Shown: positions 1-64,000 of the stretch, piece after piece
Layout of the letters: each line of letters starts with the position of its first letter
How positions within the stretch are numbered: the first letter of the stretch is position 1
Program-made: the position numbers and the translations under genes
NCBI RefSeq assembly: GCF_001654865.1
Contig: NZ_LXEO01000014.1
Location: forward strand, 1 to 64,000
Reading direction: 5' to 3'
DNA: 64,000 nucleotides
Origin: Buttiauxella noackiae ATCC 51607
Lineage (GTDB): Bacteria; Pseudomonadota; Gammaproteobacteria; Enterobacterales; Enterobacteriaceae
The notes under the pieces: generated by a model
Database searches by the model: none
Told to the model about the DNA's origin: nothing
Seen by the model: the letters and a program-made list of their open reading frames with translations, nothing else

Positions 1-29
1 CGGCATTGCGCCGAAGCGGGTTTTTTATT
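1..29 (-). terminator. Possible truncated adhE terminator
   Basis: The GC-rich stretch followed by a T run lies just past the adhE stop codon and looks like part of a rho-independent hairpin. One arm is cut off by the window edge, so the fold cannot be confirmed. Confidence 0.35.
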
Positions 30-40
30 AGCAATAACAA

Positions 41-2725
41 TTAAGCGGTTTTCTTCGCTTTCTTGTCTGCTTTAGCAACAGGAACGACTGCTTTAGCCTG
101 CGCTGCTTCGTTGCCATCTTCGGTGAATTCACGACCGTAGAAGGTATCCATCAGAATTTGTTTCAGTTCAGAGATCAGTGGGTAACGTGGGTTAGCACCG
201 GTACACTGGTCATCGAACGCATCTTCAGACAGTTTATCAACGTGAGCCAGGAAGTCAGCTTCCTGAACGCCAGCTTCGCGGATGGACTTAGGAATACCCA
301 GTTCAGCCTTGATGCTGTCAAGCCATGCCAGCAGTTTCTCGATCTTAGCAGCAGTACGGTCGCCCGGTGCGCTCAGACCCAGATGGTCTGCGATTTCAGC
401 ATAACGACGACGCGCTTGTGGGCGGTCATACTGGCTGAATGCAGTCTGCTTGGTTGGGTTGTCGTTCGCGTTATAACGGATAACGTTGGAGATCAACAGG
501 GCGTTCGCCAGACCGTGAGGAATGTGGAACTGTGAACCCAGTTTGTGAGCCATTGAGTGACACACACCCAGGAAGGCGTTAGCAAACGCGATACCTGCGA
601 TAGTCGCAGCGTTGTGTACACGCTCACGAGCAACTGGGTTTTTAGAGCCTTCGTTGTAAGATGCTGGCAGGTTTTCTTTCAGCAGTTTCAGCGCTTGCAG
701 AGCCTGACCGTCAGAGAACTCGCTCGCCAGAACAGAAACATAAGCTTCAAGTGCGTGAGTCACGGCATCCAGACCACCGAATGCACACAGAGACTTAGGC
801 ATGTCCATGACCAGGTTGGCATCAACAATCGCCATATCTGGAGTCAGAGCGTAGTCAGCCAGTGGGTATTTCTGGCCAGTTGCATCATCAGTTACAACGG
901 CAAACGGAGTCACTTCTGAACCAGTACCGGAAGTGGTGGTAACCGCGATCATTTTCGCTTTTACGCCCATTTTCGGGAACTTGTAGATACGCTTACGGAT
1001 GTCCATGAAGCGCAGAGCCAGTTCTTCGAAGTGAGTTTCTGGGTGCTCGTACATAACCCACATGATTTTCGCAGCATCCATCGGGGAACCGCCGCCCAGC
1101 GCGATAATCACGTCTGGTTTGAAGGAGTTCGCCAGTTCTGCACCTTTACGTACTACGGACAGAGTTGGATCAGCTTCTACTTCGAAGAAGACTTCAGTTT
1201 CAACGCCAGCTGCTTTCAGAACAGAGGTGATCTGGTCTGCGTAACCGTTGTTGAACAGGAAACGGTCGGTAACGATCATCGCACGTTTGTGACCATCAGT
1301 AATCACTTCGTCCAGCGCGATTGGCAGGGAGCCACGGCGGAAGTAGATAGATTTCGGAAGTTTATGCCACAACATGTTCTCAGCTCGCTTAGCAACGGTT
1401 TTCTTGTTGATCAGGTGCTTAGGACCCACGTTCTCAGAGATGGAGTTACCACCCCATGAGCCACAACCCAGAGTCAGGGAAGGCGCGAGTTTGAAGTTGT
1501 ACAGGTCACCGATACCACCCTGAGAAGCAGGGGTGTTGATCAGGATACGTGCAGTTTTCATTTTGTCGCCGAAGTGCTTAACGCGCTCTGGCTGGTTGTC
1601 CTGGTCTGTGTACAAGCAAGAGGTGTGGCCGATGCCGCCCATCTCAACCAGTTTCTCAGCTTTAACAACCGCATCTTCGAAGCTCTTAGCACGGTACATA
1701 GCCAGAGTTGGAGACAGTTTTTCGTGAGCAAACGGCTCAGATTCGTCAACAACGCTAACTTCACCAATCAGGATCTTGGTGTCAGCCGGTACTGTGAAGC
1801 CTGCCAGTTCAGCAATTTTAGTTGCTGGCTGACCAACAATAGCTGCGTTCAGTGCGCCGTTTTTCAGAATGATATTCTGTACGGCTTTCAGCTCTTCGCC
1901 CTGCAGCATGTAGCCGCCGTGAGAAGCGAAACGCGCACGTACTGCATCATATGCAGAGTCAACAACAATGACGGACTGTTCAGAAGCACAGATTACGCCG
2001 TTATCGAAGGTTTTAGACATCAGGATAGAAGCAACAACACGTTTGATGTCGGCAGTTTCGTCAACAACAACAGGGGTGTTACCTGCGCCTACGCCGATTG
2101 CTGGTTTACCGGAGCTATAAGCGGCTTTAACCATGCCTGGGCCACCGGTTGCCAGAATCATGTTGATATCTGGGTGGTGCATCAGTGCGTTAGACAGTTC
2201 AACAGAAGGCTGGTCAATCCAACCAATCAGATCTTTAGGTGCACCGGCAGCGATTGCAGCTTGCAGAACGATGTCTGCTGCTTTATTGGTCGCGTCTTTT
2301 GCACGTGGGTGTGGAGAGAAGATGATCGCGTTACGTGTCTTAAGGCTGATCAGAGATTTAAAGATAGCCGTTGAAGTTGGGTTAGTGGTTGGCACGATAC
2401 CGCAGATGATACCGATTGGCTCAGCGATGGTGATAGTACCGAAGGTGTGGTCTTCATCCAACACACCGCAGGTTTTCTCATCTTTATAGGCGTTGTAGAT
2501 ATACTCTGAAGCAAAGTGGTTTTTGATCACTTTATCTTCAACGATACCCATGCCAGATTCGGCAACGGCCAGTTTCGCGAGAGGGATTCGAGCATCTGCA
2601 GCAGCCAGAGCGGCGGCGCGGAAGATTTTATCAACTTGCTCTTGAGTAAAGTTGGCATATTCACGCTGGGCTTTCTTGACGCGCTCTACGAGTGCGTTAA
2701 GTTCAGCGACATTAGTTACAGCCAT
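41..2725 (-). CDS. adhE: Bifunctional acetaldehyde-CoA/alcohol dehydrogenase AdhE
   Basis: AdhE reduces acetyl-CoA to acetaldehyde and then to ethanol with NADH, regenerating NAD+ in anaerobic mixed-acid fermentation; it forms cytoplasmic spirosome filaments. The 894-residue protein has the family's two halves: an N-terminal CoA-acylating aldehyde dehydrogenase (nucleophile Cys in GVICASEQS, about residue 246) and a C-terminal iron-dependent alcohol dehydrogenase (GGGSPMDAAK near 550, metal-binding His residues in VCHSMAHKLG and IPHGLANA). The C-terminus is a Lys/Ala-rich tail. It is followed by ychE on the opposite strand, as in E. coli. The ATG has a clear AGGAG about 7 bases upstream. Confidence 0.98.
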   Translation of the reverse strand: MAVTNVAELNALVERVKKAQREYANFTQEQVDKIFRAAALAAADARIPLAKLAVAESGMGIVEDKVIKNHFASEYIYNAYKDEKTCGVLDEDHTFGTITIAEPIGIICGIVPTTNPTSTAIFKSLISLKTRNAIIFSPHPRAKDATNKAADIVLQAAIAAGAPKDLIGWIDQPSVELSNALMHHPDINMILATGGPGMVKAAYSSGKPAIGVGAGNTPVVVDETADIKRVVASILMSKTFDNGVICASEQSVIVVDSAYDAVRARFASHGGYMLQGEELKAVQNIILKNGALNAAIVGQPATKIAELAGFTVPADTKILIGEVSVVDESEPFAHEKLSPTLAMYRAKSFEDAVVKAEKLVEMGGIGHTSCLYTDQDNQPERVKHFGDKMKTARILINTPASQGGIGDLYNFKLAPSLTLGCGSWGGNSISENVGPKHLINKKTVAKRAENMLWHKLPKSIYFRRGSLPIALDEVITDGHKRAMIVTDRFLFNNGYADQITSVLKAAGVETEVFFEVEADPTLSVVRKGAELANSFKPDVIIALGGGSPMDAAKIMWVMYEHPETHFEELALRFMDIRKRIYKFPKMGVKAKMIAVTTTSGTGSEVTPFAVVTDDATGQKYPLADYALTPDMAIVDANLVMDMPKSLCAFGGLDAVTHALEAYVSVLASEFSDGQALQALKLLKENLPASYNEGSKNPVARERVHNAATIAGIAFANAFLGVCHSMAHKLGSQFHIPHGLANALLISNVIRYNANDNPTKQTAFSQYDRPQARRRYAEIADHLGLSAPGDRTAAKIEKLLAWLDSIKAELGIPKSIREAGVQEADFLAHVDKLSEDAFDDQCTGANPRYPLISELKQILMDTFYGREFTEDGNEAAQAKAVVPVAKADKKAKKTA

Positions 2726-3203
2726 AATGCTCTCCTGATAATGTTTAAACTCTTTTAGTAAATGAGCTGCTCGAGACGACAGTATAGTCAGCGGGCAACA
2801 GCTTGCGTAAAAGACGGGCCACGACTATCCAAAAACTTCCCAAAACATCTTGCTGATTTACTAAAAGAGCCTTATCGAAAAACCTATTCATCGTGTGAAT
2901 CAAATGCTCTTCGGATGTATCCAAGAGTACTCACTTCTGAGTAGGTTTTTTGTGATTTACATCACATTATATTAAGGCTGACTCCATTCAGCATGACTGA
3001 TTTAGGTTACTGATAAGTCTTTAAAATTTCCGTCACAGCAATAGCGAAACAAATTACCATATTTTCAACATGTGGGTAACAATATCGTTTAATATCGCAT
3101 TTGCTTATAAAAGTAGTTATCTATGCTGCGAAAGTGCGTGGCGCCAACACCTGTTTTCCATTACATTACGCCGGCCTTTGCTACTTTATTTGCGGAGTTT
3201 TGA
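2726..3203. other. Divergent adhE/ychE intergenic region
   Basis: This 478-base stretch separates the divergent adhE and ychE starts. It holds a perfect CRP-type palindrome (listed separately) and an interrupted inverted repeat whose arms read AAACCTA near 2880 and TAGGTTT near 2942, on the adhE leader side. In E. coli the adhE control region is also long and receives several regulators. No convincing coding frame was seen. Confidence 0.6.
2951..2966. promoter_or_regulatory. CRP-type palindrome, TGTGATTTACATCACA
   Basis: The site matches the CRP core TGTGA-N6-TCACA exactly. It lies about 225 bases upstream of the adhE start and 240 upstream of ychE. FNR-family proteins bind a related motif, but the TGTGA half-sites favour CRP. 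Which gene it serves is not shown by the sequence. Confidence 0.6.
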
Positions 3204-3851
3204 GTGGCTCAATCCTTGTTCGATTTGCCTACCTATTTTAAGTTCTTTATTGGCTTGTTCGCGCTGGTAAACCCAGTGGGAATCATCCCTGTATTTATCA
3301 GTATGACCAGCTACCAAACGGCGTTGGCCAGGAATAAAACAAACCTCACTGCGAATCTCTCAGTAGCGATTATTTTATGGACGTCATTGTTCCTTGGTGA
3401 TGGGATCCTGCAATTATTCGGCATATCAATTGATTCTTTCCGTATTGCTGGTGGTATCCTGGTGGTCACTATTGCGATGTCGATGATCAGCGGTAAACTC
3501 GGGGAAGATAAACAGAACAAACAAGAAAAATCAGAAAGTGCTATCCGTGAAAGTGTGGGTGTCGTGCCATTGGCATTGCCTTTAATGGCAGGTCCCGGTG
3601 CAATCAGTTCGACTATTGTATGGGGCACGCGTTACCATAGCTGGAATTATTTGGTTGGTTTTTCAATCGCTATTGCACTCTTTGCTTTTTGTTGCTGGCT
3701 GGTTTTCCGCCTTGCGCCGTGGTTAGTCCGTTTGTTGGGGCAAACTGGTATCAACGTTATCACCCGTATAATGGGGTTGTTGTTGATGGCGCTGGGTATT
3801 GAATTTATAGTGACTGGCCTGAAAACTATCTTCCCAGGGTTATTAAGTTAG
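3204..3851 (+). CDS. ychE: MarC-family inner membrane protein YchE
   Basis: A 215-residue integral membrane protein of the MarC family (UPF0056), the same length as E. coli YchE and nearly collinear with it. About six hydrophobic segments are visible, with conserved GLFALVNPVGIIPVF near residues 17-31 and LPLMAGPGAISS near 123-135. Its biochemical function is not established. The start is GTG with GGAG six bases upstream. It sits between adhE (divergent) and oppA and ends in its own strong terminator. Confidence 0.93.
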   Translation: MAQSLFDLPTYFKFFIGLFALVNPVGIIPVFISMTSYQTALARNKTNLTANLSVAIILWTSLFLGDGILQLFGISIDSFRIAGGILVVTIAMSMISGKLGEDKQNKQEKSESAIRESVGVVPLALPLMAGPGAISSTIVWGTRYHSWNYLVGFSIAIALFAFCCWLVFRLAPWLVRLLGQTGINVITRIMGLLLMALGIEFIVTGLKTIFPGLLS

Positions 3852-3872
3852 TTCTGCTGAAAGCGGCAAATG

Positions 3873-3903
3873 AAAAAGCAGAATAATTATTCTGCTTTTT
3901 TTG
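3873..3903 (+). terminator. Rho-independent terminator of ychE
   Basis: A perfect palindrome centred on AATAATTATT with arms AGCAG/CTGCT is flanked by an A run and a T run of seven. It lies about 20 bases after the ychE stop. Confidence 0.85.
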
Positions 3904-4610
3904 TTAATTTTTTACCAATGCGATTAAAGCATAAGCATTTTTTTAGTTTTCATAAGAAAGTTATTCATAAGAAAATGCTTTGGAAACCGCGTATTAACTC
4001 CCTTCAGTTTTCCCCGCTGTACATAAAACTGACAATCAGTTCGTTATTTAACTCACACTACACAATGATGCTTGCTGCCGCTTTATTGAGATGATATTAG
4101 TAAATCATGCCATCAAGCAGATGAATGTGCTAAAAAACAACCAATTGTTAAATTTTCGTGAATGATGGTTGGGTGCCGTAAGCCCAGGTGAAATCCATCT
4201 TTCTTTTCACCGTTATATCTTTTATTTTTAAAGAGTTAACCGATTCCCTGGCACGGGAAAAACATCGTTACGAACCACTCTCTGAATAGATAAAAGAGAA
4301 ATGGTTAACAAATTTGCAAATTGTATTGGCGGGCATCAGAGGCTTTTGATACTTTCCGGGCAACACAATTATCTGAGAAATGTTTCATTTACAGATGACT
4401 CATAAAAATCAACCTGGGTACAGGGTAGGTTGATTAAGAATCGACGGAGCAGGGTGCCAATAAGAGCATCCCAAAAAATAAAGTCGGTGATAGCAAGTAA
4501 GACAGAAGTTAATCCGGGCAGTCGCATAACGCTCTTGCACTGTTAAGGAACCCTAAGGGGAAGAGGCTGGCTTTCGGGTCGGTAATTATAATGAGTGGAG
4601 TATCAACACA
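3904..4610 (+). promoter_or_regulatory. Long oppA upstream/leader region
   Basis: About 700 bases without a credible gene separate the ychE terminator from oppA, much like the long leader in E. coli. The stretch just before the start codon is CA-rich (TATCAACACAATG). In E. coli and Salmonella the oppA leader is repressed by the small RNA GcvB through CA-rich targets, so this is a plausible pairing site, by inference only. The short frames here look non-coding. Confidence 0.45.
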
Positions 4611-6245
4611 ATGTCCATCATCACAAAAAAAAGTCTGGTAGCAGCAAGTATTTTATCCGCGCTAATCGTAGGCAACGTGGCCATGGCGGCCGAAGTTCCT
4701 GCAGGTGTTCAACTGTCAGAAAAGCAAACGTTGATTCGAAATAACGGTGCTGAACCACAGTCTCTGGACCCAAATAAGATTGAAGGTGTTCCTGAGTCAA
4801 ACGTTAGCCGTGATCTTTTTGAAGGCTTACTGATTACTTCTCCAAAAGACGGACACCCAATTCCGGGTGTAGCTGAGTCCTGGGATAACAAAGATTTCAA
4901 AGTCTGGACCTTCCATCTGCGTAAAGATGCTAAATGGTCTAACGGCGAACCCGTCACAGCGCAAGATTTTGTTTATAGCTGGCAGCGTCTGGTTGATCCA
5001 AATACCGCTTCCCCATATGCAAGCTACCCGCAATACGGCCATATCGTAAACGTTGATGCCATCATTGACGGTAAAATGAAACCAAGTGAATTGGGCGTAA
5101 AAGCCATTGACGACCACACTCTGGAAGTCACTTTGAGCGAGCCTGTTCCTTATTTCTACAAACTTCTGGTTAACCCGGCGATGTCCCCGGTGAATAAAAC
5201 CGCCATTGAGAAGTTTGGTGAGAAGTGGACCCAACCTGCAAACATCGTCAGCAACGGTGCCTACAAACTGAAAGACTGGGTTGTTAACGAACGCATCGTA
5301 ATGGAGCGTAATACCAATTATTGGGATAACGCTAAGACTGTTATTTCACAAATTACTTATCTGCCAATCTCTTCCGAAGTCACGGATGTGAACCGCTACC
5401 GCAGCGGCGAGATTGACATGACGTATAACAACCTGCCGATCGAGCTGTTCCAGAAGCTGAAAAAAGAAATTCCAGCTGAAGTACACGTTGACCCGTATCT
5501 GTGTACTTACTACTACGAAATCAACAACCAGAAAGCTCCATTTAATGATGCGCGCGTTCGTACTGCTCTGAAACTGGGCCTGGATCGTGACATTATCGTT
5601 AATAAAGTGAAGGCGCAGGGCGATCTGCCAGCATATGGCTACACCCCTCCTTATGCTGACGGCGCAAAACTGACTAAGCCTGAGTGGTTCTCATGGACCC
5701 AGGAAAAACGCAACGAAGAAGCTAAGAAATTGCTGGCTGAAGCGGGTTACACCAAAGATAAACCGCTGACCTTCGACCTGCTGTACAATACCTCCGATCT
5801 GCACAAGAAACTGGCAATCGCTGCCGCGTCTATCTGGCAGAAAAACCTCGGTGTGAACGTTAAGCTGGTAAACCAGGAATGGAAAACCTTCCTCGACACT
5901 CGTCACCAGGGCAACTACAACGTTGCGCGTGCTGGCTGGTGTGCGGATTACAACGAGCCGACCTCCTTCCTGAACACCATGCTTTCTACAAGCTCAATGA
6001 ACACCGCGCATTATAAGAGCCCAGCCTTTGATGCCATTATGGCGGAATCGCTGAAAGCGACGGATGATGCACAACGTGCTGCTGCATACGATAAAGCGGA
6101 ACAGCAATTGGGCAAAGATTCTGCAATCGTTCCGGTTTATTACTACGTGAATGCCCGTCTGGTGAAACCATGGGTTGGCGGTTATACCGGTAAAGACCCG
6201 ATGGATAATATCTATACTAAAGATATGTATATCATCAAACATTAA
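4611..6245 (+). CDS. oppA: Periplasmic oligopeptide-binding protein OppA
   Basis: OppA captures peptides of about 2-5 residues in the periplasm and delivers them to the OppBCDF ABC importer. The 544-residue protein starts with a signal peptide (K-rich n-region, hydrophobic core, cleavage probably after VAMA near residue 26). It then shows the extracellular solute-binding family 5 signature, with EGVPESNVSRDLFEGL near 58-73 and the peptide-pocket region NGAYKLKDWV near 217-226. It is collinear with E. coli OppA (543 residues). It is the first gene of oppABCDF, separated from oppB by a structured spacer. Confidence 0.98.
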   Translation: MSIITKKSLVAASILSALIVGNVAMAAEVPAGVQLSEKQTLIRNNGAEPQSLDPNKIEGVPESNVSRDLFEGLLITSPKDGHPIPGVAESWDNKDFKVWTFHLRKDAKWSNGEPVTAQDFVYSWQRLVDPNTASPYASYPQYGHIVNVDAIIDGKMKPSELGVKAIDDHTLEVTLSEPVPYFYKLLVNPAMSPVNKTAIEKFGEKWTQPANIVSNGAYKLKDWVVNERIVMERNTNYWDNAKTVISQITYLPISSEVTDVNRYRSGEIDMTYNNLPIELFQKLKKEIPAEVHVDPYLCTYYYEINNQKAPFNDARVRTALKLGLDRDIIVNKVKAQGDLPAYGYTPPYADGAKLTKPEWFSWTQEKRNEEAKKLLAEAGYTKDKPLTFDLLYNTSDLHKKLAIAAASIWQKNLGVNVKLVNQEWKTFLDTRHQGNYNVARAGWCADYNEPTSFLNTMLSTSSMNTAHYKSPAFDAIMAESLKATDDAQRAAAYDKAEQQLGKDSAIVPVYYYVNARLVKPWVGGYTGKDPMDNIYTKDMYIIKH

Positions 6246-6255
6246 TGGCAATTCG

Positions 6256-6320
6256 TGGGGCAAGTTTTAGTCTTTCTACTTCACGCTGTACGTGAATTAT
6301 TTAGGGTAATTTTTGCCCCA
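6256..6320 (+). terminator. Structured oppA-oppB spacer (nested hairpins)
   Basis: An outer stem TGGGGCAA/TTGCCCCA (6256-6263 with 6313-6320) encloses an inner hairpin TTCACG-ctgta-CGTGAA (6280-6296). There is no strong T run. Such spacers after binding-protein genes usually stabilise the upstream mRNA and reduce read-through, giving excess OppA over the membrane subunits. Confidence 0.55.
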
Positions 6321-6370
6321 TCGTGTCTTATTTTATCGCACTCTAAAGGCACAGCCAGAAGGTATGGGCA

Positions 6371-7291
6371 ATGTTGAAATTTATTCTGCGTCGTTGTCTG
6401 GAAGCAATTCCGACACTCTTTATTCTTATAACAATTTCATTCTTCATGATGCGCCTTGCTCCAGGTAGCCCTTTTACCAGTGAACGCGCACTGCCGCCGG
6501 AAGTTATGGCGAACATTGAAGCCAAATACCATTTAAACGATCCGATCTCGACCCAGTATTTCAGCTATCTGAAACAACTGGCGCACGGTGATTTTGGCCC
6601 GTCATTTAAATATAAAGATTACTCAGTGAACGACCTGGTGGCTTCAAGCTTCCCTGTCTCGGCAAAATTGGGTGCTGCTGCATTTATCTTTGCCGTCGTG
6701 TTAGGCGTTTTGGCTGGGGTTATTGCCGCACTGAATCAAAATACCAAATGGGATTACGCAGTAATGGGGGTGGCCATGACGGGGGTAGTTATCCCGAGCT
6801 TCGTGGTGGCGCCATTACTGGTTCTTATATTTGCGATAACCCTCAAGTGGTTGCCCGGAGGCGGGTGGAACGGCGGGGCCATTCAATACATGATCTTACC
6901 AATGGTCGCGTTGTCTTTGGCTTATATTGCCAGTATCGCGCGTATCACTCGTGGCTCAATGATTGAAGTTCTGCACTCCAACTTTATCCGTACCGCACGT
7001 GCGAAAGGGTTGCCGATGCGCCGCATTATTTTGCGCCACGCCTTGAAACCTGCACTGTTACCCGTTCTGTCATATTTGGGCCCGGCATTTGTCGGTATCA
7101 TCACAGGCTCGATGGTTATTGAAACCATTTACGGATTACCAGGTATCGGCCAGTTGTTCGTAAACGGAGCGTTGAACCGTGACTATTCATTGGTTCTGAG
7201 CCTGACCATTCTGGTCGGCGCGCTGACTATTCTCTTTAACGCGATTGTTGATGTGCTGTATGCCGTTATCGATCCGAAAATCCGTTACTGA
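6371..7291 (+). CDS. oppB: Oligopeptide ABC transporter permease OppB
   Basis: Inner membrane permease subunit of the peptide importer, 306 residues. It has an N-terminal hydrophobic helix followed by the binding-protein-dependent transport domain with about five further helices. The EAA-type cytoplasmic loop is visible as IRTARAKGLPMRRIILRHAL near residues 206-225, the contact for the OppD/OppF ATPases. It pairs with OppC. It is 14 bases from oppC, so the two are almost certainly co-transcribed. Confidence 0.97.
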   Translation: MLKFILRRCLEAIPTLFILITISFFMMRLAPGSPFTSERALPPEVMANIEAKYHLNDPISTQYFSYLKQLAHGDFGPSFKYKDYSVNDLVASSFPVSAKLGAAAFIFAVVLGVLAGVIAALNQNTKWDYAVMGVAMTGVVIPSFVVAPLLVLIFAITLKWLPGGGWNGGAIQYMILPMVALSLAYIASIARITRGSMIEVLHSNFIRTARAKGLPMRRIILRHALKPALLPVLSYLGPAFVGIITGSMVIETIYGLPGIGQLFVNGALNRDYSLVLSLTILVGALTILFNAIVDVLYAVIDPKIRY

Positions 7292-7305
7292 CGCTGGAGT
7301 ACGCC

Positions 7306-8214
7306 ATGATGTTGAGTAATAAAAACAGCGAGGCGCTGGAAAACTTCAGTGAAAAACTAGAAGTAGAAGGCCGTAGCCTTTGGCAAGACGCCCGTCGCCG
7401 CTTTATGCATAACCGTGCAGCGGTAGCGAGTTTGATTGTCCTGGCACTTATCGCGCTGTTCGTGACCTTCGCGCCGATGCTGTCGCAATTTAGTTATTTT
7501 GATACCGACTGGGGAATGATGTCCGCTGCACCGGATATGACCTCTGGTCACTATTTCGGGACAGACTCCTCGGGCCGTGACCTGCTGGTTCGTGTCGCAA
7601 TCGGTGGTCGTATCTCGTTGATGGTGGGTGTTGCAGCAGCACTGGTCGCAGTAGTGGTTGGCACATTGTATGGTTCGCTTGCGGGCTATCTGGGTGGCAA
7701 AACCGACTCTGTGATGATGCGTCTGCTCGAGATCCTCAACTCCTTCCCATTCATGTTCTTCGTTATTTTACTGGTGACATTCTTCGGGCAAAACATCTTG
7801 CTGATTTTTGTCGCAATCGGCATGGTTTCCTGGCTGGATATGGCGCGTATCGTGCGTGGCCAAACGCTGAGCCTGAAACGTAAAGAGTTCATTGAAGCAG
7901 CCCAGGTTGGCGGTGTTTCTACCGTTAACATTGTGGTTCGTCACATTGTGCCAAACGTACTCGGCGTGGTAGTTGTTTATGCCTCGCTGCTGGTGCCAAG
8001 CATGATCTTGTTCGAATCGTTCCTGAGCTTCCTGGGACTGGGTACGCAAGAACCACTTAGTAGCTGGGGCGCATTGCTAAGCGATGGTGCCAACTCCATG
8101 GAAGTTTCTCCATGGTTACTGATGTTCCCGGCAGGCTTCCTGGTTATCACCCTGTTCTGTTTCAACTTTATCGGCGATGGCCTGCGTGATGCCCTCGACC
8201 CGAAAGATCGTTAA
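7306..8214 (+). CDS. oppC: Oligopeptide ABC transporter permease OppC
   Basis: Second permease of the Opp importer, 302 residues. A soluble N-terminal segment is followed by a first transmembrane helix (VASLIVLALIALFVTFAP near 40-57) and the permease core. The coupling loop FIEAAQVGGVSTVNIVVRHI lies near 194-213. The ATG is preceded by GGAG (tggagtacgccATG). oppD begins 11 bases after the stop. Confidence 0.97.
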   Translation: MMLSNKNSEALENFSEKLEVEGRSLWQDARRRFMHNRAAVASLIVLALIALFVTFAPMLSQFSYFDTDWGMMSAAPDMTSGHYFGTDSSGRDLLVRVAIGGRISLMVGVAAALVAVVVGTLYGSLAGYLGGKTDSVMMRLLEILNSFPFMFFVILLVTFFGQNILLIFVAIGMVSWLDMARIVRGQTLSLKRKEFIEAAQVGGVSTVNIVVRHIVPNVLGVVVVYASLLVPSMILFESFLSFLGLGTQEPLSSWGALLSDGANSMEVSPWLLMFPAGFLVITLFCFNFIGDGLRDALDPKDR

Positions 8215-8225
8215 GGAGTGCCGCG

Positions 8226-9239
8226 ATGAGCACAATTGAAAATCCTGCGGTGGTTACTCCACTGAGCCAGGCTTCTACGTTGTTAGACGTAAAAGATCTG
8301 CGCGTCACCTTCGGTACGCCAGACGGTGATGTTACTGCGGTAAACGATCTGAATTTCAGCCTGCGAGCCGGTGAAACGCTGGGCATTGTGGGCGAGTCCG
8401 GTTCCGGTAAATCGCAAACGGCTTTTGCTTTAATGGGTTTGCTGGCGGCGAATGGCCGTATTGGCGGCTCAGCGAAGTTTAATGGCAAAGAGATCCTGAA
8501 TCTGCCAGAAAACCAGCTTAACCGCCTGCGTGCAGAACAGATTTCGATGATCTTCCAGGATCCAATGACCTCGCTGAACCCTTACATGCGTGTAGGTGAG
8601 CAGTTGATGGAAGTACTGATGTTGCACAAGAAATTGGGTAAAGCAGAAGCGTTTGAAGAATCAGTTCGTATGCTCGACGCAGTTAAAATGCCTGAAGCAC
8701 GTAAACGCATGCGTATGTTCCCGCATGAATTTTCCGGCGGTATGCGCCAGCGCGTAATGATTGCCATGGCTTTACTGTGCCGTCCAAAACTGCTGATTGC
8801 CGATGAACCAACGACCGCACTGGACGTTACCGTTCAGGCGCAAATCATGACGCTGCTGAACGATCTTAAGCGTGAGTTCAACACCGCGATTATCATGATC
8901 ACCCACGATCTGGGTGTTGTTGCCGGCATTTGCGACAAAGTACTGGTTATGTATGCCGGGCGTACTATGGAGTATGGTCAGGCGCGGGATGTGTTTTACA
9001 ACCCGGTTCACCCGTATTCTATCGGCCTGCTGAATGCGGTACCGCGTCTGGATGCTGAAGGTGAATCTCTGCTGACTATTCCTGGCAACCCGCCAAACCT
9101 GTTGCGTTTGCCGAAAGGTTGCCCGTTCCAGCCTCGTTGCCCGCATGCGATGGAAATCTGTAACACGGCTCCGCCGCTGGAACAATTTGGCGAAGGCCGC
9201 TTACGCGCCTGTTTTAAGCCAGTGGAGGAGTTAGTATGA
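8226..9239 (+). CDS. oppD: Oligopeptide ABC transporter ATPase OppD
   Basis: ATP-hydrolysing subunit of Opp, 337 residues. Visible motifs are Walker A GESGSGKS near 57-64, the Q-loop in MIFQDPMTSLNP, the signature FSGGMRQRV near 171-179, Walker B LLIADEPTTALD and switch His in THDLGVV. The C-terminal oligopeptide-transporter domain carries cysteines (KGCPFQPRCPHAMEIC) that bind an Fe-S cluster in related peptide-transport ATPases. Its stop overlaps the oppF start by 4 bases, indicating translational coupling. Confidence 0.97.
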   Translation: MSTIENPAVVTPLSQASTLLDVKDLRVTFGTPDGDVTAVNDLNFSLRAGETLGIVGESGSGKSQTAFALMGLLAANGRIGGSAKFNGKEILNLPENQLNRLRAEQISMIFQDPMTSLNPYMRVGEQLMEVLMLHKKLGKAEAFEESVRMLDAVKMPEARKRMRMFPHEFSGGMRQRVMIAMALLCRPKLLIADEPTTALDVTVQAQIMTLLNDLKREFNTAIIMITHDLGVVAGICDKVLVMYAGRTMEYGQARDVFYNPVHPYSIGLLNAVPRLDAEGESLLTIPGNPPNLLRLPKGCPFQPRCPHAMEICNTAPPLEQFGEGRLRACFKPVEELV

Positions 9240-10240
9240 ACGCCGTGACAGAAGAGAAAAAAGTCCTCTTAGAAATCGCCGATCTTAAAGTTCACTTTGA
9301 TATCAAAGACGGTAAGCAGTGGTTTTGGCAACCTTCTAAAACCCTGAAAGCGGTTGATGGCGTGACGCTGCGTTTATACGAAGGCGAAACGCTGGGTGTG
9401 GTAGGGGAATCTGGCTGTGGGAAATCGACTTTTGCCCGCGCGATCATTGGCCTGGTGAAAGCGACCGAAGGCCGCGTAGCATGGCTGGGTAAAGATTTGC
9501 TGGGCATGAATCAGGACGAGTGGCGCGATGTGCGTAGCGACATCCAGATGATTTTCCAGGACCCGTTGGCGTCACTAAACCCGCGTATGAATATCGGCGA
9601 TATTATCGCTGAGCCGCTGCGCACTTATCACCCGAAAATGCCACGCCAGGAAGTTCGTGATCGTGTAAAAGCGATGATGATGAAAGTAGGCTTGTTGCCA
9701 AACCTCATCAACCGTTATCCGCACGAATTTTCAGGTGGCCAGTGTCAGCGTATCGGGATTGCCCGTGCGCTGATCCTCGAGCCAAAACTGATTATCTGTG
9801 ACGAACCGGTTTCCGCGCTCGACGTGTCAATCCAGGCTCAGGTTGTGAATCTGCTGCAAAAACTGCAACGTGAAATGGGGCTTTCCCTTATCTTCATCGC
9901 GCACGATTTGGCAGTGGTAAAACACATCTCTGACCGTGTTCTGGTGATGTATCTGGGCCATGCAGTTGAGTTGGGCACCTATGATGAGGTGTACCATAAT
10001 CCGCTGCACCCTTATACCAAAGCATTGATGTCTGCTGTGCCAATTCCTGACCCGGATCTGGAAAGAAATAAAACGATACAACTTCTTGAAGGGGAGTTGC
10101 CATCGCCAATTAACCCGCCGTCAGGCTGCGTATTCCGTACGCGTTGCCCGATTGCAGGGCCAGAGTGTGCGAAAACCCGCCCGGTTCTGGAGGGCAGTTT
10201 CAAGCATGCCGTTTCCTGTCTGAAGGTTGACCCGTTATAA
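9236..10240 (+). CDS. oppF: Oligopeptide ABC transporter ATPase OppF
   Basis: Second ATPase of Opp, 334 residues, partner of OppD in the heterodimeric motor. Walker A is GESGCGKST near 58-66, the Q-loop MIFQDPLASLNP, the signature FSGGQCQR, and Walker B LIICDEPVSALD. The C-terminal Cys motif SGCVFRTRCPIAGPEC resembles that of OppD. It is the last opp gene and is followed at once by a rho-independent terminator. Confidence 0.97.
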   Translation: MNAVTEEKKVLLEIADLKVHFDIKDGKQWFWQPSKTLKAVDGVTLRLYEGETLGVVGESGCGKSTFARAIIGLVKATEGRVAWLGKDLLGMNQDEWRDVRSDIQMIFQDPLASLNPRMNIGDIIAEPLRTYHPKMPRQEVRDRVKAMMMKVGLLPNLINRYPHEFSGGQCQRIGIARALILEPKLIICDEPVSALDVSIQAQVVNLLQKLQREMGLSLIFIAHDLAVVKHISDRVLVMYLGHAVELGTYDEVYHNPLHPYTKALMSAVPIPDPDLERNKTIQLLEGELPSPINPPSGCVFRTRCPIAGPECAKTRPVLEGSFKHAVSCLKVDPL

Positions 10241-10248
10241 TCTCGCAG

Positions 10249-10272
10249 GGCTGGCATATTGCCAGCCTTTTT
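10249..10272 (+). terminator. Terminator of the opp operon
   Basis: The stem GGCTGGC-atatt-GCCAGCC is followed by TTTTT, 8 bases after the oppF stop. It also lies 16 bases before the proposed start of the downstream channel gene, so that gene either has a promoter inside oppF or depends on read-through. Confidence 0.9.
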
Positions 10273-10288
10273 CACAGGCGAGGTTTTC

Positions 10289-11140
10289 GTGACAGGGAAT
10301 AAGAGTTCTTTAAGACAACGTTGTTACCACGTTTTATTTGACCAACGAACCCGCTCAGGGCGCCGCTCCGAAGTATTATGGGGTTTGCTGGCCCTGCTTA
10401 GTGTCATCACCGTTTTTATTGAATCCAGCATCGGCAATCAAGTCACTTTCACACCAGAGCAGTGGCGCTGGTTTATCGCCATCGAAATTGGTTTTACCCT
10501 GGTTTTCACCCTTGAATACATACTGCGCGTACTCACCTGGCCTGAGCCAGTGCGCTATGTATTTAGCTTCTGGGGTTTTATTGATCTCGCGACGATTCTG
10601 CCGCTCTATGTTTTGTGGCTATGGCCGGAGCTGGCAATACACTACTTCTTTGCCTGGCGTGCCATGCGGGCGGTTCGCGTGCTGCGTATTCTAAAATTAC
10701 TGCGCTTAATGCCCGCACTAAATAGCTTATGGCGCGCAGTGGTCAATGCCCGCCACCAACTGATTCTATTCTATTCATTTATCGCCATCGTATTAGTTAC
10801 GGCTGGTGCATTAATGTATGGAATTGAAGGGGCCGTTAACGGCTTCACAAGTCTTGGCGTTTCGGTTTATTGGGCCGTGGTGACGGTTGCGACAGTTGGT
10901 TACGGCGATATTACGCCTCACACTCCGTTAGGAAGGTTAGTGGCGTCATTACTTATCTTGATTGGCTACTCGGTGATTGCTATCCCAACCGGGATTTTGA
11001 CCGCGCAGATGACGGCGGAATTACAGCGCAAACGGCTGGAGCGAAAATGCCCGTTATGCCATCAACAAGATCATGAGACTAACGCGCAGTATTGTAAGTC
11101 GTGTGGTGGGCGATTACCGCTAATAGGCAAAGAAGAGTAG
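10289..11140 (+). CDS. Small voltage-gated potassium channel with C-terminal zinc ribbon
   Basis: Predicted inner membrane voltage-gated K+ channel subunit, 283 residues from the GTG at 10289, which has GGCGAGG upstream; an in-frame TTG at 10259 lies inside the opp terminator and is less likely. Helices S1-S6 are visible. S4 carries regularly spaced arginines (RAMRAVRVLRILKLLRL) and the pore filter is TVGYGD. After S6 there is no RCK domain. The protein ends in a CxxC...CxxC ribbon (CPLCHQ, YCKSCGG). It occupies the position that kch has in E. coli (between cls and yciI) only loosely and differs from Kch, which has a C-terminal RCK domain. Ion specificity is inferred from the filter. Confidence 0.88.
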   Translation: MTGNKSSLRQRCYHVLFDQRTRSGRRSEVLWGLLALLSVITVFIESSIGNQVTFTPEQWRWFIAIEIGFTLVFTLEYILRVLTWPEPVRYVFSFWGFIDLATILPLYVLWLWPELAIHYFFAWRAMRAVRVLRILKLLRLMPALNSLWRAVVNARHQLILFYSFIAIVLVTAGALMYGIEGAVNGFTSLGVSVYWAVVTVATVGYGDITPHTPLGRLVASLLILIGYSVIAIPTGILTAQMTAELQRKRLERKCPLCHQQDHETNAQYCKSCGGRLPLIGKEE

Positions 11141-11164
11141 CGCGGCAGCAGTGCCGCGCTAAAA
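11139..11164. terminator. Bidirectional terminator between channel gene and yciU
   Basis: The hairpin AGCGCGGCA-gca-GTGCCGCGCT overlaps the TAG stop of the channel gene and lies just past the yciU stop. A runs and pyrimidine-rich tails on both sides suit convergent termination. Confidence 0.75.
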
Positions 11165-11167
11165 GCA

Positions 11168-11509
<342 letters not shown>

Positions 11510-11534
11510 TTATCGAGTGCTGATGCGCCACGTT

Positions 11535-12995
11535 TTACAGCAACGGGCTAAAGAAGTAAAACAGTCGCTCTACCACGCGTTGCCACATTGGGCGTTTCAA
11601 CCACAAGCGTAGATCAACCAGCCGTGAGCGGGAGATATAATCGTCTTGCACGGCGGCAAGGTCGCTGGCAAAACCGGAGTCGTCGATAACCAGAGTTATC
11701 TCGAAATTGAGCCAAAGGCTACGCATATCCAGATTCACCGTGCCTACCAGACTGAGTTGTCCATCGACCAGAACGCTCTTGGTATGCAGCAAGCCACCTT
11801 CGAACTGATAAATTTTCACACCAGCCGCCAGAAGCTCGGTAAAGAATGCGCGGCTTGCCCAGCCCACCAGCAACGAATCATTCTTGTGAGGAACGATAAT
11901 ACTCACATCAACGCCACGTTGGGCAGCGGTACAAATTGCGTGAAGTAAATCATCGCTCGGCACGAAGTAAGGGGTCGTCATAATCAAATATTCACGCGCG
12001 GCATAAACAGATGTCAGCAATGCCTGGTGAATTAAATCTTCCGGGAAACCTGGGCCTGAAGCAATGGTGTGAATCGTATGACCGCTGGCTTCTTCAAACG
12101 GCATAATATTTGCGTCTGGGGCCGGTGGTAAAATCCTTTTACCAGTCTCAATTTCCCAGTCACAGGAATAAACAATGCCCATCGCGGTCGCGACCGGTCC
12201 TTCCATACGAGCCATTAAATCAACCCATTGCCCAACACCTGCATCTTGTTTAAAGAAGCGTGGGTCGACGAGATTCATACTGCCCGTATAAGCGATGTAA
12301 TTATCGATCATCACCATTTTACGGTGCTGGCGTAAATCCATGCGGCGCAAGAACACACGCATCAAATTAACTTTGAGCGCTTCAACGACTTCGACACCGG
12401 CATTACGCATCATATTTGCCCACGGGCTGCGGAAGAAGGCTACGCTTCCTGCCGAGTCGAGCATTAAACGGCAATGGATGCCACGGCGAGCCGCGGCCAT
12501 CAGGGACTCAGCAACTTGATCGGCTAAACCACCGGGCTGCCAGATGTAGAACACCATCTCGATATTATGGCGAGCCAACTGGATATCACGAATTAACGCA
12601 TGCATCGTTTCATCAGAGGTCGTGAGTAGTTGCAACTGATTGCCTTTGACACCGCCAATTCCCTGGCGGCGTTCACACAACTGGAATAACGATGTCGCAA
12701 CCTCGCTATTTTCTTCAGCAAAAATATGTTTGCAGCTTTTAAGATCGTTAAGCCATTTTGCGGTTGATGGCCACATAGCTCGTGCGCGTTCGGCGCGACG
12801 TTTGCCCAGATGCAACTCACCAAATGAGAGGTAGGCGATTATCCCTACCAGCGGAAGAATATAAATAATCAGCAGCCATGCCATGGCTGAAGGAACTGCG
12901 CGGCGCTTCATTAAAATTCGCAGCGTTACGCCTGCTATTAGAAGCCAATAACCTAAAATGATCAGCCAACTAACGACTGTATAGAAGGTTGTCAT
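11535..12995 (-). CDS. clsA: Cardiolipin synthase A
   Basis: ClsA joins two phosphatidylglycerol molecules to make cardiolipin and glycerol at the inner membrane. The 486-residue protein has two N-terminal transmembrane helices (residues about 5-25 and 38-58) and two phospholipase D HKD motifs: [18 protein letters not shown] near 224-241 and [18 protein letters not shown] near 404-421. Length matches the E. coli enzyme. It lies upstream of yciU on the same strand. Confidence 0.97.
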
Positions 12996-13066
12996 AGTTC
13001 AAAAATCCTTTAGAAACCGTATGCTTTTGAGTTTACGCACAACCGCCAGAGGTTGACACTAAAACT

Positions 13067-13130
13067 ATACCCAAAATCATTTGAGTTGTAGGAAGGCTAC
13101 GTACCAACAACTTTAAGTATGACGGGTATA
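13067..13130. repeat. Dispersed palindromic element, copy 1
   Basis: The element begins ATACCCAAAATCATTTGAG and ends AAGTATGACGGGTAT, forming imperfect inverted ends with a short interior. It sits between the clsA and yciY starts. The same ends recur at 39386-39452 and 46429-46465. Confidence 0.75.
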
Positions 13131-13203
13131 ATCGTAAAACGGCTGGTCTGGCGTGAAGAAGACACTATAATGGCGCGTCTTACATGCAACCTGAGTCGTA
13201 AAA

Positions 13204-13386
13204 ATGAGGCGTAGTAGAACTGAGGTCGGGCGTTGGCGTATGCTTCGTCAGACACAACGGCGCAGATCGCGTTGGCTGGAAGGTCAGTCACGCCGTAACA
13301 TGCGCATTCACGCCATCAGAAAGTGCCAGACAAACCGCCAGCGTAACTCCTTGCTGTTTGCCATTCACGATCAATGGGCGTCGTAA
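13204..13386 (+). CDS. yciY: YciY, small Arg-rich protein
   Basis: A 60-residue, strongly basic protein that starts MRRSRTEVGRWRM and contains LEGQSRRNMRIHAIRKCQTN, clearly the counterpart of E. coli YciY (57 residues). No function is established. It lies between divergent clsA and convergent yciI-side genes, the same context as in E. coli. Its stop is immediately followed by a hairpin. Confidence 0.85.
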   Translation: MRRSRTEVGRWRMLRQTQRRRSRWLEGQSRRNMRIHAIRKCQTNRQRNSLLFAIHDQWAS

Positions 13387-13389
13387 AGA

Positions 13390-13412
13390 AAAGGGCACCG
13401 CTTGCGGTGCCC
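13390..13412. terminator. Terminator between yciY and the yciI-linked ORF
   Basis: The hairpin GGGCACCG-cttg-CGGTGCCC has a T-rich tail (ttttcttt) when read on the minus strand. It closes the yciI transcript and may also serve yciY. Confidence 0.8.
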
Positions 13413-13433
13413 AGTATCTTCAAAATCCCGGTC

Positions 13434-13589
13434 TTACGAGAAGTGCATTGCCAGTAAAATAATCAACACAGTAACTGATGCCGCCGCGACAATCACCAAC
13501 GGATGTTTGGCAAGCCAGGCGTTCCAGCGTGCTTCCTGATTACCCACAGATTGCTTGTGGCGCTCATAAGACTCATCAAACAAATCCAT
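13434..13589 (-). CDS. Small single-pass membrane protein downstream of yciI
   Basis: A 51-codon frame begins MDLFDESYERHKQ and ends LLAMHFS. A polar N-terminal half with Trp residues (EARWNAWLAKHP) precedes one hydrophobic segment (LVIVAAASVTVLIILLAM, residues about 31-48). TCAGGAAA precedes the ATG by a few bases. It starts 42 bases after the yciI stop on the same strand and precedes a good terminator, so it probably forms a two-gene unit with yciI. I do not recognise it; expression and topology are inferred. Confidence 0.65.
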   Translation of the reverse strand: MDLFDESYERHKQSVGNQEARWNAWLAKHPLVIVAAASVTVLIILLAMHFS

Positions 13590-13631
13590 AAAAATTTCCT
13601 GATAACTTTATTCACTGTACTAATAGTTGAA

Positions 13632-13928
13632 TCAGAATACCTTTTTATATGGTTTGATCGCCACCTGCTTGTACACACCCGCAGCAATATAAGGATCTGC
13701 TTCAGCCCATGCTTGCGCATCTTCAAGAGATGCAAACTCGGCAATTACCGTTGAACCGGTAAAACCCGCAGCACCCGGATCGTTACTGTCGACAGCAGGC
13801 ATAGGCCCGGCAGTTAACAGGCGACCTTCGTCGCGTAAAAGTTGTAGGCGGGCCAGGTGAGCAGGGCGCACAGCCGTGCGTTTTTCGAGAGAGTCGGCAT
13901 TATCTTCCGCATAAATGACATACAGCAC
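13632..13928 (-). CDS. yciI: YciI-like protein
   Basis: A 98-residue ferredoxin-like-fold protein of the YCII family, collinear with E. coli YciI. The conserved [11 protein letters not shown] with its histidine and the [20 protein letters not shown] stretch are visible. The family has a proposed His-Asp active site, but the reaction in enterobacteria is not settled. The GTG at 13928 has AAGGAG eight bases upstream and corresponds to the E. coli start; a GTG three codons earlier is too close to the ribosome binding site. It is divergent from tonB, as in E. coli. Confidence 0.94.
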
Positions 13929-14096
13929 GTGCAGCACTCCTTATAGATATGAGATATGTAAAACACGGTAAGTGAATGGAGCTAAGACTGCAACTTGAAA
14001 TCTGTTGTGTATTAACAAGATGTTAAATCGCTACGTTGAATGTGGGAAAATAGAGCGCCTGGTAGGAAAATGAGCGACTTTGTTCGATGCGTTGTT

Positions 14097-14115
14097 GAAT
14101 ATGATTGCTATTTGC
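14097..14115 (+). promoter_or_regulatory. Possible Fur box upstream of tonB
   Basis: The 19 bases GAATATGATTGCTATTTGC match the Fur consensus at roughly 11 of 19 positions and lie about 50 bases before the start codon. tonB is Fur-repressed in E. coli. The match is modest. Confidence 0.35.
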
Positions 14116-14162
14116 ATTTAAAATTGACGCCTGTTTAAGAGACCTAAGACATTATGACGTCA

Positions 14163-14894
14163 ATGACCCTTGATTTACCTCGCCGCCGCTTTCCATGGCC
14201 GACCGCACTCTCCGTCGTACTTCATGGTGCTATTGTCGCGGCGGCTCTCTATACCTCGGTACATCATCAGGTTGTTGAGTTGCCAGCACCTGCACAGCCT
14301 ATCAGTATCACTATGGTGACTCCGGCTGAGCTTGAACCCCCGCAACCTGAAGTTGTTCAGCCACCGCCAGAGCCGGTAGCTGAACCGGAACCTGAGCCTG
14401 AACCGATCCCTGAGCCGCCGAAAGAGGCGCCAGTTGTCATTCATAAGCCAGAACCGAAACCAAAACCTAAGCCAAAACCGAAGCCGGTGAAAAAGGTTGA
14501 AGAGCCGAAGCGCGAAGTAAAACCGTTTGAACCGCGTCCGACTGCGCCGGTAACTAACACCGCACCAGCACGTCCCGCGCCGGTTGCAAACACGGCACCT
14601 GTTGCCTCAGCAGCACCTGTTGCAACTGGGCCGCGCGCGCTTAGCCGTAATTCGCCACAGTATCCTGCCCGCGCACATGCGCTGCGCATTGAAGGCAGGG
14701 TACGTGTGAAGTTTGATGTTGCTGCAGATGGTAGTGTGAGCAATGTGACGATTCTTTCCGCGACACCTGCCAATATGTTCGAGCGCGAAGTGAAACTGGC
14801 GATGAAAAAATGGCGCTACGAAAGCGGCAAGCCGGGGCAGGGTATGATTGTCAACGTGGTCTTCAAGCTTAACGGCGGCGCGACGATGGAGTAA
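14163..14894 (+). CDS. tonB: Energy transducer TonB
   Basis: TonB links the ExbB-ExbD proton-driven motor in the inner membrane to outer membrane receptors. The protein has about 243 residues. It shows an N-terminal membrane anchor ([19 protein letters not shown], with the functionally important His), a long Pro-Glu/Pro-Lys spacer across the periplasm (repeats of EPEP and KPKPKP, about residues 60-115), and a C-terminal domain with [19 protein letters not shown] that binds receptor TonB boxes. The start at 14163 matches the E. coli annotation; an ATG three codons earlier (14154) is also in frame. It converges with the receptor gene pqqU. Confidence 0.97.
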
Positions 14895-14911
14895 TTCATC
14901 TCCTGCACCAA

Positions 14912-14948
14912 ATAAAAACGGAACCTGATGTGGTTCCGTTTTTTTTTA
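14912..14948. terminator. Bidirectional terminator, tonB/pqqU
   Basis: The stem AAAACGGAACC-tgatgt-GGTTCCGTTTT is followed by further Ts on the plus strand and preceded by As, so it can end both tonB and pqqU, whose stop codons face each other here. Confidence 0.92.
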
Positions 14949-14949
14949 C

Positions 14950-17070
14950 TTACAGGAATGTGTAACTCAGGTTCACCCCCACACCATAATTGCGCCCCGG
15001 TGCGGGTTCGTAGTAGCGGCCATTGCCCTCATTGACGATAACGGAACCCACATATTCGCGATCAAACAGGTTATCGACGCGCCCCCAAATATCCAATAAC
15101 CAGCTTTCCTGAATCCGCAGTTTATAACCACTGTTGAGAGAGGCGACAGTGTAAGCAGGTGCTTTCGCAGTATTCTCATCATTGGCCTGAATATCACTCA
15201 TATAACGCACGTCAGCTCCTGCATAGAAGCCCTCTGGCGGCGTGTATTCAAGCGAAGCATAGCCCATATTACGCGCGATGCCCGGAATACGATTCCCCTC
15301 GCAGTTGTCATCACCGCATGAGTTGCTGCGATAGGTCGCATCGAGATAAGTCCATGCCATTTTTACGCGCCAGTCGTAGCCAAGTTGGCTATCAGCAGAG
15401 AGCTCCACCCCACGGCGGCGTGTTTCACCGGCGTTTTTGTAGGTCGTACGCCCACCACTGCTTTGGTCTGCAACAATCTCATCATCGGTATCGGTCTGGA
15501 ACAGTGCTGCGGTAAGCAAACTATTGCCAACGCGCGTTTTACTGCCGATTTCTACGGTATCGCTGGTGGACGGTTTTAATCCAAAATTCAAACCTGACTG
15601 GCCGTTATCACGATACGAGAGTTCGTTGATGGTCGGCGTTTCAAAACCACGACCAGCAGAGGTGTAAATATTCCAGGCATCGGTCACGGCGTATTTCAAC
15701 GCGGTGGCAGGTAGCCATTTGTGGTAGCTCGCGTCTCCGCTGTCATCACCATTTTTACCTTTGATGTATTGATCGTTCGAGTCGAAATAGACTGAGCTAA
15801 AACGCACGCCGGCATCAAGACTCAGTTTATCGGTGAGTTGCCAGGCAGTTTGCAGATACGGGTCAACGTTCCACATCAGGTTACGTTCATCACGGCGCAG
15901 ATCGCCTTTCTCGCCTAAAACCGTGGTGCCGTTTTCTATCACAAAGTTTTCATACCCTTTGCGCTTTTCCGACATGGTTTCGTAATCAAGCCCGGAGGTT
16001 AACGTCACCGGCACAGACAGAAGATTGCCGCGGTGCGTCCAGCGAGAATCTATCCCTTGGTAATGGCGTGACAGTGAAATAACTCCACCCGGATGGGTCG
16101 GATTTAACTGCGGGGCGACAGGAATAGACTGATATTGCGTAGTTTCGCGCACCCCCGCATAGGTCATGACACTTAAATCATCATTGGCGGTTAGCTGCCT
16201 GTCGTAGCGCAGGCCAGCCTGAGTCTGTTTGGTGGTCTTGCGGGTATTGTACTGTTCGGCGCGAGGAGCCTGAGTCGGGTCATTGCGCCATTCCTGTTTA
16301 GTTAACCCGCCCGGATCGTTGGCATCAATATCCACGCTATTAAGCAGCAGCGTTAATTTGCTCGCTTCATTAAGACGTACACCAAGCTTTGCGTTGCCGA
16401 GATTTTTCTGGGCGCTGCTGTGGTCGCGATAACCGTGCGTGGTGAAGCGCGAAGCGGAAACGGCATAATCGACATCACCGGCATGAGTACCATCACCCGT
16501 GGCACCGGTTGCTTTAATACTATTACGCCAGCTTCCGAAACTGCCGTAATAGCTACTCGCCTCAAAGGTTGGGGGCTGTGTGCCGGTGGTGGTGTTAACG
16601 TTAATCACTCCGCCCGATGCGTTGCCGTACAGCGCCGAGAAGGGGCCGCGTAACACTTCAATGCTTTCAACGCTGTTAATATCGATATTTGAGGTTTGTC
16701 CCTGGCCGTCAGGCATGGTTGCAGGAATACCATCGACATACATTCTTATGCCGCGCACACCATAGGTGGAACGAGAACCAAATCCGCGCACCGAAAGCTG
16801 TAAATCTTGCGCATAGTTCTGGCGATTCTGAACCTGAAGGCCCGGCACGCTGCTCAGGCTTTCTGAAAGGTTAACGCGCGGTGCGGCCTGGCGCATGTCG
16901 TCGCCATTGACGACGCTGACCGCGGCTGGCGTGTCCAGCTCGGAAATCGGGCCCTGTGTGGCCGTAACGACCATCGTGTCCTCAGCGGCAAGAACGGGAA
17001 AGGCAAAAGACGACAGGGCAGGAGCTAATATCAGCGGGAGAGAAATCTTTCCATGGTGCGCAATTTTCAT
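14950..17070 (-). CDS. pqqU: TonB-dependent PQQ receptor PqqU (YncD)
   Basis: A 706-residue outer membrane receptor closely matching E. coli YncD, since named PqqU, which imports pyrroloquinoline quinone. There is a signal peptide ending near PVLAAED and a TonB-box-like stretch (DTMVVTAT). A plug domain contains VRGFGSRSTYGVRGIRMYVDG (about residues 93-113), and a beta-barrel ends in an aromatic residue pair motif (NLSYTFL). Many long stretches (e.g. NRQNYAQDLQLS and DDPGGLTK-like regions) are family-typical. In E. coli yncD is far from tonB; here the two are neighbours. Confidence 0.92.
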   Translation of the reverse strand: MKIAHHGKISLPLILAPALSSFAFPVLAAEDTMVVTATQGPISELDTPAAVSVVNGDDMRQAAPRVNLSESLSSVPGLQVQNRQNYAQDLQLSVRGFGSRSTYGVRGIRMYVDGIPATMPDGQGQTSNIDINSVESIEVLRGPFSALYGNASGGVINVNTTTGTQPPTFEASSYYGSFGSWRNSIKATGATGDGTHAGDVDYAVSASRFTTHGYRDHSSAQKNLGNAKLGVRLNEASKLTLLLNSVDIDANDPGGLTKQEWRNDPTQAPRAEQYNTRKTTKQTQAGLRYDRQLTANDDLSVMTYAGVRETTQYQSIPVAPQLNPTHPGGVISLSRHYQGIDSRWTHRGNLLSVPVTLTSGLDYETMSEKRKGYENFVIENGTTVLGEKGDLRRDERNLMWNVDPYLQTAWQLTDKLSLDAGVRFSSVYFDSNDQYIKGKNGDDSGDASYHKWLPATALKYAVTDAWNIYTSAGRGFETPTINELSYRDNGQSGLNFGLKPSTSDTVEIGSKTRVGNSLLTAALFQTDTDDEIVADQSSGGRTTYKNAGETRRRGVELSADSQLGYDWRVKMAWTYLDATYRSNSCGDDNCEGNRIPGIARNMGYASLEYTPPEGFYAGADVRYMSDIQANDENTAKAPAYTVASLNSGYKLRIQESWLLDIWGRVDNLFDREYVGSVIVNEGNGRYYEPAPGRNYGVGVNLSYTFL

Positions 17071-17278
17071 CAGACATTTTCACTGGTGGGAGCATTTTAC
17101 GTTCCGGACGAACCATCTGGAACATTCAAGTGCGTATGTTAATACTTGTGATGAATGTTTGAAAAGTGTTAACGGCACATAACGTTAACGCAAGTTTTTA
17201 TCGCTAAAAGTGTTTCGTGAGTATTTGCGCGGCGGGGAGTCAGGTTTAGTTAGTCAGAAAAAAGATTTTCATTTCCCT

Positions 17279-17308
17279 GCATCCAGTTTGTTTCCTCGTT
17301 CGTATATC
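17279..17308 (+). promoter_or_regulatory. Candidate ECF-sigma promoter upstream of the fasciclin gene
   Basis: GCATCC (17279-17284) and CGTATATC (17301-17308) are separated by 16 bases, resembling ECF promoters and in particular the SigK type (CCATCC, 16-17, CCGAATC). Transcription would begin about 40 bases before the fasciclin ATG. This is a motif match only. Confidence 0.45.
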
Positions 17309-17354
17309 AGAGTGTGAGCCAACAACGTGCTCCTGACTTGATGAGGAAATAACC

Positions 17355-17915
17355 ATGAACAAAATCCTTAGTGCTGCGATCTCTACCTCGCTACTGTTTA
17401 GTGCTGCCGGCATGGCTGCCGTGATGTCAGACTCCGTGATGGTCGGCGGCGCGGCAATGTACCCTTCAAAAAATATCGTTGAAAATGCGCTCAACTCTAA
17501 AGACCACACGACGCTGGTTGCCGCCGTGAAAGCGGCAGGTCTGGTCGACACACTACAGGGAACCGGGCCATTTACCGTGTTCGCGCCGACCAATGCAGCG
17601 TTTGCCAAACTGCCCGCCGGGACGGTTGAGAATCTGGTGAAGCCGGAAAACAAAGCGGTACTGACCAACATACTGACTTATCACGTTGTGGCGGGAAAAT
17701 ACGATATGAAACAACTCGAGAAAAAAATTAAAGCGGGTGGTGGCCATGCGGAATTGAAAACCGTGAGCGGGCAGCCTTTGTGGATAATGAGCAACGGCCC
17801 GCACAACATCCAGTTGAAAGATGCCCAGGGAAATATCGCCAATATCAGTACTTATGACGTTAATCAGAAAAACGGTGTAATTGACGTTATTGATACTGTC
17901 CTGATGCCTAAATAA
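17355..17915 (+). CDS. Secreted fasciclin (FAS1) domain protein
   Basis: A 186-residue protein with a signal peptide (residues 1 to about 22, ending in AGMAA) and a single FAS1 domain. The H1 motif FTVFAPTNAAF lies near 73-83 and the H2 region GVIDVIDTVLMPK is at the C-terminus. FAS1 domains mediate adhesion or ligand binding; the ligand here is unknown. The ATG follows GAGGAAATAACC. It is the first gene of a cluster with an ECF sigma factor and an anti-sigma factor and is probably their target, as the mycobacterial fasciclin proteins MPT70/MPT83 are targets of SigK. Confidence 0.88.
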   Translation: MNKILSAAISTSLLFSAAGMAAVMSDSVMVGGAAMYPSKNIVENALNSKDHTTLVAAVKAAGLVDTLQGTGPFTVFAPTNAAFAKLPAGTVENLVKPENKAVLTNILTYHVVAGKYDMKQLEKKIKAGGGHAELKTVSGQPLWIMSNGPHNIQLKDAQGNIANISTYDVNQKNGVIDVIDTVLMPK

Positions 17916-17931
17916 ATCCTGTCTATACTCG

Positions 17932-17964
17932 GTGTGAGTGCGCGCGGCCTGCGTCCACTCACAC
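17932..17964 (+). other. Hairpin in the fasciclin-sigma spacer
   Basis: A perfect 9-base stem GTGTGAGTG/CACTCACAC with a 15-base loop lies between the fasciclin stop and the sigma factor start. There is no T run. It could reduce transcription into the sigma gene or protect the upstream mRNA. Confidence 0.5.
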
Positions 17965-17980
17965 TTCAATCAGGGCAGAT

Positions 17981-18535
17981 ATGGATAACAAGCAGGTTCA
18001 ACAACAGGTAGTGCTGGTTAAGGCGATTGCCGGTGGCGATCGAGAAGCCTTTGAACAACTATATCGCCAGACGTCACCGATGCTTTTCCCGGTAGCGTTG
18101 CGTATGTTGCGCCGCTCTTCATGGGCCGAAGAAGTCCTGCATGACAGTTTTCTTGCCGTCTGGAATCGTGCTGCAACGTATGACCCTGCCTTTAGCTCCC
18201 CTATGACCTGGCTTACGCATATTGTGCGCAATCGTTGTATTGATTGGCTAAGAAGTGGCCCTGCGCGCAGCAGTGAGCTGGAAGAAGAACTAACCGACTA
18301 TACGCCAGGGACGAGTTATCAAAGTGAAGAAAATCAGCATGACGATAAGCAAGTCGACAAGCTCACGGAGTGCCTGGCGCACCTGCCTGCGGATCAGCGG
18401 CAAAGCGTGGTGCTGGCTTACTATCAGGGCATGTCTCACAGTGAAATTGCGACCTGGTTGCATCAGCCGCTTGGCACGGTAAAAAGCTGGGTGCGCCGGG
18501 CGCTGGATCACCTTAAGGACTGCGTAGGATTATGA
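17981..18535 (+). CDS. ECF-type RNA polymerase sigma factor (SigK-like)
   Basis: A 184-residue group 4 sigma factor. Region 2 spans about residues 24-92 (FEQLYRQTSPMLFPVALRML, WAEEVLHDSFLAVW, MTWLTHIVRNRCIDWLR). Region 4 spans about 125-180 with the helix-turn-helix SHSEIATWLHQPLGTVKSWVRRAL. It lacks regions 1 and 3, typical of ECF sigmas. Its stop overlaps the next gene's ATG (ATGA), so the anti-sigma factor is translationally coupled. The operon logic implies release from the anti-sigma factor on an envelope or redox signal; the signal is not known. Confidence 0.9.
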   Translation: MDNKQVQQQVVLVKAIAGGDREAFEQLYRQTSPMLFPVALRMLRRSSWAEEVLHDSFLAVWNRAATYDPAFSSPMTWLTHIVRNRCIDWLRSGPARSSELEEELTDYTPGTSYQSEENQHDDKQVDKLTECLAHLPADQRQSVVLAYYQGMSHSEIATWLHQPLGTVKSWVRRALDHLKDCVGL

Positions 18536-19188
18536 AAAGCAGACAAGATATCGACAATGCATTGAGCGCACAGTATGCCCTGGGCACGCTGCGTGGGAAT
18601 GCGCGTCTGCATTTTGAAAAACGCCTGGCGCAGGAACAAGAACTGGCACAACAACTTGGGCGTTGGCAAACCTTGCTGGCACCATTTGAAAACAGCACAC
18701 AGCCACAGATTCCGCCGGAACGGGTATGGAAAAAATTAGAGCTTAGCCTGCCGCCGCAAAAAACGACTGCTTCAATATGGAACTGGAATTACCTCGGATG
18801 GGCGCTCGCTGCCGGGCTTGCCGCTATCGTGCTGGTGCCGTATTTCACCAGCCGTTCGCCAGAACTCTCACCGCTGGTGGTGTTAAACAGTAGTGATGCA
18901 ACAAAAGGGCAATGGATTGTTAATGCAGATAGCGAACGCAAAACGTTGCAGCTAGTTCCGGTGCAACCGCGCGAGATTGCGGCCAACAACAGCTTGCAGC
19001 TATGGGCGATACCTTCGGGGGCAAAACCGATTTCACTCGGGCTGGTTAACGCCAGCCAGTCTACTCAACTCACTACGGGCAACGTCGCCTTGTCTCCAGG
19101 CACGACGATTGCTATCAGTCTGGAGCCGCAGGGTGGTTCACCAACCGGGCAGCCAACCGGGCCGGTTGTATTCAGTGGGACGCTGTAA
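18532..19188 (+). CDS. RskA-type anti-sigma factor
   Basis: A 218-residue single-pass inner membrane protein. The cytoplasmic N-terminal domain (about residues 1-80, IDNALSAQYALGTLRGNARLHFEKRL) resembles anti-sigma domains that lack the zinc HxxxCxxC motif. One transmembrane helix follows (LGWALAAGLAAIVLVPYF, about 89-106), then a periplasmic RskA C-terminal domain rich in Gly/Pro near the end (GGSPTGQPTGPVVFSG). It would hold the upstream ECF sigma factor inactive until proteolysis or a redox change. Confidence 0.87.
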   Translation: MKSRQDIDNALSAQYALGTLRGNARLHFEKRLAQEQELAQQLGRWQTLLAPFENSTQPQIPPERVWKKLELSLPPQKTTASIWNWNYLGWALAAGLAAIVLVPYFTSRSPELSPLVVLNSSDATKGQWIVNADSERKTLQLVPVQPREIAANNSLQLWAIPSGAKPISLGLVNASQSTQLTTGNVALSPGTTIAISLEPQGGSPTGQPTGPVVFSGTL

Positions 19189-19195
19189 AATTAAT

Positions 19196-19222
19196 GCCGG
19201 ATGTCGCTAATGCTAATCCGGC
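19196..19222. repeat. REP unit after the anti-sigma gene
   Basis: GCCGGATGTCGC and its imperfect complement GCTAATCCGGC form a REP-type palindrome 8 bases after the anti-sigma stop. It may stabilise transcript ends. Confidence 0.75.
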
Positions 19223-19237
19223 CTGGAGTTTTAAAGT

Positions 19238-20692
19238 TTACTGCATAGAGCCATCTTCTTTATGCGCCAGTTCATGCACACGCTTACGTGTCCCGAACCA
19301 GCCCAGCACCAGAACGACGGCAATCAACGGAATTGAAGCGATAGTGTAGGTTCCGTTGGGATAATCGAAGGCCATCAGTACCAGCACGCTGAACAGGAAC
19401 AACAGCGTCAACCATGAAGTAAACGGCGCGCCGGGTAATTTAAAGCTGACGTCAGCCGCTTTGCCTTCTTTAATCGCTTTGCGTAAGCGCATCTGGCAAA
19501 CCATTATAAACGCCCAGGAAGAGATAATGCCCAGCGAGGCGACGTTAAGCACAATTTCAAAGACCTGCGAAGGCACAAGGTAGTTCAGCACCACGCCAAT
19601 CACATAAATCCCAAGCGTGACCAGAATGCCGGCATAAGGCACTTGCTGCTTACTCATTTTCGACATGAATTGAGGCGCTGAACCGCCCATCGACATCGAA
19701 CGTAAAATACGCCCGGTGGAATAGAGGCCCGAGTTCAGGCTCGAAAGGGCCGCCGTCAGCACCACCATATTCATGATGTCGCCGATATACGGTACGCCAA
19801 GTTTAGAGAAAAACGTCACAAATGGGCTTTGCCCTGCCTGATAAGCCGTCCAGGGTAGCAATAAAACCAACAATGTTACTGAGCCGACGTAAAACAGGCC
19901 GATACGCCAGATAACGCTGTTAATCGCTTTTGGCACCATTGTCTGCGGGTCTTTGCATTCGCCAGCGGCAGTACCCACCAGTTCGATAGAAGCAAAGGCA
20001 AACACCACACCCTGGATAAGCACCAGAGCAGGCAGCAGCCCATGTGGGAAGAAACCGCCGTTATCGGTAATTAAATGGAAGCCCGTTGTGTTGCCGTCGA
20101 GCGTTTTCCCGCTGCCGAGGAACACAGTCCCGACCACCAAAAAGGCGACGATAGCGAGGACTTTGATCAGCGCGAACCAGAACTCCATTTCAGCAAACCA
20201 CTTCACACCAATCATATTCATGGTGCCGACAATACCAAGCGCACCGAGAGCAAACACCCACTGTGGCACATCGCCAAAAGCGCCCCAATAGTGCATATAA
20301 AGTGCCACGGCGGTGATATCGACAATGCCCGTCATTGCCCAGTTAACAAAGTACATCCAGCCAGCCACGTAGGAGGCTTTTTCACCGAGGAACTCGCGTG
20401 CATAAGAGACGAAACTGCCGCTCGAAGGGCGATGAAGAACCAATTCGCCTAGTGCGCGTAAAATAAAGAAAGAAAAGATGCCGCAGACCAGATACACCAG
20501 CGCCAGTGCGGGGCCAGCCATTTGCAGGCGCGCACCGGCACCCAAAAAGAGGCCTGTACCAATCGCGCCGCCGATGGCAATCATCTGCACCTGGCGATTA
20601 CCCATTGCCTTGTGGTACCCGGAATCGTGCGAATTCAGCCAGCGCCGTTTAGCCGCGTGCTTTTCCGCTTCGGTTTTTTGCGTTGTGTTCAT
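19238..20692 (-). CDS. ansP: L-asparagine permease AnsP
   Basis: An amino acid/proton symporter of the APC amino acid transporter family, 484 residues with 12 predicted transmembrane helices. The N-terminus carries the family signature (MGNRQVQMIAIGGAIGTGLF near 30-49). Sequence agrees throughout with E. coli AnsP, and yncD, yncE and ansP are neighbours in E. coli, supporting the specific assignment. A related GABA or aromatic permease is less likely. It is transcribed convergently with the sigma operon. Confidence 0.88.
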   Translation of the reverse strand: MNTTQKTEAEKHAAKRRWLNSHDSGYHKAMGNRQVQMIAIGGAIGTGLFLGAGARLQMAGPALALVYLVCGIFSFFILRALGELVLHRPSSGSFVSYAREFLGEKASYVAGWMYFVNWAMTGIVDITAVALYMHYWGAFGDVPQWVFALGALGIVGTMNMIGVKWFAEMEFWFALIKVLAIVAFLVVGTVFLGSGKTLDGNTTGFHLITDNGGFFPHGLLPALVLIQGVVFAFASIELVGTAAGECKDPQTMVPKAINSVIWRIGLFYVGSVTLLVLLLPWTAYQAGQSPFVTFFSKLGVPYIGDIMNMVVLTAALSSLNSGLYSTGRILRSMSMGGSAPQFMSKMSKQQVPYAGILVTLGIYVIGVVLNYLVPSQVFEIVLNVASLGIISSWAFIMVCQMRLRKAIKEGKAADVSFKLPGAPFTSWLTLLFLFSVLVLMAFDYPNGTYTIASIPLIAVVLVLGWFGTRKRVHELAHKEDGSMQ

Positions 20693-20832
20693 GTTACCCC
20701 TGTCTCCTGGTTAAAAGTCCCCGCAAGTGCCTGGCTTTTTATAATTTCAACGCCATGACAAAACGGGTGCCAGATCCTATCCAGAAATGTTAAAGGACGC
20801 TAATGTCTTTTTCACAAAAGGGAGGGATAACA

Positions 20833-20865
20833 AGCGATGGCTGAAAAAATAATCAGACCATCGCT
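20833..20865 (-). terminator. Hairpin downstream of lacZ
   Basis: Arms AGCGATGG and CCATCGCT flank a 17-base A/T-rich loop just past the lacZ stop. It probably ends the lacZ transcript, although a classical T run is missing. Confidence 0.5.
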
Positions 20866-20876
20866 GAAAACAAAAA

Positions 20877-24048
<3,172 letters not shown>

Positions 24049-24065
24049 GCAGTAAAACAATTTCA

Positions 24066-24081
24066 GGTGAGGCGATTCACA
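24066..24081 (-). promoter_or_regulatory. CRP site of the lac promoter
   Basis: TGTGAATCGCCTCACC on the minus strand differs at one position from TGTGA-N6-TCACA. Its centre is about 60.5 bases upstream of the predicted start, the class I position used at E. coli lac. It lies 5 bases past the lacI stop. Confidence 0.75.
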
Positions 24082-24085
24082 AAAA

Positions 24086-25168
24086 TCACTTCAGGCGTGC
24101 GACCTGGCGGGCGAGTACCGCAAGCGCGTCGGCCAGGGCTTGTGGTGACGTGGCATCAGAATTTGGTACTGCTGTCGTTTTACGCTCAATCAGCGTGACG
24201 GGAAGAATAGTGGCATGGCCAGGTAAAGCGGGCGCGTGGATTTGGGCAATCAGTTGGTCAACACTGGTATTCCCCAGTGCTTTAAAGTCTTGTTTGATAG
24301 TGGTGAGCGGCGGGATAAAACAGGCGCTATCTTCGGTATCGTCATAACCCACCACTGAGACTTGCCCTGGAACGGATAAGCCTGACTCATTGAGCGCACG
24401 TAATGCGCCTAACGCCATTTGATCGTTGGCGACCAGCAGCGCGGTAAACTTCGCTCCCGTACTAATGAGCGCCAGTGTCTGAAGATAACCGGAGATTGAA
24501 CTCCAGTCTCCCTGCAATTGCACGACAGCCTTCAGGTGGTGCTGTGCCAGAGCCTGTTGCCACCCTTCCTGGCGCAGACGGGCTGAAACAGAGGTCAAAG
24601 GTCCGCTTAACAAAGCAATATGCTGGTGGCCTCGCTGGACGAGATGAGTCACGGCCAACTGTGTGCCGGTGGTGGCATCAAATGTGATGCTGTGGGTATT
24701 GAGATCCGGGGATACATCGAGGAACAATACCGGCACATTGCCGCACATTTCAGTGATAGCGCGAACCTGGTCATCTTCCAGAGGAATATTCACAATTAGC
24801 CCATCAACTCGCTGGGAAAGCAGGCTATTCACAGCACCTTTGCAGGCGCTCAAATCAGGCTGTTCAATCATCGATATCACCACGTTAAAGTGGAGTTTGC
24901 TGGCCTGAGACTTAATGGCGGCTGCGATTTGCGATGGAGCGTGAAGGGACAAGTTGCTGGTCACAAGCCCAATCGTGTGGCTTAGTTTCCCGGCCAATTG
25001 CTGCGCCACCCGGTTAGGAACGTAGTTCAGTGCCTGCATCGCTGCTTCGACTTTACGGCGCGTTTTATCAGAAACGTGCTCTGCCTGATTGATAACCCGC
25101 GAAACGGTCTGATAGGAAACATTGGCATGCTTCGCCACATCATAGAGAGTCATCGACTTGGGTTTCAT
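24086..25168 (-). CDS. lacI: Lactose repressor LacI
   Basis: A 360-residue repressor, exactly the E. coli length. It has an N-terminal helix-turn-helix (TLYDVAKHANVSYQTVSRVIN) with the recognition residues YQ...R conserved, and a hinge NRVAQQLAG that binds the operator minor groove. A periplasmic-binding-protein core contains VVGYDDTEDSACFIPPLTTIKQDF. A C-terminal leucine heptad stretch (LADALAVLARQVARL) in E. coli makes the tetramer needed for looping. ATG at 25168 with AAGG seven bases upstream; a GTG six codons earlier is less likely. It lies directly upstream of lacZ. Confidence 0.96.
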   Translation of the reverse strand: MKPKSMTLYDVAKHANVSYQTVSRVINQAEHVSDKTRRKVEAAMQALNYVPNRVAQQLAGKLSHTIGLVTSNLSLHAPSQIAAAIKSQASKLHFNVVISMIEQPDLSACKGAVNSLLSQRVDGLIVNIPLEDDQVRAITEMCGNVPVLFLDVSPDLNTHSITFDATTGTQLAVTHLVQRGHQHIALLSGPLTSVSARLRQEGWQQALAQHHLKAVVQLQGDWSSISGYLQTLALISTGAKFTALLVANDQMALGALRALNESGLSVPGQVSVVGYDDTEDSACFIPPLTTIKQDFKALGNTSVDQLIAQIHAPALPGHATILPVTLIERKTTAVPNSDATSPQALADALAVLARQVARLK

Positions 25169-25297
25169 AGCGCATCCTTCTGGCACTCAATTTCAGGGAA
25201 ATAGTCTACAGGCCTGTTGTAGCCAGAGCATTATCGATCATTTGCCCTGAAAAAAACGCTTTATAGTGAAGACATCGGATTTTAAGAGGTTGAGATG

Positions 25298-26098
25298 ATG
25301 ACTTTTGAGCGACAAACCTATTTTGCGCGTATTGGTTTTCAGGCGAAAGCCGTACCCACCTTAGAGACTTTGCAACGTATTCATCTGCTGCATACCTGTT
25401 CCATTCCTTTCGAAAATTTAGATGTTTTACTGGGACGTACCATCAGGCTTGAACTGGATAATGTTTTTGAAAAGCTCGTCGTCGCTGGGCGAGGAGGTTA
25501 TTGCTATGAGCAAAATGCCTTACTGCGCGCAGCGCTCGAAGATATCGGTTTTGAGGTGGAAGACCTGGCGGCGAGAGTGTTGATAACGCAACCGCCTGAA
25601 ATGCCACCAAGAACGCACCGCCTATTGCTGGTGACGATAAATCAACAGCGTTATCTGGCCGATGTAGGATTTGGTGGGAAAACGCTGACTTCCCCTTTGC
25701 GGTTGGAAACTGATGTTGAACAGCCTACGGCGCACGGCGTCTATCGCTTAACACATCTGGAGAGCGATTACTTGTTGAGTATCAAACAACCAGATGGCTG
25801 GATGCCTCTGTATCGTTTTGATCTGCAACCACAATATTTCAGTGACTTTCAGGTCTCTAATCACTATGTTTCGACATGGCCCGAGTCGTATTTCCGCCAT
25901 CATTTAATAGTGTGTTTGCATAAAACCGATGGCACGACGTTAACGCTGAGCGACCGACAGTTTAGCGATGAGCAACGCGAGGAAATAGGGGGCGAGCGAG
26001 CAATGTATCAGCTACTGCAAGAAAAGTTTGGCTTGCGCCTGGACCATGGGCAGCATGGCATTAGCGTTGCGGAGTTTACCGCTATTTGCCCCAAATGA
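25298..26098 (+). CDS. nhoA: Arylamine N-acetyltransferase (N-hydroxyarylamine O-acetyltransferase)
   Basis: Transfers acetyl from acetyl-CoA to arylamines and N-hydroxyarylamines. The 266-residue protein has the NAT catalytic triad: Cys69 (RGGYCYEQN), His107 (PRTHRLL) and Asp122 (LADVGFGG), the same numbering as the Salmonella/E. coli enzyme, which supports the second of two tandem ATGs as the start (AAGAGG eight bases upstream). In E. coli nhoA is likewise near pptA. It is divergent from lacI. Confidence 0.93.
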   Translation: MTFERQTYFARIGFQAKAVPTLETLQRIHLLHTCSIPFENLDVLLGRTIRLELDNVFEKLVVAGRGGYCYEQNALLRAALEDIGFEVEDLAARVLITQPPEMPPRTHRLLLVTINQQRYLADVGFGGKTLTSPLRLETDVEQPTAHGVYRLTHLESDYLLSIKQPDGWMPLYRFDLQPQYFSDFQVSNHYVSTWPESYFRHHLIVCLHKTDGTTLTLSDRQFSDEQREEIGGERAMYQLLQEKFGLRLDHGQHGISVAEFTAICPK

Positions 26099-26165
26099 TT
26101 TTCTGTTGCTATAACCTGATGTTTTAACGTATGAATAGAATTCGCCATTTTAAAGGAGATTTTTT

Positions 26166-26396
26166 GTGCCGCACATCACCGTAAAACACTTCCCGCGCGA
26201 ATTGACTGAAGAACAAAAAGAGGCGCTTGCCGCGGATATTTGTGCCGTGCTTAAGAAGCACTTTAATTCATCTGACGAGTCGCTCTCTGTTGCCTTAACC
26301 CCTATTCAGAAAGATCGCTGGAAAGAGGATGTCTACGATAAAGAGATCGCACCAGTACTGGATATTTTGGCCAAAAAACCCGGCTACAGTATGTAG
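26166..26396 (+). CDS. pptA: Tautomerase PptA
   Basis: A 76-residue member of the 4-oxalocrotonate tautomerase family, matching E. coli PptA (YdcE). The start is GTG preceded by AAAGGAG. After Met removal the N-terminal residue is Pro1, the catalytic base of the family (sequence PHITVKHFPRELTEEQK). The C-terminus KKPGYSM matches E. coli. The physiological substrate is unknown; the E. coli enzyme acts on phenylpyruvate-type enols. Confidence 0.92.
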   Translation: MPHITVKHFPRELTEEQKEALAADICAVLKKHFNSSDESLSVALTPIQKDRWKEDVYDKEIAPVLDILAKKPGYSM

Positions 26397-26404
26397 TTTG
26401 TTTC

Positions 26405-26434
26405 AAGAGCCGCTCTGTTTGCCAGGCGGCTCTT
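26405..26434. terminator. Terminator between pptA and tqsA
   Basis: The stem AAGAGCCGC/GCGGCTCTT with a 12-base loop sits between the convergent pptA and tqsA stops. Flanking sequence is T-rich on the plus strand. Confidence 0.7.
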
Positions 26435-26438
26435 GCTC

Positions 26439-27473
26439 TTAGTTTTTTGTTACATCACTCAATAGCACGGCAATGCTTCTGCCACCTTCGTTTTGTTCTA
26501 GCGCTATTTTCACCGCGATAGTGAGTGGAACCGACAGTAGCATTCCCACCGGGCCCAGCAGCCAGCCCCAAAAAATCAACGATAAGAAAACCACCAGAGT
26601 GGATAAACCCAATCCGCGTCCCATCATGCGTGGTTCGATGATATTGCCAAACACAAGATTGATGGCCAGATAACCGGCGACGACAAGCAGTGCATCGTAC
26701 AGCCCACTAAATACCAGTACTTGTGCAACCGGCGGGATTGCTGCCAGAACTGAGCCGATATTGGGAATATAGTTGAGTGAGAAGGCGAGTAGCCCCCAGA
26801 CAAAGGCAAAACGCACATCCAGCGTGGCTAACATTATCCACACCACCAACCCCGTCACCAGACTGATAGCGGTTTTTAGCACCAGATAATGGCTGACGCT
26901 GTCCAAAGCTCGCTGGATAGCCCCCATACCTTCTTCCGGTCGGGACATCAATTGTTGAAGTTTTACCGGCAATTGCGGTACTTCAATCAACATAAATACT
27001 ACGGTCAGCAGCAGCAAAAAGATTGATGTCATCGCGTTGGAAAGCTGAGTGATAAGACTCGTGACTAGCGTCATTGCCGCGTTAGGGTCGATATATTTAA
27101 CCAGTTCATCCACCGACACAGATATCCCGATCCGTTGCAGCCACGGGTCCAGTGTTTGCAGAGGGGAGATTAATAATGACCGATATTGCGGCAGCGTACG
27201 CGTCAGCTCATTAAGCGTGGTTCCCAGGTAGGCGAGTAGCACGGCCATGAAGAAAATAATCACTGAAATGACAAAGCTAATCGCCAGCACACGCGGGACT
27301 CGAATGCGCTCCAGACGACGAATCATTGGGTTGAGGATAATGGCAATAAACAGTGCCAGAATAAATGGCACGATGATCTCTGCAGCCACTTTTATACCCA
27401 CAAGGATGATGACTAACATCCCCAACATAATGACTGCTTTTAATCCACTTAACGTAATAATGGGTTTTGCCAT
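26439..27473 (-). CDS. tqsA: AI-2 exporter TqsA
   Basis: A 344-residue inner membrane protein, same length as E. coli TqsA (YdgG), of the AI-2 exporter (AI-2E/UPF0118) family. Its loss in E. coli raises intracellular AI-2 and biofilm. Multiple hydrophobic helices and conserved [17 protein letters not shown] and [20 protein letters not shown] stretches are visible. The divergent neighbour mdtJ and the downstream order are as in E. coli. Confidence 0.95.
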
Positions 27474-27936
27474 TATTGACGGTCTCCATCAGAATAATTC
27501 GTTCCTTAATTGTGTATATAGTACGGGTGGGGAAAGGAGGGGTATACACTTATTTTTTTTGCTACCCAAGCGTAAAGAATTGAAAAGGGAAGTTAGACGC
27601 CTTAAAAAATATGGTACAAATTCAGCGTGTTTGACTACTGAGGACAATTTACTATCCGCAACTGATGAGAAGCAACACCGCGGATACGTTGTGAAAATTA
27701 TGGACATTATGCTTACGAACAAGCTGTTCAGAACGTTAGTAACCCTTCAAGCCCCGTCTTTCTGTGCTTCATTTTCGCTTTCTGGTGAACAACACTGGCG
27801 CAACGCGCTGTAGATCTGCCTTCCTGAATCCCGAATTATCCCGGGATAAATAAACGCATTTTTTATTCGGCTTGCCTGCTATTTATGGCGTATTTGCAAG
27901 CTGTGGAACGGCTATTTTCTCTATCGGAGAGAAATC
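27474..27936. other. Divergent tqsA/mdtJ intergenic region
   Basis: 463 bases carrying A/T-rich stretches between two divergent start codons. It must contain both promoters, but no operator or small gene could be recognised; the one longer frame across it runs antisense into tqsA and looks spurious. Confidence 0.5.
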
Positions 27937-28311
27937 ATGATCTATTGGATTTTATTAGCATTGGCTATTGTTGCCGAAATTACGGGTACCTTATCCATGA
28001 AATGGTCCAGCGTCAGTGATGATAATCTCGGCTATATTTTTATGCTGTTTATGATCACCTTATCTTATATTTTATTATCATTTTCGGTTAAAAAAATCGC
28101 TCTTGGCGTCGCGTATGCCATGTGGGAAGGAATTGGTATTTTATTTATTACCCTTTTCAGTGTTCTGTTGTTCGACGAATCAATCTCACTAATGAAAATC
28201 ATCGGTCTGACCACGTTGGTTGTGGGGATTGCTTTGATTAAATCGGGAACCAGCGCTAAAAAAACGCGAACGGTAAAACCAGCAAAGGAGAGCGAACATG
28301 CAATCATTTGA
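27937..28311 (+). CDS. mdtJ: Spermidine exporter subunit MdtJ
   Basis: Small multidrug resistance family protein, 124 residues with four transmembrane helices and the conserved membrane Glu ([13 protein letters not shown] near 10-22). With MdtI it forms a heteromeric spermidine exporter in E. coli. The ATG follows CGGAGAG. The C-terminal tail is charged and its coding region overlaps mdtI by 14 bases. Confidence 0.95.
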
Positions 28312-28627
28312 ATGGGTTCACGCGCTATGGCTGCTCCTGGCGATCGTGTTAGAAATTGCCGCGAATATTTTCTTGAAACACTCTGACGGGTTTCGCCGTT
28401 TTGGCTACGGCATATTGTCGCTGTGTGCGGTTCTGGCAGCCTTTAGCGCGCTGGGGCAGGCAGTAAAAGGAATTGAACTGTCTGTAGCTTATGCACTATG
28501 GGGTGGCTTCGGCATTATCGCCACCGTGGCGGCTGGCTGGATTTTGTTTGGACAGCGTCTTAACCGCAAAGGTTGGGTGGGGCTGGTTTTATTGCTAGCC
28601 GGCATGGTGCTTATCAAACTGGCCTAA
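28298..28627 (+). CDS. mdtI: Spermidine exporter subunit MdtI
   Basis: A 109-residue SMR family partner of MdtJ with four helices and the conserved Glu in [16 protein letters not shown]. It starts within the end of mdtJ, with AAAGGAG upstream, so translation is coupled and subunits are made in balance. It is followed by a strong hairpin and convergent ydgD. Confidence 0.95.
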
Positions 28628-28633
28628 AAGAAA

Positions 28634-28658
28634 ACCGCCGGGTGCGAAACCCGGCGGT
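28634..28658. terminator. Terminator between mdtI and ydgD
   Basis: The stem ACCGCCGGGT-gcgaa-ACCCGGCGGT has a T-rich tail (ttttctttt) on the minus strand and lies between convergent stops. Confidence 0.85.
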
Positions 28659-28662
28659 GAGA

Positions 28663-29469
28663 TTATTGACTGGCTAAACTCTGTAGCTGGTCACGAAAAC
28701 CGGTCACAGAAATTGCGCGATTATCTGCACGATATCGGTCTTTAGCCGCAGGCGCCGAGCTTTGTACCGCAATCAACTGCCAGCCATTGTCCGTTTTTAA
28801 CATCAATGGTGAACCACTATCACCGGGTAACGTATCGCACTGATGCGACAGAACGGTTTTCTGTGCCCAACCGGTAATCAAACAATCGTTATGAGTATAG
28901 AGATCGTCAAGATGATCCTCGGGATAACCTGACTGTGTAACTTTACGATTCTGATTTTTTAGCGCTTCGGTGAGTGCGTCACGGTCGCCCTCAAACAATG
29001 GCAACGGCGTGATGCCGGAAGGCGGGTTGTGCAAAATAATCAGGCCAAAATCATGAGGTGCTGCACTGGCGGGAACAATCCAACCGTCACCATCAGGTTT
29101 AAGGCGACGACCCAGCGTAGATTCAACCCGGCCTTCAATATCATGAATTTCATAACGCCATTTGCCCTTATTAGACACAAAGCGCAGAGCGATGGCTTTA
29201 TCGGGTTTCCCATGGGGGGGTTGTAGCAAACAGTGCCCGGCGGTAAGTGCCAGGTGAGGAGAAATTAAGGTCGCGGTGCAAAGATTACCGCTGGCCGTCT
29301 CAAGCTGACCGATAGCATCCCACGGCGGTGTTGCGGGATCATTCACTCTTGTGCGGTCATCCTTGCCAAAAAATAGCGTTTTGACATTTGCAGCACTTTC
29401 GTCATCGGCATGAGAAAGGGCAGGTAACAAGCACAGTACACCTAACAACATCACAACTTTTTTGCGCAT
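28663..29469 (-). CDS. ydgD: Secreted trypsin-like serine protease YdgD
   Basis: A 268-residue putative periplasmic protease of the S1/trypsin-like clan. It has a signal peptide (residues 1-21, ending SHA) and a triad made of His in LALTAGHC, Asp in [10 protein letters not shown] and Ser in LPGDSGSPL. Cys pairs are present. The E. coli counterpart has no known substrate. Gene order mdtI-ydgD-ydgU-asr matches E. coli. Confidence 0.9.
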
Positions 29470-29566
29470 ATCACTCTCTGTGGGGCGATTAATTTTGATT
29501 GTTATATAAACCCAGCGAATGGACTAACTATAGACGGGTCGCACAAAAAGTGGGAGTAAAAAGTCA

Positions 29567-29650
29567 TTACAGCCAGAAGCTTAGCGTAATAATGCCGCAA
29601 AGAATAAGCAGCGTGAGGATGATTTCAAAGCTGTAGCGTCGCAACATCAT
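29567..29650 (-). CDS. ydgU: YdgU small membrane protein
   Basis: A 27-codon frame, MMLRRYSFEIILTLLILCG onward, ending SFWL: a short basic N-terminus then one hydrophobic helix. E. coli YdgU has the same length, position and RYxFE pattern and is expressed with asr at low pH. CGGAG precedes the first ATG by five bases. It lies 76 bases after the asr stop, beyond a hairpin, so it is probably made by read-through from asr. Confidence 0.8.
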   Translation of the reverse strand: MMLRRYSFEIILTLLILCGIITLSFWL

Positions 29651-29665
29651 CCAGACTCCGGAAGT

Positions 29666-29690
29666 AAACACCCGGCGAACCGGGTGTTTT
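29666..29690 (-). terminator. Attenuating hairpin between asr and ydgU
   Basis: AAACACCCGG-cgaa-CCGGGTGTTT forms a 10-base stem with flanking T/A runs. It would end most asr transcripts before ydgU. Confidence 0.8.
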
Positions 29691-29726
29691 TAGTGTGGCT
29701 ATGCTCTCGGGTTTGCCCCGATAACC

Positions 29727-30125
29727 TTATGCAGCTGGCTGAGTTGCAGGTTTTGCTGCTTCAGTTTTAGCGGCAGGTTTTTTGTGATGCTTTTTAGCAG
29801 CCTGGGCTTTCTGTGCAGCTGGTGTTGCCGCTTCAGTTTTAGTTACTGCTTTTTTGTGTTTTTTAGCAGCCTGAGCTTTCTGTTCGGTCTGGGCAGGTTT
29901 TGCTGCTTCAGTTTTCTTCACTTCTTTCTTGTGTTTTTTAGCGGCTTGTGCTTTCTGCTCGGTAGCGGCTTTTTTGTGTTTTTTATGATGAGTGGTTTTT
30001 GCAGCAGGAGCTTTAGCTGCAGCAGAAGTGGTAGCAGGAGCTGGGGTCGCAGTAGTTTCAGCAGCGAAAGCAGCAGAAGACAGACCCATTGCAGCGGCAA
30101 CAACCAGAGCTAATACTTTATTCAT
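29727..30125 (-). CDS. asr: Acid shock protein precursor Asr
   Basis: A 132-residue periplasmic protein with a signal peptide ([21 protein letters not shown]) and an extremely Lys/Ala/His-rich, disordered body. Repeats of the type [12 protein letters not shown] occur at about residues 56, 81 and 105. Asr is strongly induced at acidic pH through RstA and acts as a periplasmic chaperone-like, positively charged protein. The repeat number varies between species, so the length is not informative. Confidence 0.95.
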
Positions 30126-30238
30126 CTCGACATCCTCAATTCATGTTTGAATTTATGTTTGTTTGAAGCCCTGCGGGGCCGTTGAGATGAACTATAGACT
30201 TGTGAATCAATGCGTTCAGTGAGTGATTAGTATCGGTG

Positions 30239-30252
30239 TGTAACGGATTGTA
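30239..30252 (-). promoter_or_regulatory. RstA box upstream of asr
   Basis: On the minus strand TACAATCCGTTACA matches the RstA consensus TACATNTNGTTACA at all but two defined positions. A -10-like TATAGT lies about 40 bases downstream. asr is the best known RstA target, and rstAB lie at the end of this window. Confidence 0.65.
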
Positions 30253-30404
30253 CGAAGCCGGGGGGGGCTAAAAGTCTGAAAACAGACAAAAGAGACACTC
30301 TTTTTAGTTGCATTACCAATGAAATCGATGTTCAAAATCTGATTTATATCAAAACGGTTAATAATAAACAGCCAGAATGAAACGGCTTTTTAAATTATCC
30401 TTTT
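30253..30404 (+). promoter_or_regulatory. Upstream region of the hxs cluster with FNR-like box
   Basis: CTGATTTATATCAA (30339-30352) differs by one base from the FNR site TTGAT-N4-ATCAA. A run of seven Gs lies near 30260. No strong -10 was recognised, so the promoter itself is uncertain. Confidence 0.4.
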
Positions 30405-30434
30405 AAGCGGCAATAAATCTATTGCCGCTTTTTC
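30405..30434 (+). terminator. Terminator-like hairpin before hxsA
   Basis: AAGCGGCAATA-aatc-TATTGCCGCTT is a perfect 11-base stem followed by TTTTTC, ending only about 15 bases before the hxsA start, next to the ribosome binding site. It could attenuate read-through into the cluster or shield the 5' end of the mRNA. Confidence 0.7.
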
Positions 30435-30447
30435 GTGAGGAAAACGA

Positions 30448-30768
30448 ATGAAACAACTACCTAAAGTTTCCAAAGTAGCTTTGGAAGAACTGGAATATAA
30501 AAATAAAACTAAGCCTGTTATTGCAGGGATTATTGCGACCATGTTATCCGGTGCGAGCATTCAGGCGAATGCATCTACTGATGCAAGCGTAATCACTCCT
30601 GCAATTCAAACCACTGTTACTCAGAATACCAATACCTCGGGTAATACATCGGCGGTTATTCTTAACAAACCGGCATTAGAGGGTGAAGCGTTCGCAGCCC
30701 ATTACAGCCATTCAAGTCACTCCAGTCACTCAAGCCACTATTCTTGTACGCCGGGTTCGACTTGCTAA
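30448..30768 (+). CDS. hxsA: His-Xaa-Ser repeat precursor peptide (HxsA-type)
   Basis: A 106-residue predicted RiPP precursor. The N-terminal part (MKQLPKVSKVALEELEYKNK) is charged, followed by a signal-like hydrophobic segment (PVIAGIIATMLSGASIQANA, about 23-42) and a Thr/Asn-rich linker. The C-terminus carries five His-Xaa-Ser triplets (HYS HSS HSS HSS HYS, residues 85-99) and then CTPGSTC with Cys100 and Cys106. The ATG follows TGAGGAAAACGA. The repeat and the two radical SAM genes downstream match the Hxs system defined by comparative genomics; the modification and final product are unknown. Confidence 0.88.
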   Translation: MKQLPKVSKVALEELEYKNKTKPVIAGIIATMLSGASIQANASTDASVITPAIQTTVTQNTNTSGNTSAVILNKPALEGEAFAAHYSHSSHSSHSSHYSCTPGSTC

Positions 30769-30773
30769 AATAC

Positions 30774-30799
30774 ATAGCCAGCGCAAAGCTGGCTATTTT
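30774..30799 (+). terminator. Hairpin after hxsA
   Basis: ATAGCCAGC-gcaaa-GCTGGCTAT followed by TTTT lies between the precursor stop and the next gene. Partial termination here would give more precursor than maturation enzymes, a common RiPP arrangement. Confidence 0.75.
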
Positions 30800-30818
30800 A
30801 AGAAACAAAGGTGGATGT

Positions 30819-31205
30819 ATGATTCCAGTTTATAAAGATAAAAATGAATTAGGCCAGTATGTTGCGTTAGTTCTGGATAAGGCGATATATAGCGATCGTG
30901 CGATTATGAAAACATGCTATGTATTCACTGACCGTTATTATATTCATGTAACAAGTTTATCCGCTGAACAATATCAAATCTATTTCTATTCCAAAGCAGA
31001 AATAGCCAAAAATACACAAATGGAATCACTCCCGATTCAGCATTTTCTGGAAGAGTTAAATGACAATCAATTGCGGCAAATCTTGTTAGCAGAAACGCAA
31101 GTTGTGCATGAAGAGATTGTGCGTAAAGCCTTTTCACCTGCGGCTCAACTGGCTTCCCGAGAGTATGCGCAAGATGCACTCAGCATTATGGTTTCGGCAG
31201 GGTGA
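30819..31205 (+). CDS. hxsD: HxsD-like protein of the His-Xaa-Ser system
   Basis: A 128-residue protein from the ATG at 30819 (AAGGTGG upstream); an earlier in-frame ATG at 30744 lies in the precursor gene and is rejected. The stretch AIYSDRAIMKTCYVFTDRYYIHV (about residues 20-42, quoted here in pieces: IYSDRAI, YVFTDRYYI) and the C-terminal QLRQILLAETQ...EIVRKAFSPAA fit my recollection of the HxsD family. Role in maturation is unknown; it may bind the precursor or the SAM enzymes. Confidence 0.65.
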   Translation: MIPVYKDKNELGQYVALVLDKAIYSDRAIMKTCYVFTDRYYIHVTSLSAEQYQIYFYSKAEIAKNTQMESLPIQHFLEELNDNQLRQILLAETQVVHEEIVRKAFSPAAQLASREYAQDALSIMVSAG

Positions 31206-31206
31206 T

Positions 31207-31431
31207 ATGAACATACAATTAGCATCAAATATTTATAGCCTGCCGGCGATTGAAAATATGCTGGAGCAATTTTCAGATTATCTGGAGGGCCATTGTGTAT
31301 TCAATGGGGAACTGGATTTGCAGTTAAATGTTCGGGATGAGTTTCGTTCTGATTATGCGGAAATTATAAACTCTTTTTTGAATAATATCCTCGATTTGAG
31401 TATTCAGGAAAAACTTAACCATGAGTGTTAA
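31207..31431 (+). CDS. Second small HxsD-like protein
   Basis: A 74-residue protein starting at the ATG at 31207, one base after the previous stop. It has its own IYSLPAI motif and an acidic, helical C-terminus (SFLNNILDLSIQEKL). The pattern resembles HxsD in shape and motif spacing, suggesting a diverged or truncated paralogue of its neighbour. Its stop overlaps the start of hxsB by 11 bases. Function unknown. Confidence 0.6.
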   Translation: MNIQLASNIYSLPAIENMLEQFSDYLEGHCVFNGELDLQLNVRDEFRSDYAEIINSFLNNILDLSIQEKLNHEC

Positions 31432-32878
31432 ATTTAGATCGAAAGAAGCCTTCAGTACTGAGAATTATTCTCTTTTACCTTTCCGCTTCACTAAAATTGA
31501 TAGCGACCGTTATTTTCTTTCTACTGACTACGGTGAATGGTTAAGCCTTAATTCGGTAACGCTTAACTCATTATTAGCAAAAGAAAAAATAACGGATGAA
31601 GAAATCTATTTTCAGCTAAAATCCAGGCATTTTATCTCTACAGATAAGACAAATACGCAAATCGATCTTCTGGCTTCAAAATACAAAACTAAAAAATCGT
31701 TTCTCGAGAATTTTTCACAATTGCATATCTTTGTGTTAACGGTTCGCTGTAATAATTCTTGTGTCTATTGCCAGGCATCACGTAAATCCTGTCAGTCAGA
31801 TCATAATCATTTTGATATGAGTGAAGAGGTTCTGGATAAGAGCATTGAACTGTTTTTATCCATGCCTTCATCCAAATTAACACTTGAATTTCAGGGGGGA
31901 GAGTCAACCCTAACGATGCCGTTAATTAAACAAGCGGTACAAAGAGTTAATGAATCAAATACCGATAAAGATATTCAGTATGTCGTCTGTACAAACTTAT
32001 GTGAATTGAGCGACCAAGACCTGGATTTCTTGATAGACAACAACTTCTCGATTAGCACCTCGTTAGACGGCCCTGAAGAATTACATAACCATAATCGTAA
32101 GTTTGGACGCTCGGGGGCTTATGCTCCGCTGGTTGAAAACCTCAAAAAAATCAAAGTGAAAGGGGCTTTCAGCCAGGTTAGTGCGCTGATGACTACCACC
32201 CGGCAGAGTATTGAACAACCCAAAGAGATCATTGACGAATACGTGCGCCAGGGCTTTCGCAGCATTTTTATCCGTGAACTCAACCCTTACGGTTTTGCGC
32301 AAAAATACTTTCACAAAATTGGCTATGACTCAGCGACCTTCCTGCGCTTTTATGAACAATGCCTCGACTACATCATTGAACTGAATAAGCAGGGCATCGC
32401 TTTTCGTGAATCTTATGCCTGCCTGATACTGAAAAAACTCCTCACCCCGTGGGCGACGGGCTTTGTGGACTTGCAATCGCCGTGTGGCTCAGGCTTTGGC
32501 GTCACGCTGTATAACTACGATGGCAGCATCTACCCAAGCGATGAAAGCCGCATGATGGCCGAAACGGGAGACAAATATTTCCGTATGGGAAGCATCCTGG
32601 AAAACACACGTGAAGAGCTATTTTTTGGGCCAGTGATGCAAAAACTTGCCGCTGCGGGAGTCAACGATAGCTTGCCTGTCTGTAGTGATTGCGCGTTCGC
32701 GCCATATTGTGGTGCCGATCCGGTACGTCGCTATCAGGTCACCGGTTCCATTTATGGCCATCCTGGCAAAGATGAATTCTGTGTGAAAAACAAAAGTATT
32801 ATTCAGATAGTGGTTAAAAAACTGCTCGACGCCGATCCCGAGACCAAAGAAATATTGTTGCAGTGGGGCATAAGATGA
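31421..32878 (+). CDS. hxsB: Radical SAM/SPASM maturase HxsB
   Basis: A 485-residue radical SAM enzyme. The [4Fe-4S]-SAM motif is Cys110-x3-Cys114-x2-Cys117 (RCNNSCVYC), followed by EFQGGEST near 157-163. A C-terminal SPASM-type region supplies Cys355 (SPCGSGFG), Cys421, Cys424, Cys430 (VCSDCAFAPYC) and Cys454 for auxiliary clusters. The N-terminus (about 1-90) resembles a peptide-recognition domain. Such enzymes make C-C, thioether or related crosslinks in ribosomal peptides; here the target is probably the His-Xaa-Ser repeat. The start of hxsC overlaps its stop. Confidence 0.88.
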   Translation: MSVKFRSKEAFSTENYSLLPFRFTKIDSDRYFLSTDYGEWLSLNSVTLNSLLAKEKITDEEIYFQLKSRHFISTDKTNTQIDLLASKYKTKKSFLENFSQLHIFVLTVRCNNSCVYCQASRKSCQSDHNHFDMSEEVLDKSIELFLSMPSSKLTLEFQGGESTLTMPLIKQAVQRVNESNTDKDIQYVVCTNLCELSDQDLDFLIDNNFSISTSLDGPEELHNHNRKFGRSGAYAPLVENLKKIKVKGAFSQVSALMTTTRQSIEQPKEIIDEYVRQGFRSIFIRELNPYGFAQKYFHKIGYDSATFLRFYEQCLDYIIELNKQGIAFRESYACLILKKLLTPWATGFVDLQSPCGSGFGVTLYNYDGSIYPSDESRMMAETGDKYFRMGSILENTREELFFGPVMQKLAAAGVNDSLPVCSDCAFAPYCGADPVRRYQVTGSIYGHPGKDEFCVKNKSIIQIVVKKLLDADPETKEILLQWGIR

Positions 32879-34080
32879 ACACTCTGTCATTAGCTAAAGA
32901 CACGCTGTTTCTGTTTTGTCAGGCGGTTGACACGCATCGTCTGAACCAGCCACTATTGGGCAAAGTGATTGTCGACGCCGGAGCGGGTTCTGCAAAAGAT
33001 CTGCTTTTTTTAGATTCAGAAACGGCAGCGACTGATGTCACTCACACTCTATTTCAGGCCGTAATCTGCTCCATCACCCACCCGCAACTTGACTGGTTGG
33101 AAAAGTCACTCAATTGCCCATTAATCGTGGTAAGTGAGACAACCGTTTTCACCGCCGGGGATGTCGTTTCGGTCAGCGTAAAAGGCAGGATCCATCGTCA
33201 TTATCGCGTCGCTTCCGGTAACAATGCTTTTTTGGTGACCGAAGCCTGTAATAATTTTTGCATTATGTGTCCGCAACCGCCTAAACCACTGAATCTTCAA
33301 CCTGATGAATCAAGTGAGAGGCGGGTTAATCAAATTCTCAATCTGATCGAGAAAGAGCATATTCCCGATACGTTGTGCATTACTGGCGGTGAACCTACGA
33401 TGCTGAAGCAGGAGTTGGTTAATATTGTTGAAAATATTTCAACCAAAATGCCAGACACACTGGTGCACCTGTTAACCAACGGACGGGCTTTCTGCTACGA
33501 AAAGTATGTTGCTGAAATCGCAGCGGCGGCGAAAGGGAAGATGCTGGCCGGAATTCCTCTGTTTGCACATGTTTCTGATATTCATGACTATATAGTCCAG
33601 GGCGAGGGCGCTTTTGATCAAACCCTGGCGGGTCTGTTAAATTGCTACAAATATGGTATCGCTGTGGAATTAAGAGTGGTTCTTCATCAGCAAACCATCC
33701 CGTATTTGCCGGAACTGGCGGAGTTTATCAGCCGAAATCTGTTTTTCGTGAAGCATGTTGCTTTGATGGGGATGGAGACGATGGGTTTTGCAAAAATGAA
33801 CCGCGAAGAGCTGCATATGGATCCATGGGATTACAAAGACACGCTATCCCGGGCCACCAAACTTTTGAACCTTTATGGGATCGAAACCAGGATTTTCAAT
33901 TTGCCGTTATGTGTCGTGAACAGCGATGTGCACCACCACTGCGCGCAGAGTATCAGCGATTTCAAGAACATTTTTTCGCCTGACTGCTCGGGTTGCACTA
34001 AACAGGATGTGTGCTGCGGCTTTTTCAGCTCATCAACGGAAAAGCAACCGTTAAGCACTCATATTGTTCCATTCCATTAA
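32875..34080 (+). CDS. hxsC: Radical SAM protein HxsC
   Basis: A 401-residue second radical SAM enzyme. The cluster motif is Cys125-x3-Cys129-x2-Cys132 (EACNNFCIMC), with GGEP at 171-174. A Cys-rich C-terminus (Cys346, 356, 371, 374, 380, 381; CSGCTKQDVCCGF) suggests an additional cluster. The first 110 residues do not look like a SAM barrel. ATG at 32875 overlaps the hxsB TGA by 4 bases (ATGA), so the two enzymes are co-translated. In the Hxs system both HxsB and HxsC are required partners by co-occurrence; the reaction is unknown. Confidence 0.87.
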   Translation: MNTLSLAKDTLFLFCQAVDTHRLNQPLLGKVIVDAGAGSAKDLLFLDSETAATDVTHTLFQAVICSITHPQLDWLEKSLNCPLIVVSETTVFTAGDVVSVSVKGRIHRHYRVASGNNAFLVTEACNNFCIMCPQPPKPLNLQPDESSERRVNQILNLIEKEHIPDTLCITGGEPTMLKQELVNIVENISTKMPDTLVHLLTNGRAFCYEKYVAEIAAAAKGKMLAGIPLFAHVSDIHDYIVQGEGAFDQTLAGLLNCYKYGIAVELRVVLHQQTIPYLPELAEFISRNLFFVKHVALMGMETMGFAKMNREELHMDPWDYKDTLSRATKLLNLYGIETRIFNLPLCVVNSDVHHHCAQSISDFKNIFSPDCSGCTKQDVCCGFFSSSTEKQPLSTHIVPFH

Positions 34081-34090
34081 TTCACTGGTT

Positions 34091-34128
34091 TTGTCGGTGC
34101 AGCAGTTAAGCCTTTGCCGCACCGACAA
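34091..34128. terminator. Hairpin between hxsC and the M32 gene
   Basis: TTGTCGGTGC/GCACCGACAA forms a 10-base stem with an 18-base loop between convergent stops. No T run, so termination is likely but not certain. Confidence 0.55.
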
Positions 34129-34132
34129 GGTG

Positions 34133-35617
34133 TTATAAATAACGCGCTTCTAAATGCTTACGGAAATACAACGGGTTAAGGTCTTCCCCCGTTGCATTGG
34201 TAATCAATTCAGACGTTGTGAATCGGCTACCGTGTTGCCAGATATTCTGACGTAACCAGTCGAACAATGCGCTGAAGTTCCCTTCAGCAATATCGCTATC
34301 AAGCTGTGGCAATGCGCGTTTGGCTGCATTGAACAGTTGAGCTGCATACATTGCACCCAGTGTGTATGAGGGGAAGTAACCGAAAGCACCGTCAGTCCAG
34401 TGAATATCCTGCATACAGCCATTGCGGAAGTTATCTTTGGTAGAAAGCCCCAACCATTGCTGCATTTTTTCATCCCACAGTGCCGGGATGTCTTCCACTT
34501 CAATTTCGCCATCAATCAGCGCACGCTCAATTTCATAGCGTAAAACAACGTGGGCAGGATAGCTGACTTCATCCGCATCAACGCGGATAAAACCACGTTC
34601 AACACGCTGGTTCACGGCAGTAAAGTTTGTGCTTTCAAATGCAGGCTGTTTGCCAAAGCGTGCCGTAACCATCGGTAGCAACAGTTTAAGGAACTCTTTG
34701 CTTCGGCCCAGTTGCATCTCAAAGAAGAGACTTTGTGACTCATGAATCGCCGTGGAACGCGCCAGAGCAACAGGCTGGCCAAGCCATTCACGTGGCAGGT
34801 TTTGCTCGTAACGCGCATGACCTGTTTCGTGGATAACGCCAAACAGTGCGCTGACCAGATCGCCTTCATCGTAACGCGTGGTAATGCGTACATCTTCCGG
34901 GACACCACCACAAAATGGATGTGCGCTAACATCAAGCCGGCCGCCGTTAAAATCAAAGCCCAATAGCTTCATGGTTTCCAGGCCAAGCTCGCGCTGGTCT
35001 TGCGTAGCGAAGGGGCCAACAGGTGTTATCACCGACTCTTTTGCTTGTTTATCGACAACTTTCTGCAACAGATCTGGCAGCCAGGTACGCAAGTCACCAA
35101 ACAGAACGTCGAGTTTAGCGCTGCTCATCCCGGGTTCATAAATGTCTAACAACGCGTCGTACGGGGATTTCCCCTTTGCTTCGGCGCGCAGTTTCGCCTC
35201 TTCACGGCTAACACGAACCACTTCTTTTAAATTGGTGGAAAAACCCTGCCAATCGTTGGCTGGGCGTTGCGTTCGCCAGCCATGTTCACAGCGCGTTCCA
35301 ACCAGAGATTTTTCTTCTACCAGTGATGCTGGTAATAGAATGGCTTCTTGATACTGACGTGTCATTTCGCGCAGGTTTGCACGTTCAACATCATTCAAAT
35401 TTTCCTGAACCGCAGCCTGCAATAGCGTGGCGATTTTTTTATCGGTCAGAATTTGGTGCTGCAAAACACTCAGTTCAGCCAGGGCTTCGCCGCGTGCTGT
35501 GCTGCCGTTCGGTGGCATATTGGTAAACATATCCCAGCCAGCGATGGCTGAAAGATGATCAAAACGTGAAAGACGCTGGAAGGTGCGGGTGAGATGATTG
35601 TAGTTTTGCTTTTCCAT
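34133..35617 (-). CDS. M32 family metallocarboxypeptidase
   Basis: A 494-residue zinc carboxypeptidase of the thermostable Taq type (M32). The metal motif HETGH (GVIHETGHARYEQ, about residue 263) and the conserved HPFCGGVPEDVRITTRYDEGD, AIHESQSLFFE and IRVDADEVSYPAHVVLRYE stretches are visible. It removes C-terminal residues other than Pro from peptides in the cytoplasm. It has no close E. coli K-12 counterpart at this position. It is adjacent and convergent to the hxs cluster, so a role in trimming the Hxs product is conceivable but not supported by operon structure. Confidence 0.9.
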   Translation of the reverse strand: MEKQNYNHLTRTFQRLSRFDHLSAIAGWDMFTNMPPNGSTARGEALAELSVLQHQILTDKKIATLLQAAVQENLNDVERANLREMTRQYQEAILLPASLVEEKSLVGTRCEHGWRTQRPANDWQGFSTNLKEVVRVSREEAKLRAEAKGKSPYDALLDIYEPGMSSAKLDVLFGDLRTWLPDLLQKVVDKQAKESVITPVGPFATQDQRELGLETMKLLGFDFNGGRLDVSAHPFCGGVPEDVRITTRYDEGDLVSALFGVIHETGHARYEQNLPREWLGQPVALARSTAIHESQSLFFEMQLGRSKEFLKLLLPMVTARFGKQPAFESTNFTAVNQRVERGFIRVDADEVSYPAHVVLRYEIERALIDGEIEVEDIPALWDEKMQQWLGLSTKDNFRNGCMQDIHWTDGAFGYFPSYTLGAMYAAQLFNAAKRALPQLDSDIAEGNFSALFDWLRQNIWQHGSRFTTSELITNATGEDLNPLYFRKHLEARYL

Positions 35618-35689
35618 AGGGCCTCATAAGAGATGGTTTACGCTGCGAAAATAGCAAAAAGCCATCCCGAAAACGAGGCCGTAACGGGG

Positions 35690-36940
35690 TTATTGTGCGC
35701 GATGATGCAAACGCGTCCCTACCAGTAATGAGATGACCAAAAGTGAGCCAATAAAACTCGCGACTCCCGACCAGCCAAACTGGTGCCAGAAAACACCGCC
35801 GAGCGTCCCGGCAAGACTTGAACCGAGATAATAGCTGAACAAATAGAGTGACGAGGCTTGCCCTTTAGCACGTTTAGCTCGCGGGCCAATCCAGCCGCTG
35901 GCGACTGAGTGTGCGGCGAAGAATCCTGCAGAAAAGAGCAGCATTCCTGCAAAGATAGTGATGAGGGGGGAGAAGACGGTAAGCACCAGACCTAATAACA
36001 TCACCGCAGTGGAAAATATCATTACCGGGCCACGGCCAAATTTGGCTGTCATTGCCCCGGCTTTTGGCGAACTCCAGGTGCCGGTTAAATAGGCCACGGA
36101 CAGCAACCCCACCACCGCCTGACTTAAAAACCAGGGGCCTTGCATCAAACGATATCCAATATAATTAAACAGCGTGACGAACGCGCCCATCAGTAAAAAA
36201 CCTTGAGCAAATAAGAGCGGCAGACCCTGATCGCGCCAGTGCAGACGGAAGTTAATAAAGAGGGTTTTTGGCCGCAGCGAAGAAGGGCGAAAATGTTTTG
36301 ATGCCGGTAATATTTTCCAGAACATAAGTGCTGATGCCAGCGCGAAGCAACCAATGGCTGCGACAGCGATACGCCAGTTAAAGAAGTCGGTAATCACGCC
36401 GCTTAACAGACGTCCACTCATACCGCCAATGGAGTTTCCGCTGATATATAGCCCCATCGAAAAGGCCACCACGCTTGGGTGAATTTCTTCACTCAGATAT
36501 GTCATGCCGACCGCAGCTACTCCACTAAGAGACAGGCCAATCAAGGCGCGCATTACTAATATGCCGTGCCAACTTGTCATCATGGTTGAAAGCAGCGTGC
36601 AGCATGACGCGAGTAGCAGCGCGGTAACCATCACGGGCTTACGACCAATGGCATCAGACAGCGGGCCAGTAAAGAGCAGCCCAATCGCCAGCATGGCGGT
36701 AGAAACAGATAACGAAATACTGCTACTGGCTGGTGAAACCCCAAATTCATGGGACAGAACCGGCAGTATCGGTTGTACACAATAAAGCAGCGCGAAGGTG
36801 GCAAGTCCTGCGGAAAAGAGCGCGAGTGTAACTCGCATAAACTGAGGTGAACCACGCTTAATGTATGTGACAGGCTGGGGAGAACGTCTTTCGTCAACAT
36901 CTGCTGCCGGGGCTGTGTTGACGAGGGTTGTACGGCTCAA
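35690..36940 (-). CDS. ynfM: MFS transporter YnfM
   Basis: A 416-residue major facilitator with 12 predicted helices, collinear with E. coli YnfM. The motif-A loop GPLSDAIGRKPVM near 92-104 is intact. The physiological substrate is not established. It is divergent from the LysR gene ynfL with a 102-base spacer, a usual arrangement in which the regulator controls the transporter. Confidence 0.92.
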   Translation of the reverse strand: MSRTTLVNTAPAADVDERRSPQPVTYIKRGSPQFMRVTLALFSAGLATFALLYCVQPILPVLSHEFGVSPASSSISLSVSTAMLAIGLLFTGPLSDAIGRKPVMVTALLLASCCTLLSTMMTSWHGILVMRALIGLSLSGVAAVGMTYLSEEIHPSVVAFSMGLYISGNSIGGMSGRLLSGVITDFFNWRIAVAAIGCFALASALMFWKILPASKHFRPSSLRPKTLFINFRLHWRDQGLPLLFAQGFLLMGAFVTLFNYIGYRLMQGPWFLSQAVVGLLSVAYLTGTWSSPKAGAMTAKFGRGPVMIFSTAVMLLGLVLTVFSPLITIFAGMLLFSAGFFAAHSVASGWIGPRAKRAKGQASSLYLFSYYLGSSLAGTLGGVFWHQFGWSGVASFIGSLLVISLLVGTRLHHRAQ

Positions 36941-37042
36941 AATGGATCCTTAAAAATACAAAAATGAAATCTTGTTTTCAGAGTAGAAAACTGTAAATGT
37001 TCTGTCTAATATATTAATAATCTCAATTGATATTTTTAAAGT

Positions 37043-37951
37043 ATGAATATTGAATTGCGTCACCTGCGCTACTTTATTGCAGTGGCAGAAGAGCTGCATT
37101 TTGGGCGAGCTGCCGCGCGTTTACGTATCTCTCAGCCACCTCTGAGCCAGCAAATTCAAATCCTTGAACAGCAAATTGGCTCTCGTCTACTGGCGAGAAC
37201 CAATCGCAGCGTAAACCTGACCGCCGCAGGCAGCCAATTTCTGCAAGATGCCAGGCAGATTTTAAACCAGGTTGATATAGCAGCAGGGCGCGCAGCGAGA
37301 CTTCATCAAGGCGAAACCGGCGAGTTGCGTATTGGTTTCACCTCATCTGCTCCGTTTATTAAAACGGTATCCGATAGCCTTTCGACTTTTCGCCGCAGCT
37401 ACCCGGACGTTCATCTCCAGATGCGGGAAATTAACACACGCGAGCAAATTGCCCCGTTAAACGACGGCGAACTCGAACTCGGTTTAATGCGCAACACTCG
37501 GCTTCCGGATACGCTCGCCTGGAGTCTGGTTCTACGTGAGCCACTACTGGCAATGGTGCATCGTGACCACCCGCTGGCTCAATGTTCAAAAGTTTCTCTG
37601 CAACAGCTGGCACATGAACCTTTTGTCTTCTTTGACCCACTTGTTGGGACGGGGCTGTATGAGGATATTCTCGGCCTACTGCAACGCCATGGTATTTCAC
37701 CCTACATCACCCAGGAAGTGGGCGAGGCCATGACCATCATAGGGCTGGTGTCTGCCGGGTTAGGGGTTTCTATACTTCCGGCGTCATTTAAGCGTGTCCG
37801 TCTATCGGAAGTGGTGTGGCTGCCAATTGATGAACCGGAAGCGCAATCTGAAATGTGGCTGGTGTGGCCAAAACATCGTGAACTTTCTGCGGCGGCACTT
37901 CGCATCTGCGCGCTGCTCACTGAGTCAATAACGACGTTAAAAGGCGGTTAA
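37043..37951 (+). CDS. ynfL: LysR-type regulator YnfL
   Basis: A 302-residue LysR-family regulator. The winged helix-turn-helix occupies residues 1-60 (RHLRYFIAVAEELHFGRAAARLRISQPPLSQQIQ), followed by the type 2 periplasmic-binding effector domain. It probably controls the divergent ynfM; the A/T-rich spacer can hold LysR T-N11-A sites, but I did not single one out. The effector is unknown. Confidence 0.92.
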   Translation: MNIELRHLRYFIAVAEELHFGRAAARLRISQPPLSQQIQILEQQIGSRLLARTNRSVNLTAAGSQFLQDARQILNQVDIAAGRAARLHQGETGELRIGFTSSAPFIKTVSDSLSTFRRSYPDVHLQMREINTREQIAPLNDGELELGLMRNTRLPDTLAWSLVLREPLLAMVHRDHPLAQCSKVSLQQLAHEPFVFFDPLVGTGLYEDILGLLQRHGISPYITQEVGEAMTIIGLVSAGLGVSILPASFKRVRLSEVVWLPIDEPEAQSEMWLVWPKHRELSAAALRICALLTESITTLKGG

Positions 37952-38068
37952 TACAGCAGATTATGTGCGGTAAATCACAACCCTACCTAAATATTTGACT
38001 CCTTCACTTGAAGTGTTTCACCATAGCCCAAAGTTTATTTCGAAGCGCGAAAATAAAGGGAGTCGCAA

Positions 38069-39286
38069 GTGGTTGCTGATAGTCAACCGGGCCATATTGA
38101 TCAGATCAAGCAAACCAATGCGGGCGTAGTTTATCGCTTGATTGATACCCATGGGCCGGTGTCGCGCATCGATCTTTCTCGCCTGGCGCAACTTGCGCCC
38201 GCCAGCATCACGAAAATTGTTCGTGAAATGATTGAAGCTCATCTGGTGCAGGAAACCGAAATTCAAGACCCCGGCAGCCGCGGGCGTCCAGCTGTGGGCT
38301 TGATGCTGGAAACTGAAGCATGGCACTACTTGTCTGTGCGTATTAGCCGTGGGGAAATCTCCCTTGGCCTGCATGATTTAAGCAGCAAGCTGATAGTTGA
38401 AGATACGGTTGGCCTTGCTGTTAATGACTCACAACCTCTTATTGAACGCATCATCGCGCAGATTGACCAGTTCTTTATCCGCCATCAGCAAAAGCTTGAA
38501 CGCCTGACGGCGATAGCTATCACCATGCCCGGAATTATCGACACCAAGCGTGGCATAGTGCATCGGATGCCGTTTTATGAAGTCTGCGATATGCCGCTCG
38601 GTGAGATTCTGGAAAACTACACCGGTGTGCCGGTTTACATTCAGCACGACATTAGTGCCTGGACGATGGCTGAAGGGCTGTTTGGTGCCTCAAAAGGTGC
38701 TCGTGATGTGATTCAGGTTGTTATTGATAATAACGTCGGTGCTGGCGTGATTACCGATGGACGCCTGCTCCATGCGGGCAGCAGTAGCCTGGTTGAAATT
38801 GGCCATACGCAAGTTGATCCTTACGGCAAACGTTGTTATTGCGGTAATCACGGTTGCCTAGAAACGATTGCCAGTATTGACAGCGTACTTGAGTTGGCAC
38901 AGCTTCGCATGAGCCAGTCGATGGGTTCCATGCTGCATGAACAACCTCTGACGGTCGAATCTCTGTGTGACGCTGCATTAAGTGGCGATCTATTAGCGAA
39001 AGATATCATTCTTGGTATTGGCACCAATGTCGGCCGTATTCTTGCGATAATGGTGAATCTGTTCCATCCGCAAAAAATCCTGATTGGTTCCCCGTTTAAC
39101 CGAGCCGCAGATATTCTGCATCCGGCAATCACCAATTGCATTCGCCAGCAGGCATTACCGGCGTATAGCGAGCATATGATTGTGGAAAGTACCCAGTACA
39201 ATCATCGCGGAACTATGGCGGGAGCGGCGTTGGTAAAAGATGCAATGTATAACGGTTCGTTATTGATTCGCTTGCTGCAAGGCTAA
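38069..39286 (+). CDS. mlc: Global sugar repressor Mlc (DgsA)
   Basis: A 405-residue ROK-family repressor of glucose PTS and related genes, released by membrane-bound EIICB-Glc. It has an N-terminal helix-turn-helix (about 20-75, SRIDLSRLAQLAPASITKIVREM), a ROK core with zinc site GHTQVDPYGKRCYCGNHGCLE (split motif: His, CYCGNHGC), and E. coli-like C-terminus. Start is GTG with AGGGAG upstream, as in E. coli. Confidence 0.96.
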   Translation: MVADSQPGHIDQIKQTNAGVVYRLIDTHGPVSRIDLSRLAQLAPASITKIVREMIEAHLVQETEIQDPGSRGRPAVGLMLETEAWHYLSVRISRGEISLGLHDLSSKLIVEDTVGLAVNDSQPLIERIIAQIDQFFIRHQQKLERLTAIAITMPGIIDTKRGIVHRMPFYEVCDMPLGEILENYTGVPVYIQHDISAWTMAEGLFGASKGARDVIQVVIDNNVGAGVITDGRLLHAGSSSLVEIGHTQVDPYGKRCYCGNHGCLETIASIDSVLELAQLRMSQSMGSMLHEQPLTVESLCDAALSGDLLAKDIILGIGTNVGRILAIMVNLFHPQKILIGSPFNRAADILHPAITNCIRQQALPAYSEHMIVESTQYNHRGTMAGAALVKDAMYNGSLLIRLLQG

Positions 39287-39385
39287 TGTCATTGCCTGAT
39301 CCACTAAAAATTGCGCTATCTCAATCTGGTCGAATAACTATTCTTTTAGACTTTCACTCCTGAACTATTCAATTTTTAATCACTC

Positions 39386-39452
39386 ATACCCAAAATATTT
39401 CGAGTTGCAGGCGGGCGATAAACGCACCTGCGACCTGAAGTTTGATGGGTAT
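39386..39452. repeat. Dispersed palindromic element, copy 2
   Basis: Begins ATACCCAAAATATTTCGAG and ends CTGAAGTTTGATGGGTAT; the interior contains a second inverted repeat (GCAGGCG/CACCTGC region). It lies in the mlc-bioD2 spacer, 26 bases before the bioD2 ATG, and so is part of its leader. Confidence 0.78.
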
Positions 39453-39478
39453 TTAAAGCATTGCATTGGGAGTTAGTC

Positions 39479-40174
39479 ATGCTTACGCGTTTCTTTATAA
39501 CGGGTACCGATACTGCAGTCGGGAAGACTGTGGTTTCTCGCGCCTTGTTGCAGGCTCTTGCAGCCAGTGGCAAAAGTGTCGTCGGCTATAAGCCGGTAGC
39601 CAAAGGCAGTAAAGAGACGCCAGAGGGCCTACGCAACAAAGACGCGTTAGTTCTACAAAGCGTTTCCACTGTCAATTTACCTTATGAAGCCATCAATCCT
39701 ATCGCTCTTAGCGAAGAAGAAAGCAGCGTGAGCCATAACTGCCAGATTAACTATTCGCTGCTGTCTGATGGGCTACAGCGTTTGGCCGGGCAGGTGGATC
39801 ATGTCGTTGTCGAAGGCACTGGCGGTTGGCGCAGCTTGATGAACGACTTACGTCCATTATCGGAGTGGGTGGTTCAGGAACAGTTACCGGTGTTAATGGT
39901 GGTTGGGATTCAGGAAGGGTGCATCAATCATGCCTTGCTGACCGCTCAGGCGATTGCCAATGATGGCTTGCCGCTGATTGGTTGGGTAGCAAACCGTATC
40001 AATCCCGGCCTTGCGCACTACGCAGAAATCATCGACGTATTAAGCAAGAAATTGCCTGCGCCGCTGGTGGGCGAACTGCCATATTTGCCACGAGCAGAGC
40101 AGCGTGAACTGGCAAACTATATCGATTTATCCCGTCTTAGCAGCGCTCTGACTGTAGACCGTTTGCGGGCGTAA
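39479..40174 (+). CDS. bioD2: Dethiobiotin synthetase-like protein BioD2 (YnfK)
   Basis: A 231-residue protein, same length as E. coli YnfK/BioD2. It closes the ureido ring of dethiobiotin with ATP and CO2 in biotin synthesis, as a paralogue of BioD. P-loop GTDTAVGKT near 8-16 and [12 protein letters not shown] near 104-115 are conserved. ATG at 39479 has GGGAG six bases upstream. Its 3' end overlaps convergent clcB by 48 bases. Whether it contributes to biotin synthesis in vivo is uncertain. Confidence 0.93.
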
Positions 40175-41386
40175 CCAGCGCGACAGCGCAGAAGCAATTA
40201 CGCACGCCAGCAGTAAACCGGGGAGTAATGTAAACTCCCCGGTCATTTCACAAACCATCAATGTGGACATAATCGGTGCATGCGTGGTCGCCGCTAAAAG
40301 CGTTGCCATTCCGGTTAATGCCAGCAAAATAGCAATACTATCGCCACTCCACGCCCAGATTCCAAACCATTGACCCACCACCATTCCCAGTGCCGCTCCT
40401 ACAAATAGCGTTGGCGTAAAGACACCTCCTGGTGCACCAGAACCGCTGCTTGCCAGTACTGCCGCCAGTTTGTAGACCAAAATGCCTGCGACAAACAGTA
40501 GTGCCGGGGGCTGCGAGAGGAACGATTGCACTACGCTATAACCATTTCCCCAAACCAATGGCGTAATAAGTGAAAGCAGCCCAACCAGCAAACCTCCTAA
40601 CGCAAGCTGTAACGGAGGCATTAAATGCAAGCGCTGGAACAGTTTACTGCTGTGTGACATCAGCCAAAGAAACAGCGGCCCGGCAAGACCGGCAAGCAGG
40701 CCAAACGTGGCCATCAGCAAATACTGTATAGGCTGAGGAGCGCTTAACGTTCGCACGGTATACAACAACGCTTGTTCGTCATTGAGTAAATGAGTCATCA
40801 ACAAGGCGCTGACGGCGGCAATCACGACTGGGCCTAGTGAGGCAAGCATCAACGTGCCAAACAGAATCTCTGCGATAAACAAACTACCTGCCAGCGGTGC
40901 GTGGTAGGCACTTGCCATCCCAGCGGCGGCACCGCAGGCGACCCACAATTTCCATTCATCTTTATTTGAGAAACGCTGGGCAAATACCGAAGCAAAAACG
41001 GTGGCCAGTAGCACCATAGCCCCTTCACGGCCAATGGCACTGCCGCTTGCTACCACAATCAGTGACGCGGCTGATTTGACCAGACTTGCGGATACATCAA
41101 GACGCCCGTCGCCGGTCTCTATGGCTTCCATATAGTCTGTGGGTGCAGAAGGGCGCTGGCGCGTGGCGCGTTGCCAGCCCCAAAGGAGTGTCCCCGCAAG
41201 TAAACCACCAATAGCCGGTGTGAGTAATCTACGCCACGGCGGTAATGCGGCGGCTGCGGCAACCAGGCTTCCGCTATGATCGCCAAGGAAAAGGCCTTCA
41301 AGGAAATACATTGACTGGCGAAACAGCCAGACTACCAATGCAGAGGCAACGCCAATCCAGACGGCGAATATTAGCCGTCGAAGCAT
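40127..41386 (-). CDS. clcB: Chloride channel family protein ClcB
   Basis: A CLC-family membrane protein of about 419 residues (E. coli ClcB 418). Conserved filter motifs are [10 protein letters not shown] near 117-126 and [15 protein letters not shown] near 321-335. The family exchanges chloride for protons; ClcB aids extreme acid resistance in E. coli. Start chosen to match the E. coli N-terminus (MLRRL). In-frame starts upstream run into a REP unit; 41395 is an alternative. None has a clean ribosome binding site. Confidence 0.92.
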
Positions 41387-41435
41387 GCCTTTCATATCGG
41401 GGAAGTGGTTTAGATGGCGCATCAAAGCATTGTAA

Positions 41436-41462
41436 GGTGGATGAGCGTTAGCGTCATCCACC
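41436..41462. repeat. REP unit upstream of clcB, first
   Basis: GGTGGATGAGCG and CGTCATCCACC form a REP-type palindrome between clcB and osmV. Confidence 0.75.
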
Positions 41463-41478
41463 GTTTGTTGCTGTTTTT

Positions 41479-41503
41479 TCGGATGTCGCTGGCGCTCATC
41501 CGA
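41479..41503. repeat. REP unit upstream of clcB, second
   Basis: TCGGATGTCGC and GCTCATCCGA form a second, diverged REP palindrome 16 bases from the first, together making a BIME-like pair. Confidence 0.7.
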
Positions 41504-41546
41504 CCCTATGGGTTGAGTGGTGCTGGCGTTATTAAACTACATTGAA

Positions 41547-42686
41547 CTATGAAATATTCAGCGCCCGGCGGGTGCGGCCTGAACTGAGGTAATCGGCGAT
41601 ATAATCTTGCGAAATTTCACCGCTGTAGCGGCCATCTTCGTCAGTAATCGGCATCCACACCATGTTGTGCTCGTAGAGTTTTGATAGCACGATTCGCAGG
41701 TTATCTTCCGCACGCCCGGTCACGCGGAAAGGATGCAGTAACTCAGAGCATGAACCGATGGCACCACGCGCTTCGCGGCGCTTCACAAAGCCTAATGGCT
41801 TACCTTCACCATCCACCACGGTTATCGAGCGCATGTCGTTATCATCCATGGTAGAGAAGGCTTCCGCTAACGGTGTGGACTCACGCGCGGTAATTGTCGG
41901 TTGTTGGTCGGTCACATCACCGGCCTGAACTAACAATAGGCGTTTCAAGGTGCGGTCCTGACCCACAAACGACCCCACAAATTCATTGGCAGGCTTAGCT
42001 AATAGTTCATCGGGGCTGGCACATTGCACAATTTTACCCTGACGGAACACGGCGATACGGTCACCCAATTTCAGTGCTTCATCAATATCATGGCTGACCA
42101 GCATGACGGTTTTCTTCAACTGACGTTGCATTTCCAGAAATTCATTCTGTATCGCTTCACGATTGATTGGGTCGACCGCACCAAACGGCTCGTCCATCAG
42201 CAGCACCGGAGGATCCGCCGCCAGTGCTCGGATTACGCCGATACGTTGTTGCTGCCCGCCAGACATCTCACGCGGGTAGCGATTCAGGAAGCGGTTAGGG
42301 TCGAGCGCCACCATGCTCATTAATTCACTGGCGCGTGCTTTACAGCGTGCTTTATCCCAACCCAGCATTCGTGGCACGACGGTAATGTTTTCTTCAATCG
42401 TCATATTCGGGAACAGGCCGATTTGCTGGATAACGTAGCCAATATTGCGGCGCAGCGTGACGGTATCCAGCTCGTTAGTATTTTTACCGTTAATCAGAAT
42501 ATTACCGCCGGTTGGGGCAATCAGGCGGTTAATCATTTTCAGCGTGGTGGTTTTGCCGCAGCCGGATGGGCCGAGCAGTACACACATTTCGCCTTCAGGT
42601 ACATTCAGGCTGACGTTATCAACCGCGTTAAATGTTTGGCCGTTCTTCTGAACGAACTGTTTGGTGAGATTTTCCAGTTTAATCAT
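41547..42686 (-). CDS. osmV: Osmoprotectant ABC transporter ATPase OsmV
   Basis: A 379-residue ProV-type ATPase of the OsmU importer known in Salmonella for glycine betaine and choline-O-sulfate. Walker A GPSGCGKTT near 39-47, signature MSGGQQQRI near 142-150, Walker B VLLMDEPFGAVD, His in SHDIDEAL. Two C-terminal CBS domains (about 255-370) match ionic-strength sensing in OpuA-type systems. Its ATG overlaps the osmW stop by a base. It is the distal gene of osmYXWV on the minus strand. Confidence 0.92.
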   Translation of the reverse strand: MIKLENLTKQFVQKNGQTFNAVDNVSLNVPEGEMCVLLGPSGCGKTTTLKMINRLIAPTGGNILINGKNTNELDTVTLRRNIGYVIQQIGLFPNMTIEENITVVPRMLGWDKARCKARASELMSMVALDPNRFLNRYPREMSGGQQQRIGVIRALAADPPVLLMDEPFGAVDPINREAIQNEFLEMQRQLKKTVMLVSHDIDEALKLGDRIAVFRQGKIVQCASPDELLAKPANEFVGSFVGQDRTLKRLLLVQAGDVTDQQPTITARESTPLAEAFSTMDDNDMRSITVVDGEGKPLGFVKRREARGAIGSCSELLHPFRVTGRAEDNLRIVLSKLYEHNMVWMPITDEDGRYSGEISQDYIADYLSSGRTRRALNIS

Positions 42687-43333
42687 TATCGAATCCCCTT
42701 AGGAGTCAGCACCACTTGTAAACGGTGCAGTAACCAATCAAGCACAATAGCCAAAACACAAATCATCACCGCACCGGCAATCAACATACGGATGTCGCTG
42801 CTGCCGATGCCGTTTAGCAATAACAAACCTAAGCCCCCAGCACCGATCACCGCGGCAATCGCCATCACGCCAATATTCATGACCACTGCGGTACGAATAC
42901 CACCAAAAATCACCGGTAAAGCCATTGGGATTTCCACCCAACGCAGGCGTTGCCAGAAGGTCATGCCGATGCCACGACCCGCTTCGCGTAAGCCGGGTGG
43001 CAGGCTATCTAATGCAGTGTGCGTGTTGCGTACAATCGGCAATAGCGAATAGAGGAAGACTGCGGTAATGGCGGGGAATACGCCAATCCCTTGTCCAACC
43101 AGTGAAAACAGCGGAATCATCAGACCAAACAGTGCGATAGAAGGAATGGTCAGCACTATGGTGGCGATACCCAGTACCGGTGTGGCGAGCCATTTGTGGC
43201 GCACGATCAAAATACCCAACGGCACGCCAATAACTATCGCCAGCCCCACAGCTAACAAAACTAGCCACAAGTGTTGTAGCGTCAGGCTGCTGAGATAGCC
43301 TGCGTTATCAATCATATAATGTAACGTTTCCAT
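42686..43333 (-). CDS. osmW: Osmoprotectant ABC transporter permease OsmW
   Basis: A 215-residue inner membrane permease with five or six helices and the coupling loop LREAGRGIGMTFWQRLRWVEI (about 114-134, EAA-like). It resembles OsmY, the second permease of the same cassette. Located between osmX and osmV, one base overlap with osmV and 9 bases from osmX. Confidence 0.92.
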   Translation of the reverse strand: METLHYMIDNAGYLSSLTLQHLWLVLLAVGLAIVIGVPLGILIVRHKWLATPVLGIATIVLTIPSIALFGLMIPLFSLVGQGIGVFPAITAVFLYSLLPIVRNTHTALDSLPPGLREAGRGIGMTFWQRLRWVEIPMALPVIFGGIRTAVVMNIGVMAIAAVIGAGGLGLLLLNGIGSSDIRMLIAGAVMICVLAIVLDWLLHRLQVVLTPKGIR

Positions 43334-43342
43334 GATGCCTCC

Positions 43343-44245
43343 TTAGTGCAAGCCTTTTTGTTGCAGGAATTCTTGCGCAACTTTTTGTGGGGTTTCATGG
43401 TCGATATCCACTTTGGCATTCAGAGTAGATATCACGTCGTTATTCAGAGATGCGGAGAGGGTGTTGAGAGCGTCCTCAAGCCCAGGGTTTGCCGCTAATG
43501 TCTCTTTACGCACAACAGGCGTCACGGCATAACTTGGGAAGAAGGCCTTATCGTCTTCCAGCACTTTCAGATCAAAACCTTTTACGCGCCCGTCTGTGGT
43601 GTAAATCAACCCGGCATCCAAAAACCCATCGCGCACCGCGTTATAAACAAGGCCGGGGTCCATCTGGCGGATCTGTGGACGGTCGAGCGGCATGTTGTAG
43701 GCTTGCTGCAAAGGCTTCATGCCATCGCTTCGCCCGGCAAATTCCAGATCCAGACCGAGCATCCAGTTGTTATCAGGGTTTGTTTTGCGGACTTGTTCAA
43801 TTTTTGCCACCAGTTCCGACATGGTATTGATGTTCTCTTCTTCAGCGCGTTTACGCTGCATCGCGAAGGCGTAGGTATTGTTCATGTCTGCCGGTTTCAG
43901 CCACACCAGCCCCAGTTTGGCATCAAGCTTCTTAACGGTGTCGTAGGATTCCTGTGGTGTCATTCGCTTGTTGATATGGTTAAAAATAATCAGAGATGTG
44001 CCGGTATATTCCCAGGTCATATCCACCTGTTTGTTGATCATCGCATTACGTGAAATTACGGTGGCAATGTTGGTCTGTGGCTTTACCTGGAAGCCTTTCT
44101 TACGCAGGTACTGTGTGGTCATGGCAGACAAAATATGTTGCTCGGTAAAGCTTTTTGTCGCCAGCACGATAGGCTCGGCTTTTACTGATCCTGCGAATAG
44201 AAACGTTGCGGTGATTGCGGCAAATAACGGTTTAAACGATTTCAT
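43343..44245 (-). CDS. osmX: Osmoprotectant-binding protein OsmX
   Basis: A 300-residue periplasmic binding protein with a signal peptide (residues 1-23, ending VKA) and an OpuAC-type glycine betaine-binding domain: [15 protein letters not shown] near 28-42, [12 protein letters not shown] near 75-86. It delivers osmoprotectants to OsmW/OsmY. GGAGC precedes the ATG. Confidence 0.93.
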
Positions 44246-44267
44246 GACGGGCTCCTTTTTATTGTTG

Positions 44268-45008
44268 TTATTTCACGGTGTGGGGGCTTAACACGCGCCC
44301 TAAACCTGCGAGTGCAACATCAAGGATCAGGGCAAAGAGCGCTGTGGCAGTTGCACCCAAAATCAGCGTCGGGAAATCATTGAGGTAGATGCCCGGGAAT
44401 ATCAACTCACCGTAACTGCTGGCACCTATCAAAAACGCCAGCGGCGCAGTACCAACGTTAATTGCTGTCGCGATACGGATGCCTGAAAGCATGACTGGCC
44501 ATGCATTGGGTAACTCGACCTGGCGCAGGCGTTGCCATTTAGTCATACCAATACCGTTGGCAGCTTCGATAAGCGAAGCAGGGACGCCGGATAAACCCGA
44601 GTAGGTATTGCGGACAATTGGCAGCAGCGAGGCGAGGAATAGCGCGATTATTGCAGGTTTGTCACCAATCCCGATAAACACCATCGCTAACGCTAAGACG
44701 GCCAACGGAGGCAAGGTATTTCCGACGTTAAATATTTGCATCGCATATTCAGCGAAACGGCGAGCAGCAGGGCGACTAAGTAGAATTCCGCTGGGGATCC
44801 CCACCAGTAAAGCCAGAGCCATTGAGCTAAACACCAAAATTAAGTGTTGTTGCCCGAGATAAAGCAAATCCACTTTACGAGCGATTAGGGTTTCGGGGCC
44901 AATTCCCCAAATCAATAATCCGAGGACGACAATTATTGCCAGCGCACCAAAAAAAGTGCGTTTTACGATGGATGTATTATGCATTGCGGTGTGTCTCCCT
45001 GGGTGCAC
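44268..45008 (-). CDS. osmY: Osmoprotectant ABC transporter permease OsmY (OsmU system)
   Basis: A 246-residue permease, the first gene of the cassette. The coupling loop is [21 protein letters not shown] near 161-181. The name follows Salmonella osmVWXY and must not be confused with the unrelated E. coli periplasmic protein OsmY. The ORF begins slightly upstream of a second ATG ([13 protein letters not shown], residue 9), which is an alternative start at 44984. Confidence 0.88.
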
Positions 45009-45337
45009 GTTATAGCAACCTCGAGGTCGCTTGTTGTTATGCCTTGTGTCGGCAGGGTGTTTTGACCTATAGCAACGCTGCGGGAATGATTCCAGTAAAT
45101 AGGGAAATTACCAGGCCAAAGATTAGCGGGTAAATTAACGAGTTAGCCTTGTGCCGCCTCGCTTGAAACATGGTTGTAAAGAATTGTCTTAAAAGTGTTT
45201 GAATAAAGTTACGTTGTAACTTTTATGAAAAAATTATCGGGAGTAAATGTCGGATAATGTGGGGTAAATACGGGGGTTCGATATTGGAAAAATAGTTGGT
45301 GGATAAGCGCAAACGCTATCCACCGTTACTCAGATTC
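45009..45337. other. osm promoter region
   Basis: 329 bases between the osmY start and the dmsD stop. It must contain the osm promoter; the salt-inducible, RpoS-dependent control seen in Salmonella was not resolved into motifs here. A REP unit lies at its far end. No gene was seen. Confidence 0.5.
45298..45324. repeat. REP unit between osmY and dmsD
   Basis: GGTGGATAAGCG and CGCTATCCACC form a REP-type palindrome 14 bases from the dmsD stop. Confidence 0.7.
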
Positions 45338-45967
45338 TTAGGAATAGAGCTCTTTTTGTGCGACAGGGATCTGCAAACCCTTACTCCAGTCAGCAAGTGT
45401 CAGGCGAGTTAATTCGCCTAACGCCTGATAGAACGGATGATCAGCATTGGCGATAAATAACTCCAGGAAACGCCCGCTCCACGGCAGGATGTGCCAGGCA
45501 AGAAGTTCGTCAACTTTCGGCTGTAGCCTTTCTTCAGCAAGCCAGGCGGCCAGCATCAGCAGCAAACCGAAGTGATCTTCGGGTTCGTTGCTTTCTTGCT
45601 CGTTGGAGATGTCGTTTTTACGCATCCAACGACGCAACTCAAGCATCGAATCACCAAAAAGCACTTGTTCTTTATCGAGATAGACCGAACCCCAGGGCGA
45701 GGCGGGTAGAGCATCCGGGCCGATGAACAGCCGCTGCCAGGCTCCACTCAAAGATTCTGGCTCGTAGTTAAAACCTTCCGCCATACGCTGCGCGATACTC
45801 GCCAGCTCTTCATGCTGCACTGGCCATTGCTCAGTCCACGATGGGTCCTGAAGTGAGGCATACAGTGATGCAACATCCCGGCTTTGGGGTTCTTGATAAA
45901 AAAGCGCACCGAGCACTCTTCCCGTCAGGGCGATAGTCGCCAATCGTTGCGTTGTTTCAGACATCAT
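45338..45967 (-). CDS. dmsD: Tat proofreading chaperone DmsD
   Basis: About 209 residues, TorD/DmsD family. DmsD binds twin-arginine signal peptides of DmsA/YnfE/YnfF-type molybdoenzymes before Tat export. The all-helical family hallmarks GPDALPASPWGSVYLD and NEPEDHFG are visible. The start is one of two tandem ATGs (45967/45964) after AAGGA. In E. coli it ends the ynfEFGH-dmsD operon; here no DMSO/selenate reductase subunit accompanies it, so its clients must be encoded elsewhere or it is a remnant. Confidence 0.92.
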   Translation of the reverse strand: MMSETTQRLATIALTGRVLGALFYQEPQSRDVASLYASLQDPSWTEQWPVQHEELASIAQRMAEGFNYEPESLSGAWQRLFIGPDALPASPWGSVYLDKEQVLFGDSMLELRRWMRKNDISNEQESNEPEDHFGLLLMLAAWLAEERLQPKVDELLAWHILPWSGRFLELFIANADHPFYQALGELTRLTLADWSKGLQIPVAQKELYS

Positions 45968-46057
45968 TCTCTTCCTTGTTGCACGAGTTATGCCGCGCAT
46001 TCTCTACGGATTGCCTGCCAATTGCTATGCATTAGAGATCTACATCCGTTTTAATAA

Positions 46058-46360
46058 CTACTGTGGCTCACTTTGTGACCCATCCTGCGTACTACCACCG
46101 CTTACCGGATAGTTTCCGCTGCTGGTACGCGTATAAAGAATTTTTTGCGTATCATTACCACAATGCCCAACAACTTGAGCATCAGGCTTATCAGCTTGAT
46201 CGTTAGGAACAATGGTTAAGCTAAAGCCAGATTCAGGGACACCGTTATTGATTATCTTTTGCTGAATGTCGGCCTTGACTGTATCGCAGGAAGTTTGTGC
46301 GGCCAGTACAGGAGTTGCGGCAGCAAACAGGCATACACCAAGCCAAATTGAACGTTTCAT
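46058..46360 (-). CDS. ynfD: YnfD, DUF1161 periplasmic protein
   Basis: A 100-residue secreted protein with a signal peptide (residues 1-20, ending VLA) and the DUF1161 core TSCDTVKADIQQKIINNG...VGHCGNDTQKILY with two Cys that may pair. Function unknown. It keeps its E. coli place next to ynfC, with dmsD downstream but the reductase genes missing. Confidence 0.88.
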   Translation of the reverse strand: MKRSIWLGVCLFAAATPVLAAQTSCDTVKADIQQKIINNGVPESGFSLTIVPNDQADKPDAQVVGHCGNDTQKILYTRTSSGNYPVSGGSTQDGSQSEPQ

Positions 46361-46428
46361 CGTATCTTCCTTCTGTTGAGGGGCTGTATTAAGAATAGTA
46401 TCTGCAGTGTAAATTGTTGTATTTGCTT

Positions 46429-46465
46429 ATACCCTTCATACTCCAGGTCGAATTATTTTGGGTAT
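46429..46465. repeat. Dispersed palindromic element, minimal copy 3
   Basis: ATACCCTTCATACTCCAG joined to GTCGAATTATTTTGGGTAT: the two ends of the element, in opposite order to copies 1 and 2 and with almost no interior. It lies between the divergent ynfD and ynfC starts. Confidence 0.7.
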
Positions 46466-46504
46466 ATTATTGTTTTTACATTTCAAGTCGGGGACAGGAG
46501 TTAC

Positions 46505-47215
46505 GTGAATAAAATTATTATCCTCTGTGCGCTGGTAGCGTCTGTTGCCGGGTGTGACAATCCGAAAAATACGCTTTCTTACACACCGGAAATGGCGAGT
46601 TTCTCGAATGAATTTGATTTTGATCCACTGCGTGGGCCGGTAAAAGACTTCAGCCAGACATTAATCAATGAAAAAGGTGAAGTCGTTAAACGCGTTGTTG
46701 GCCTGATATCGGAACAAGGGTGCTTCAACGAGCTCGAATTTCACGATCTGGAAAACAATACCGGTGCAACCCTGGTGTTGGATGCTAATTACTATCTTGA
46801 CGCCATCACCCGCGAAAAACGGGTAAAGCTTCAGGGGAAATGCCAGTTGGCAGAATTGCCGAGTGTCGCAATTACCTATGAGACGGACGATAAAGGTTTT
46901 GTGGTGGCCGCGCACGGTGAAGCGACATCTATTGTTTATAACTATGACGCTGATGGATATCCGTTAGGTAAGGTAACTAAAGCAAAAAATGACACCCTGG
47001 CTATCAAGGCGAAATCGGGTAGCGACAACAAGAAAAAACTCGATTACACCTCTGAAAGCACGCTCAACGGCAAGTCTATCGCTTTGGTTAAACAAACTTG
47101 CGACTACGACGGCTATTTCAACCCACTGGAATGTGTGCTGAACATCACCGATAAAAGCGTCAAACCGCCGAAAGTTGAAAGCTTTACGATTAAAAATAGC
47201 ATCAATTATTATTGA
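46505..47215 (+). CDS. ynfC: Lipoprotein YnfC (UPF0257)
   Basis: A 236-residue lipoprotein, the E. coli length. The lipobox LVASVAGC puts the lipid-modified Cys at about residue 17. The start is GTG at 46505 with ACAGGAG upstream; the reading frame stays open upstream through the repeat element, but no signal peptide would then be placed correctly. The family has no known function. It diverges from ynfD. Confidence 0.92.
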   Translation: MNKIIILCALVASVAGCDNPKNTLSYTPEMASFSNEFDFDPLRGPVKDFSQTLINEKGEVVKRVVGLISEQGCFNELEFHDLENNTGATLVLDANYYLDAITREKRVKLQGKCQLAELPSVAITYETDDKGFVVAAHGEATSIVYNYDADGYPLGKVTKAKNDTLAIKAKSGSDNKKKLDYTSESTLNGKSIALVKQTCDYDGYFNPLECVLNITDKSVKPPKVESFTIKNSINYY

Positions 47216-47222
47216 TATTTAG

Positions 47223-47253
47223 AGCTTGAGTCAGCTTCCTGACCCAAGCTTTT
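47223..47253 (+). terminator. Terminator of ynfC
   Basis: AGCTTGaGTCAG-cttc-CTGACcCAAGCT followed by TTTT, 8 bases after the ynfC stop and facing the add stop. Confidence 0.85.
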
Positions 47254-47260
47254 ATCAGAG

Positions 47261-48262
47261 CTACGCGGCGCGAACCTTAGCAATCAGCGCCTGTTTTTCT
47301 GCATCAGTTAAGAAGGCAATTCTTAAACCATTCTCTTGTGCGGTACGAATATGTGCCGCACTCAAACCTGCCTGTGGTGCCGCCACATTATATTCATGAA
47401 TAATATCGATACCCTGGACGGCTGGGTCATCAGTATTGATCGTGGCCAGCACACCTTTATCCAGGAAGGTCATCAACGGGTGCTTATCCATTGAGGCTAT
47501 AGTGCTGGTTTGGATATTGGACGTCAGGCAAGACTCAATGCCAATTCTGTGTTCCGCAAGGAAATCCATAAGCGCCGGATCTTCAACTGCCTTAACGCCA
47601 TGTCCGATGCGTTCGGCACCCAGCTCACGAATTGCCTGCCAGATACTTTCCGGGCCAGCGGCTTCACCGGCATGAACAGTGATATGCCAGCCTGCATCGC
47701 GCGCACGGTTAAAGTGATTAAGGAACAGACTCCCCGGGAAGCCGAGCTCATCACCGGCCAGGTCAAGGGCAGTAATGCTGTCGCGATGGGCCAGCAGGGC
47801 CTCCAGTTCAGCCTGACATGCGGCCTCGCCAAAAGTACGGCTCATAATCCCAATCAAGCGGGCTTCAACACCAAAATCACGGCAGCCCTGGCGTACGCCT
47901 TCAATTACCGCTTCTACCACACCCGCAACAGGCAGGTTATGGTTCATGGCCATATAGCCCGGAGAGAAACGTAGTTCGACATAATGCAGGCCATTGAGGG
48001 CTGCATCTTCAATGTTTTCCCATGCTACGCGGCGGCAGGCATCGAGATCTGCCAGGACTTTTACGCCCCAGTCCAGTTTTTGCAGGAAACTCACCAGGTC
48101 AGGTGCTGTTTCCACGACTTGGACATGAGGACGAAGTGCTTCAAGGGAGTCAGCCGGGATTGGCAAATTAAACTGGCGGCCGAGATCGAGAATAGTTTGC
48201 GCACGAATATTGCCATCAAGGTGGCGGTGCAAATCGGTTAACGGCAGGGTGGTATCAATCAT
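47261..48262 (-). CDS. add: Adenosine deaminase
   Basis: Converts adenosine and deoxyadenosine to inosine forms in purine salvage. 333 residues, E. coli length. Zinc and catalytic motifs: LHRHLDGN near 11-18, [11 protein letters not shown] near 196-206, [12 protein letters not shown], and [10 protein letters not shown]-like ([10 protein letters not shown] near 276-285). It follows malXY on the same strand but is separated by a terminator, so it is probably expressed on its own. Confidence 0.97.
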
Positions 48263-48334
48263 GGTCGCACTCTTTTTTTGATTTAAGTGCGCAACAGTAT
48301 AAGAACAAACGCACCTAAATAGCTACGTTGCGCA

Positions 48335-48360
48335 AACAAAAAGGGGAGTTTTCTCCCCTT
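48335..48360 (-). terminator. Terminator after malXY
   Basis: On the minus strand AAGGGGAG-aaaa-CTCCCCTT is followed by TTTG, just past the malY stop and upstream of add. Confidence 0.85.
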
Positions 48361-48364
48361 AACT

Positions 48365-49537
48365 TCACTGGAGAGATTTTATCGCTGCGATTAGGCGCTT
48401 CACACCTTCTTCAAGCTTAACGCGTGGGCAGCCGGTGTTAAGTCGCACAAATCCTTTCCCTTCTTCACCGTAGGTATATCCCGGCATGATGGCGACTTTT
48501 TGCTGCTCGATAAGCACTTTTTGCAGCGCATTGTCGTCTATAGCCAATGGGCGCAAATCTATCCATGCAAGATAAGTGGATTCCGGTGGATGCCAGTTCA
48601 GTTGCGCAAACTCTCCGTTCAGCGCATCGGCGACAAAGCGGAGATTACTTTGCAGGTATACCCGGAGCTCATCAAGCCAGGCGGAACCTTCTTGATACGC
48701 CGCAATATGTGCGACAACGGCAAGAATAGCGGGGGATGATAATCCATCCTGACCTTTCAGCACATGTAAGTATTTCTGGCGCTCATCTCTCTCATTGATC
48801 AAGCCATAAGCACCTGTTAATGCAGGAATGTTGAAGCTTTTGGAACCTGATGTGAACAGAGCCCACTGACCTTTGCCCACTTCATTCCACGGCGTGTGCT
48901 GGTGGCCTTCCCATACCATATCCATATGGATTTCATCACTGATAACTCTCACGCCATGACGTTCGCAAAGTATTGCCATGGTTTCAAGTTCAGTGCGTGT
49001 CCAGACTTTGCCGGTAGGATTTTGCGGGCTGCAAAGCAGCATGATTTTGCATTCAGGCTTCGCCAGTTGCGCTTCGAGAGCAACCATATCGCACATCCAA
49101 CTGCTTTCGGTTTTATGCAACGGAGCACTAAACACCTGGCGTTGGTTGCCCTCAATGGCTTTATAAAATGCGTCATACGCAGGGGTATGGATAAGCACTG
49201 CATCGCCAGGTTCAGACCACTGGCGAATGAGTTGCGACACCATGTAGATAACAGACGGGCCGTACACGACTGACTCTTTATCAATCACACTGTTAAAACG
49301 TGTGTGATACCAATGTGCGATCGAGCCAAGAAACTCATCATTTTTCCAGCGGCTATAACCTAATACACCGTGAGATAAACGCTGTTGCAGAGCTTCAAGA
49401 ATGACTGGGGCGGTAGGGAAATCCATATCGGAGATGGTAAAGGGCAGCAGGTCGGCGGCACCGAAACGGTCAGCGACATAATCCCACTGAGTACACCAGG
49501 TTCCGTGGCGGTCAACGACTGTGGAAAAATCGAACAT
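48365..49537 (-). CDS. malY: MalY, PLP-dependent cystathionine beta-lyase and MalT modulator
   Basis: A 390-residue aminotransferase-fold PLP enzyme, E. coli length. It has beta-C-S lyase activity and also sequesters the maltose activator MalT. The PLP lysine lies in SGSKSFNIPALTGAYG (about residue 233). ATG at 49537 has GCGAGG upstream; the ORF extends five codons further (49552) into a hairpin, which is unlikely. It follows malX across a strong hairpin. Confidence 0.95.
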   Translation of the reverse strand: MFDFSTVVDRHGTWCTQWDYVADRFGAADLLPFTISDMDFPTAPVILEALQQRLSHGVLGYSRWKNDEFLGSIAHWYHTRFNSVIDKESVVYGPSVIYMVSQLIRQWSEPGDAVLIHTPAYDAFYKAIEGNQRQVFSAPLHKTESSWMCDMVALEAQLAKPECKIMLLCSPQNPTGKVWTRTELETMAILCERHGVRVISDEIHMDMVWEGHQHTPWNEVGKGQWALFTSGSKSFNIPALTGAYGLINERDERQKYLHVLKGQDGLSSPAILAVVAHIAAYQEGSAWLDELRVYLQSNLRFVADALNGEFAQLNWHPPESTYLAWIDLRPLAIDDNALQKVLIEQQKVAIMPGYTYGEEGKGFVRLNTGCPRVKLEEGVKRLIAAIKSLQ

Positions 49538-49551
49538 ATTACCTCGCAACA

Positions 49552-49573
49552 AACGGGCGCCTCGGCGCCCGTT
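49552..49573 (-). terminator. Intercistronic hairpin malX-malY
   Basis: AACGGGCGCC/GGCGCCCGTT is a 10-base stem almost without a loop, 5 bases past the malX stop and followed by TTTG on the minus strand. It should reduce malY relative to malX or protect the malX mRNA. Confidence 0.7.
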
Positions 49574-49578
49574 ATGGT

Positions 49579-51165
49579 TTACGCCTGAGCTATTTGCATC
49601 AGATGCGCCATTTCATCTTTCACCGACTGGACCTGCGGACCAATCACCACTTGCAGATTGTGCTGGTTGAGTTGCACCACACCGATGGCACGGAGGTTTT
49701 TAAGCGCAGCACTGTCGACCAGAGACATATCTTTCACCGATAAACGCAGACGTGTAATGCAGTTATCCAGGGAGACAATATTATCCTTACCACCCAATGC
49801 GGCAAGAATTGCGGGGAAGTTATAACCAGACTTGCCCACTTGTCCAACAATCGCTTTTTCGATTCCGCTTTCAATATCGCGCCCCGGGGTTTTGATGTTG
49901 AAACGGGTAATCGCGAAACGGAAAATAACGTAGTAAGCACAGAACCAGATAGCGGCCACAACAGGTACTAAATACCATTTCGTTGCAAGGCCGTGCAGAA
50001 TGCCGAACACAACGAAATCAATTATGTTGCCATCAGTATTCCCGATAGTGACACCTAATACCGCCATGATGGTAAAACCAAGGCCGGTTAACAGGGCATG
50101 AATGAGATACAGAACAGGAGCCACAAACAGGAACAGGAATTCCAGTGGTTCAGTCGTGCCACCGATGACACAGGCAATAACGCCGGAAATCAACAGACCT
50201 TTAATTTTGTGGCGGTTTTCAGGACGAGCACAGTGGTACATGGCTAAAGCGGCACCCGGTAAACCGCCCAGGAAGGCAGGCATCTTACCTTGTGACAAGA
50301 AGCGAGTAGCACTTTCGGAGAAACCATGAACGCTCGGGCAGCTTAGCTGAGCCTGGAAGATGGTTAATGCACCGCTGACACTGTGGCCGCAAACATCCAT
50401 AGTGCCGCCAGCTTCAGTAAAGCGGATCAGAGCAACCAGAATGTGGTGCAACCCAAATGGCAGTAACAGACGTTCGCCGGTACCGAAGATCATTGGCCCA
50501 AATATACCCGCGCTGTTGATCATATTGCCCAGCGCGTTGATCCCTGCGGCAAATACAGGCCAAATCAGCGGGATCACTAGGCCAACAATTCCCATGACCA
50601 GCGTCGTTATAATCGGTACAAAGCGCGTACCTCCGAAGAATGCCAGCGCATCAGGCAAGCGCACATTATGGAAACGCTCATGCAGCAGGAATACAATCAC
50701 ACCGACAATCACGGCACCCAAAATACCGGTATCAATAGATTGAATACCAAGAATATTTTGGATGTTGTTTGCTTTCAGGATGGCGGCATCTGTTGTCGGT
50801 AAAATGCCTTTGGCCGTCAGCCAGAAGTTCACTGCAAGGTTCATTACCGCGTAACCGACAAAACCGGAAAACGCCGCTACACCTTTGTTTTCACGCGCAA
50901 GCCCAAGCGGGATTGCGATACAGAACATAATTGGCAGGAAGCTAAAAGCAAATGAGCCAACTTTCCCCATCCAGGTGAAAATTAGCTGTAAAACAGGATT
51001 ACCTAATGCTGGAAGCAGAGTTACGACATCGTGGCTACTGAGCGAACTCCCGATGCCGAGCATGATGCCGCAGAACGACAAAAGCGCCACGGGCAACATA
51101 AAGGTTTTGCCAAGGTTTTGAAAAAACTCCCAAAGCGTAATTTTTTGTGGTGTATTAGCCGCCAT
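49579..51165 (-). CDS. malX: PTS EIICB sugar transporter MalX
   Basis: A 528-residue glucose-family phosphotransferase permease (E. coli MalX 530). The EIIC domain (about 1-410) has multiple helices and the GGTTEPLEFLF motif; the EIIB domain (about 445-528) carries the phosphocysteine in SLDNCITRLRLSV. No EIIA is fused, so it relies on a separate EIIA (Crr). E. coli MalX can carry glucose and maltose weakly; its natural substrate is unsettled. Divergent malI represses it. Confidence 0.95.
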   Translation of the reverse strand: MAANTPQKITLWEFFQNLGKTFMLPVALLSFCGIMLGIGSSLSSHDVVTLLPALGNPVLQLIFTWMGKVGSFAFSFLPIMFCIAIPLGLARENKGVAAFSGFVGYAVMNLAVNFWLTAKGILPTTDAAILKANNIQNILGIQSIDTGILGAVIVGVIVFLLHERFHNVRLPDALAFFGGTRFVPIITTLVMGIVGLVIPLIWPVFAAGINALGNMINSAGIFGPMIFGTGERLLLPFGLHHILVALIRFTEAGGTMDVCGHSVSGALTIFQAQLSCPSVHGFSESATRFLSQGKMPAFLGGLPGAALAMYHCARPENRHKIKGLLISGVIACVIGGTTEPLEFLFLFVAPVLYLIHALLTGLGFTIMAVLGVTIGNTDGNIIDFVVFGILHGLATKWYLVPVVAAIWFCAYYVIFRFAITRFNIKTPGRDIESGIEKAIVGQVGKSGYNFPAILAALGGKDNIVSLDNCITRLRLSVKDMSLVDSAALKNLRAIGVVQLNQHNLQVVIGPQVQSVKDEMAHLMQIAQA

Positions 51166-51220
51166 AACGACTCCTTAAACCCTGGTTGATAGATGAGTGG
51201 TGGTACAGAACGAAGCGGAT

Positions 51221-51236
51221 GATAAAACGTTTTACC
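51221..51236. promoter_or_regulatory. MalI operator, malX-proximal
   Basis: GATAAAACGTTTTACC is a near-perfect palindrome matching the E. coli MalI operator (GATAAAACGTTTTATC) at 15 of 16 positions. It lies about 55 bases upstream of the malX start. Confidence 0.8.
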
Positions 51237-51299
51237 AACCTTTATTGCGCTGTAGTTCACAGATCTAAAGCTCACCAGAGTGCTTAATACTTCATATCA

Positions 51300-51315
51300 G
51301 GTTAAACGTTTTATC
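51300..51315. promoter_or_regulatory. MalI operator, malI-proximal
   Basis: GGTTAAACGTTTTATC shares the centre and the perfect right half of the MalI operator. It lies 35 bases before the malI ATG, suited to autoregulation. Confidence 0.75.
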
Positions 51316-51350
51316 CCTAAATTTTGTTTCATGGAGGGTCCGTCGGCCTA

Positions 51351-52385
51351 ATGACGACTCAGGAAAAGAAAATAACAATTAATGAAGTCGCTGAAGCAGC
51401 TGGGGTTTCTGTTACGACAGTTTCTCTGGTTCTCAGTGGCAAAGGGCGCATTTCACCAGCGACCGGATTGCGCGTGAATGAAGCCATAGAAAAATTAGGA
51501 TTCGTGCGTAATCGCCAGGCCGTTTCATTACGTGGTGGCCAGAGCGGGGTTATTGGGTTGATCGTGCGTGATCTATGCAATCCTTTTTATGCCGAGCTCA
51601 CCGCAGGTTTAACGGATGAACTTGAAAAACAGAGCAAGCTACTCTTCCTGACCCAAAGTGGCGCGCAGGGGCAGCATATGCAGCGTTGCTTTGACATGTT
51701 AGTTGCACAAGGAGTGGATGGCATTATTGTCGCCGGTGCGGCGGGACAGGGGGCGGATATGCGTACCATTGCGCAACAGAAAAATTTACCCCTGGTATTT
51801 GCCTCTCGCGCGAGCTATCTCGATGAGGCCGATATTATCAGGCCTGATAATATGCAGGCCGCTCAGCTTGTCACCGAACATTTGATCAAGCGGGGGCACC
51901 AACGCATTGCCTGGCTCGGTGGCGATGGTGCCTCTTTGACTCGCGCCGAGCGCGTCGGTGGTTATTGTTCCACGCTTCTGCAATACGGCTTGCCATTCCA
52001 CAGTGAGTGGATAATCGAATGCGAGCCGAGTCAGAAAAAAGCGGCGGATGCTATCACCACACTTCTACAGCACAACCCAACAATTACTGCTGTGCTCTGC
52101 CATAACAGCACTGTAGCGATGGGGGCATGGTTTGGTTTACTGCGCGCAGGGCGACAAAGCGGTGAGGGGAGTATCGACAGCTACTATGACCGCCATGTGG
52201 CGCTGGCAGCTTTCGCTGAAGTGATGGACGATGAACTCGATGACTTGCCATTAACATGGGTCTCAACACCTGCTCGTGAGATAGGCCGTATGGCCGGGCA
52301 GCGGATCCTGCAACGTACGCAACAAGGTGATACCAGTGCACTCAGTCAGATTATGCCGGCACGATTAGTGGTGAGAAAAAGTTAA
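51351..52385 (+). CDS. malI: MalXY repressor MalI
   Basis: A LacI/GalR-family repressor of about 344 residues (E. coli 342). Helix-turn-helix TINEVAEAAGVSVTTVSLVLSG in the first 30 residues, then FVRNRQAVSLRGGQSGVIGLIVRDL and a ligand-binding core. It represses malXY and itself through the two operators upstream; its inducer is unknown. Start ATG at 51351 gives the E. coli-like N-terminus; GGAGG is 13 bases upstream, rather far. A TTG at 51324 in frame is an alternative. Confidence 0.94.
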   Translation: MTTQEKKITINEVAEAAGVSVTTVSLVLSGKGRISPATGLRVNEAIEKLGFVRNRQAVSLRGGQSGVIGLIVRDLCNPFYAELTAGLTDELEKQSKLLFLTQSGAQGQHMQRCFDMLVAQGVDGIIVAGAAGQGADMRTIAQQKNLPLVFASRASYLDEADIIRPDNMQAAQLVTEHLIKRGHQRIAWLGGDGASLTRAERVGGYCSTLLQYGLPFHSEWIIECEPSQKKAADAITTLLQHNPTITAVLCHNSTVAMGAWFGLLRAGRQSGEGSIDSYYDRHVALAAFAEVMDDELDDLPLTWVSTPAREIGRMAGQRILQRTQQGDTSALSQIMPARLVVRKS

Positions 52386-52386
52386 A

Positions 52387-52408
52387 AAGCCTCCCTTTAG
52401 GGAGGCTT
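52387..52408. terminator. malI-distal hairpin H1
   Basis: AAGCCTCCCT-tt-AGGGAGGCTT follows the malI stop. Its reverse complement recurs as H3 at 52550-52571. Confidence 0.7.
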
Positions 52409-52503
52409 CAGACGGATGACAAACTTCATGCGCCCATAATATAGGCATATGTGACCGAAAAAATAACAAGGAAAATCAATTCATTGGTTTTCGGCTGATA
52501 ACC

Positions 52504-52539
52504 ACAAAGAAGGAAAAACCACGCTTTTTCCTTCTTTGT
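52504..52539. terminator. Long central hairpin H2
   Basis: A perfect 15-base stem, ACAAAGAAGGAAAAA/TTTTTCCTTCTTTGT, with a 6-base loop, located between malI and ydgA. It can terminate transcription from either side. Confidence 0.75.
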
Positions 52540-52549
52540 CAGCAAGTTC

Positions 52550-52571
52550 AAGCCTCCCTAAAGGGAGGCTT
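52550..52571. terminator. ydgA-distal hairpin H3
   Basis: AAGCCTCCCT-aa-AGGGAGGCTT then TTTT, past the ydgA stop. It is the exact reverse complement of H1. Confidence 0.7.
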
Positions 52572-52592
52572 TTAGCCAAGCATCGCTCACAA

Positions 52593-54143
52593 TTACTGTT
52601 GAGGAACCGCAGGCGCTTCTGGAACAGCAGGTGTTTCTGGTTCTGGTACCGGGGCTGCTTCTGGCTCACCCATAGTCGGCATACCAAACATTCCTAACAG
52701 ATCGCCCAGTGCCATTTTCTGGCCGTTCAGCGTGACCTGACCGTTGGAGTACTGCAGGCTGGAAACCACATTATTGTCTTCCATAGTGGTCACGCGGAAC
52801 ATTTGGCCCATTGCGGCCAGGCCTTTGATTTGCTGCTCGGCAAGTTTAGCTGCTTCGGCAGGCTGGTAGCCTTCAAGCTGTGCAACTTGCGTCATCAATT
52901 CGGTCGCCATATCTACCGGGATAACCAGTTTGCTATCGAGAGATTTCACCACACGGTTGAGTTGTTCTTCCGGAGTTTTTGGTTCACCCGTTGATTGCGC
53001 CGGATCTTTCAGGAACAAAGAGAGATTAAAGCTGCTTTCGCCTTTGGCATTTTTCCAGCTTAACGGTGCAACGGTAATCACTGGATCACCTTTTAACAGC
53101 AACGGCAGGTTGGCGGCAAAGAGCTCAACAATTTGCTGCTGATAAGCTTCTGGATTCTGTGAAAATGCAGGATCTGCCAGCAGTTTCTGCGACTCGGCAT
53201 TATATTTCTGGCTAAACTCGCGTACTGCTGCCCCGTCAAGATTACCGACTTTGAGCGTTAGCTTGCCGCTACCCATATCTTTGTTCTGTACTTTCAGAGA
53301 ATTAAGTGCGTAATCGATTTGACCAGAAAGATGTTTTTTATCTTCCTGAAGTTCAGATTTGGCGTTGATGTTAAAACCTTCCACAACGGCCATTTCTTTG
53401 CCTTCGATAGAAATAGCTAACTTGTCGATAGAGGCTTTCTGGCTACCAATACGCTCGATAAATTCACTACGAGTACTGTTACCTTCGGTTTTGATACCGT
53501 TGAAAGTGATTTGTACGTGCTGACCGTATTCATTGACGGTATTGACCAGGCCGCTTTGTGCTTCACCACTCACGGCAATTTTATCACCCTGACCATCGAC
53601 ATCAGCCTTGAACTCACCACCGCTAAAGGCAACTTTTTGCTCGCCATTTTCATAATTCAGCGGCAGCAAGTTGATATCAGAAGAGGTGTCACCGCTATAG
53701 CCAATACGCGTTTGGGCATCAATAAAGGACTGACCTTTAGCAATATCAAACAATGGCTTAGTGGTTGGGTTATTCATCAAAGTGGTATGAACTGACGCCA
53801 TGGAAGGCAACAGATTGAATTTTTTCAGTTGTGCGAACGGGAATGGGCCATGATCAATGGTTTCGTTAAATACGATAGTTTGATCAGGCTTAAGGATCGC
53901 GCTTGTCATTCCTGCGGTTGGTTTGATGACTAAGTGCATGGTGCTGCTGAACAGACCACGATGATAATCCTGGTAGCCCAGCGTCAAGCCAGCTTCGGGC
54001 GAGGCTTTATTCAACTCGGTATTAGCATTGCTGATCATCTCCGCCATACGGCCTTCGAGCTGTTTACCGGTGTACCAGGCTGTACCCGTCCACACCACAC
54101 CCAAAGCAACAATAACACCTACTGCAACCAGTGATTTTTTCAT
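52593..54143 (-). CDS. ydgA: YdgA, DUF945 family protein
   Basis: A protein of about 516 residues (E. coli 502) with an N-terminal signal/anchor helix (KKSLVAVGVIVALGVVWTG) and DUF945 fold: FNETIDHGPFPFAQLKKFNLLPSMASV near 94-120. Its C-terminal Pro/Glu-rich tail (EAAPVPEPETPAVPEAP) is longer than in E. coli. It is an inner-membrane-anchored periplasmic protein of unknown function, in E. coli next to manA. Start at 54143 (MKKSLV) matches E. coli; the ORF runs five codons further. Confidence 0.9.
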   Translation of the reverse strand: MKKSLVAVGVIVALGVVWTGTAWYTGKQLEGRMAEMISNANTELNKASPEAGLTLGYQDYHRGLFSSTMHLVIKPTAGMTSAILKPDQTIVFNETIDHGPFPFAQLKKFNLLPSMASVHTTLMNNPTTKPLFDIAKGQSFIDAQTRIGYSGDTSSDINLLPLNYENGEQKVAFSGGEFKADVDGQGDKIAVSGEAQSGLVNTVNEYGQHVQITFNGIKTEGNSTRSEFIERIGSQKASIDKLAISIEGKEMAVVEGFNINAKSELQEDKKHLSGQIDYALNSLKVQNKDMGSGKLTLKVGNLDGAAVREFSQKYNAESQKLLADPAFSQNPEAYQQQIVELFAANLPLLLKGDPVITVAPLSWKNAKGESSFNLSLFLKDPAQSTGEPKTPEEQLNRVVKSLDSKLVIPVDMATELMTQVAQLEGYQPAEAAKLAEQQIKGLAAMGQMFRVTTMEDNNVVSSLQYSNGQVTLNGQKMALGDLLGMFGMPTMGEPEAAPVPEPETPAVPEAPAVPQQ

Positions 54144-54277
54144 TCTGTCGTAGTCCATATTAAGTGCATCTGCCGGTAGTCCTCCGGCAGATGATTGAAA
54201 TGCCCATGGGCATTGAAGAAACTGATTCTACACAGCTTAGCAATCCTACCCAAAAAGATCAGTAAGTTGCTTTAAAC

Positions 54278-55450
54278 TCAGATTTTAGAGAACACGCGTG
54301 CAACACGACCTACGCCGCTGATTAATACCGGCGACTCAGCCGCAGAAATAAATGCAGATTCACCGGGTTTAAGAGTCAGTTGCTGCTGGTCTTTGCTTAA
54401 AATCGCTTCACCTTCAGTGCAGAACACAATGGCCGCACTTGGCTGGGCAAGCTCAACCTGCTGAGTGCTGAGATCGTGCAACGAGAAGGCGAAGTCATCA
54501 ACCGGAATAGGGAAGTCCAGTTCATTGCCATTCTTCTCAGGCTGAGTCAGCAATTGAGCGGCAGGTTTTGGCTCAAACTTAACGTTTGCGACCAGCTCAG
54601 GAATGTCGATGTATTTTGGCGTGAGCCCTGCGCGCAGAACGTTATCCGAGTTCGCCATCACCTCAAGAGCCACACCTTTAAGGTAAGCGTGAGGGGTTTC
54701 AGCAAACAGGAACATTGCTTCACCCGGTTGTAATTTCACCACGTTCAACAGCAGTGGCGAGAATAAGCCACTGTCGTCGGGGTAAAACTCAGAAATCACG
54801 CGAATGGTTTCCCACGGCTCGCCTTGCTGATTATTCAAAGCCGCTTTCAACACGCCGAGGGCCAGAGATTTCTCATCGCCTTTCATATTCAGCAGGCTTG
54901 CGAAAAGCTGTGATAAACGTTCGGCATTTGGCTCTTGTAAGAAATGAGCAATGGCAGGGTGTGCGCCAGAAACTGGCTGGAGCAAAGAGACGATATCGCT
55001 AAATTCACGGAACGCGTTCATTGCTAGGAAGGGGGTAAGTGCGAACACCAGCTCTGGTTTATGGTTTGGATCTTTGTAGTTACGTTCGGCGGCATCTAAT
55101 GGAATGCCTGCTGCGTTCTCTTTAGCGAACCCCAATTCAGAAGCTTTTTTATTTGGATGGACCTGAATGGAAAGAGGTTGATCGGCGCACAGCACTTTGA
55201 AGAGAAAAGGTAGCTCACCAAAACGCTCTGCAACGGCCTTACCCAACAACGCAGGCTTGTTTGCATCAATCACGTCACGCAATGAATGCTGCTGTCCATT
55301 ATCAAGAATTTTCGAACTGCTTTTAGGGTGAGCACCCATCCATAACTCTGCCATTGGCAAGTTATCTGGATTTTTCACGCCGTAAAGTTCTGTTAACGCA
55401 GTCTTACTTCCCCAAGCATAGTTTTGTACTGAGTTAATGAGTTTTTGCAT
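54278..55450 (-). CDS. manA: Mannose-6-phosphate isomerase
   Basis: Interconverts mannose-6-phosphate and fructose-6-phosphate for mannose use and for GDP-mannose synthesis. About 390 residues (E. coli 391). Zinc/catalytic signatures: PLSIQVHPNK near 92-101, YKDPNHKPELVFALTPF near 128-144, FAETPHAYLKGVALEVMANSDN. ATG at 55450 has AGGGT six bases upstream; the ORF's earlier start at 55477 is not needed. It is divergent from fumA. Confidence 0.96.
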   Translation of the reverse strand: MQKLINSVQNYAWGSKTALTELYGVKNPDNLPMAELWMGAHPKSSSKILDNGQQHSLRDVIDANKPALLGKAVAERFGELPFLFKVLCADQPLSIQVHPNKKASELGFAKENAAGIPLDAAERNYKDPNHKPELVFALTPFLAMNAFREFSDIVSLLQPVSGAHPAIAHFLQEPNAERLSQLFASLLNMKGDEKSLALGVLKAALNNQQGEPWETIRVISEFYPDDSGLFSPLLLNVVKLQPGEAMFLFAETPHAYLKGVALEVMANSDNVLRAGLTPKYIDIPELVANVKFEPKPAAQLLTQPEKNGNELDFPIPVDDFAFSLHDLSTQQVELAQPSAAIVFCTEGEAILSKDQQQLTLKPGESAFISAAESPVLISGVGRVARVFSKI

Positions 55451-55655
55451 TATTAGACCCTGTTGTAATCTAGACAAAGTTGAGACTATTAAACCAATTA
55501 TCTGAGATGAAGTAACCAGGGGAGTAAAAAGTCGTACTAGTCTCAGTTTTTGTTAAAAAATTGTGTAGCATATTGTGGTCTGTATTGTTAACGCAGCAAC
55601 TGGTCTTGCGCTAAAAGATAAAACTAACGTAGCTGATGTCGTAAGTGAGAGAACA

Positions 55656-57302
55656 ATGTCGAATAAAGCCTTTCATTATCAAGAGCCGTTCCCGTTAAAA
55701 AAAGATGAAACTGAGTATTACCTGCTAAGCAGCGATTATGTTTCAGTATCCGAGTTCGAAGGGCAGGAAGTCCTGAAAGTAGATCCTAAAGCCCTCACGT
55801 TACTTGCCAAACACGCCTTCCACGATGCCTCGTTTATGTTACGCCCGGCGCACCAGCAACAAGTCGCCGATATCCTCAATGATCCTGAAGCCAGCGAAAA
55901 TGATAAGTATGTCGCGCTGCAATTCCTGCGTAACTCTGAAATCGCTGCAAAAGGTATTTTGCCAACCTGCCAGGATACCGGCACGGCAATTATCATGGGT
56001 AAAAAAGGCCAGCGTGTCTGGACCGGCGGTGGCGACGAAGAAGCACTGTCACGAGGCGTCTATAACACCTTTATTGAAGATAACCTGCGCTACTCGCAAA
56101 ACGCAGCGCTGGATATGTACAAAGAGGTCAATACCGGCACTAACCTGCCTGCGCAAATCGACCTTTACAGTGTTGATGGCGCTGAATACAAATTCCTCTG
56201 TATCGCCAAAGGTGGCGGTTCAGCGAACAAAACCTATCTGTATCAGGAAACAAAGGCGCTGCTGAGTCCTGGACGTCTTAAAGATTACCTCGTCGATAAA
56301 ATGCGCAGCCTCGGTACTGCCGCGTGCCCACCGTATCATGTGGCGTTTGTGATTGGCGGTACATCGGCTGAAGCGACGCTTAAAACCGTAAAACTCGCCT
56401 CAACCAAATATTACGACGGGCTGCCAACCGAAGGTAACGAACATGGCCAGGCATTCCGCGATGTACAACTTGAAGAAGAGTTGTTGAAAGAGGCTCAGAA
56501 TCTTGGCCTTGGCGCACAGTTTGGCGGTAAGTACTTCGCTCACGATATTCGCGTTGTGCGCTTGCCGCGTCACGGTGCTTCATGCCCGATTGGCATGGGT
56601 GTTTCATGTTCTGCGGATCGCAATATCAAAGCGAAGATCAACCGTGATGGCATCTGGATCGAAAAGCTTGAACACAACCCTGGGAAATTTATCCCGCAAG
56701 AGTTGCGTCAGGCGGGTGAAGGTGAGGCAGTTAAAGTTGATCTGAATCGTCCGATGAGTGAGATCCTGAAACAACTGTCGCAGTACCCTGTTTCAACTCG
56801 CCTTTCTTTAAGCGGCACGATAATTGTGGCGCGTGACATCGCCCACGCTAAACTCAAAGAACGTATCGACAACGGTGAAGGTTTGCCGCAATACATCAAA
56901 GATCACCCGGTGTATTACGCGGGGCCAGCTAAAACGCCAGACGGTTATGCATCAGGTTCGCTTGGGCCAACGACTGCCGGGCGTATGGACTCCTATGTTG
57001 ACTTATTACAAGCCAACGGGGGCAGCATGGTGATGTTGGCAAAAGGCAACCGTAGCCAGCAAGTGACGGATGCCTGCCATAAACATGGCGGTTTCTATCT
57101 TGGTAGTATCGGCGGTCCGGCGGCGGTTCTGGCGCAGCAGAGCATCAAGAGCCTGGACTGTGTCGAATACGCTGAGTTGGGGATGGAAGCCATCTGGAAA
57201 ATAGAAGTGGAAGATTTCCCGGCCTTTATTCTGGTCGATGATAAGGGCAACGACTTCTTCCAGAAAATACACGCCTCACAATGTACACGTTGCGTGAAGT
57301 AA
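55656..57302 (+). CDS. fumA: Fumarase A, class I
   Basis: Oxygen-sensitive [4Fe-4S] fumarate hydratase of the TCA cycle, 548 residues as in E. coli. Cluster cysteines are in LPTCQDTG (about 105), GTAACPPYH (about 224) and [10 protein letters not shown] (about 318); the C-terminus ends CTRCVK. FumB is the close paralogue; the fumA-fumC neighbourhood supports FumA. ATG at 55656; the ORF's upstream extension is not conserved. Confidence 0.95.
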
Positions 57303-57313
57303 GACACTCAAGC

Positions 57314-57338
57314 CGCCCACCAGGGCGGTTTTTTTAGC
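57314..57338 (+). terminator. Terminator between fumA and fumC
   Basis: CCGCCC-acca-GGGCGG followed by eight Ts. It lets fumC be expressed separately from fumA. Confidence 0.92.
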
Positions 57339-57353
57339 TCAAAGGAGAATGAA

Positions 57354-58751
57354 ATGGCATCCAGTCGTAGTGAAAAAGACTCAATGGGCCCGATCGACGT
57401 CCCGGCAGATAAACTGTGGGGTGCGCAAACTCAGCGCTCACTTGAGCATTTCCGTATTTCCACCGAAAAAATGCCCGCGGCGCTGATCCACGCGCTGGCA
57501 TTAACTAAGCGAGCTGCCGCAAAGGTGAATATGGATCTTGGATTGCTGGTGGAGGACCGCGGTAACGCCATTATTAAGGCGGCCGATGAAGTTCTGGCAG
57601 GCAAACACCCGGATGAATTCCCGCTGGCTATCTGGCAAACCGGCTCAGGTACACAGAGCAATATGAATATGAACGAAGTGTTGGCAAACCGGGCGAGTGA
57701 AATCCTTGGCGGCGTGCGCGGCATGGAACGAAAAGTTCACCCCAACGACGATGTAAATAAGAGCCAAAGTTCGAATGACGTTTTCCCAACGGCGATGCAT
57801 GTTGCTGCTGTCATTGCGGTTCGCGAACAACTTATCCCGCAGCTAAACGTATTAAGAGAGACATTGCAGGGTAAAGCGGAAGCCTTCCGTGACATCGTTA
57901 AAATTGGACGTACCCACTTACAAGACGCAACCCCACTTACCCTGGGCCAGGAGATTTCCGGTTGGGTGGCAATGCTTGAGCATAATCTCAGGCATGTTGA
58001 AAACAGTCTGCCACATATTGCGGAACTGGCATTAGGCGGTACGGCTGTTGGAACCGGGCTGAATACCCACCCGGAATACGCAGTGCGCGTCGCTAAAGAA
58101 CTGGCTGAAATTACCGGTCAACCGTTTGTCACTGCGCCGAATAAATTCGAAGCGCTGGCGACCTGTGATGCGCTGGTTCATTCGCATGGTGCCCTAAAAG
58201 GGCTTGCGGCGTCGTTAATGAAAATCGCCAATGATGTGCGCTGGTTATCTTCCGGCCCGCGCTGCGGGATTGGCGAAATAGCCATTCCTGAGAATGAACC
58301 CGGTAGCTCAATAATGCCTGGAAAGGTCAATCCGACCCAGTGCGAAGCCATGACGATGCTGTGCTGCCAGGTGATGGGCAACGATGTGGCGGTGAATATG
58401 GGGGGCGCATCCGGCAACTTTGAGCTGAACGTATATCGTCCGATGGTTATTCATAACTTCCTGCAATCGGTGCGTTTACTTGCCGATGGCATGGAAAGTT
58501 TCAACGAACATTGCGCCGTGGGTATTGAGCCGAATCGCGACCGCATTACGCAATTACTGAATGAATCACTGATGCTGGTTACGGCACTCAATACGCATAT
58601 TGGTTATGACAAAGCAGCAGAAATTGCCAAGAAAGCCCATAAAGAAGGGCTGACTTTGAAGGCTTCAGCGCTGAAACTCGGCTATCTGAGTGAGGACGAG
58701 TTTGATGCCTGGGTGCGACCAGAAGAGATGGTTGGCAGTATGAAACAGTAA
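57354..58751 (+). CDS. fumC: Fumarase C, class II
   Basis: Iron-free, oxygen-stable fumarase, 465 residues (E. coli 467). The fumarase/aspartase signature [13 protein letters not shown] near 317-329 and [14 protein letters not shown] near 187-200 are visible. It complements FumA under oxidative stress or iron limitation; in E. coli SoxRS activates it. AAAGGAG precedes the ATG. Confidence 0.97.
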
Positions 58752-58757
58752 GTTTGA

Positions 58758-58797
58758 CGCGCCTGCATTTACTCCTCGCAATACAAATGCAGGCGCG
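58758..58797. terminator. Terminator hairpin overlapping the tus stop
   Basis: CGCGCCTGCATTT/AAATGCAGGCGCG forms a perfect 13-base stem between convergent fumC and tus; the tus stop codon lies in it. Confidence 0.75.
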
Positions 58798-59698
58798 GAA
58801 TGATCAGCCGTAGCGGTTGCGCATCCGGCTTATAGCGATGGCGAATATTCTCCGCATCATAATTTAATAACTCACCCATCTCCGGTGGTATTTCGCCATT
58901 GTCACGATTACACAGCACCACCAGAGGGGACGGGCAGGCATGTTGTACCTGTTTTTTATGCTCCTGATACCAGGCGCGGGCGACTGGTTGTACTTTTACC
59001 GGGCGTTTAATCTTCAGGCGTACGTTATCTGAAAGGCTTGAAATGGAATTGAGCTCGCGGGTAATTTGCTCTGCCCATTGTTCACGGGTATAGGGCGGTA
59101 CAGCACGGTTCGCTTTGAGGCTCTTTTCAAGTATTTCAATAACTTCCCTACGTGAGTAATTCTTGATGATTTGTTTATTTGCCCAACCAAAATTCAACGT
59201 TGTAGGGTTTTCCAACAGTGTAATAGAGCGGTAAGCATTAAGGGTGATAAGCCCAGGAAGCTGGCGGTGAACCCACTCAAAGCGCTGCACGCTGGGCAGT
59301 CCCGACTCCACGCTGATAATGTTTTCAAGCTCCTGCTTACGTTGGTTAATGCGTTCAACCAGGATTTGAGTCTGGTGACGGGCGGTTTCGTCAACCTGAT
59401 AGCAAACGGCACCAGGCAGGCGCACAGCGGCTTTGCTACTGGTTTTCTCGGACTGCTGCTGGATAAACAAATGAGTGAAGTGGGAGAGGGTGGACTGATG
59501 TGCTTCTCTACCAAGTCGCTGTGTCACCTCGATTTTGCTTATCGCATCATGTTCATTACCTTTATCAACCGTAGGCAATTGAAAGACACGGCCGACTAAT
59601 AATCTGTAGCTGTCGAGTTGTTCGCTGAACAGATGCAGATCTCGCTCGAGCTCACGAAATGTACTGTTAAGGCGCTCAATCAAATCATATTTTGTCAT
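58769..59698 (-). CDS. tus: Replication terminus site-binding protein Tus
   Basis: A 309-residue DNA-binding protein, E. coli length. Tus binds Ter sites and blocks the replicative helicase from one side. Conserved C-terminal stretches [24 protein letters not shown] and [28 protein letters not shown] are visible. Its own Ter site overlaps the promoter, implying autoregulation as at TerB-tus in E. coli. Confidence 0.96.
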
Positions 59699-59708
59699 TT
59701 CGCCATCA

Positions 59709-59727
59709 CTTTAGTTACAACATACTA
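59709..59727 (-). other. Ter replication arrest site
   Basis: On the minus strand TAGTATGTTGTAACTAAAG matches the Ter consensus AGTATGTTGTAACTAAAG fully. It lies 11 bases upstream of the tus ATG. By the known polarity, forks arriving from the high-coordinate side would be blocked and forks from the low side would pass. Confidence 0.92.
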
Positions 59728-59801
59728 TTATTTGTTTATAACACAAGGAGATGAGCCTGACCACCAGTGCTGTCATAGTCAGGCAGGAGACAATGTGATT
59801 T

Positions 59802-61118
59802 TTAGCGGCTTGGCTTGATAGAGGCTAGCGACATTGTGGATTCAGTTTTAATTGGCCAGCTAAAGCGAAAACGAGCGCCGCCCAGGGCACCGCTATCAAC
59901 GACCACAGAACCTTCCATGGCGGTTGCGACAGAATGCACAATCGCCAGCCCAAGACCACAGCCGCCGGTAGCGCGGTCGCGACTCGGGTCCAGGCGAACA
60001 AATGGTTCAAATACCCGCTCACGTTCTTCTGCTGGTATACCGGGGCCGTCGTCTTCCACCTGCAAAATCGCGGTTTGTCCATCAAGCCACAGGCTAATAC
60101 GTAATTTCTCTTTGCTGTAACGCAGTGCGTTGTTGACCAGGTTATCTGTCACACGTTCCATCAGGCGCAGGTCAATCAATCCAAAATTGCCGCCAGGTGG
60201 GGTATCCAACAAGATATCGAGATGCGAATGAATAATTCGGACGTCAGCAATGTGCTCATCAAGCCAGCGAGGAACGTTCACACTCGCCAGTTGTAACTCA
60301 GTTTGCGGGCGATCCAGACGCGCGTAGGTTAACAACTCCTCAATTAATGCTTCCAGTTGCCCAATGTCGCGGTTTAGCGCCAGTGATTCCGCTTCCGTAA
60401 GATTTTCACTCATCTCAAGACGATAACGTAAGCGGACTAATGGTGTACGCAGTTCATGAGCAATCCCGTCAATCAGGAGCTTCTTACTCGCAATTTGCGC
60501 ATTAATGCTATCGGCCATCTGGTTAAACGCGACGCCCAGACGCTCAAAACTTGAGGCACTGTCGAAATGAATACGCTCATCAAGATGACCTTGCCCTAAT
60601 CTTTGCGCCGCCGTTTCCAGTTTGAGCATGTCCTTCCAGTGCGGTCGCATCCAGATAAATACCGGGAAGGCGAGGGAAATCGCAATAAACGCCATCAGTG
60701 CGACGTCCAGTAAGCGCATTTGGTGTAAGAAAAAGAGATAGGGTATTGGCCCGACTGCCAGAACATAGTGGCTGCGAGGAATGCGTTGGATAAACGTGTA
60801 TTCATCATCGAGGGCGACAATTTCACCTGCGCGTAGGTGATGCATGTTCATCTCATCAAGCTTGAATTTATCCATTGGCTCAATGTGCAACTTAAAAGAT
60901 AAATTCAGGTCGAGATCTTTAATGGTGCGGTTCCAGTCGCGGGGAGGAATTTCTCGCAACTCGCTACGCATCAAATACAGCGAGCTTTTCATCAAATCAT
61001 CCAGCGACTGGCGGCCTGCTCGTTCGGCGGTGAATTTGTACACCAGGCCAACCAGCATGGTCATCACCAAAAAGCAGACGAACAGCAAAAGATAGAATTG
61101 AATAAATAACTTTTTCAA
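59802..61118 (-). CDS. rstB: Sensor histidine kinase RstB
   Basis: A 438-residue two-component kinase (E. coli 433), partner of RstA. It has two transmembrane helices (about 5-27 and 135-156) flanking a periplasmic sensor domain, a HAMP domain, the phospho-acceptor His in IDGIAHELRTPLVRLRYR (about 224), and ATPase boxes NNALRYS, DDGPGIP and GCGLGLAIV. RstB is linked to PhoP, acid and Mg2+ response. Here it is separated from rstA by a large inserted gene. Confidence 0.96.
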   Translation of the reverse strand: MKKLFIQFYLLLFVCFLVMTMLVGLVYKFTAERAGRQSLDDLMKSSLYLMRSELREIPPRDWNRTIKDLDLNLSFKLHIEPMDKFKLDEMNMHHLRAGEIVALDDEYTFIQRIPRSHYVLAVGPIPYLFFLHQMRLLDVALMAFIAISLAFPVFIWMRPHWKDMLKLETAAQRLGQGHLDERIHFDSASSFERLGVAFNQMADSINAQIASKKLLIDGIAHELRTPLVRLRYRLEMSENLTEAESLALNRDIGQLEALIEELLTYARLDRPQTELQLASVNVPRWLDEHIADVRIIHSHLDILLDTPPGGNFGLIDLRLMERVTDNLVNNALRYSKEKLRISLWLDGQTAILQVEDDGPGIPAEERERVFEPFVRLDPSRDRATGGCGLGLAIVHSVATAMEGSVVVDSGALGGARFRFSWPIKTESTMSLASIKPSR

Positions 61119-61299
61119 TGAAGATCACCGGATTATTGCGTATCTGGATACTGGCTCCTGCTGTACAGGAGCGCTATGGGGATATGAGTGATGTCATTTC
61201 AGAATTTTCATACCCCATCTGGCAGGGTATGAAAGCAGGGTTTGCCCCTGCTGACAATATCTGGCGTGTATAAGTGCGGTATTTAATGATAATGGTGGC
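61119..61299 (-). terminator. Hairpin-rich spacer between PTS-EAL gene and rstB
   Basis: Three hairpins: GGCTCCTG/CAGGAGC near 61150-61172, TCATACCC/GGGTATGA near 61207-61233 and AGCAGGG/CCCTGCT near 61233-61253. On the minus strand they follow the EAL gene and may limit read-through to rstB. rstB then needs its own promoter here, not identified. Confidence 0.5.
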
Positions 61300-63471
61300 T
61301 TAAACTATCGCTTCAATCTCAGGCAGACAATGACCTGGTTGCATTTGCATCTTGTCTTGCTCCGCCAGAAGTTGACACACAACTTTTCCCGGTAAAGGGC
61401 GGTGGAACAAGTACCCCTGGCACAACTCAATGCCAGCCATCTTCACTAATTCTAGTTCCTGCTCGGTTTCAACACCTTCGATGAGTATTTCACACTGAAC
61501 AACCATGCATAATTTAACTACCTGTTGCAGGAAGCTAAACCCATCCGGCTTGGCCAGGCCGAGAACCATCGATCTATCGAGCTTTATCTTATCCAGTGGA
61601 TAGCGTGTCAAATAATGCAGTGTCGAATATCCCGAACCAAAATCATCAAGGGCGATTTTGATACCGAGGTTGCGCAACTTTTCCATCACTTCTGCGACAC
61701 GTACGGGTTCCTGAACCTTCTGTGATTCTGTTATCTCAAACTCAAGACTCCAGCCAGCAGGTAATGGTTTGGCCAGCACCTTGTTCACAATATGCAGGAG
61801 TCGATAGTCGACTAATGTCTGTGGAGAAATATTGACCGAAAGAGTCATCCCCTCTGTTTCAGACATATTTTCTCTGACGTAGTCCAGTGCGTTTTCCATT
61901 ACCCAAAAATCTACCTCCGGCATCAGACCGGCTCGCTCATAATATTTCAGGAATGTTGGCGGCGTGATCTTTCCGTTGTCGTCCTGATGGCGAATTAAAA
62001 CCTCGACGGCGAAGATTTTATTGTCAGATAACCGTACCTGCGGCTGGAAAAATAGGATGAATTGGCCGCTGGTTTGCAGTTTCTCTATTTGTCTCTGCGC
62101 TTCAAGGTGGCTGTATTCTTCTACAACATGATTGTAGTTAGGCACCATCTCAATGTTAGTCGGTTGGCTGATTTTCACCTCACCAGTGAGTAAGTCCATG
62201 TCATTATTTACAGTGTTTTTTTGTTTTAATGTACTTTTGACAAACGGGTAATAAATGGCCACGCCCAAAGCAACAAGAGCAATGTATAACATTACGGCGG
62301 CGCTGGATTCCCCGCTGGCTAACCACACCTTGATAGGCCCTGGTGTAGACCAACTGACGATTGCGGTAATTCGCGGAATAAAACTATAGTAAGTCGCGCC
62401 GTACGCCACGACATAAGAGACTAATGGCGTCAGAACGAACGGAATAATCATTACCGGGTTGAGAACAATCGGAAAACCAAAAATTAGCGGTTCGTTGATG
62501 TTAAACAATGCCATTGGCCCGGCAATGGTCAGCAGGCGGCGGTGTGGGCTATTTTTCTGCATTAAAATACAGATGACCAAACTCAGTGTATTTCCTGTTC
62601 CACCAGAATTGCACCACATGTCATAGAAGACAGGGCTGAGAATGTTGAGTGCGCCGCGTCCTGAATACCAATCGTTAATATTTAATTTTGCTGCAGCAGT
62701 AAAGGCAACATCAATGTCCATAAATAGATAATAGCCGTGTAGACCAAAGAACCATGGAACACTGCGCAATAGGACGTATGAAATGCCATTCAGGAAATTA
62801 GTGGGGTAAAAATAAAGAGACAGTTGCTCAAAGAAACTCATTGCATGATGTAAGCTAGCTTCAGCCACTAATTTTATAATGCTACTGAATATGGCGATTA
62901 TCATTAACGTAACAAAAAATGATACAATCGTAACGTTATTGCTATCTTTCCATTGGCGAACTTTTAACATGTTCTTACTGACGATTTCCTGCAACACATT
63001 ACCAATTATTCCAGAGGCCAAAGCCATAGGAATACTGATATCCAGGAAAAATTGTGCGTTGTCGTCCAGTATTCGCCGGAAAATCATTAATGTACTGATG
63101 CTTAACGCAATACAGTATATTTGCGACAGACGGTTTCTGACGGCCCAGTGAACCGCAACATAGATATTCATCACCAGCGGTGCGAGCGCTAAAAAACCAA
63201 TCTGTAACTGCATAAACCACAGTGCTGCATGGTTAAAACCTGCGGTTTCACAAAGTACCGATGCGGTGATAACCAGGCCACGAACAATCGATAAGGGAAC
63301 TATAGCCATGGTGCTGGCAATAACGGCATGGGCATAGCGATTGTTTAATAACTTGATTTGACTGTTATTTAAACGGTGCAAAATATTGTTTTGTAGCCAC
63401 GCTTTTATCACAAAATTACCTGAAGCAATTACGCTCATAATGGTGTTTTTAAACAGATAACTAAATTTCAA
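61300..63471 (-). CDS. Membrane fusion protein: PTS EIIC-like domain plus EAL phosphodiesterase domain
   Basis: 723 residues. About 1-415 resemble a lactose/cellobiose-type PTS EIIC with many helices and the conserved loop FNINEPLIFGFPIVLNPV (323-340). No EIIA or EIIB domain is fused. About 465-715 form an EAL domain: E490 (AVEVLIR), N548 (SVNISP), E579 (EFEITES), D609-D610 (DDFGSGYS), K630 (KIKLDR), E665 (EGVETE), Q685 (CQGYLF). All catalytic residues are present, so c-di-GMP hydrolysis is likely, possibly gated by a sugar bound to the EIIC part. It lies between rstA and rstB on the same strand and has no E. coli K-12 counterpart at this spot. Confidence 0.85.
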   Translation of the reverse strand: MKFSYLFKNTIMSVIASGNFVIKAWLQNNILHRLNNSQIKLLNNRYAHAVIASTMAIVPLSIVRGLVITASVLCETAGFNHAALWFMQLQIGFLALAPLVMNIYVAVHWAVRNRLSQIYCIALSISTLMIFRRILDDNAQFFLDISIPMALASGIIGNVLQEIVSKNMLKVRQWKDSNNVTIVSFFVTLMIIAIFSSIIKLVAEASLHHAMSFFEQLSLYFYPTNFLNGISYVLLRSVPWFFGLHGYYLFMDIDVAFTAAAKLNINDWYSGRGALNILSPVFYDMWCNSGGTGNTLSLVICILMQKNSPHRRLLTIAGPMALFNINEPLIFGFPIVLNPVMIIPFVLTPLVSYVVAYGATYYSFIPRITAIVSWSTPGPIKVWLASGESSAAVMLYIALVALGVAIYYPFVKSTLKQKNTVNNDMDLLTGEVKISQPTNIEMVPNYNHVVEEYSHLEAQRQIEKLQTSGQFILFFQPQVRLSDNKIFAVEVLIRHQDDNGKITPPTFLKYYERAGLMPEVDFWVMENALDYVRENMSETEGMTLSVNISPQTLVDYRLLHIVNKVLAKPLPAGWSLEFEITESQKVQEPVRVAEVMEKLRNLGIKIALDDFGSGYSTLHYLTRYPLDKIKLDRSMVLGLAKPDGFSFLQQVVKLCMVVQCEILIEGVETEQELELVKMAGIELCQGYLFHRPLPGKVVCQLLAEQDKMQMQPGHCLPEIEAIV

Positions 63472-63840
63472 ATTGAGTTATCCGGTGTTAAGGGTAAGGT
63501 GAAATAGCTATTTTTCTACATTTATGGGGTTGTTCCCCACAAGTCATGTTGAAATATTATTTTTGTGAATTCACATAAGTAACAAAACGAATACATGGTG
63601 ATAATAAAAATAGTGCTTTTGCGAAATATTAATCTGATTTATTACTGAAAGAGAAGTATAGAAAGAAATCTACCATATTAGTTATGTACATTTCTATACA
63701 TAAGTGTACAGAGTTAAAACGAACGCAGTGAGGCAATGAAATATATTCGGAGGGATTTTGCAGGGAAGTACTTTAATCAGCATAACCGTTCATGCGATGA
63801 ACGGTTATTTATAGCGTTAAGTAAGTTAAATACTCGGCAT
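63472..63840 (-). promoter_or_regulatory. Spacer between rstA and the PTS-EAL gene
   Basis: 369 A/T-rich bases. A hairpin AACCGTTCAT/ATGAACGGTT (about 63784-63806) closes rstA, without a T run. Two TGTACA palindromes (63685-63690 and 63705-63710) 20 bases apart look like a possible operator. The small plus-strand frame starting at 63736 runs antisense into rstA and is not credited. Confidence 0.4.
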
Positions 63841-64000
63841 CTAAACTTCGCTTTCCCAGGCATGTGGGGCGAACAAATAGCCTTTATTACGCACTGTTTT
63901 GATACGAAACGGTTCAGTAGCACTGTCGTAGAGTTTCTTTCTCAGGCGTGAAATAGCGACGTCGACGCTACGATCCAGGCCGTCGTAAGTCACCCCACGC
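63841..64000 (-). CDS. rstA: Response regulator RstA, C-terminal fragment at window edge
   Basis: The last 52 codons of an OmpR-family regulator run off the window end. The winged-helix end reads YDGLDRSVDVAISRLRKKL and then VRNKGYLFAPHAWE, matching RstA of E. coli. RstA activates asr and represses csgD there. The N-terminal receiver domain lies outside the window; truncation is due to the window only. Confidence 0.92.
   Translation of the reverse strand, partial: RGVTYDGLDRSVDVAISRLRKKLYDSATEPFRIKTVRNKGYLFAPHAWESEV

Follow-up and report, generated by a model that had tools for sequence, protein, structure and literature searches.

A five-gene Hxs-type cassette with an additional HxsD-like gene beside asr in Buttiauxella noackiae ATCC 51607

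Gene content of the cassette

The stretch of DNA that we analyzed (64,000 nucleotides of contig NZ_LXEO01000014.1; hereafter the window) carries, between positions 30448 and 34080, a compact and apparently intact cassette of five Hxs genes, all of whose reading frames are open. These genes, the inserted segment in which they lie and the right-hand neighbor are as follows:

30448..30768, + strand: hxsA, a precursor of 106 aa with an LPKV leader, a hydrophobic export-type segment, five HxS triplets and a CTPGSTC tail
30819..31205, + strand: hxsD, 128 aa (TIGR03976, 70.3 bits; cut-off 50)
31207..31431, + strand: D2, an hxsD-like gene, 74 aa (NF038315, 20.7 bits; cut-off 41)
31421..32878, + strand: hxsB, radical SAM/SPASM-type maturase, 485 aa (TIGR03978, 582.1 bits; cut-off 370)
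32875..34080, + strand: hxsC, second radical SAM enzyme, 401 aa (TIGR03977, 356.4 bits; cut-off 267.9)
34133-35617, minus strand: M32 carboxypeptidase gene (Peptidase_M32, 541 bits)
30264..34128, no strand: inserted segment, with ends placed only to about 10-15 nt

The sequence-only reading of this DNA had proposed a precursor with five HxS triplets and a CTPGSTC tail, two small proteins, and the radical SAM enzymes HxsB and HxsC, encoded by overlapping genes and carrying CxxxCxxC motifs at residues 110-117 and 125-132, respectively. We found that the precursor reads HYS HSS HSS HSS HYS and then CTPGSTC, that the D2 frame runs 11 nt into hxsB and that of hxsB 4 nt into hxsC, and that both motifs are located as claimed. 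Judged by scores against the cut-offs of curated NCBIfam models, HxsB, HxsC and HxsD are all members of their families; the reading has thus withstood the check named with it, in which a lack of HxsB and HxsC model matches would have refuted it. Both small genes are present as well, but the second of them encodes a distinct HxsD-like paralogue. An origin of these frames by chance or misreading was rejected on the basis of the curated model matches and a shuffle test of the HxS run.

With three proteins above curated cut-offs and an adjacent HxS-repeat protein possessing five tandem triplets, the cassette resembles the known Hxs system (NCBIfam TIGR03976-TIGR03979, NF038296). It departs from it in an HxsA protein that scores under all four HxsA-type cut-offs, in the extra D2, in the LPxV leader and the cysteine-containing tail, and in the lack of a peptidoglycan-binding domain. 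We regard it as a variant of this uncharacterised system that carries an additional partner gene, D2. A search for anti-phage defense systems with PADLOC returned only partial pVip (viperin) matches of 25-36 bits, attributable to the shared radical SAM core, and a defense system was rejected.

Insertion site, flanking signals and distribution

The cassette had been placed between asr and ynfM; asr is indeed its left neighbor, but on the right it abuts the M32 carboxypeptidase gene, beyond which lies what is presumably ynfM. A comparison of the asr-M32 junction revealed no hxs genes there in any of 11 congeners (including G392, in which asr itself was not found), in support of the acquisition suggested earlier. 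Matches to the congeners stop at position 30269 or earlier on the left side and start at 34127-34140 on the right, and the identified flanking genes are chromosomal ones common to the congeners. As the sequence-only reading had noted, part of the cassette is A/T-rich: 500-base windows over 30750-31749 have a GC content of 34-40%, compared with 48.8% for the whole window. Since hxsC (GC 0.467) is close to the window mean, A/T-richness alone is weak evidence for acquisition, while the empty sites are strong evidence.

A cassette at the same junction was also found in a second genus (G074). This coincidence, together with the similar identities of hxsB (71%) and the M32 gene (75%) between G074 and the window, would suit an old resident copy that was lost from most species rather than recently acquired. 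We nevertheless consider such a history unlikely. The junction is empty not only in all 11 congeners but also in G195, the sister of G074, and the hxs genes of G074 have a GC content of 0.37-0.52 beside flanks of 0.64-0.65. Moreover, the HxsB protein of G074 groups with a copy sited elsewhere in G364 and not with that of the window (support 0.90; the G364 protein is represented in the tree by a 320-aa piece only), and the non-coding edges of the window and G074 inserts share no words longer than 11 bases. Comparisons of dN/dS between the window and G074 or Rahnella could not be used, as dS was undefined for the majority of genes. Taken from these sequence comparisons, horizontal acquisition of the cassette is supported.

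A scan of 26000-39000 detected neither a tRNA nor a tmRNA gene; given also the chromosomal nature of the identified flanking genes, we discarded a mobile element at the window copy. A phage origin was rejected as well: no phage relative of HxsB is close, since the best identities were 42% (phage records) and 48% (IMG/VR, L104), and HxsC of the window had no match in viral_contigs.

In and around the insert, the following putative signals were noted:

30239..30252, no strand: RstA-box-like site in the asr promoter, immediately outside the left edge of the insert; exact TGTAACNNNNTGTA
30339..30352, + strand: FNR-like palindrome, possible anaerobic control (weak), 9/10 to TTGAT-N4-ATCAA
30405..30430, + strand: hairpin with a T run behind it, shortly upstream of the hxsA ribosome-binding site; part of the 30371-30451 fold (-23.2 kcal/mol, a raw value without shuffle background)
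30774..30796, + strand: hairpin between hxsA and hxsD (-15.5 kcal/mol, z -3.1)
34091..34128, no strand: hairpin in the gap separating hxsC from the oppositely oriented M32 gene, perhaps serving as terminator for both; within the 34078-34140 fold (-24.6 kcal/mol, likewise raw and without shuffle background)

The RstA-like site agrees with the RstA box consensus TACATNTNGTTACA, as given in the portion of PMC4117788 available, only in its TACA/GTTACA parts. It is the sole exact copy of TGTAACNNNNTGTA in the window, in which three matches with at most one mismatch compare with 2.9 expected by chance; it is present in 10 of the 11 congeners. Because it belongs to the asr promoter itself, we rejected it as a control site of the cassette. 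The FNR consensus is TTGAT-N4-ATCAA, and the FNR-like palindrome was dismissed as being at chance level (six matches in the window versus 3.1 expected; 11 of 100 shuffles reach six). A sigma-70 scan gave four sites versus 8.3 expected, none of them on the + strand, with no promoter-like site found before hxsA on that strand; terminator-like sites numbered 8 versus 3.5 expected. Hairpins at the place equivalent to that between hxsA and hxsD occur in L003 (z -2.3), L073 and L074 (z -2.1 each), and L104 has no space for one. No Rfam family reached its gathering score in 30000-34300, and an RNA element was rejected.

Hxs genes are widespread, yet no product of the system was found in the open-access literature searched; within that literature, this agrees with the earlier statement that none is established. 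The founding paper of the system is that of Haft and Basu. At the nucleotide level, 30405-34080 had no blastn match among 20,395 E. coli records. HxsB of the window matched 507 plasmid records at E 1e-5 (23 of which pass 1e-60), and 13 Escherichia plasmid records showed some HxsB match at the E 1e-5 level. A Klebsiella-type HxsB query recovered 346 of the 72,556 plasmid records at E 1e-60, of which 320 come from Klebsiella and 274 are predicted to be conjugative. The Hxs system is also mentioned, with Haft and Basu cited, in the portion of PMC9062424 available.

The HxsA precursor and the HxsD-like pair

The tandem HxS run of HxsA is not expected from composition: shuffling the whole protein 200,000 times never gave a run of four or more triplets (three were reached twice), and when only the last 24 residues were shuffled 200,000 times, 28 reached four and none five. 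We assigned the protein to none of the four HxsA-type families, since its scores lie under each cut-off (HxsA2, 44.8/48; HxsA, 24.3/121.65; HxsA3, 24/65; HxsA4, 14.3/55). No second HxsA was found in the genome at E 1. Among 209 triplets from 35 HxsA proteins (several near-identical, some with hand-assigned start codons), the middle residue is S in 85, R in 61, A in 26, Y in 18 and another in 19; because it varies, only His and Ser are held, although their constancy follows from the design of the motif search and the evidence lies in the tandem spacing.

All 35 proteins possess an N-terminal hydrophobic segment in a simple hydropathy scan run without a control set; the 12-residue mean was at least 1.5 in 34 of them and 1.24 in L113. 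HxsA is thus probably a small exported peptide, as far as its sequence tells. The peptidoglycan-binding domain PG_binding_1 scored above its cut-off in 10 of 12 HxsA relatives tested, which, together with the export-type segment, suggests that its function should be sought at the cell envelope and not in a diffusible antibiotic. Since PG_binding_1 was not found in HxsA of the window, envelope action of this particular protein would rest on analogy and on the hydrophobic segment.

D2 is, by profile comparison, a paralogue of HxsD (hhalign probability 96.2%, E 2e-9). It was found in 5 of 51 tabulated clusters, all from one clade in which HxsA begins with an LPxV leader. Residues 3-66 of D2 align to the entire NF038315 (HxsD_rel) model, and against the cut-off of 41 its homologues scored 28.2 (L003), 21.1 (L073) and 45.8 (L104), the last one passing; the L074 fragment gave no match. 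The window protein is 38%, 45% and 25% identical to those of L003, L073 and L104, respectively. By these alignments, D2 is homologous to the NF038315 family, yet with a score well under the cut-off it is not a curated member. The absence of NF038315 matches in 398 genomes of the phylum is uninformative, since G000 was missed as well. The predicted structure of HxsD was moderately confident (pLDDT 80.4). Foldseek returned no solved structure matching HxsD or D2 at E 0.001, and no description as PqqD-like (RRE) stood among the best 50 of 697 and the best 50 of 1090 matches at E 10.

Proposed maturation of HxsA

The presence of two radical enzymes beside the repeat protein suggests that HxsB and HxsC probably modify HxsA. 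We propose that HxsA is synthesised with its N-terminal LPxV leader and that HxsB and HxsC, perhaps dividing the labor, would modify it while it is still in the cytoplasm, with HxsD and D2 serving as recognition or scaffold subunits. The most likely modification would be a carbon-carbon bond from the His of a triplet to the beta-carbon of its Ser at i+2; up to five such crosslinks on HYSHSSHSSHSSHYS would each lower the mass by about 2 Da, to a total change of at most -10 Da. HxsA would then pass through Sec and be cleaved by signal peptidase in the vicinity of QANA|STDAS. The resulting peptide, about 64 aa long, would lie in the periplasm, and its pair of tail cysteines could form a disulfide. 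Taken as a whole, from acquired cassette to crosslinked periplasmic peptide, this scheme seems to us evenly poised between right and wrong.

An i to i+2 crosslink between His and Ser fits the triplets because only these two residues are fixed in them. According to the portion of PMC11002830 available, triceptide maturases link an aromatic or His residue to an i+2 partner, Phe-x-Ser and His-Ala-Ala substrates included; MscB bonds C4 of Phe to the beta-carbon of Ser, and HaaB and ScaB attach C2 of His to that of Ala. Like these enzymes and YhhB, HxsB is a radical SAM peptide maturase, and its model scores relate it to SPASM-type peptide maturases (among the best 25 of 55 models: CcpM, 112; PapB, 105.3; sulfatase maturase, 95.1; SCIFF maturase, 64 bits). 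Unlike them, the Hxs system has two radical enzymes plus HxsD and would act on a tandem array in a protein with an export-type segment, and HxsB falls far under the cut-offs of the cyclophane formers YhhB (55.4/445) and GrrM/OscB (44.8/310), again among the best 25 of 55. These two scores also lie below those for CcpM, PapB and the sulfatase maturase, which speaks against a crosslink. It likewise counts against the crosslink scheme that one crosslink type leaves the second radical enzyme unaccounted for.

The nearest solved structures to HxsB by sequence are the anaerobic sulfatase maturase 4k37 and 5wgg, which we take to be CteB; both act on different substrates, and about 60% of HxsB was aligned (residues 106-402, single-sequence search). 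Anaerobic sulfatase maturases react at the beta-carbon of Ser or Cys. The high model score of that family and the match of 4k37 to the HxsB profile (E 4.1e-21) would fit an HxsB that converts each triplet Ser by oxidation into formylglycine or into a dehydro residue, with a part for His in recognition or later metal binding. We judge this distinctly unlikely, for the triplets hold His just as strictly as Ser around a variable middle residue (the evidence being the tandem spacing), five aldehydes in a row would be reactive, and here too the second radical enzyme is unaccounted for.

Thioethers joining the two tail cysteines to Ser or Thr carbons, as with PapB or the SCIFF maturase, would be in keeping with the presence of both families among the HxsB relatives, with 5wgg as the best solved match, and with the retention of CTPG[SK]TC in HxsA of the window, L003, L073 and L074. 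Yet 28 of the 35 HxsA proteins contain no Cys at all, so that a family-wide Hxs chemistry cannot depend on this residue, and a disulfide formed after export accounts for the Cys pair; we hold thioethers to be very improbable. Just as improbable is epimerisation or another backbone-carbon change of the triplets without crosslinks: a tandem single-motif substrate would suit any iterative modification by radical SAM enzymes, but an epimerase would have no obvious need for a fixed His-x-Ser pair, itself a weak objection.

Returning to the His-to-Ser crosslink, we find it doubtful, though conceivable, that the product would be an envelope-retained rigid rod of five consecutive three-residue cyclophanes with a disulfide loop, and that HxsD and D2 would form a new heterodimeric reader of the LPxV leader distinct from an RRE. 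The window copy offers a practical test case, since it comprises 3.6 kb of open frames in an enterobacterial host with natural empty-site relatives.

Anatomy and family assignment of the cassette

The hxs cassette is a member of the known but uncharacterized His-Xaa-Ser (Hxs) system. It comprises five adjacent, co-directional genes and begins with a precursor gene whose product contains a run of five His-x-Ser (HxS) triplets, as the sequence-only reading had described; this run was reached in none of 200,000 shuffles of the whole HxsA protein and in none of 200,000 shuffles of its tail. The family membership proposed in that reading was also confirmed, with HxsB, HxsC and HxsD all exceeding their NCBIfam cut-offs; matches to the HxsB and HxsC models were the check that it had named.

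Genes of the hxs cassette (positions 30448-34080; same direction, listed in gene order)
hxsA, 106 aa, precursor, first gene of the cassette
hxsD, 128 aa, NCBIfam HxsD, 70.3 bits (cut-off 50)
D2, 74 aa, additional small gene, NCBIfam NF038315 (HxsD-like), 20.7 bits, below the cut-off of 41
hxsB, 485 aa, radical SAM enzyme, NCBIfam HxsB, 582.1 bits (cut-off 370)
hxsC, 401 aa, radical SAM enzyme, NCBIfam HxsC, 356.4 bits (cut-off 267.9)

hxsA and hxsD are separated by 50 nt and hxsD and D2 by 1 nt, while D2 and hxsB overlap by 11 nt and hxsB and hxsC by 4 nt. Among the NCBIfam precursor models, HxsA scored best against HxsA2, under its cut-off (44.8 of 48 bits), and lower against the other three. 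In Pfam searches both HxsB and HxsC showed the radical SAM core, and HxsB in addition a sub-threshold SPASM domain (15.2 bits; cut-off 21.5); both enzymes carry a CxxCxxxxxC motif near the C-terminus (HxsB 421-430, HxsC 371-380). We found no description of the subtype represented by this cassette (D2, LPxV leader and Cys tail), although an HxsD-like model exists already at NCBI.

A hairpin 3' of a precursor gene is usual where the precursor needs more transcript than the enzymes. Such an intergenic hairpin lies between hxsA and hxsD (z -2.1 to -3.1) in the window and in the loci L003 (Rahnella sp. AA), L073 (genome G074) and L074 (genome G364), the same four clusters to which the CTPG[SK]TC tail is limited among the HxsA proteins seen; none was found at this position in L104, an IMG/VR contig. 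A strong hairpin followed by a T run, possibly an attenuator, is present at 30405-30430, just 5' of the hxsA ribosome-binding site. Strong hairpins also precede hxsA in L003, and L073 has a different fold there.

Distribution of Hxs clusters and relationship of D2 to HxsD

Genomes with an HxsB above cut-off numbered 5 of 12 at the level of the genus, 17 of 392 for the family, 6 of 295 for the order, 3 of 274 for the class and 13 of 398 for the phylum, samples that overlap and all include the source genome. Among loci whose neighborhood was read, the D2-type was present in the window and G074, as a decayed copy in G364, in Rahnella sp. AA (HxsB 62% identical to that of the window; cassette between genes read as glgP and glpD) and in L104 (48%). 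D2 occurs in 5 of the 51 clusters tabulated, some of them near-duplicates, and its carriers form one clade (support 0.998). In G364, the remnant (L074, 5251-5570 and 1951-4763) has broken hxsB and hxsC frames, and the hxsA leader and HxS core lie in different frames.

None of the 11 congeners contained a window-type HxsB at E 1e-80; four (G392, G394, G395, G397) possess another HxsB above cut-off elsewhere in the genome, which in the first three (L091, L092, L093) is 26-30% identical to that of the window. These three loci represent a different subtype, with hxsA after hxsC and PG_binding_1 in HxsA, as read in three of the four such congeners. A close relative of this subtype occurs on plasmids, HxsB of locus L098 being matched at at least 90% identity in 325 of 72,556 records; in the one region read, the cassette adjoins psiA/psiB. 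A complete hxsA-D-B-C set is annotated on a Leptospira phage record (KF114877.1, about 78952-82261), near a gene annotated 'mobilome CxxCx(11)CxxC'.

Comparison of a D2 profile (4 sequences) with an HxsD profile (18 sequences) gave a probability of 96.2% (E 2e-9). The predicted fold of D2 (pLDDT 94.2) is strand-helix-strand-strand-long helix, to which that of HxsD (pLDDT 80.4) adds a strand before and a helix after. Neither model had a Foldseek match at E 0.001, and those of D2 were weak among the matches listed. For HxsD, the matches listed with the lowest E-values (0.007-0.03) include meganucleases (rmsd near 18) and large subunits of poxvirus RNA polymerase; later in the list, the small RNA polymerase K chains 8qep_K, 5x50_K and 6drd_K recur (probability 0.94-0.99, E 0.03-0.08, TM 0.44-0.54). 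Because such chains are RPB11-type dimerization subunits, it is a reasonable guess that HxsD and D2 would form a heterodimer.

The asr-M32 junction and probable acquisition of the cassette

To its left, the cassette adjoins asr, with an RstA-box-like site at 30239-30252; to its right lies a convergent M32 carboxypeptidase gene, beyond which is ynfM. The earlier placement between asr and ynfM therefore holds on the asr side and needs correction on the other, where the M32 gene intervenes. hxs genes are absent from this junction in all 11 congeners, the left-side and M32-side matches being 10 to about 150 bases apart; in G392 the left-side match stops short of asr, which was not found there. The gaps, readable from the RstA-like pattern in ten congeners (L043, from G392, gave none), contain a GC-rich hairpin in four (L038, L040, L042, L045), a longer, palindrome-like repeat in its place in three (L035-L037) and other sequence in three (L039, L041, L044). 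The gap is thus a variable spot across the congeners. Of this hairpin, the window retains the left arm (GAAGCCGGGG), beyond which it diverges; the insertion therefore took place in or beside what resembles the M32 terminator.

In G074, which belongs to another genus, a cassette likewise lies between M32 and asr (gene order ynfM, M32, hxsC-B-D2-D-A, asr, ydgD-like). Although the two copies thus occupy one junction, and their identity in hxsB (71%) is close to that in M32 (75%), we read them as probable separate acquisitions at a permissive spot. This reading is based on four observations: the site is empty in G195, the sole G074 congener compared (55 bases); the G074 hxs genes (GC 0.37-0.52, GC3 0.38-0.55) contrast with the flanking M32, ydgD-like and ynfM genes (GC 0.64-0.65, GC3 0.76-0.87); the insert edges of the window and G074 share no similarity beyond 11-base words; and in the HxsB tree G074 pairs with G364 (support 0.90; G364 represented by a 320-aa protein piece), whose copy is located elsewhere, outside the asr-M32 junction.

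Features of HxsA and the predicted product

An LPxV leader opens HxsA in all five D2-carrying clusters. Of the remaining clusters, 44 have an HxS-repeat ORF (incomplete or uncertain in L089 and L112), and none of these has the leader at the N-terminus; HxsA of L109 has LPDV, but further inside the protein. The co-occurrence of D2 and LPxV may reflect a single evolutionary event and, because the five clusters form one clade, is not independent evidence for contact between D2 and the leader. A simple scan without control found a hydrophobic segment near the N-terminus in 35 of 35 HxsA proteins; in the window, L003, L073 and L104 it starts behind the leader, at residue 23-26, and is followed by an AxA-like site. 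Cysteine is lacking in 28 of the 35.

We found no report of an Hxs product among the papers listed from one open-access library. One source has HxS-type precursors putatively depending on HxsB and HxsC (PMC9062424) and another lists hxsA-D among the genes of one strain (PMC8446631); PMC10352776 does not mention Hxs. Across 209 triplets of the 35 HxsA proteins, the middle residue is Ser in 85, Arg in 61, Ala in 26, Tyr in 18 and another in 19. That His and Ser are fixed and the residue between them is free suggests that both side chains would take part in the modification. According to PMC11002830, MscB joins Phe C4 to Ser C-beta in a three-residue cyclophane, HaaB and ScaB join His C2 to Ala C-beta, and YhhB joins His C2 to Arg C-beta; an Hxs crosslink would merge the two kinds, joining His to Ser C-beta. 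Against the triceptide models among the matches listed, however, HxsB scores lower than against those of CcpM, PapB and sulfatase maturase. Among solved structures, 5wgg and sulfatase maturase are the best matches of HxsB, and none matched HxsC at E 0.01. For these reasons, we give the predicted His-Ser crosslink about an even chance.

Pfam detected PG_binding_1 above cut-off in 10 of 12 HxsA proteins tested (7/9 and 3/3; L079 and L092 are near-identical) and did not find it in those of L099, L100 and the window. Because relatives' HxsA carry this peptidoglycan-binding domain, we favor an envelope role for the product by analogy. Periplasmic metal binding would be one option, by comparison with noursin, described in PMC10206099 as a copper-binding, His-crosslinked lanthipeptide.
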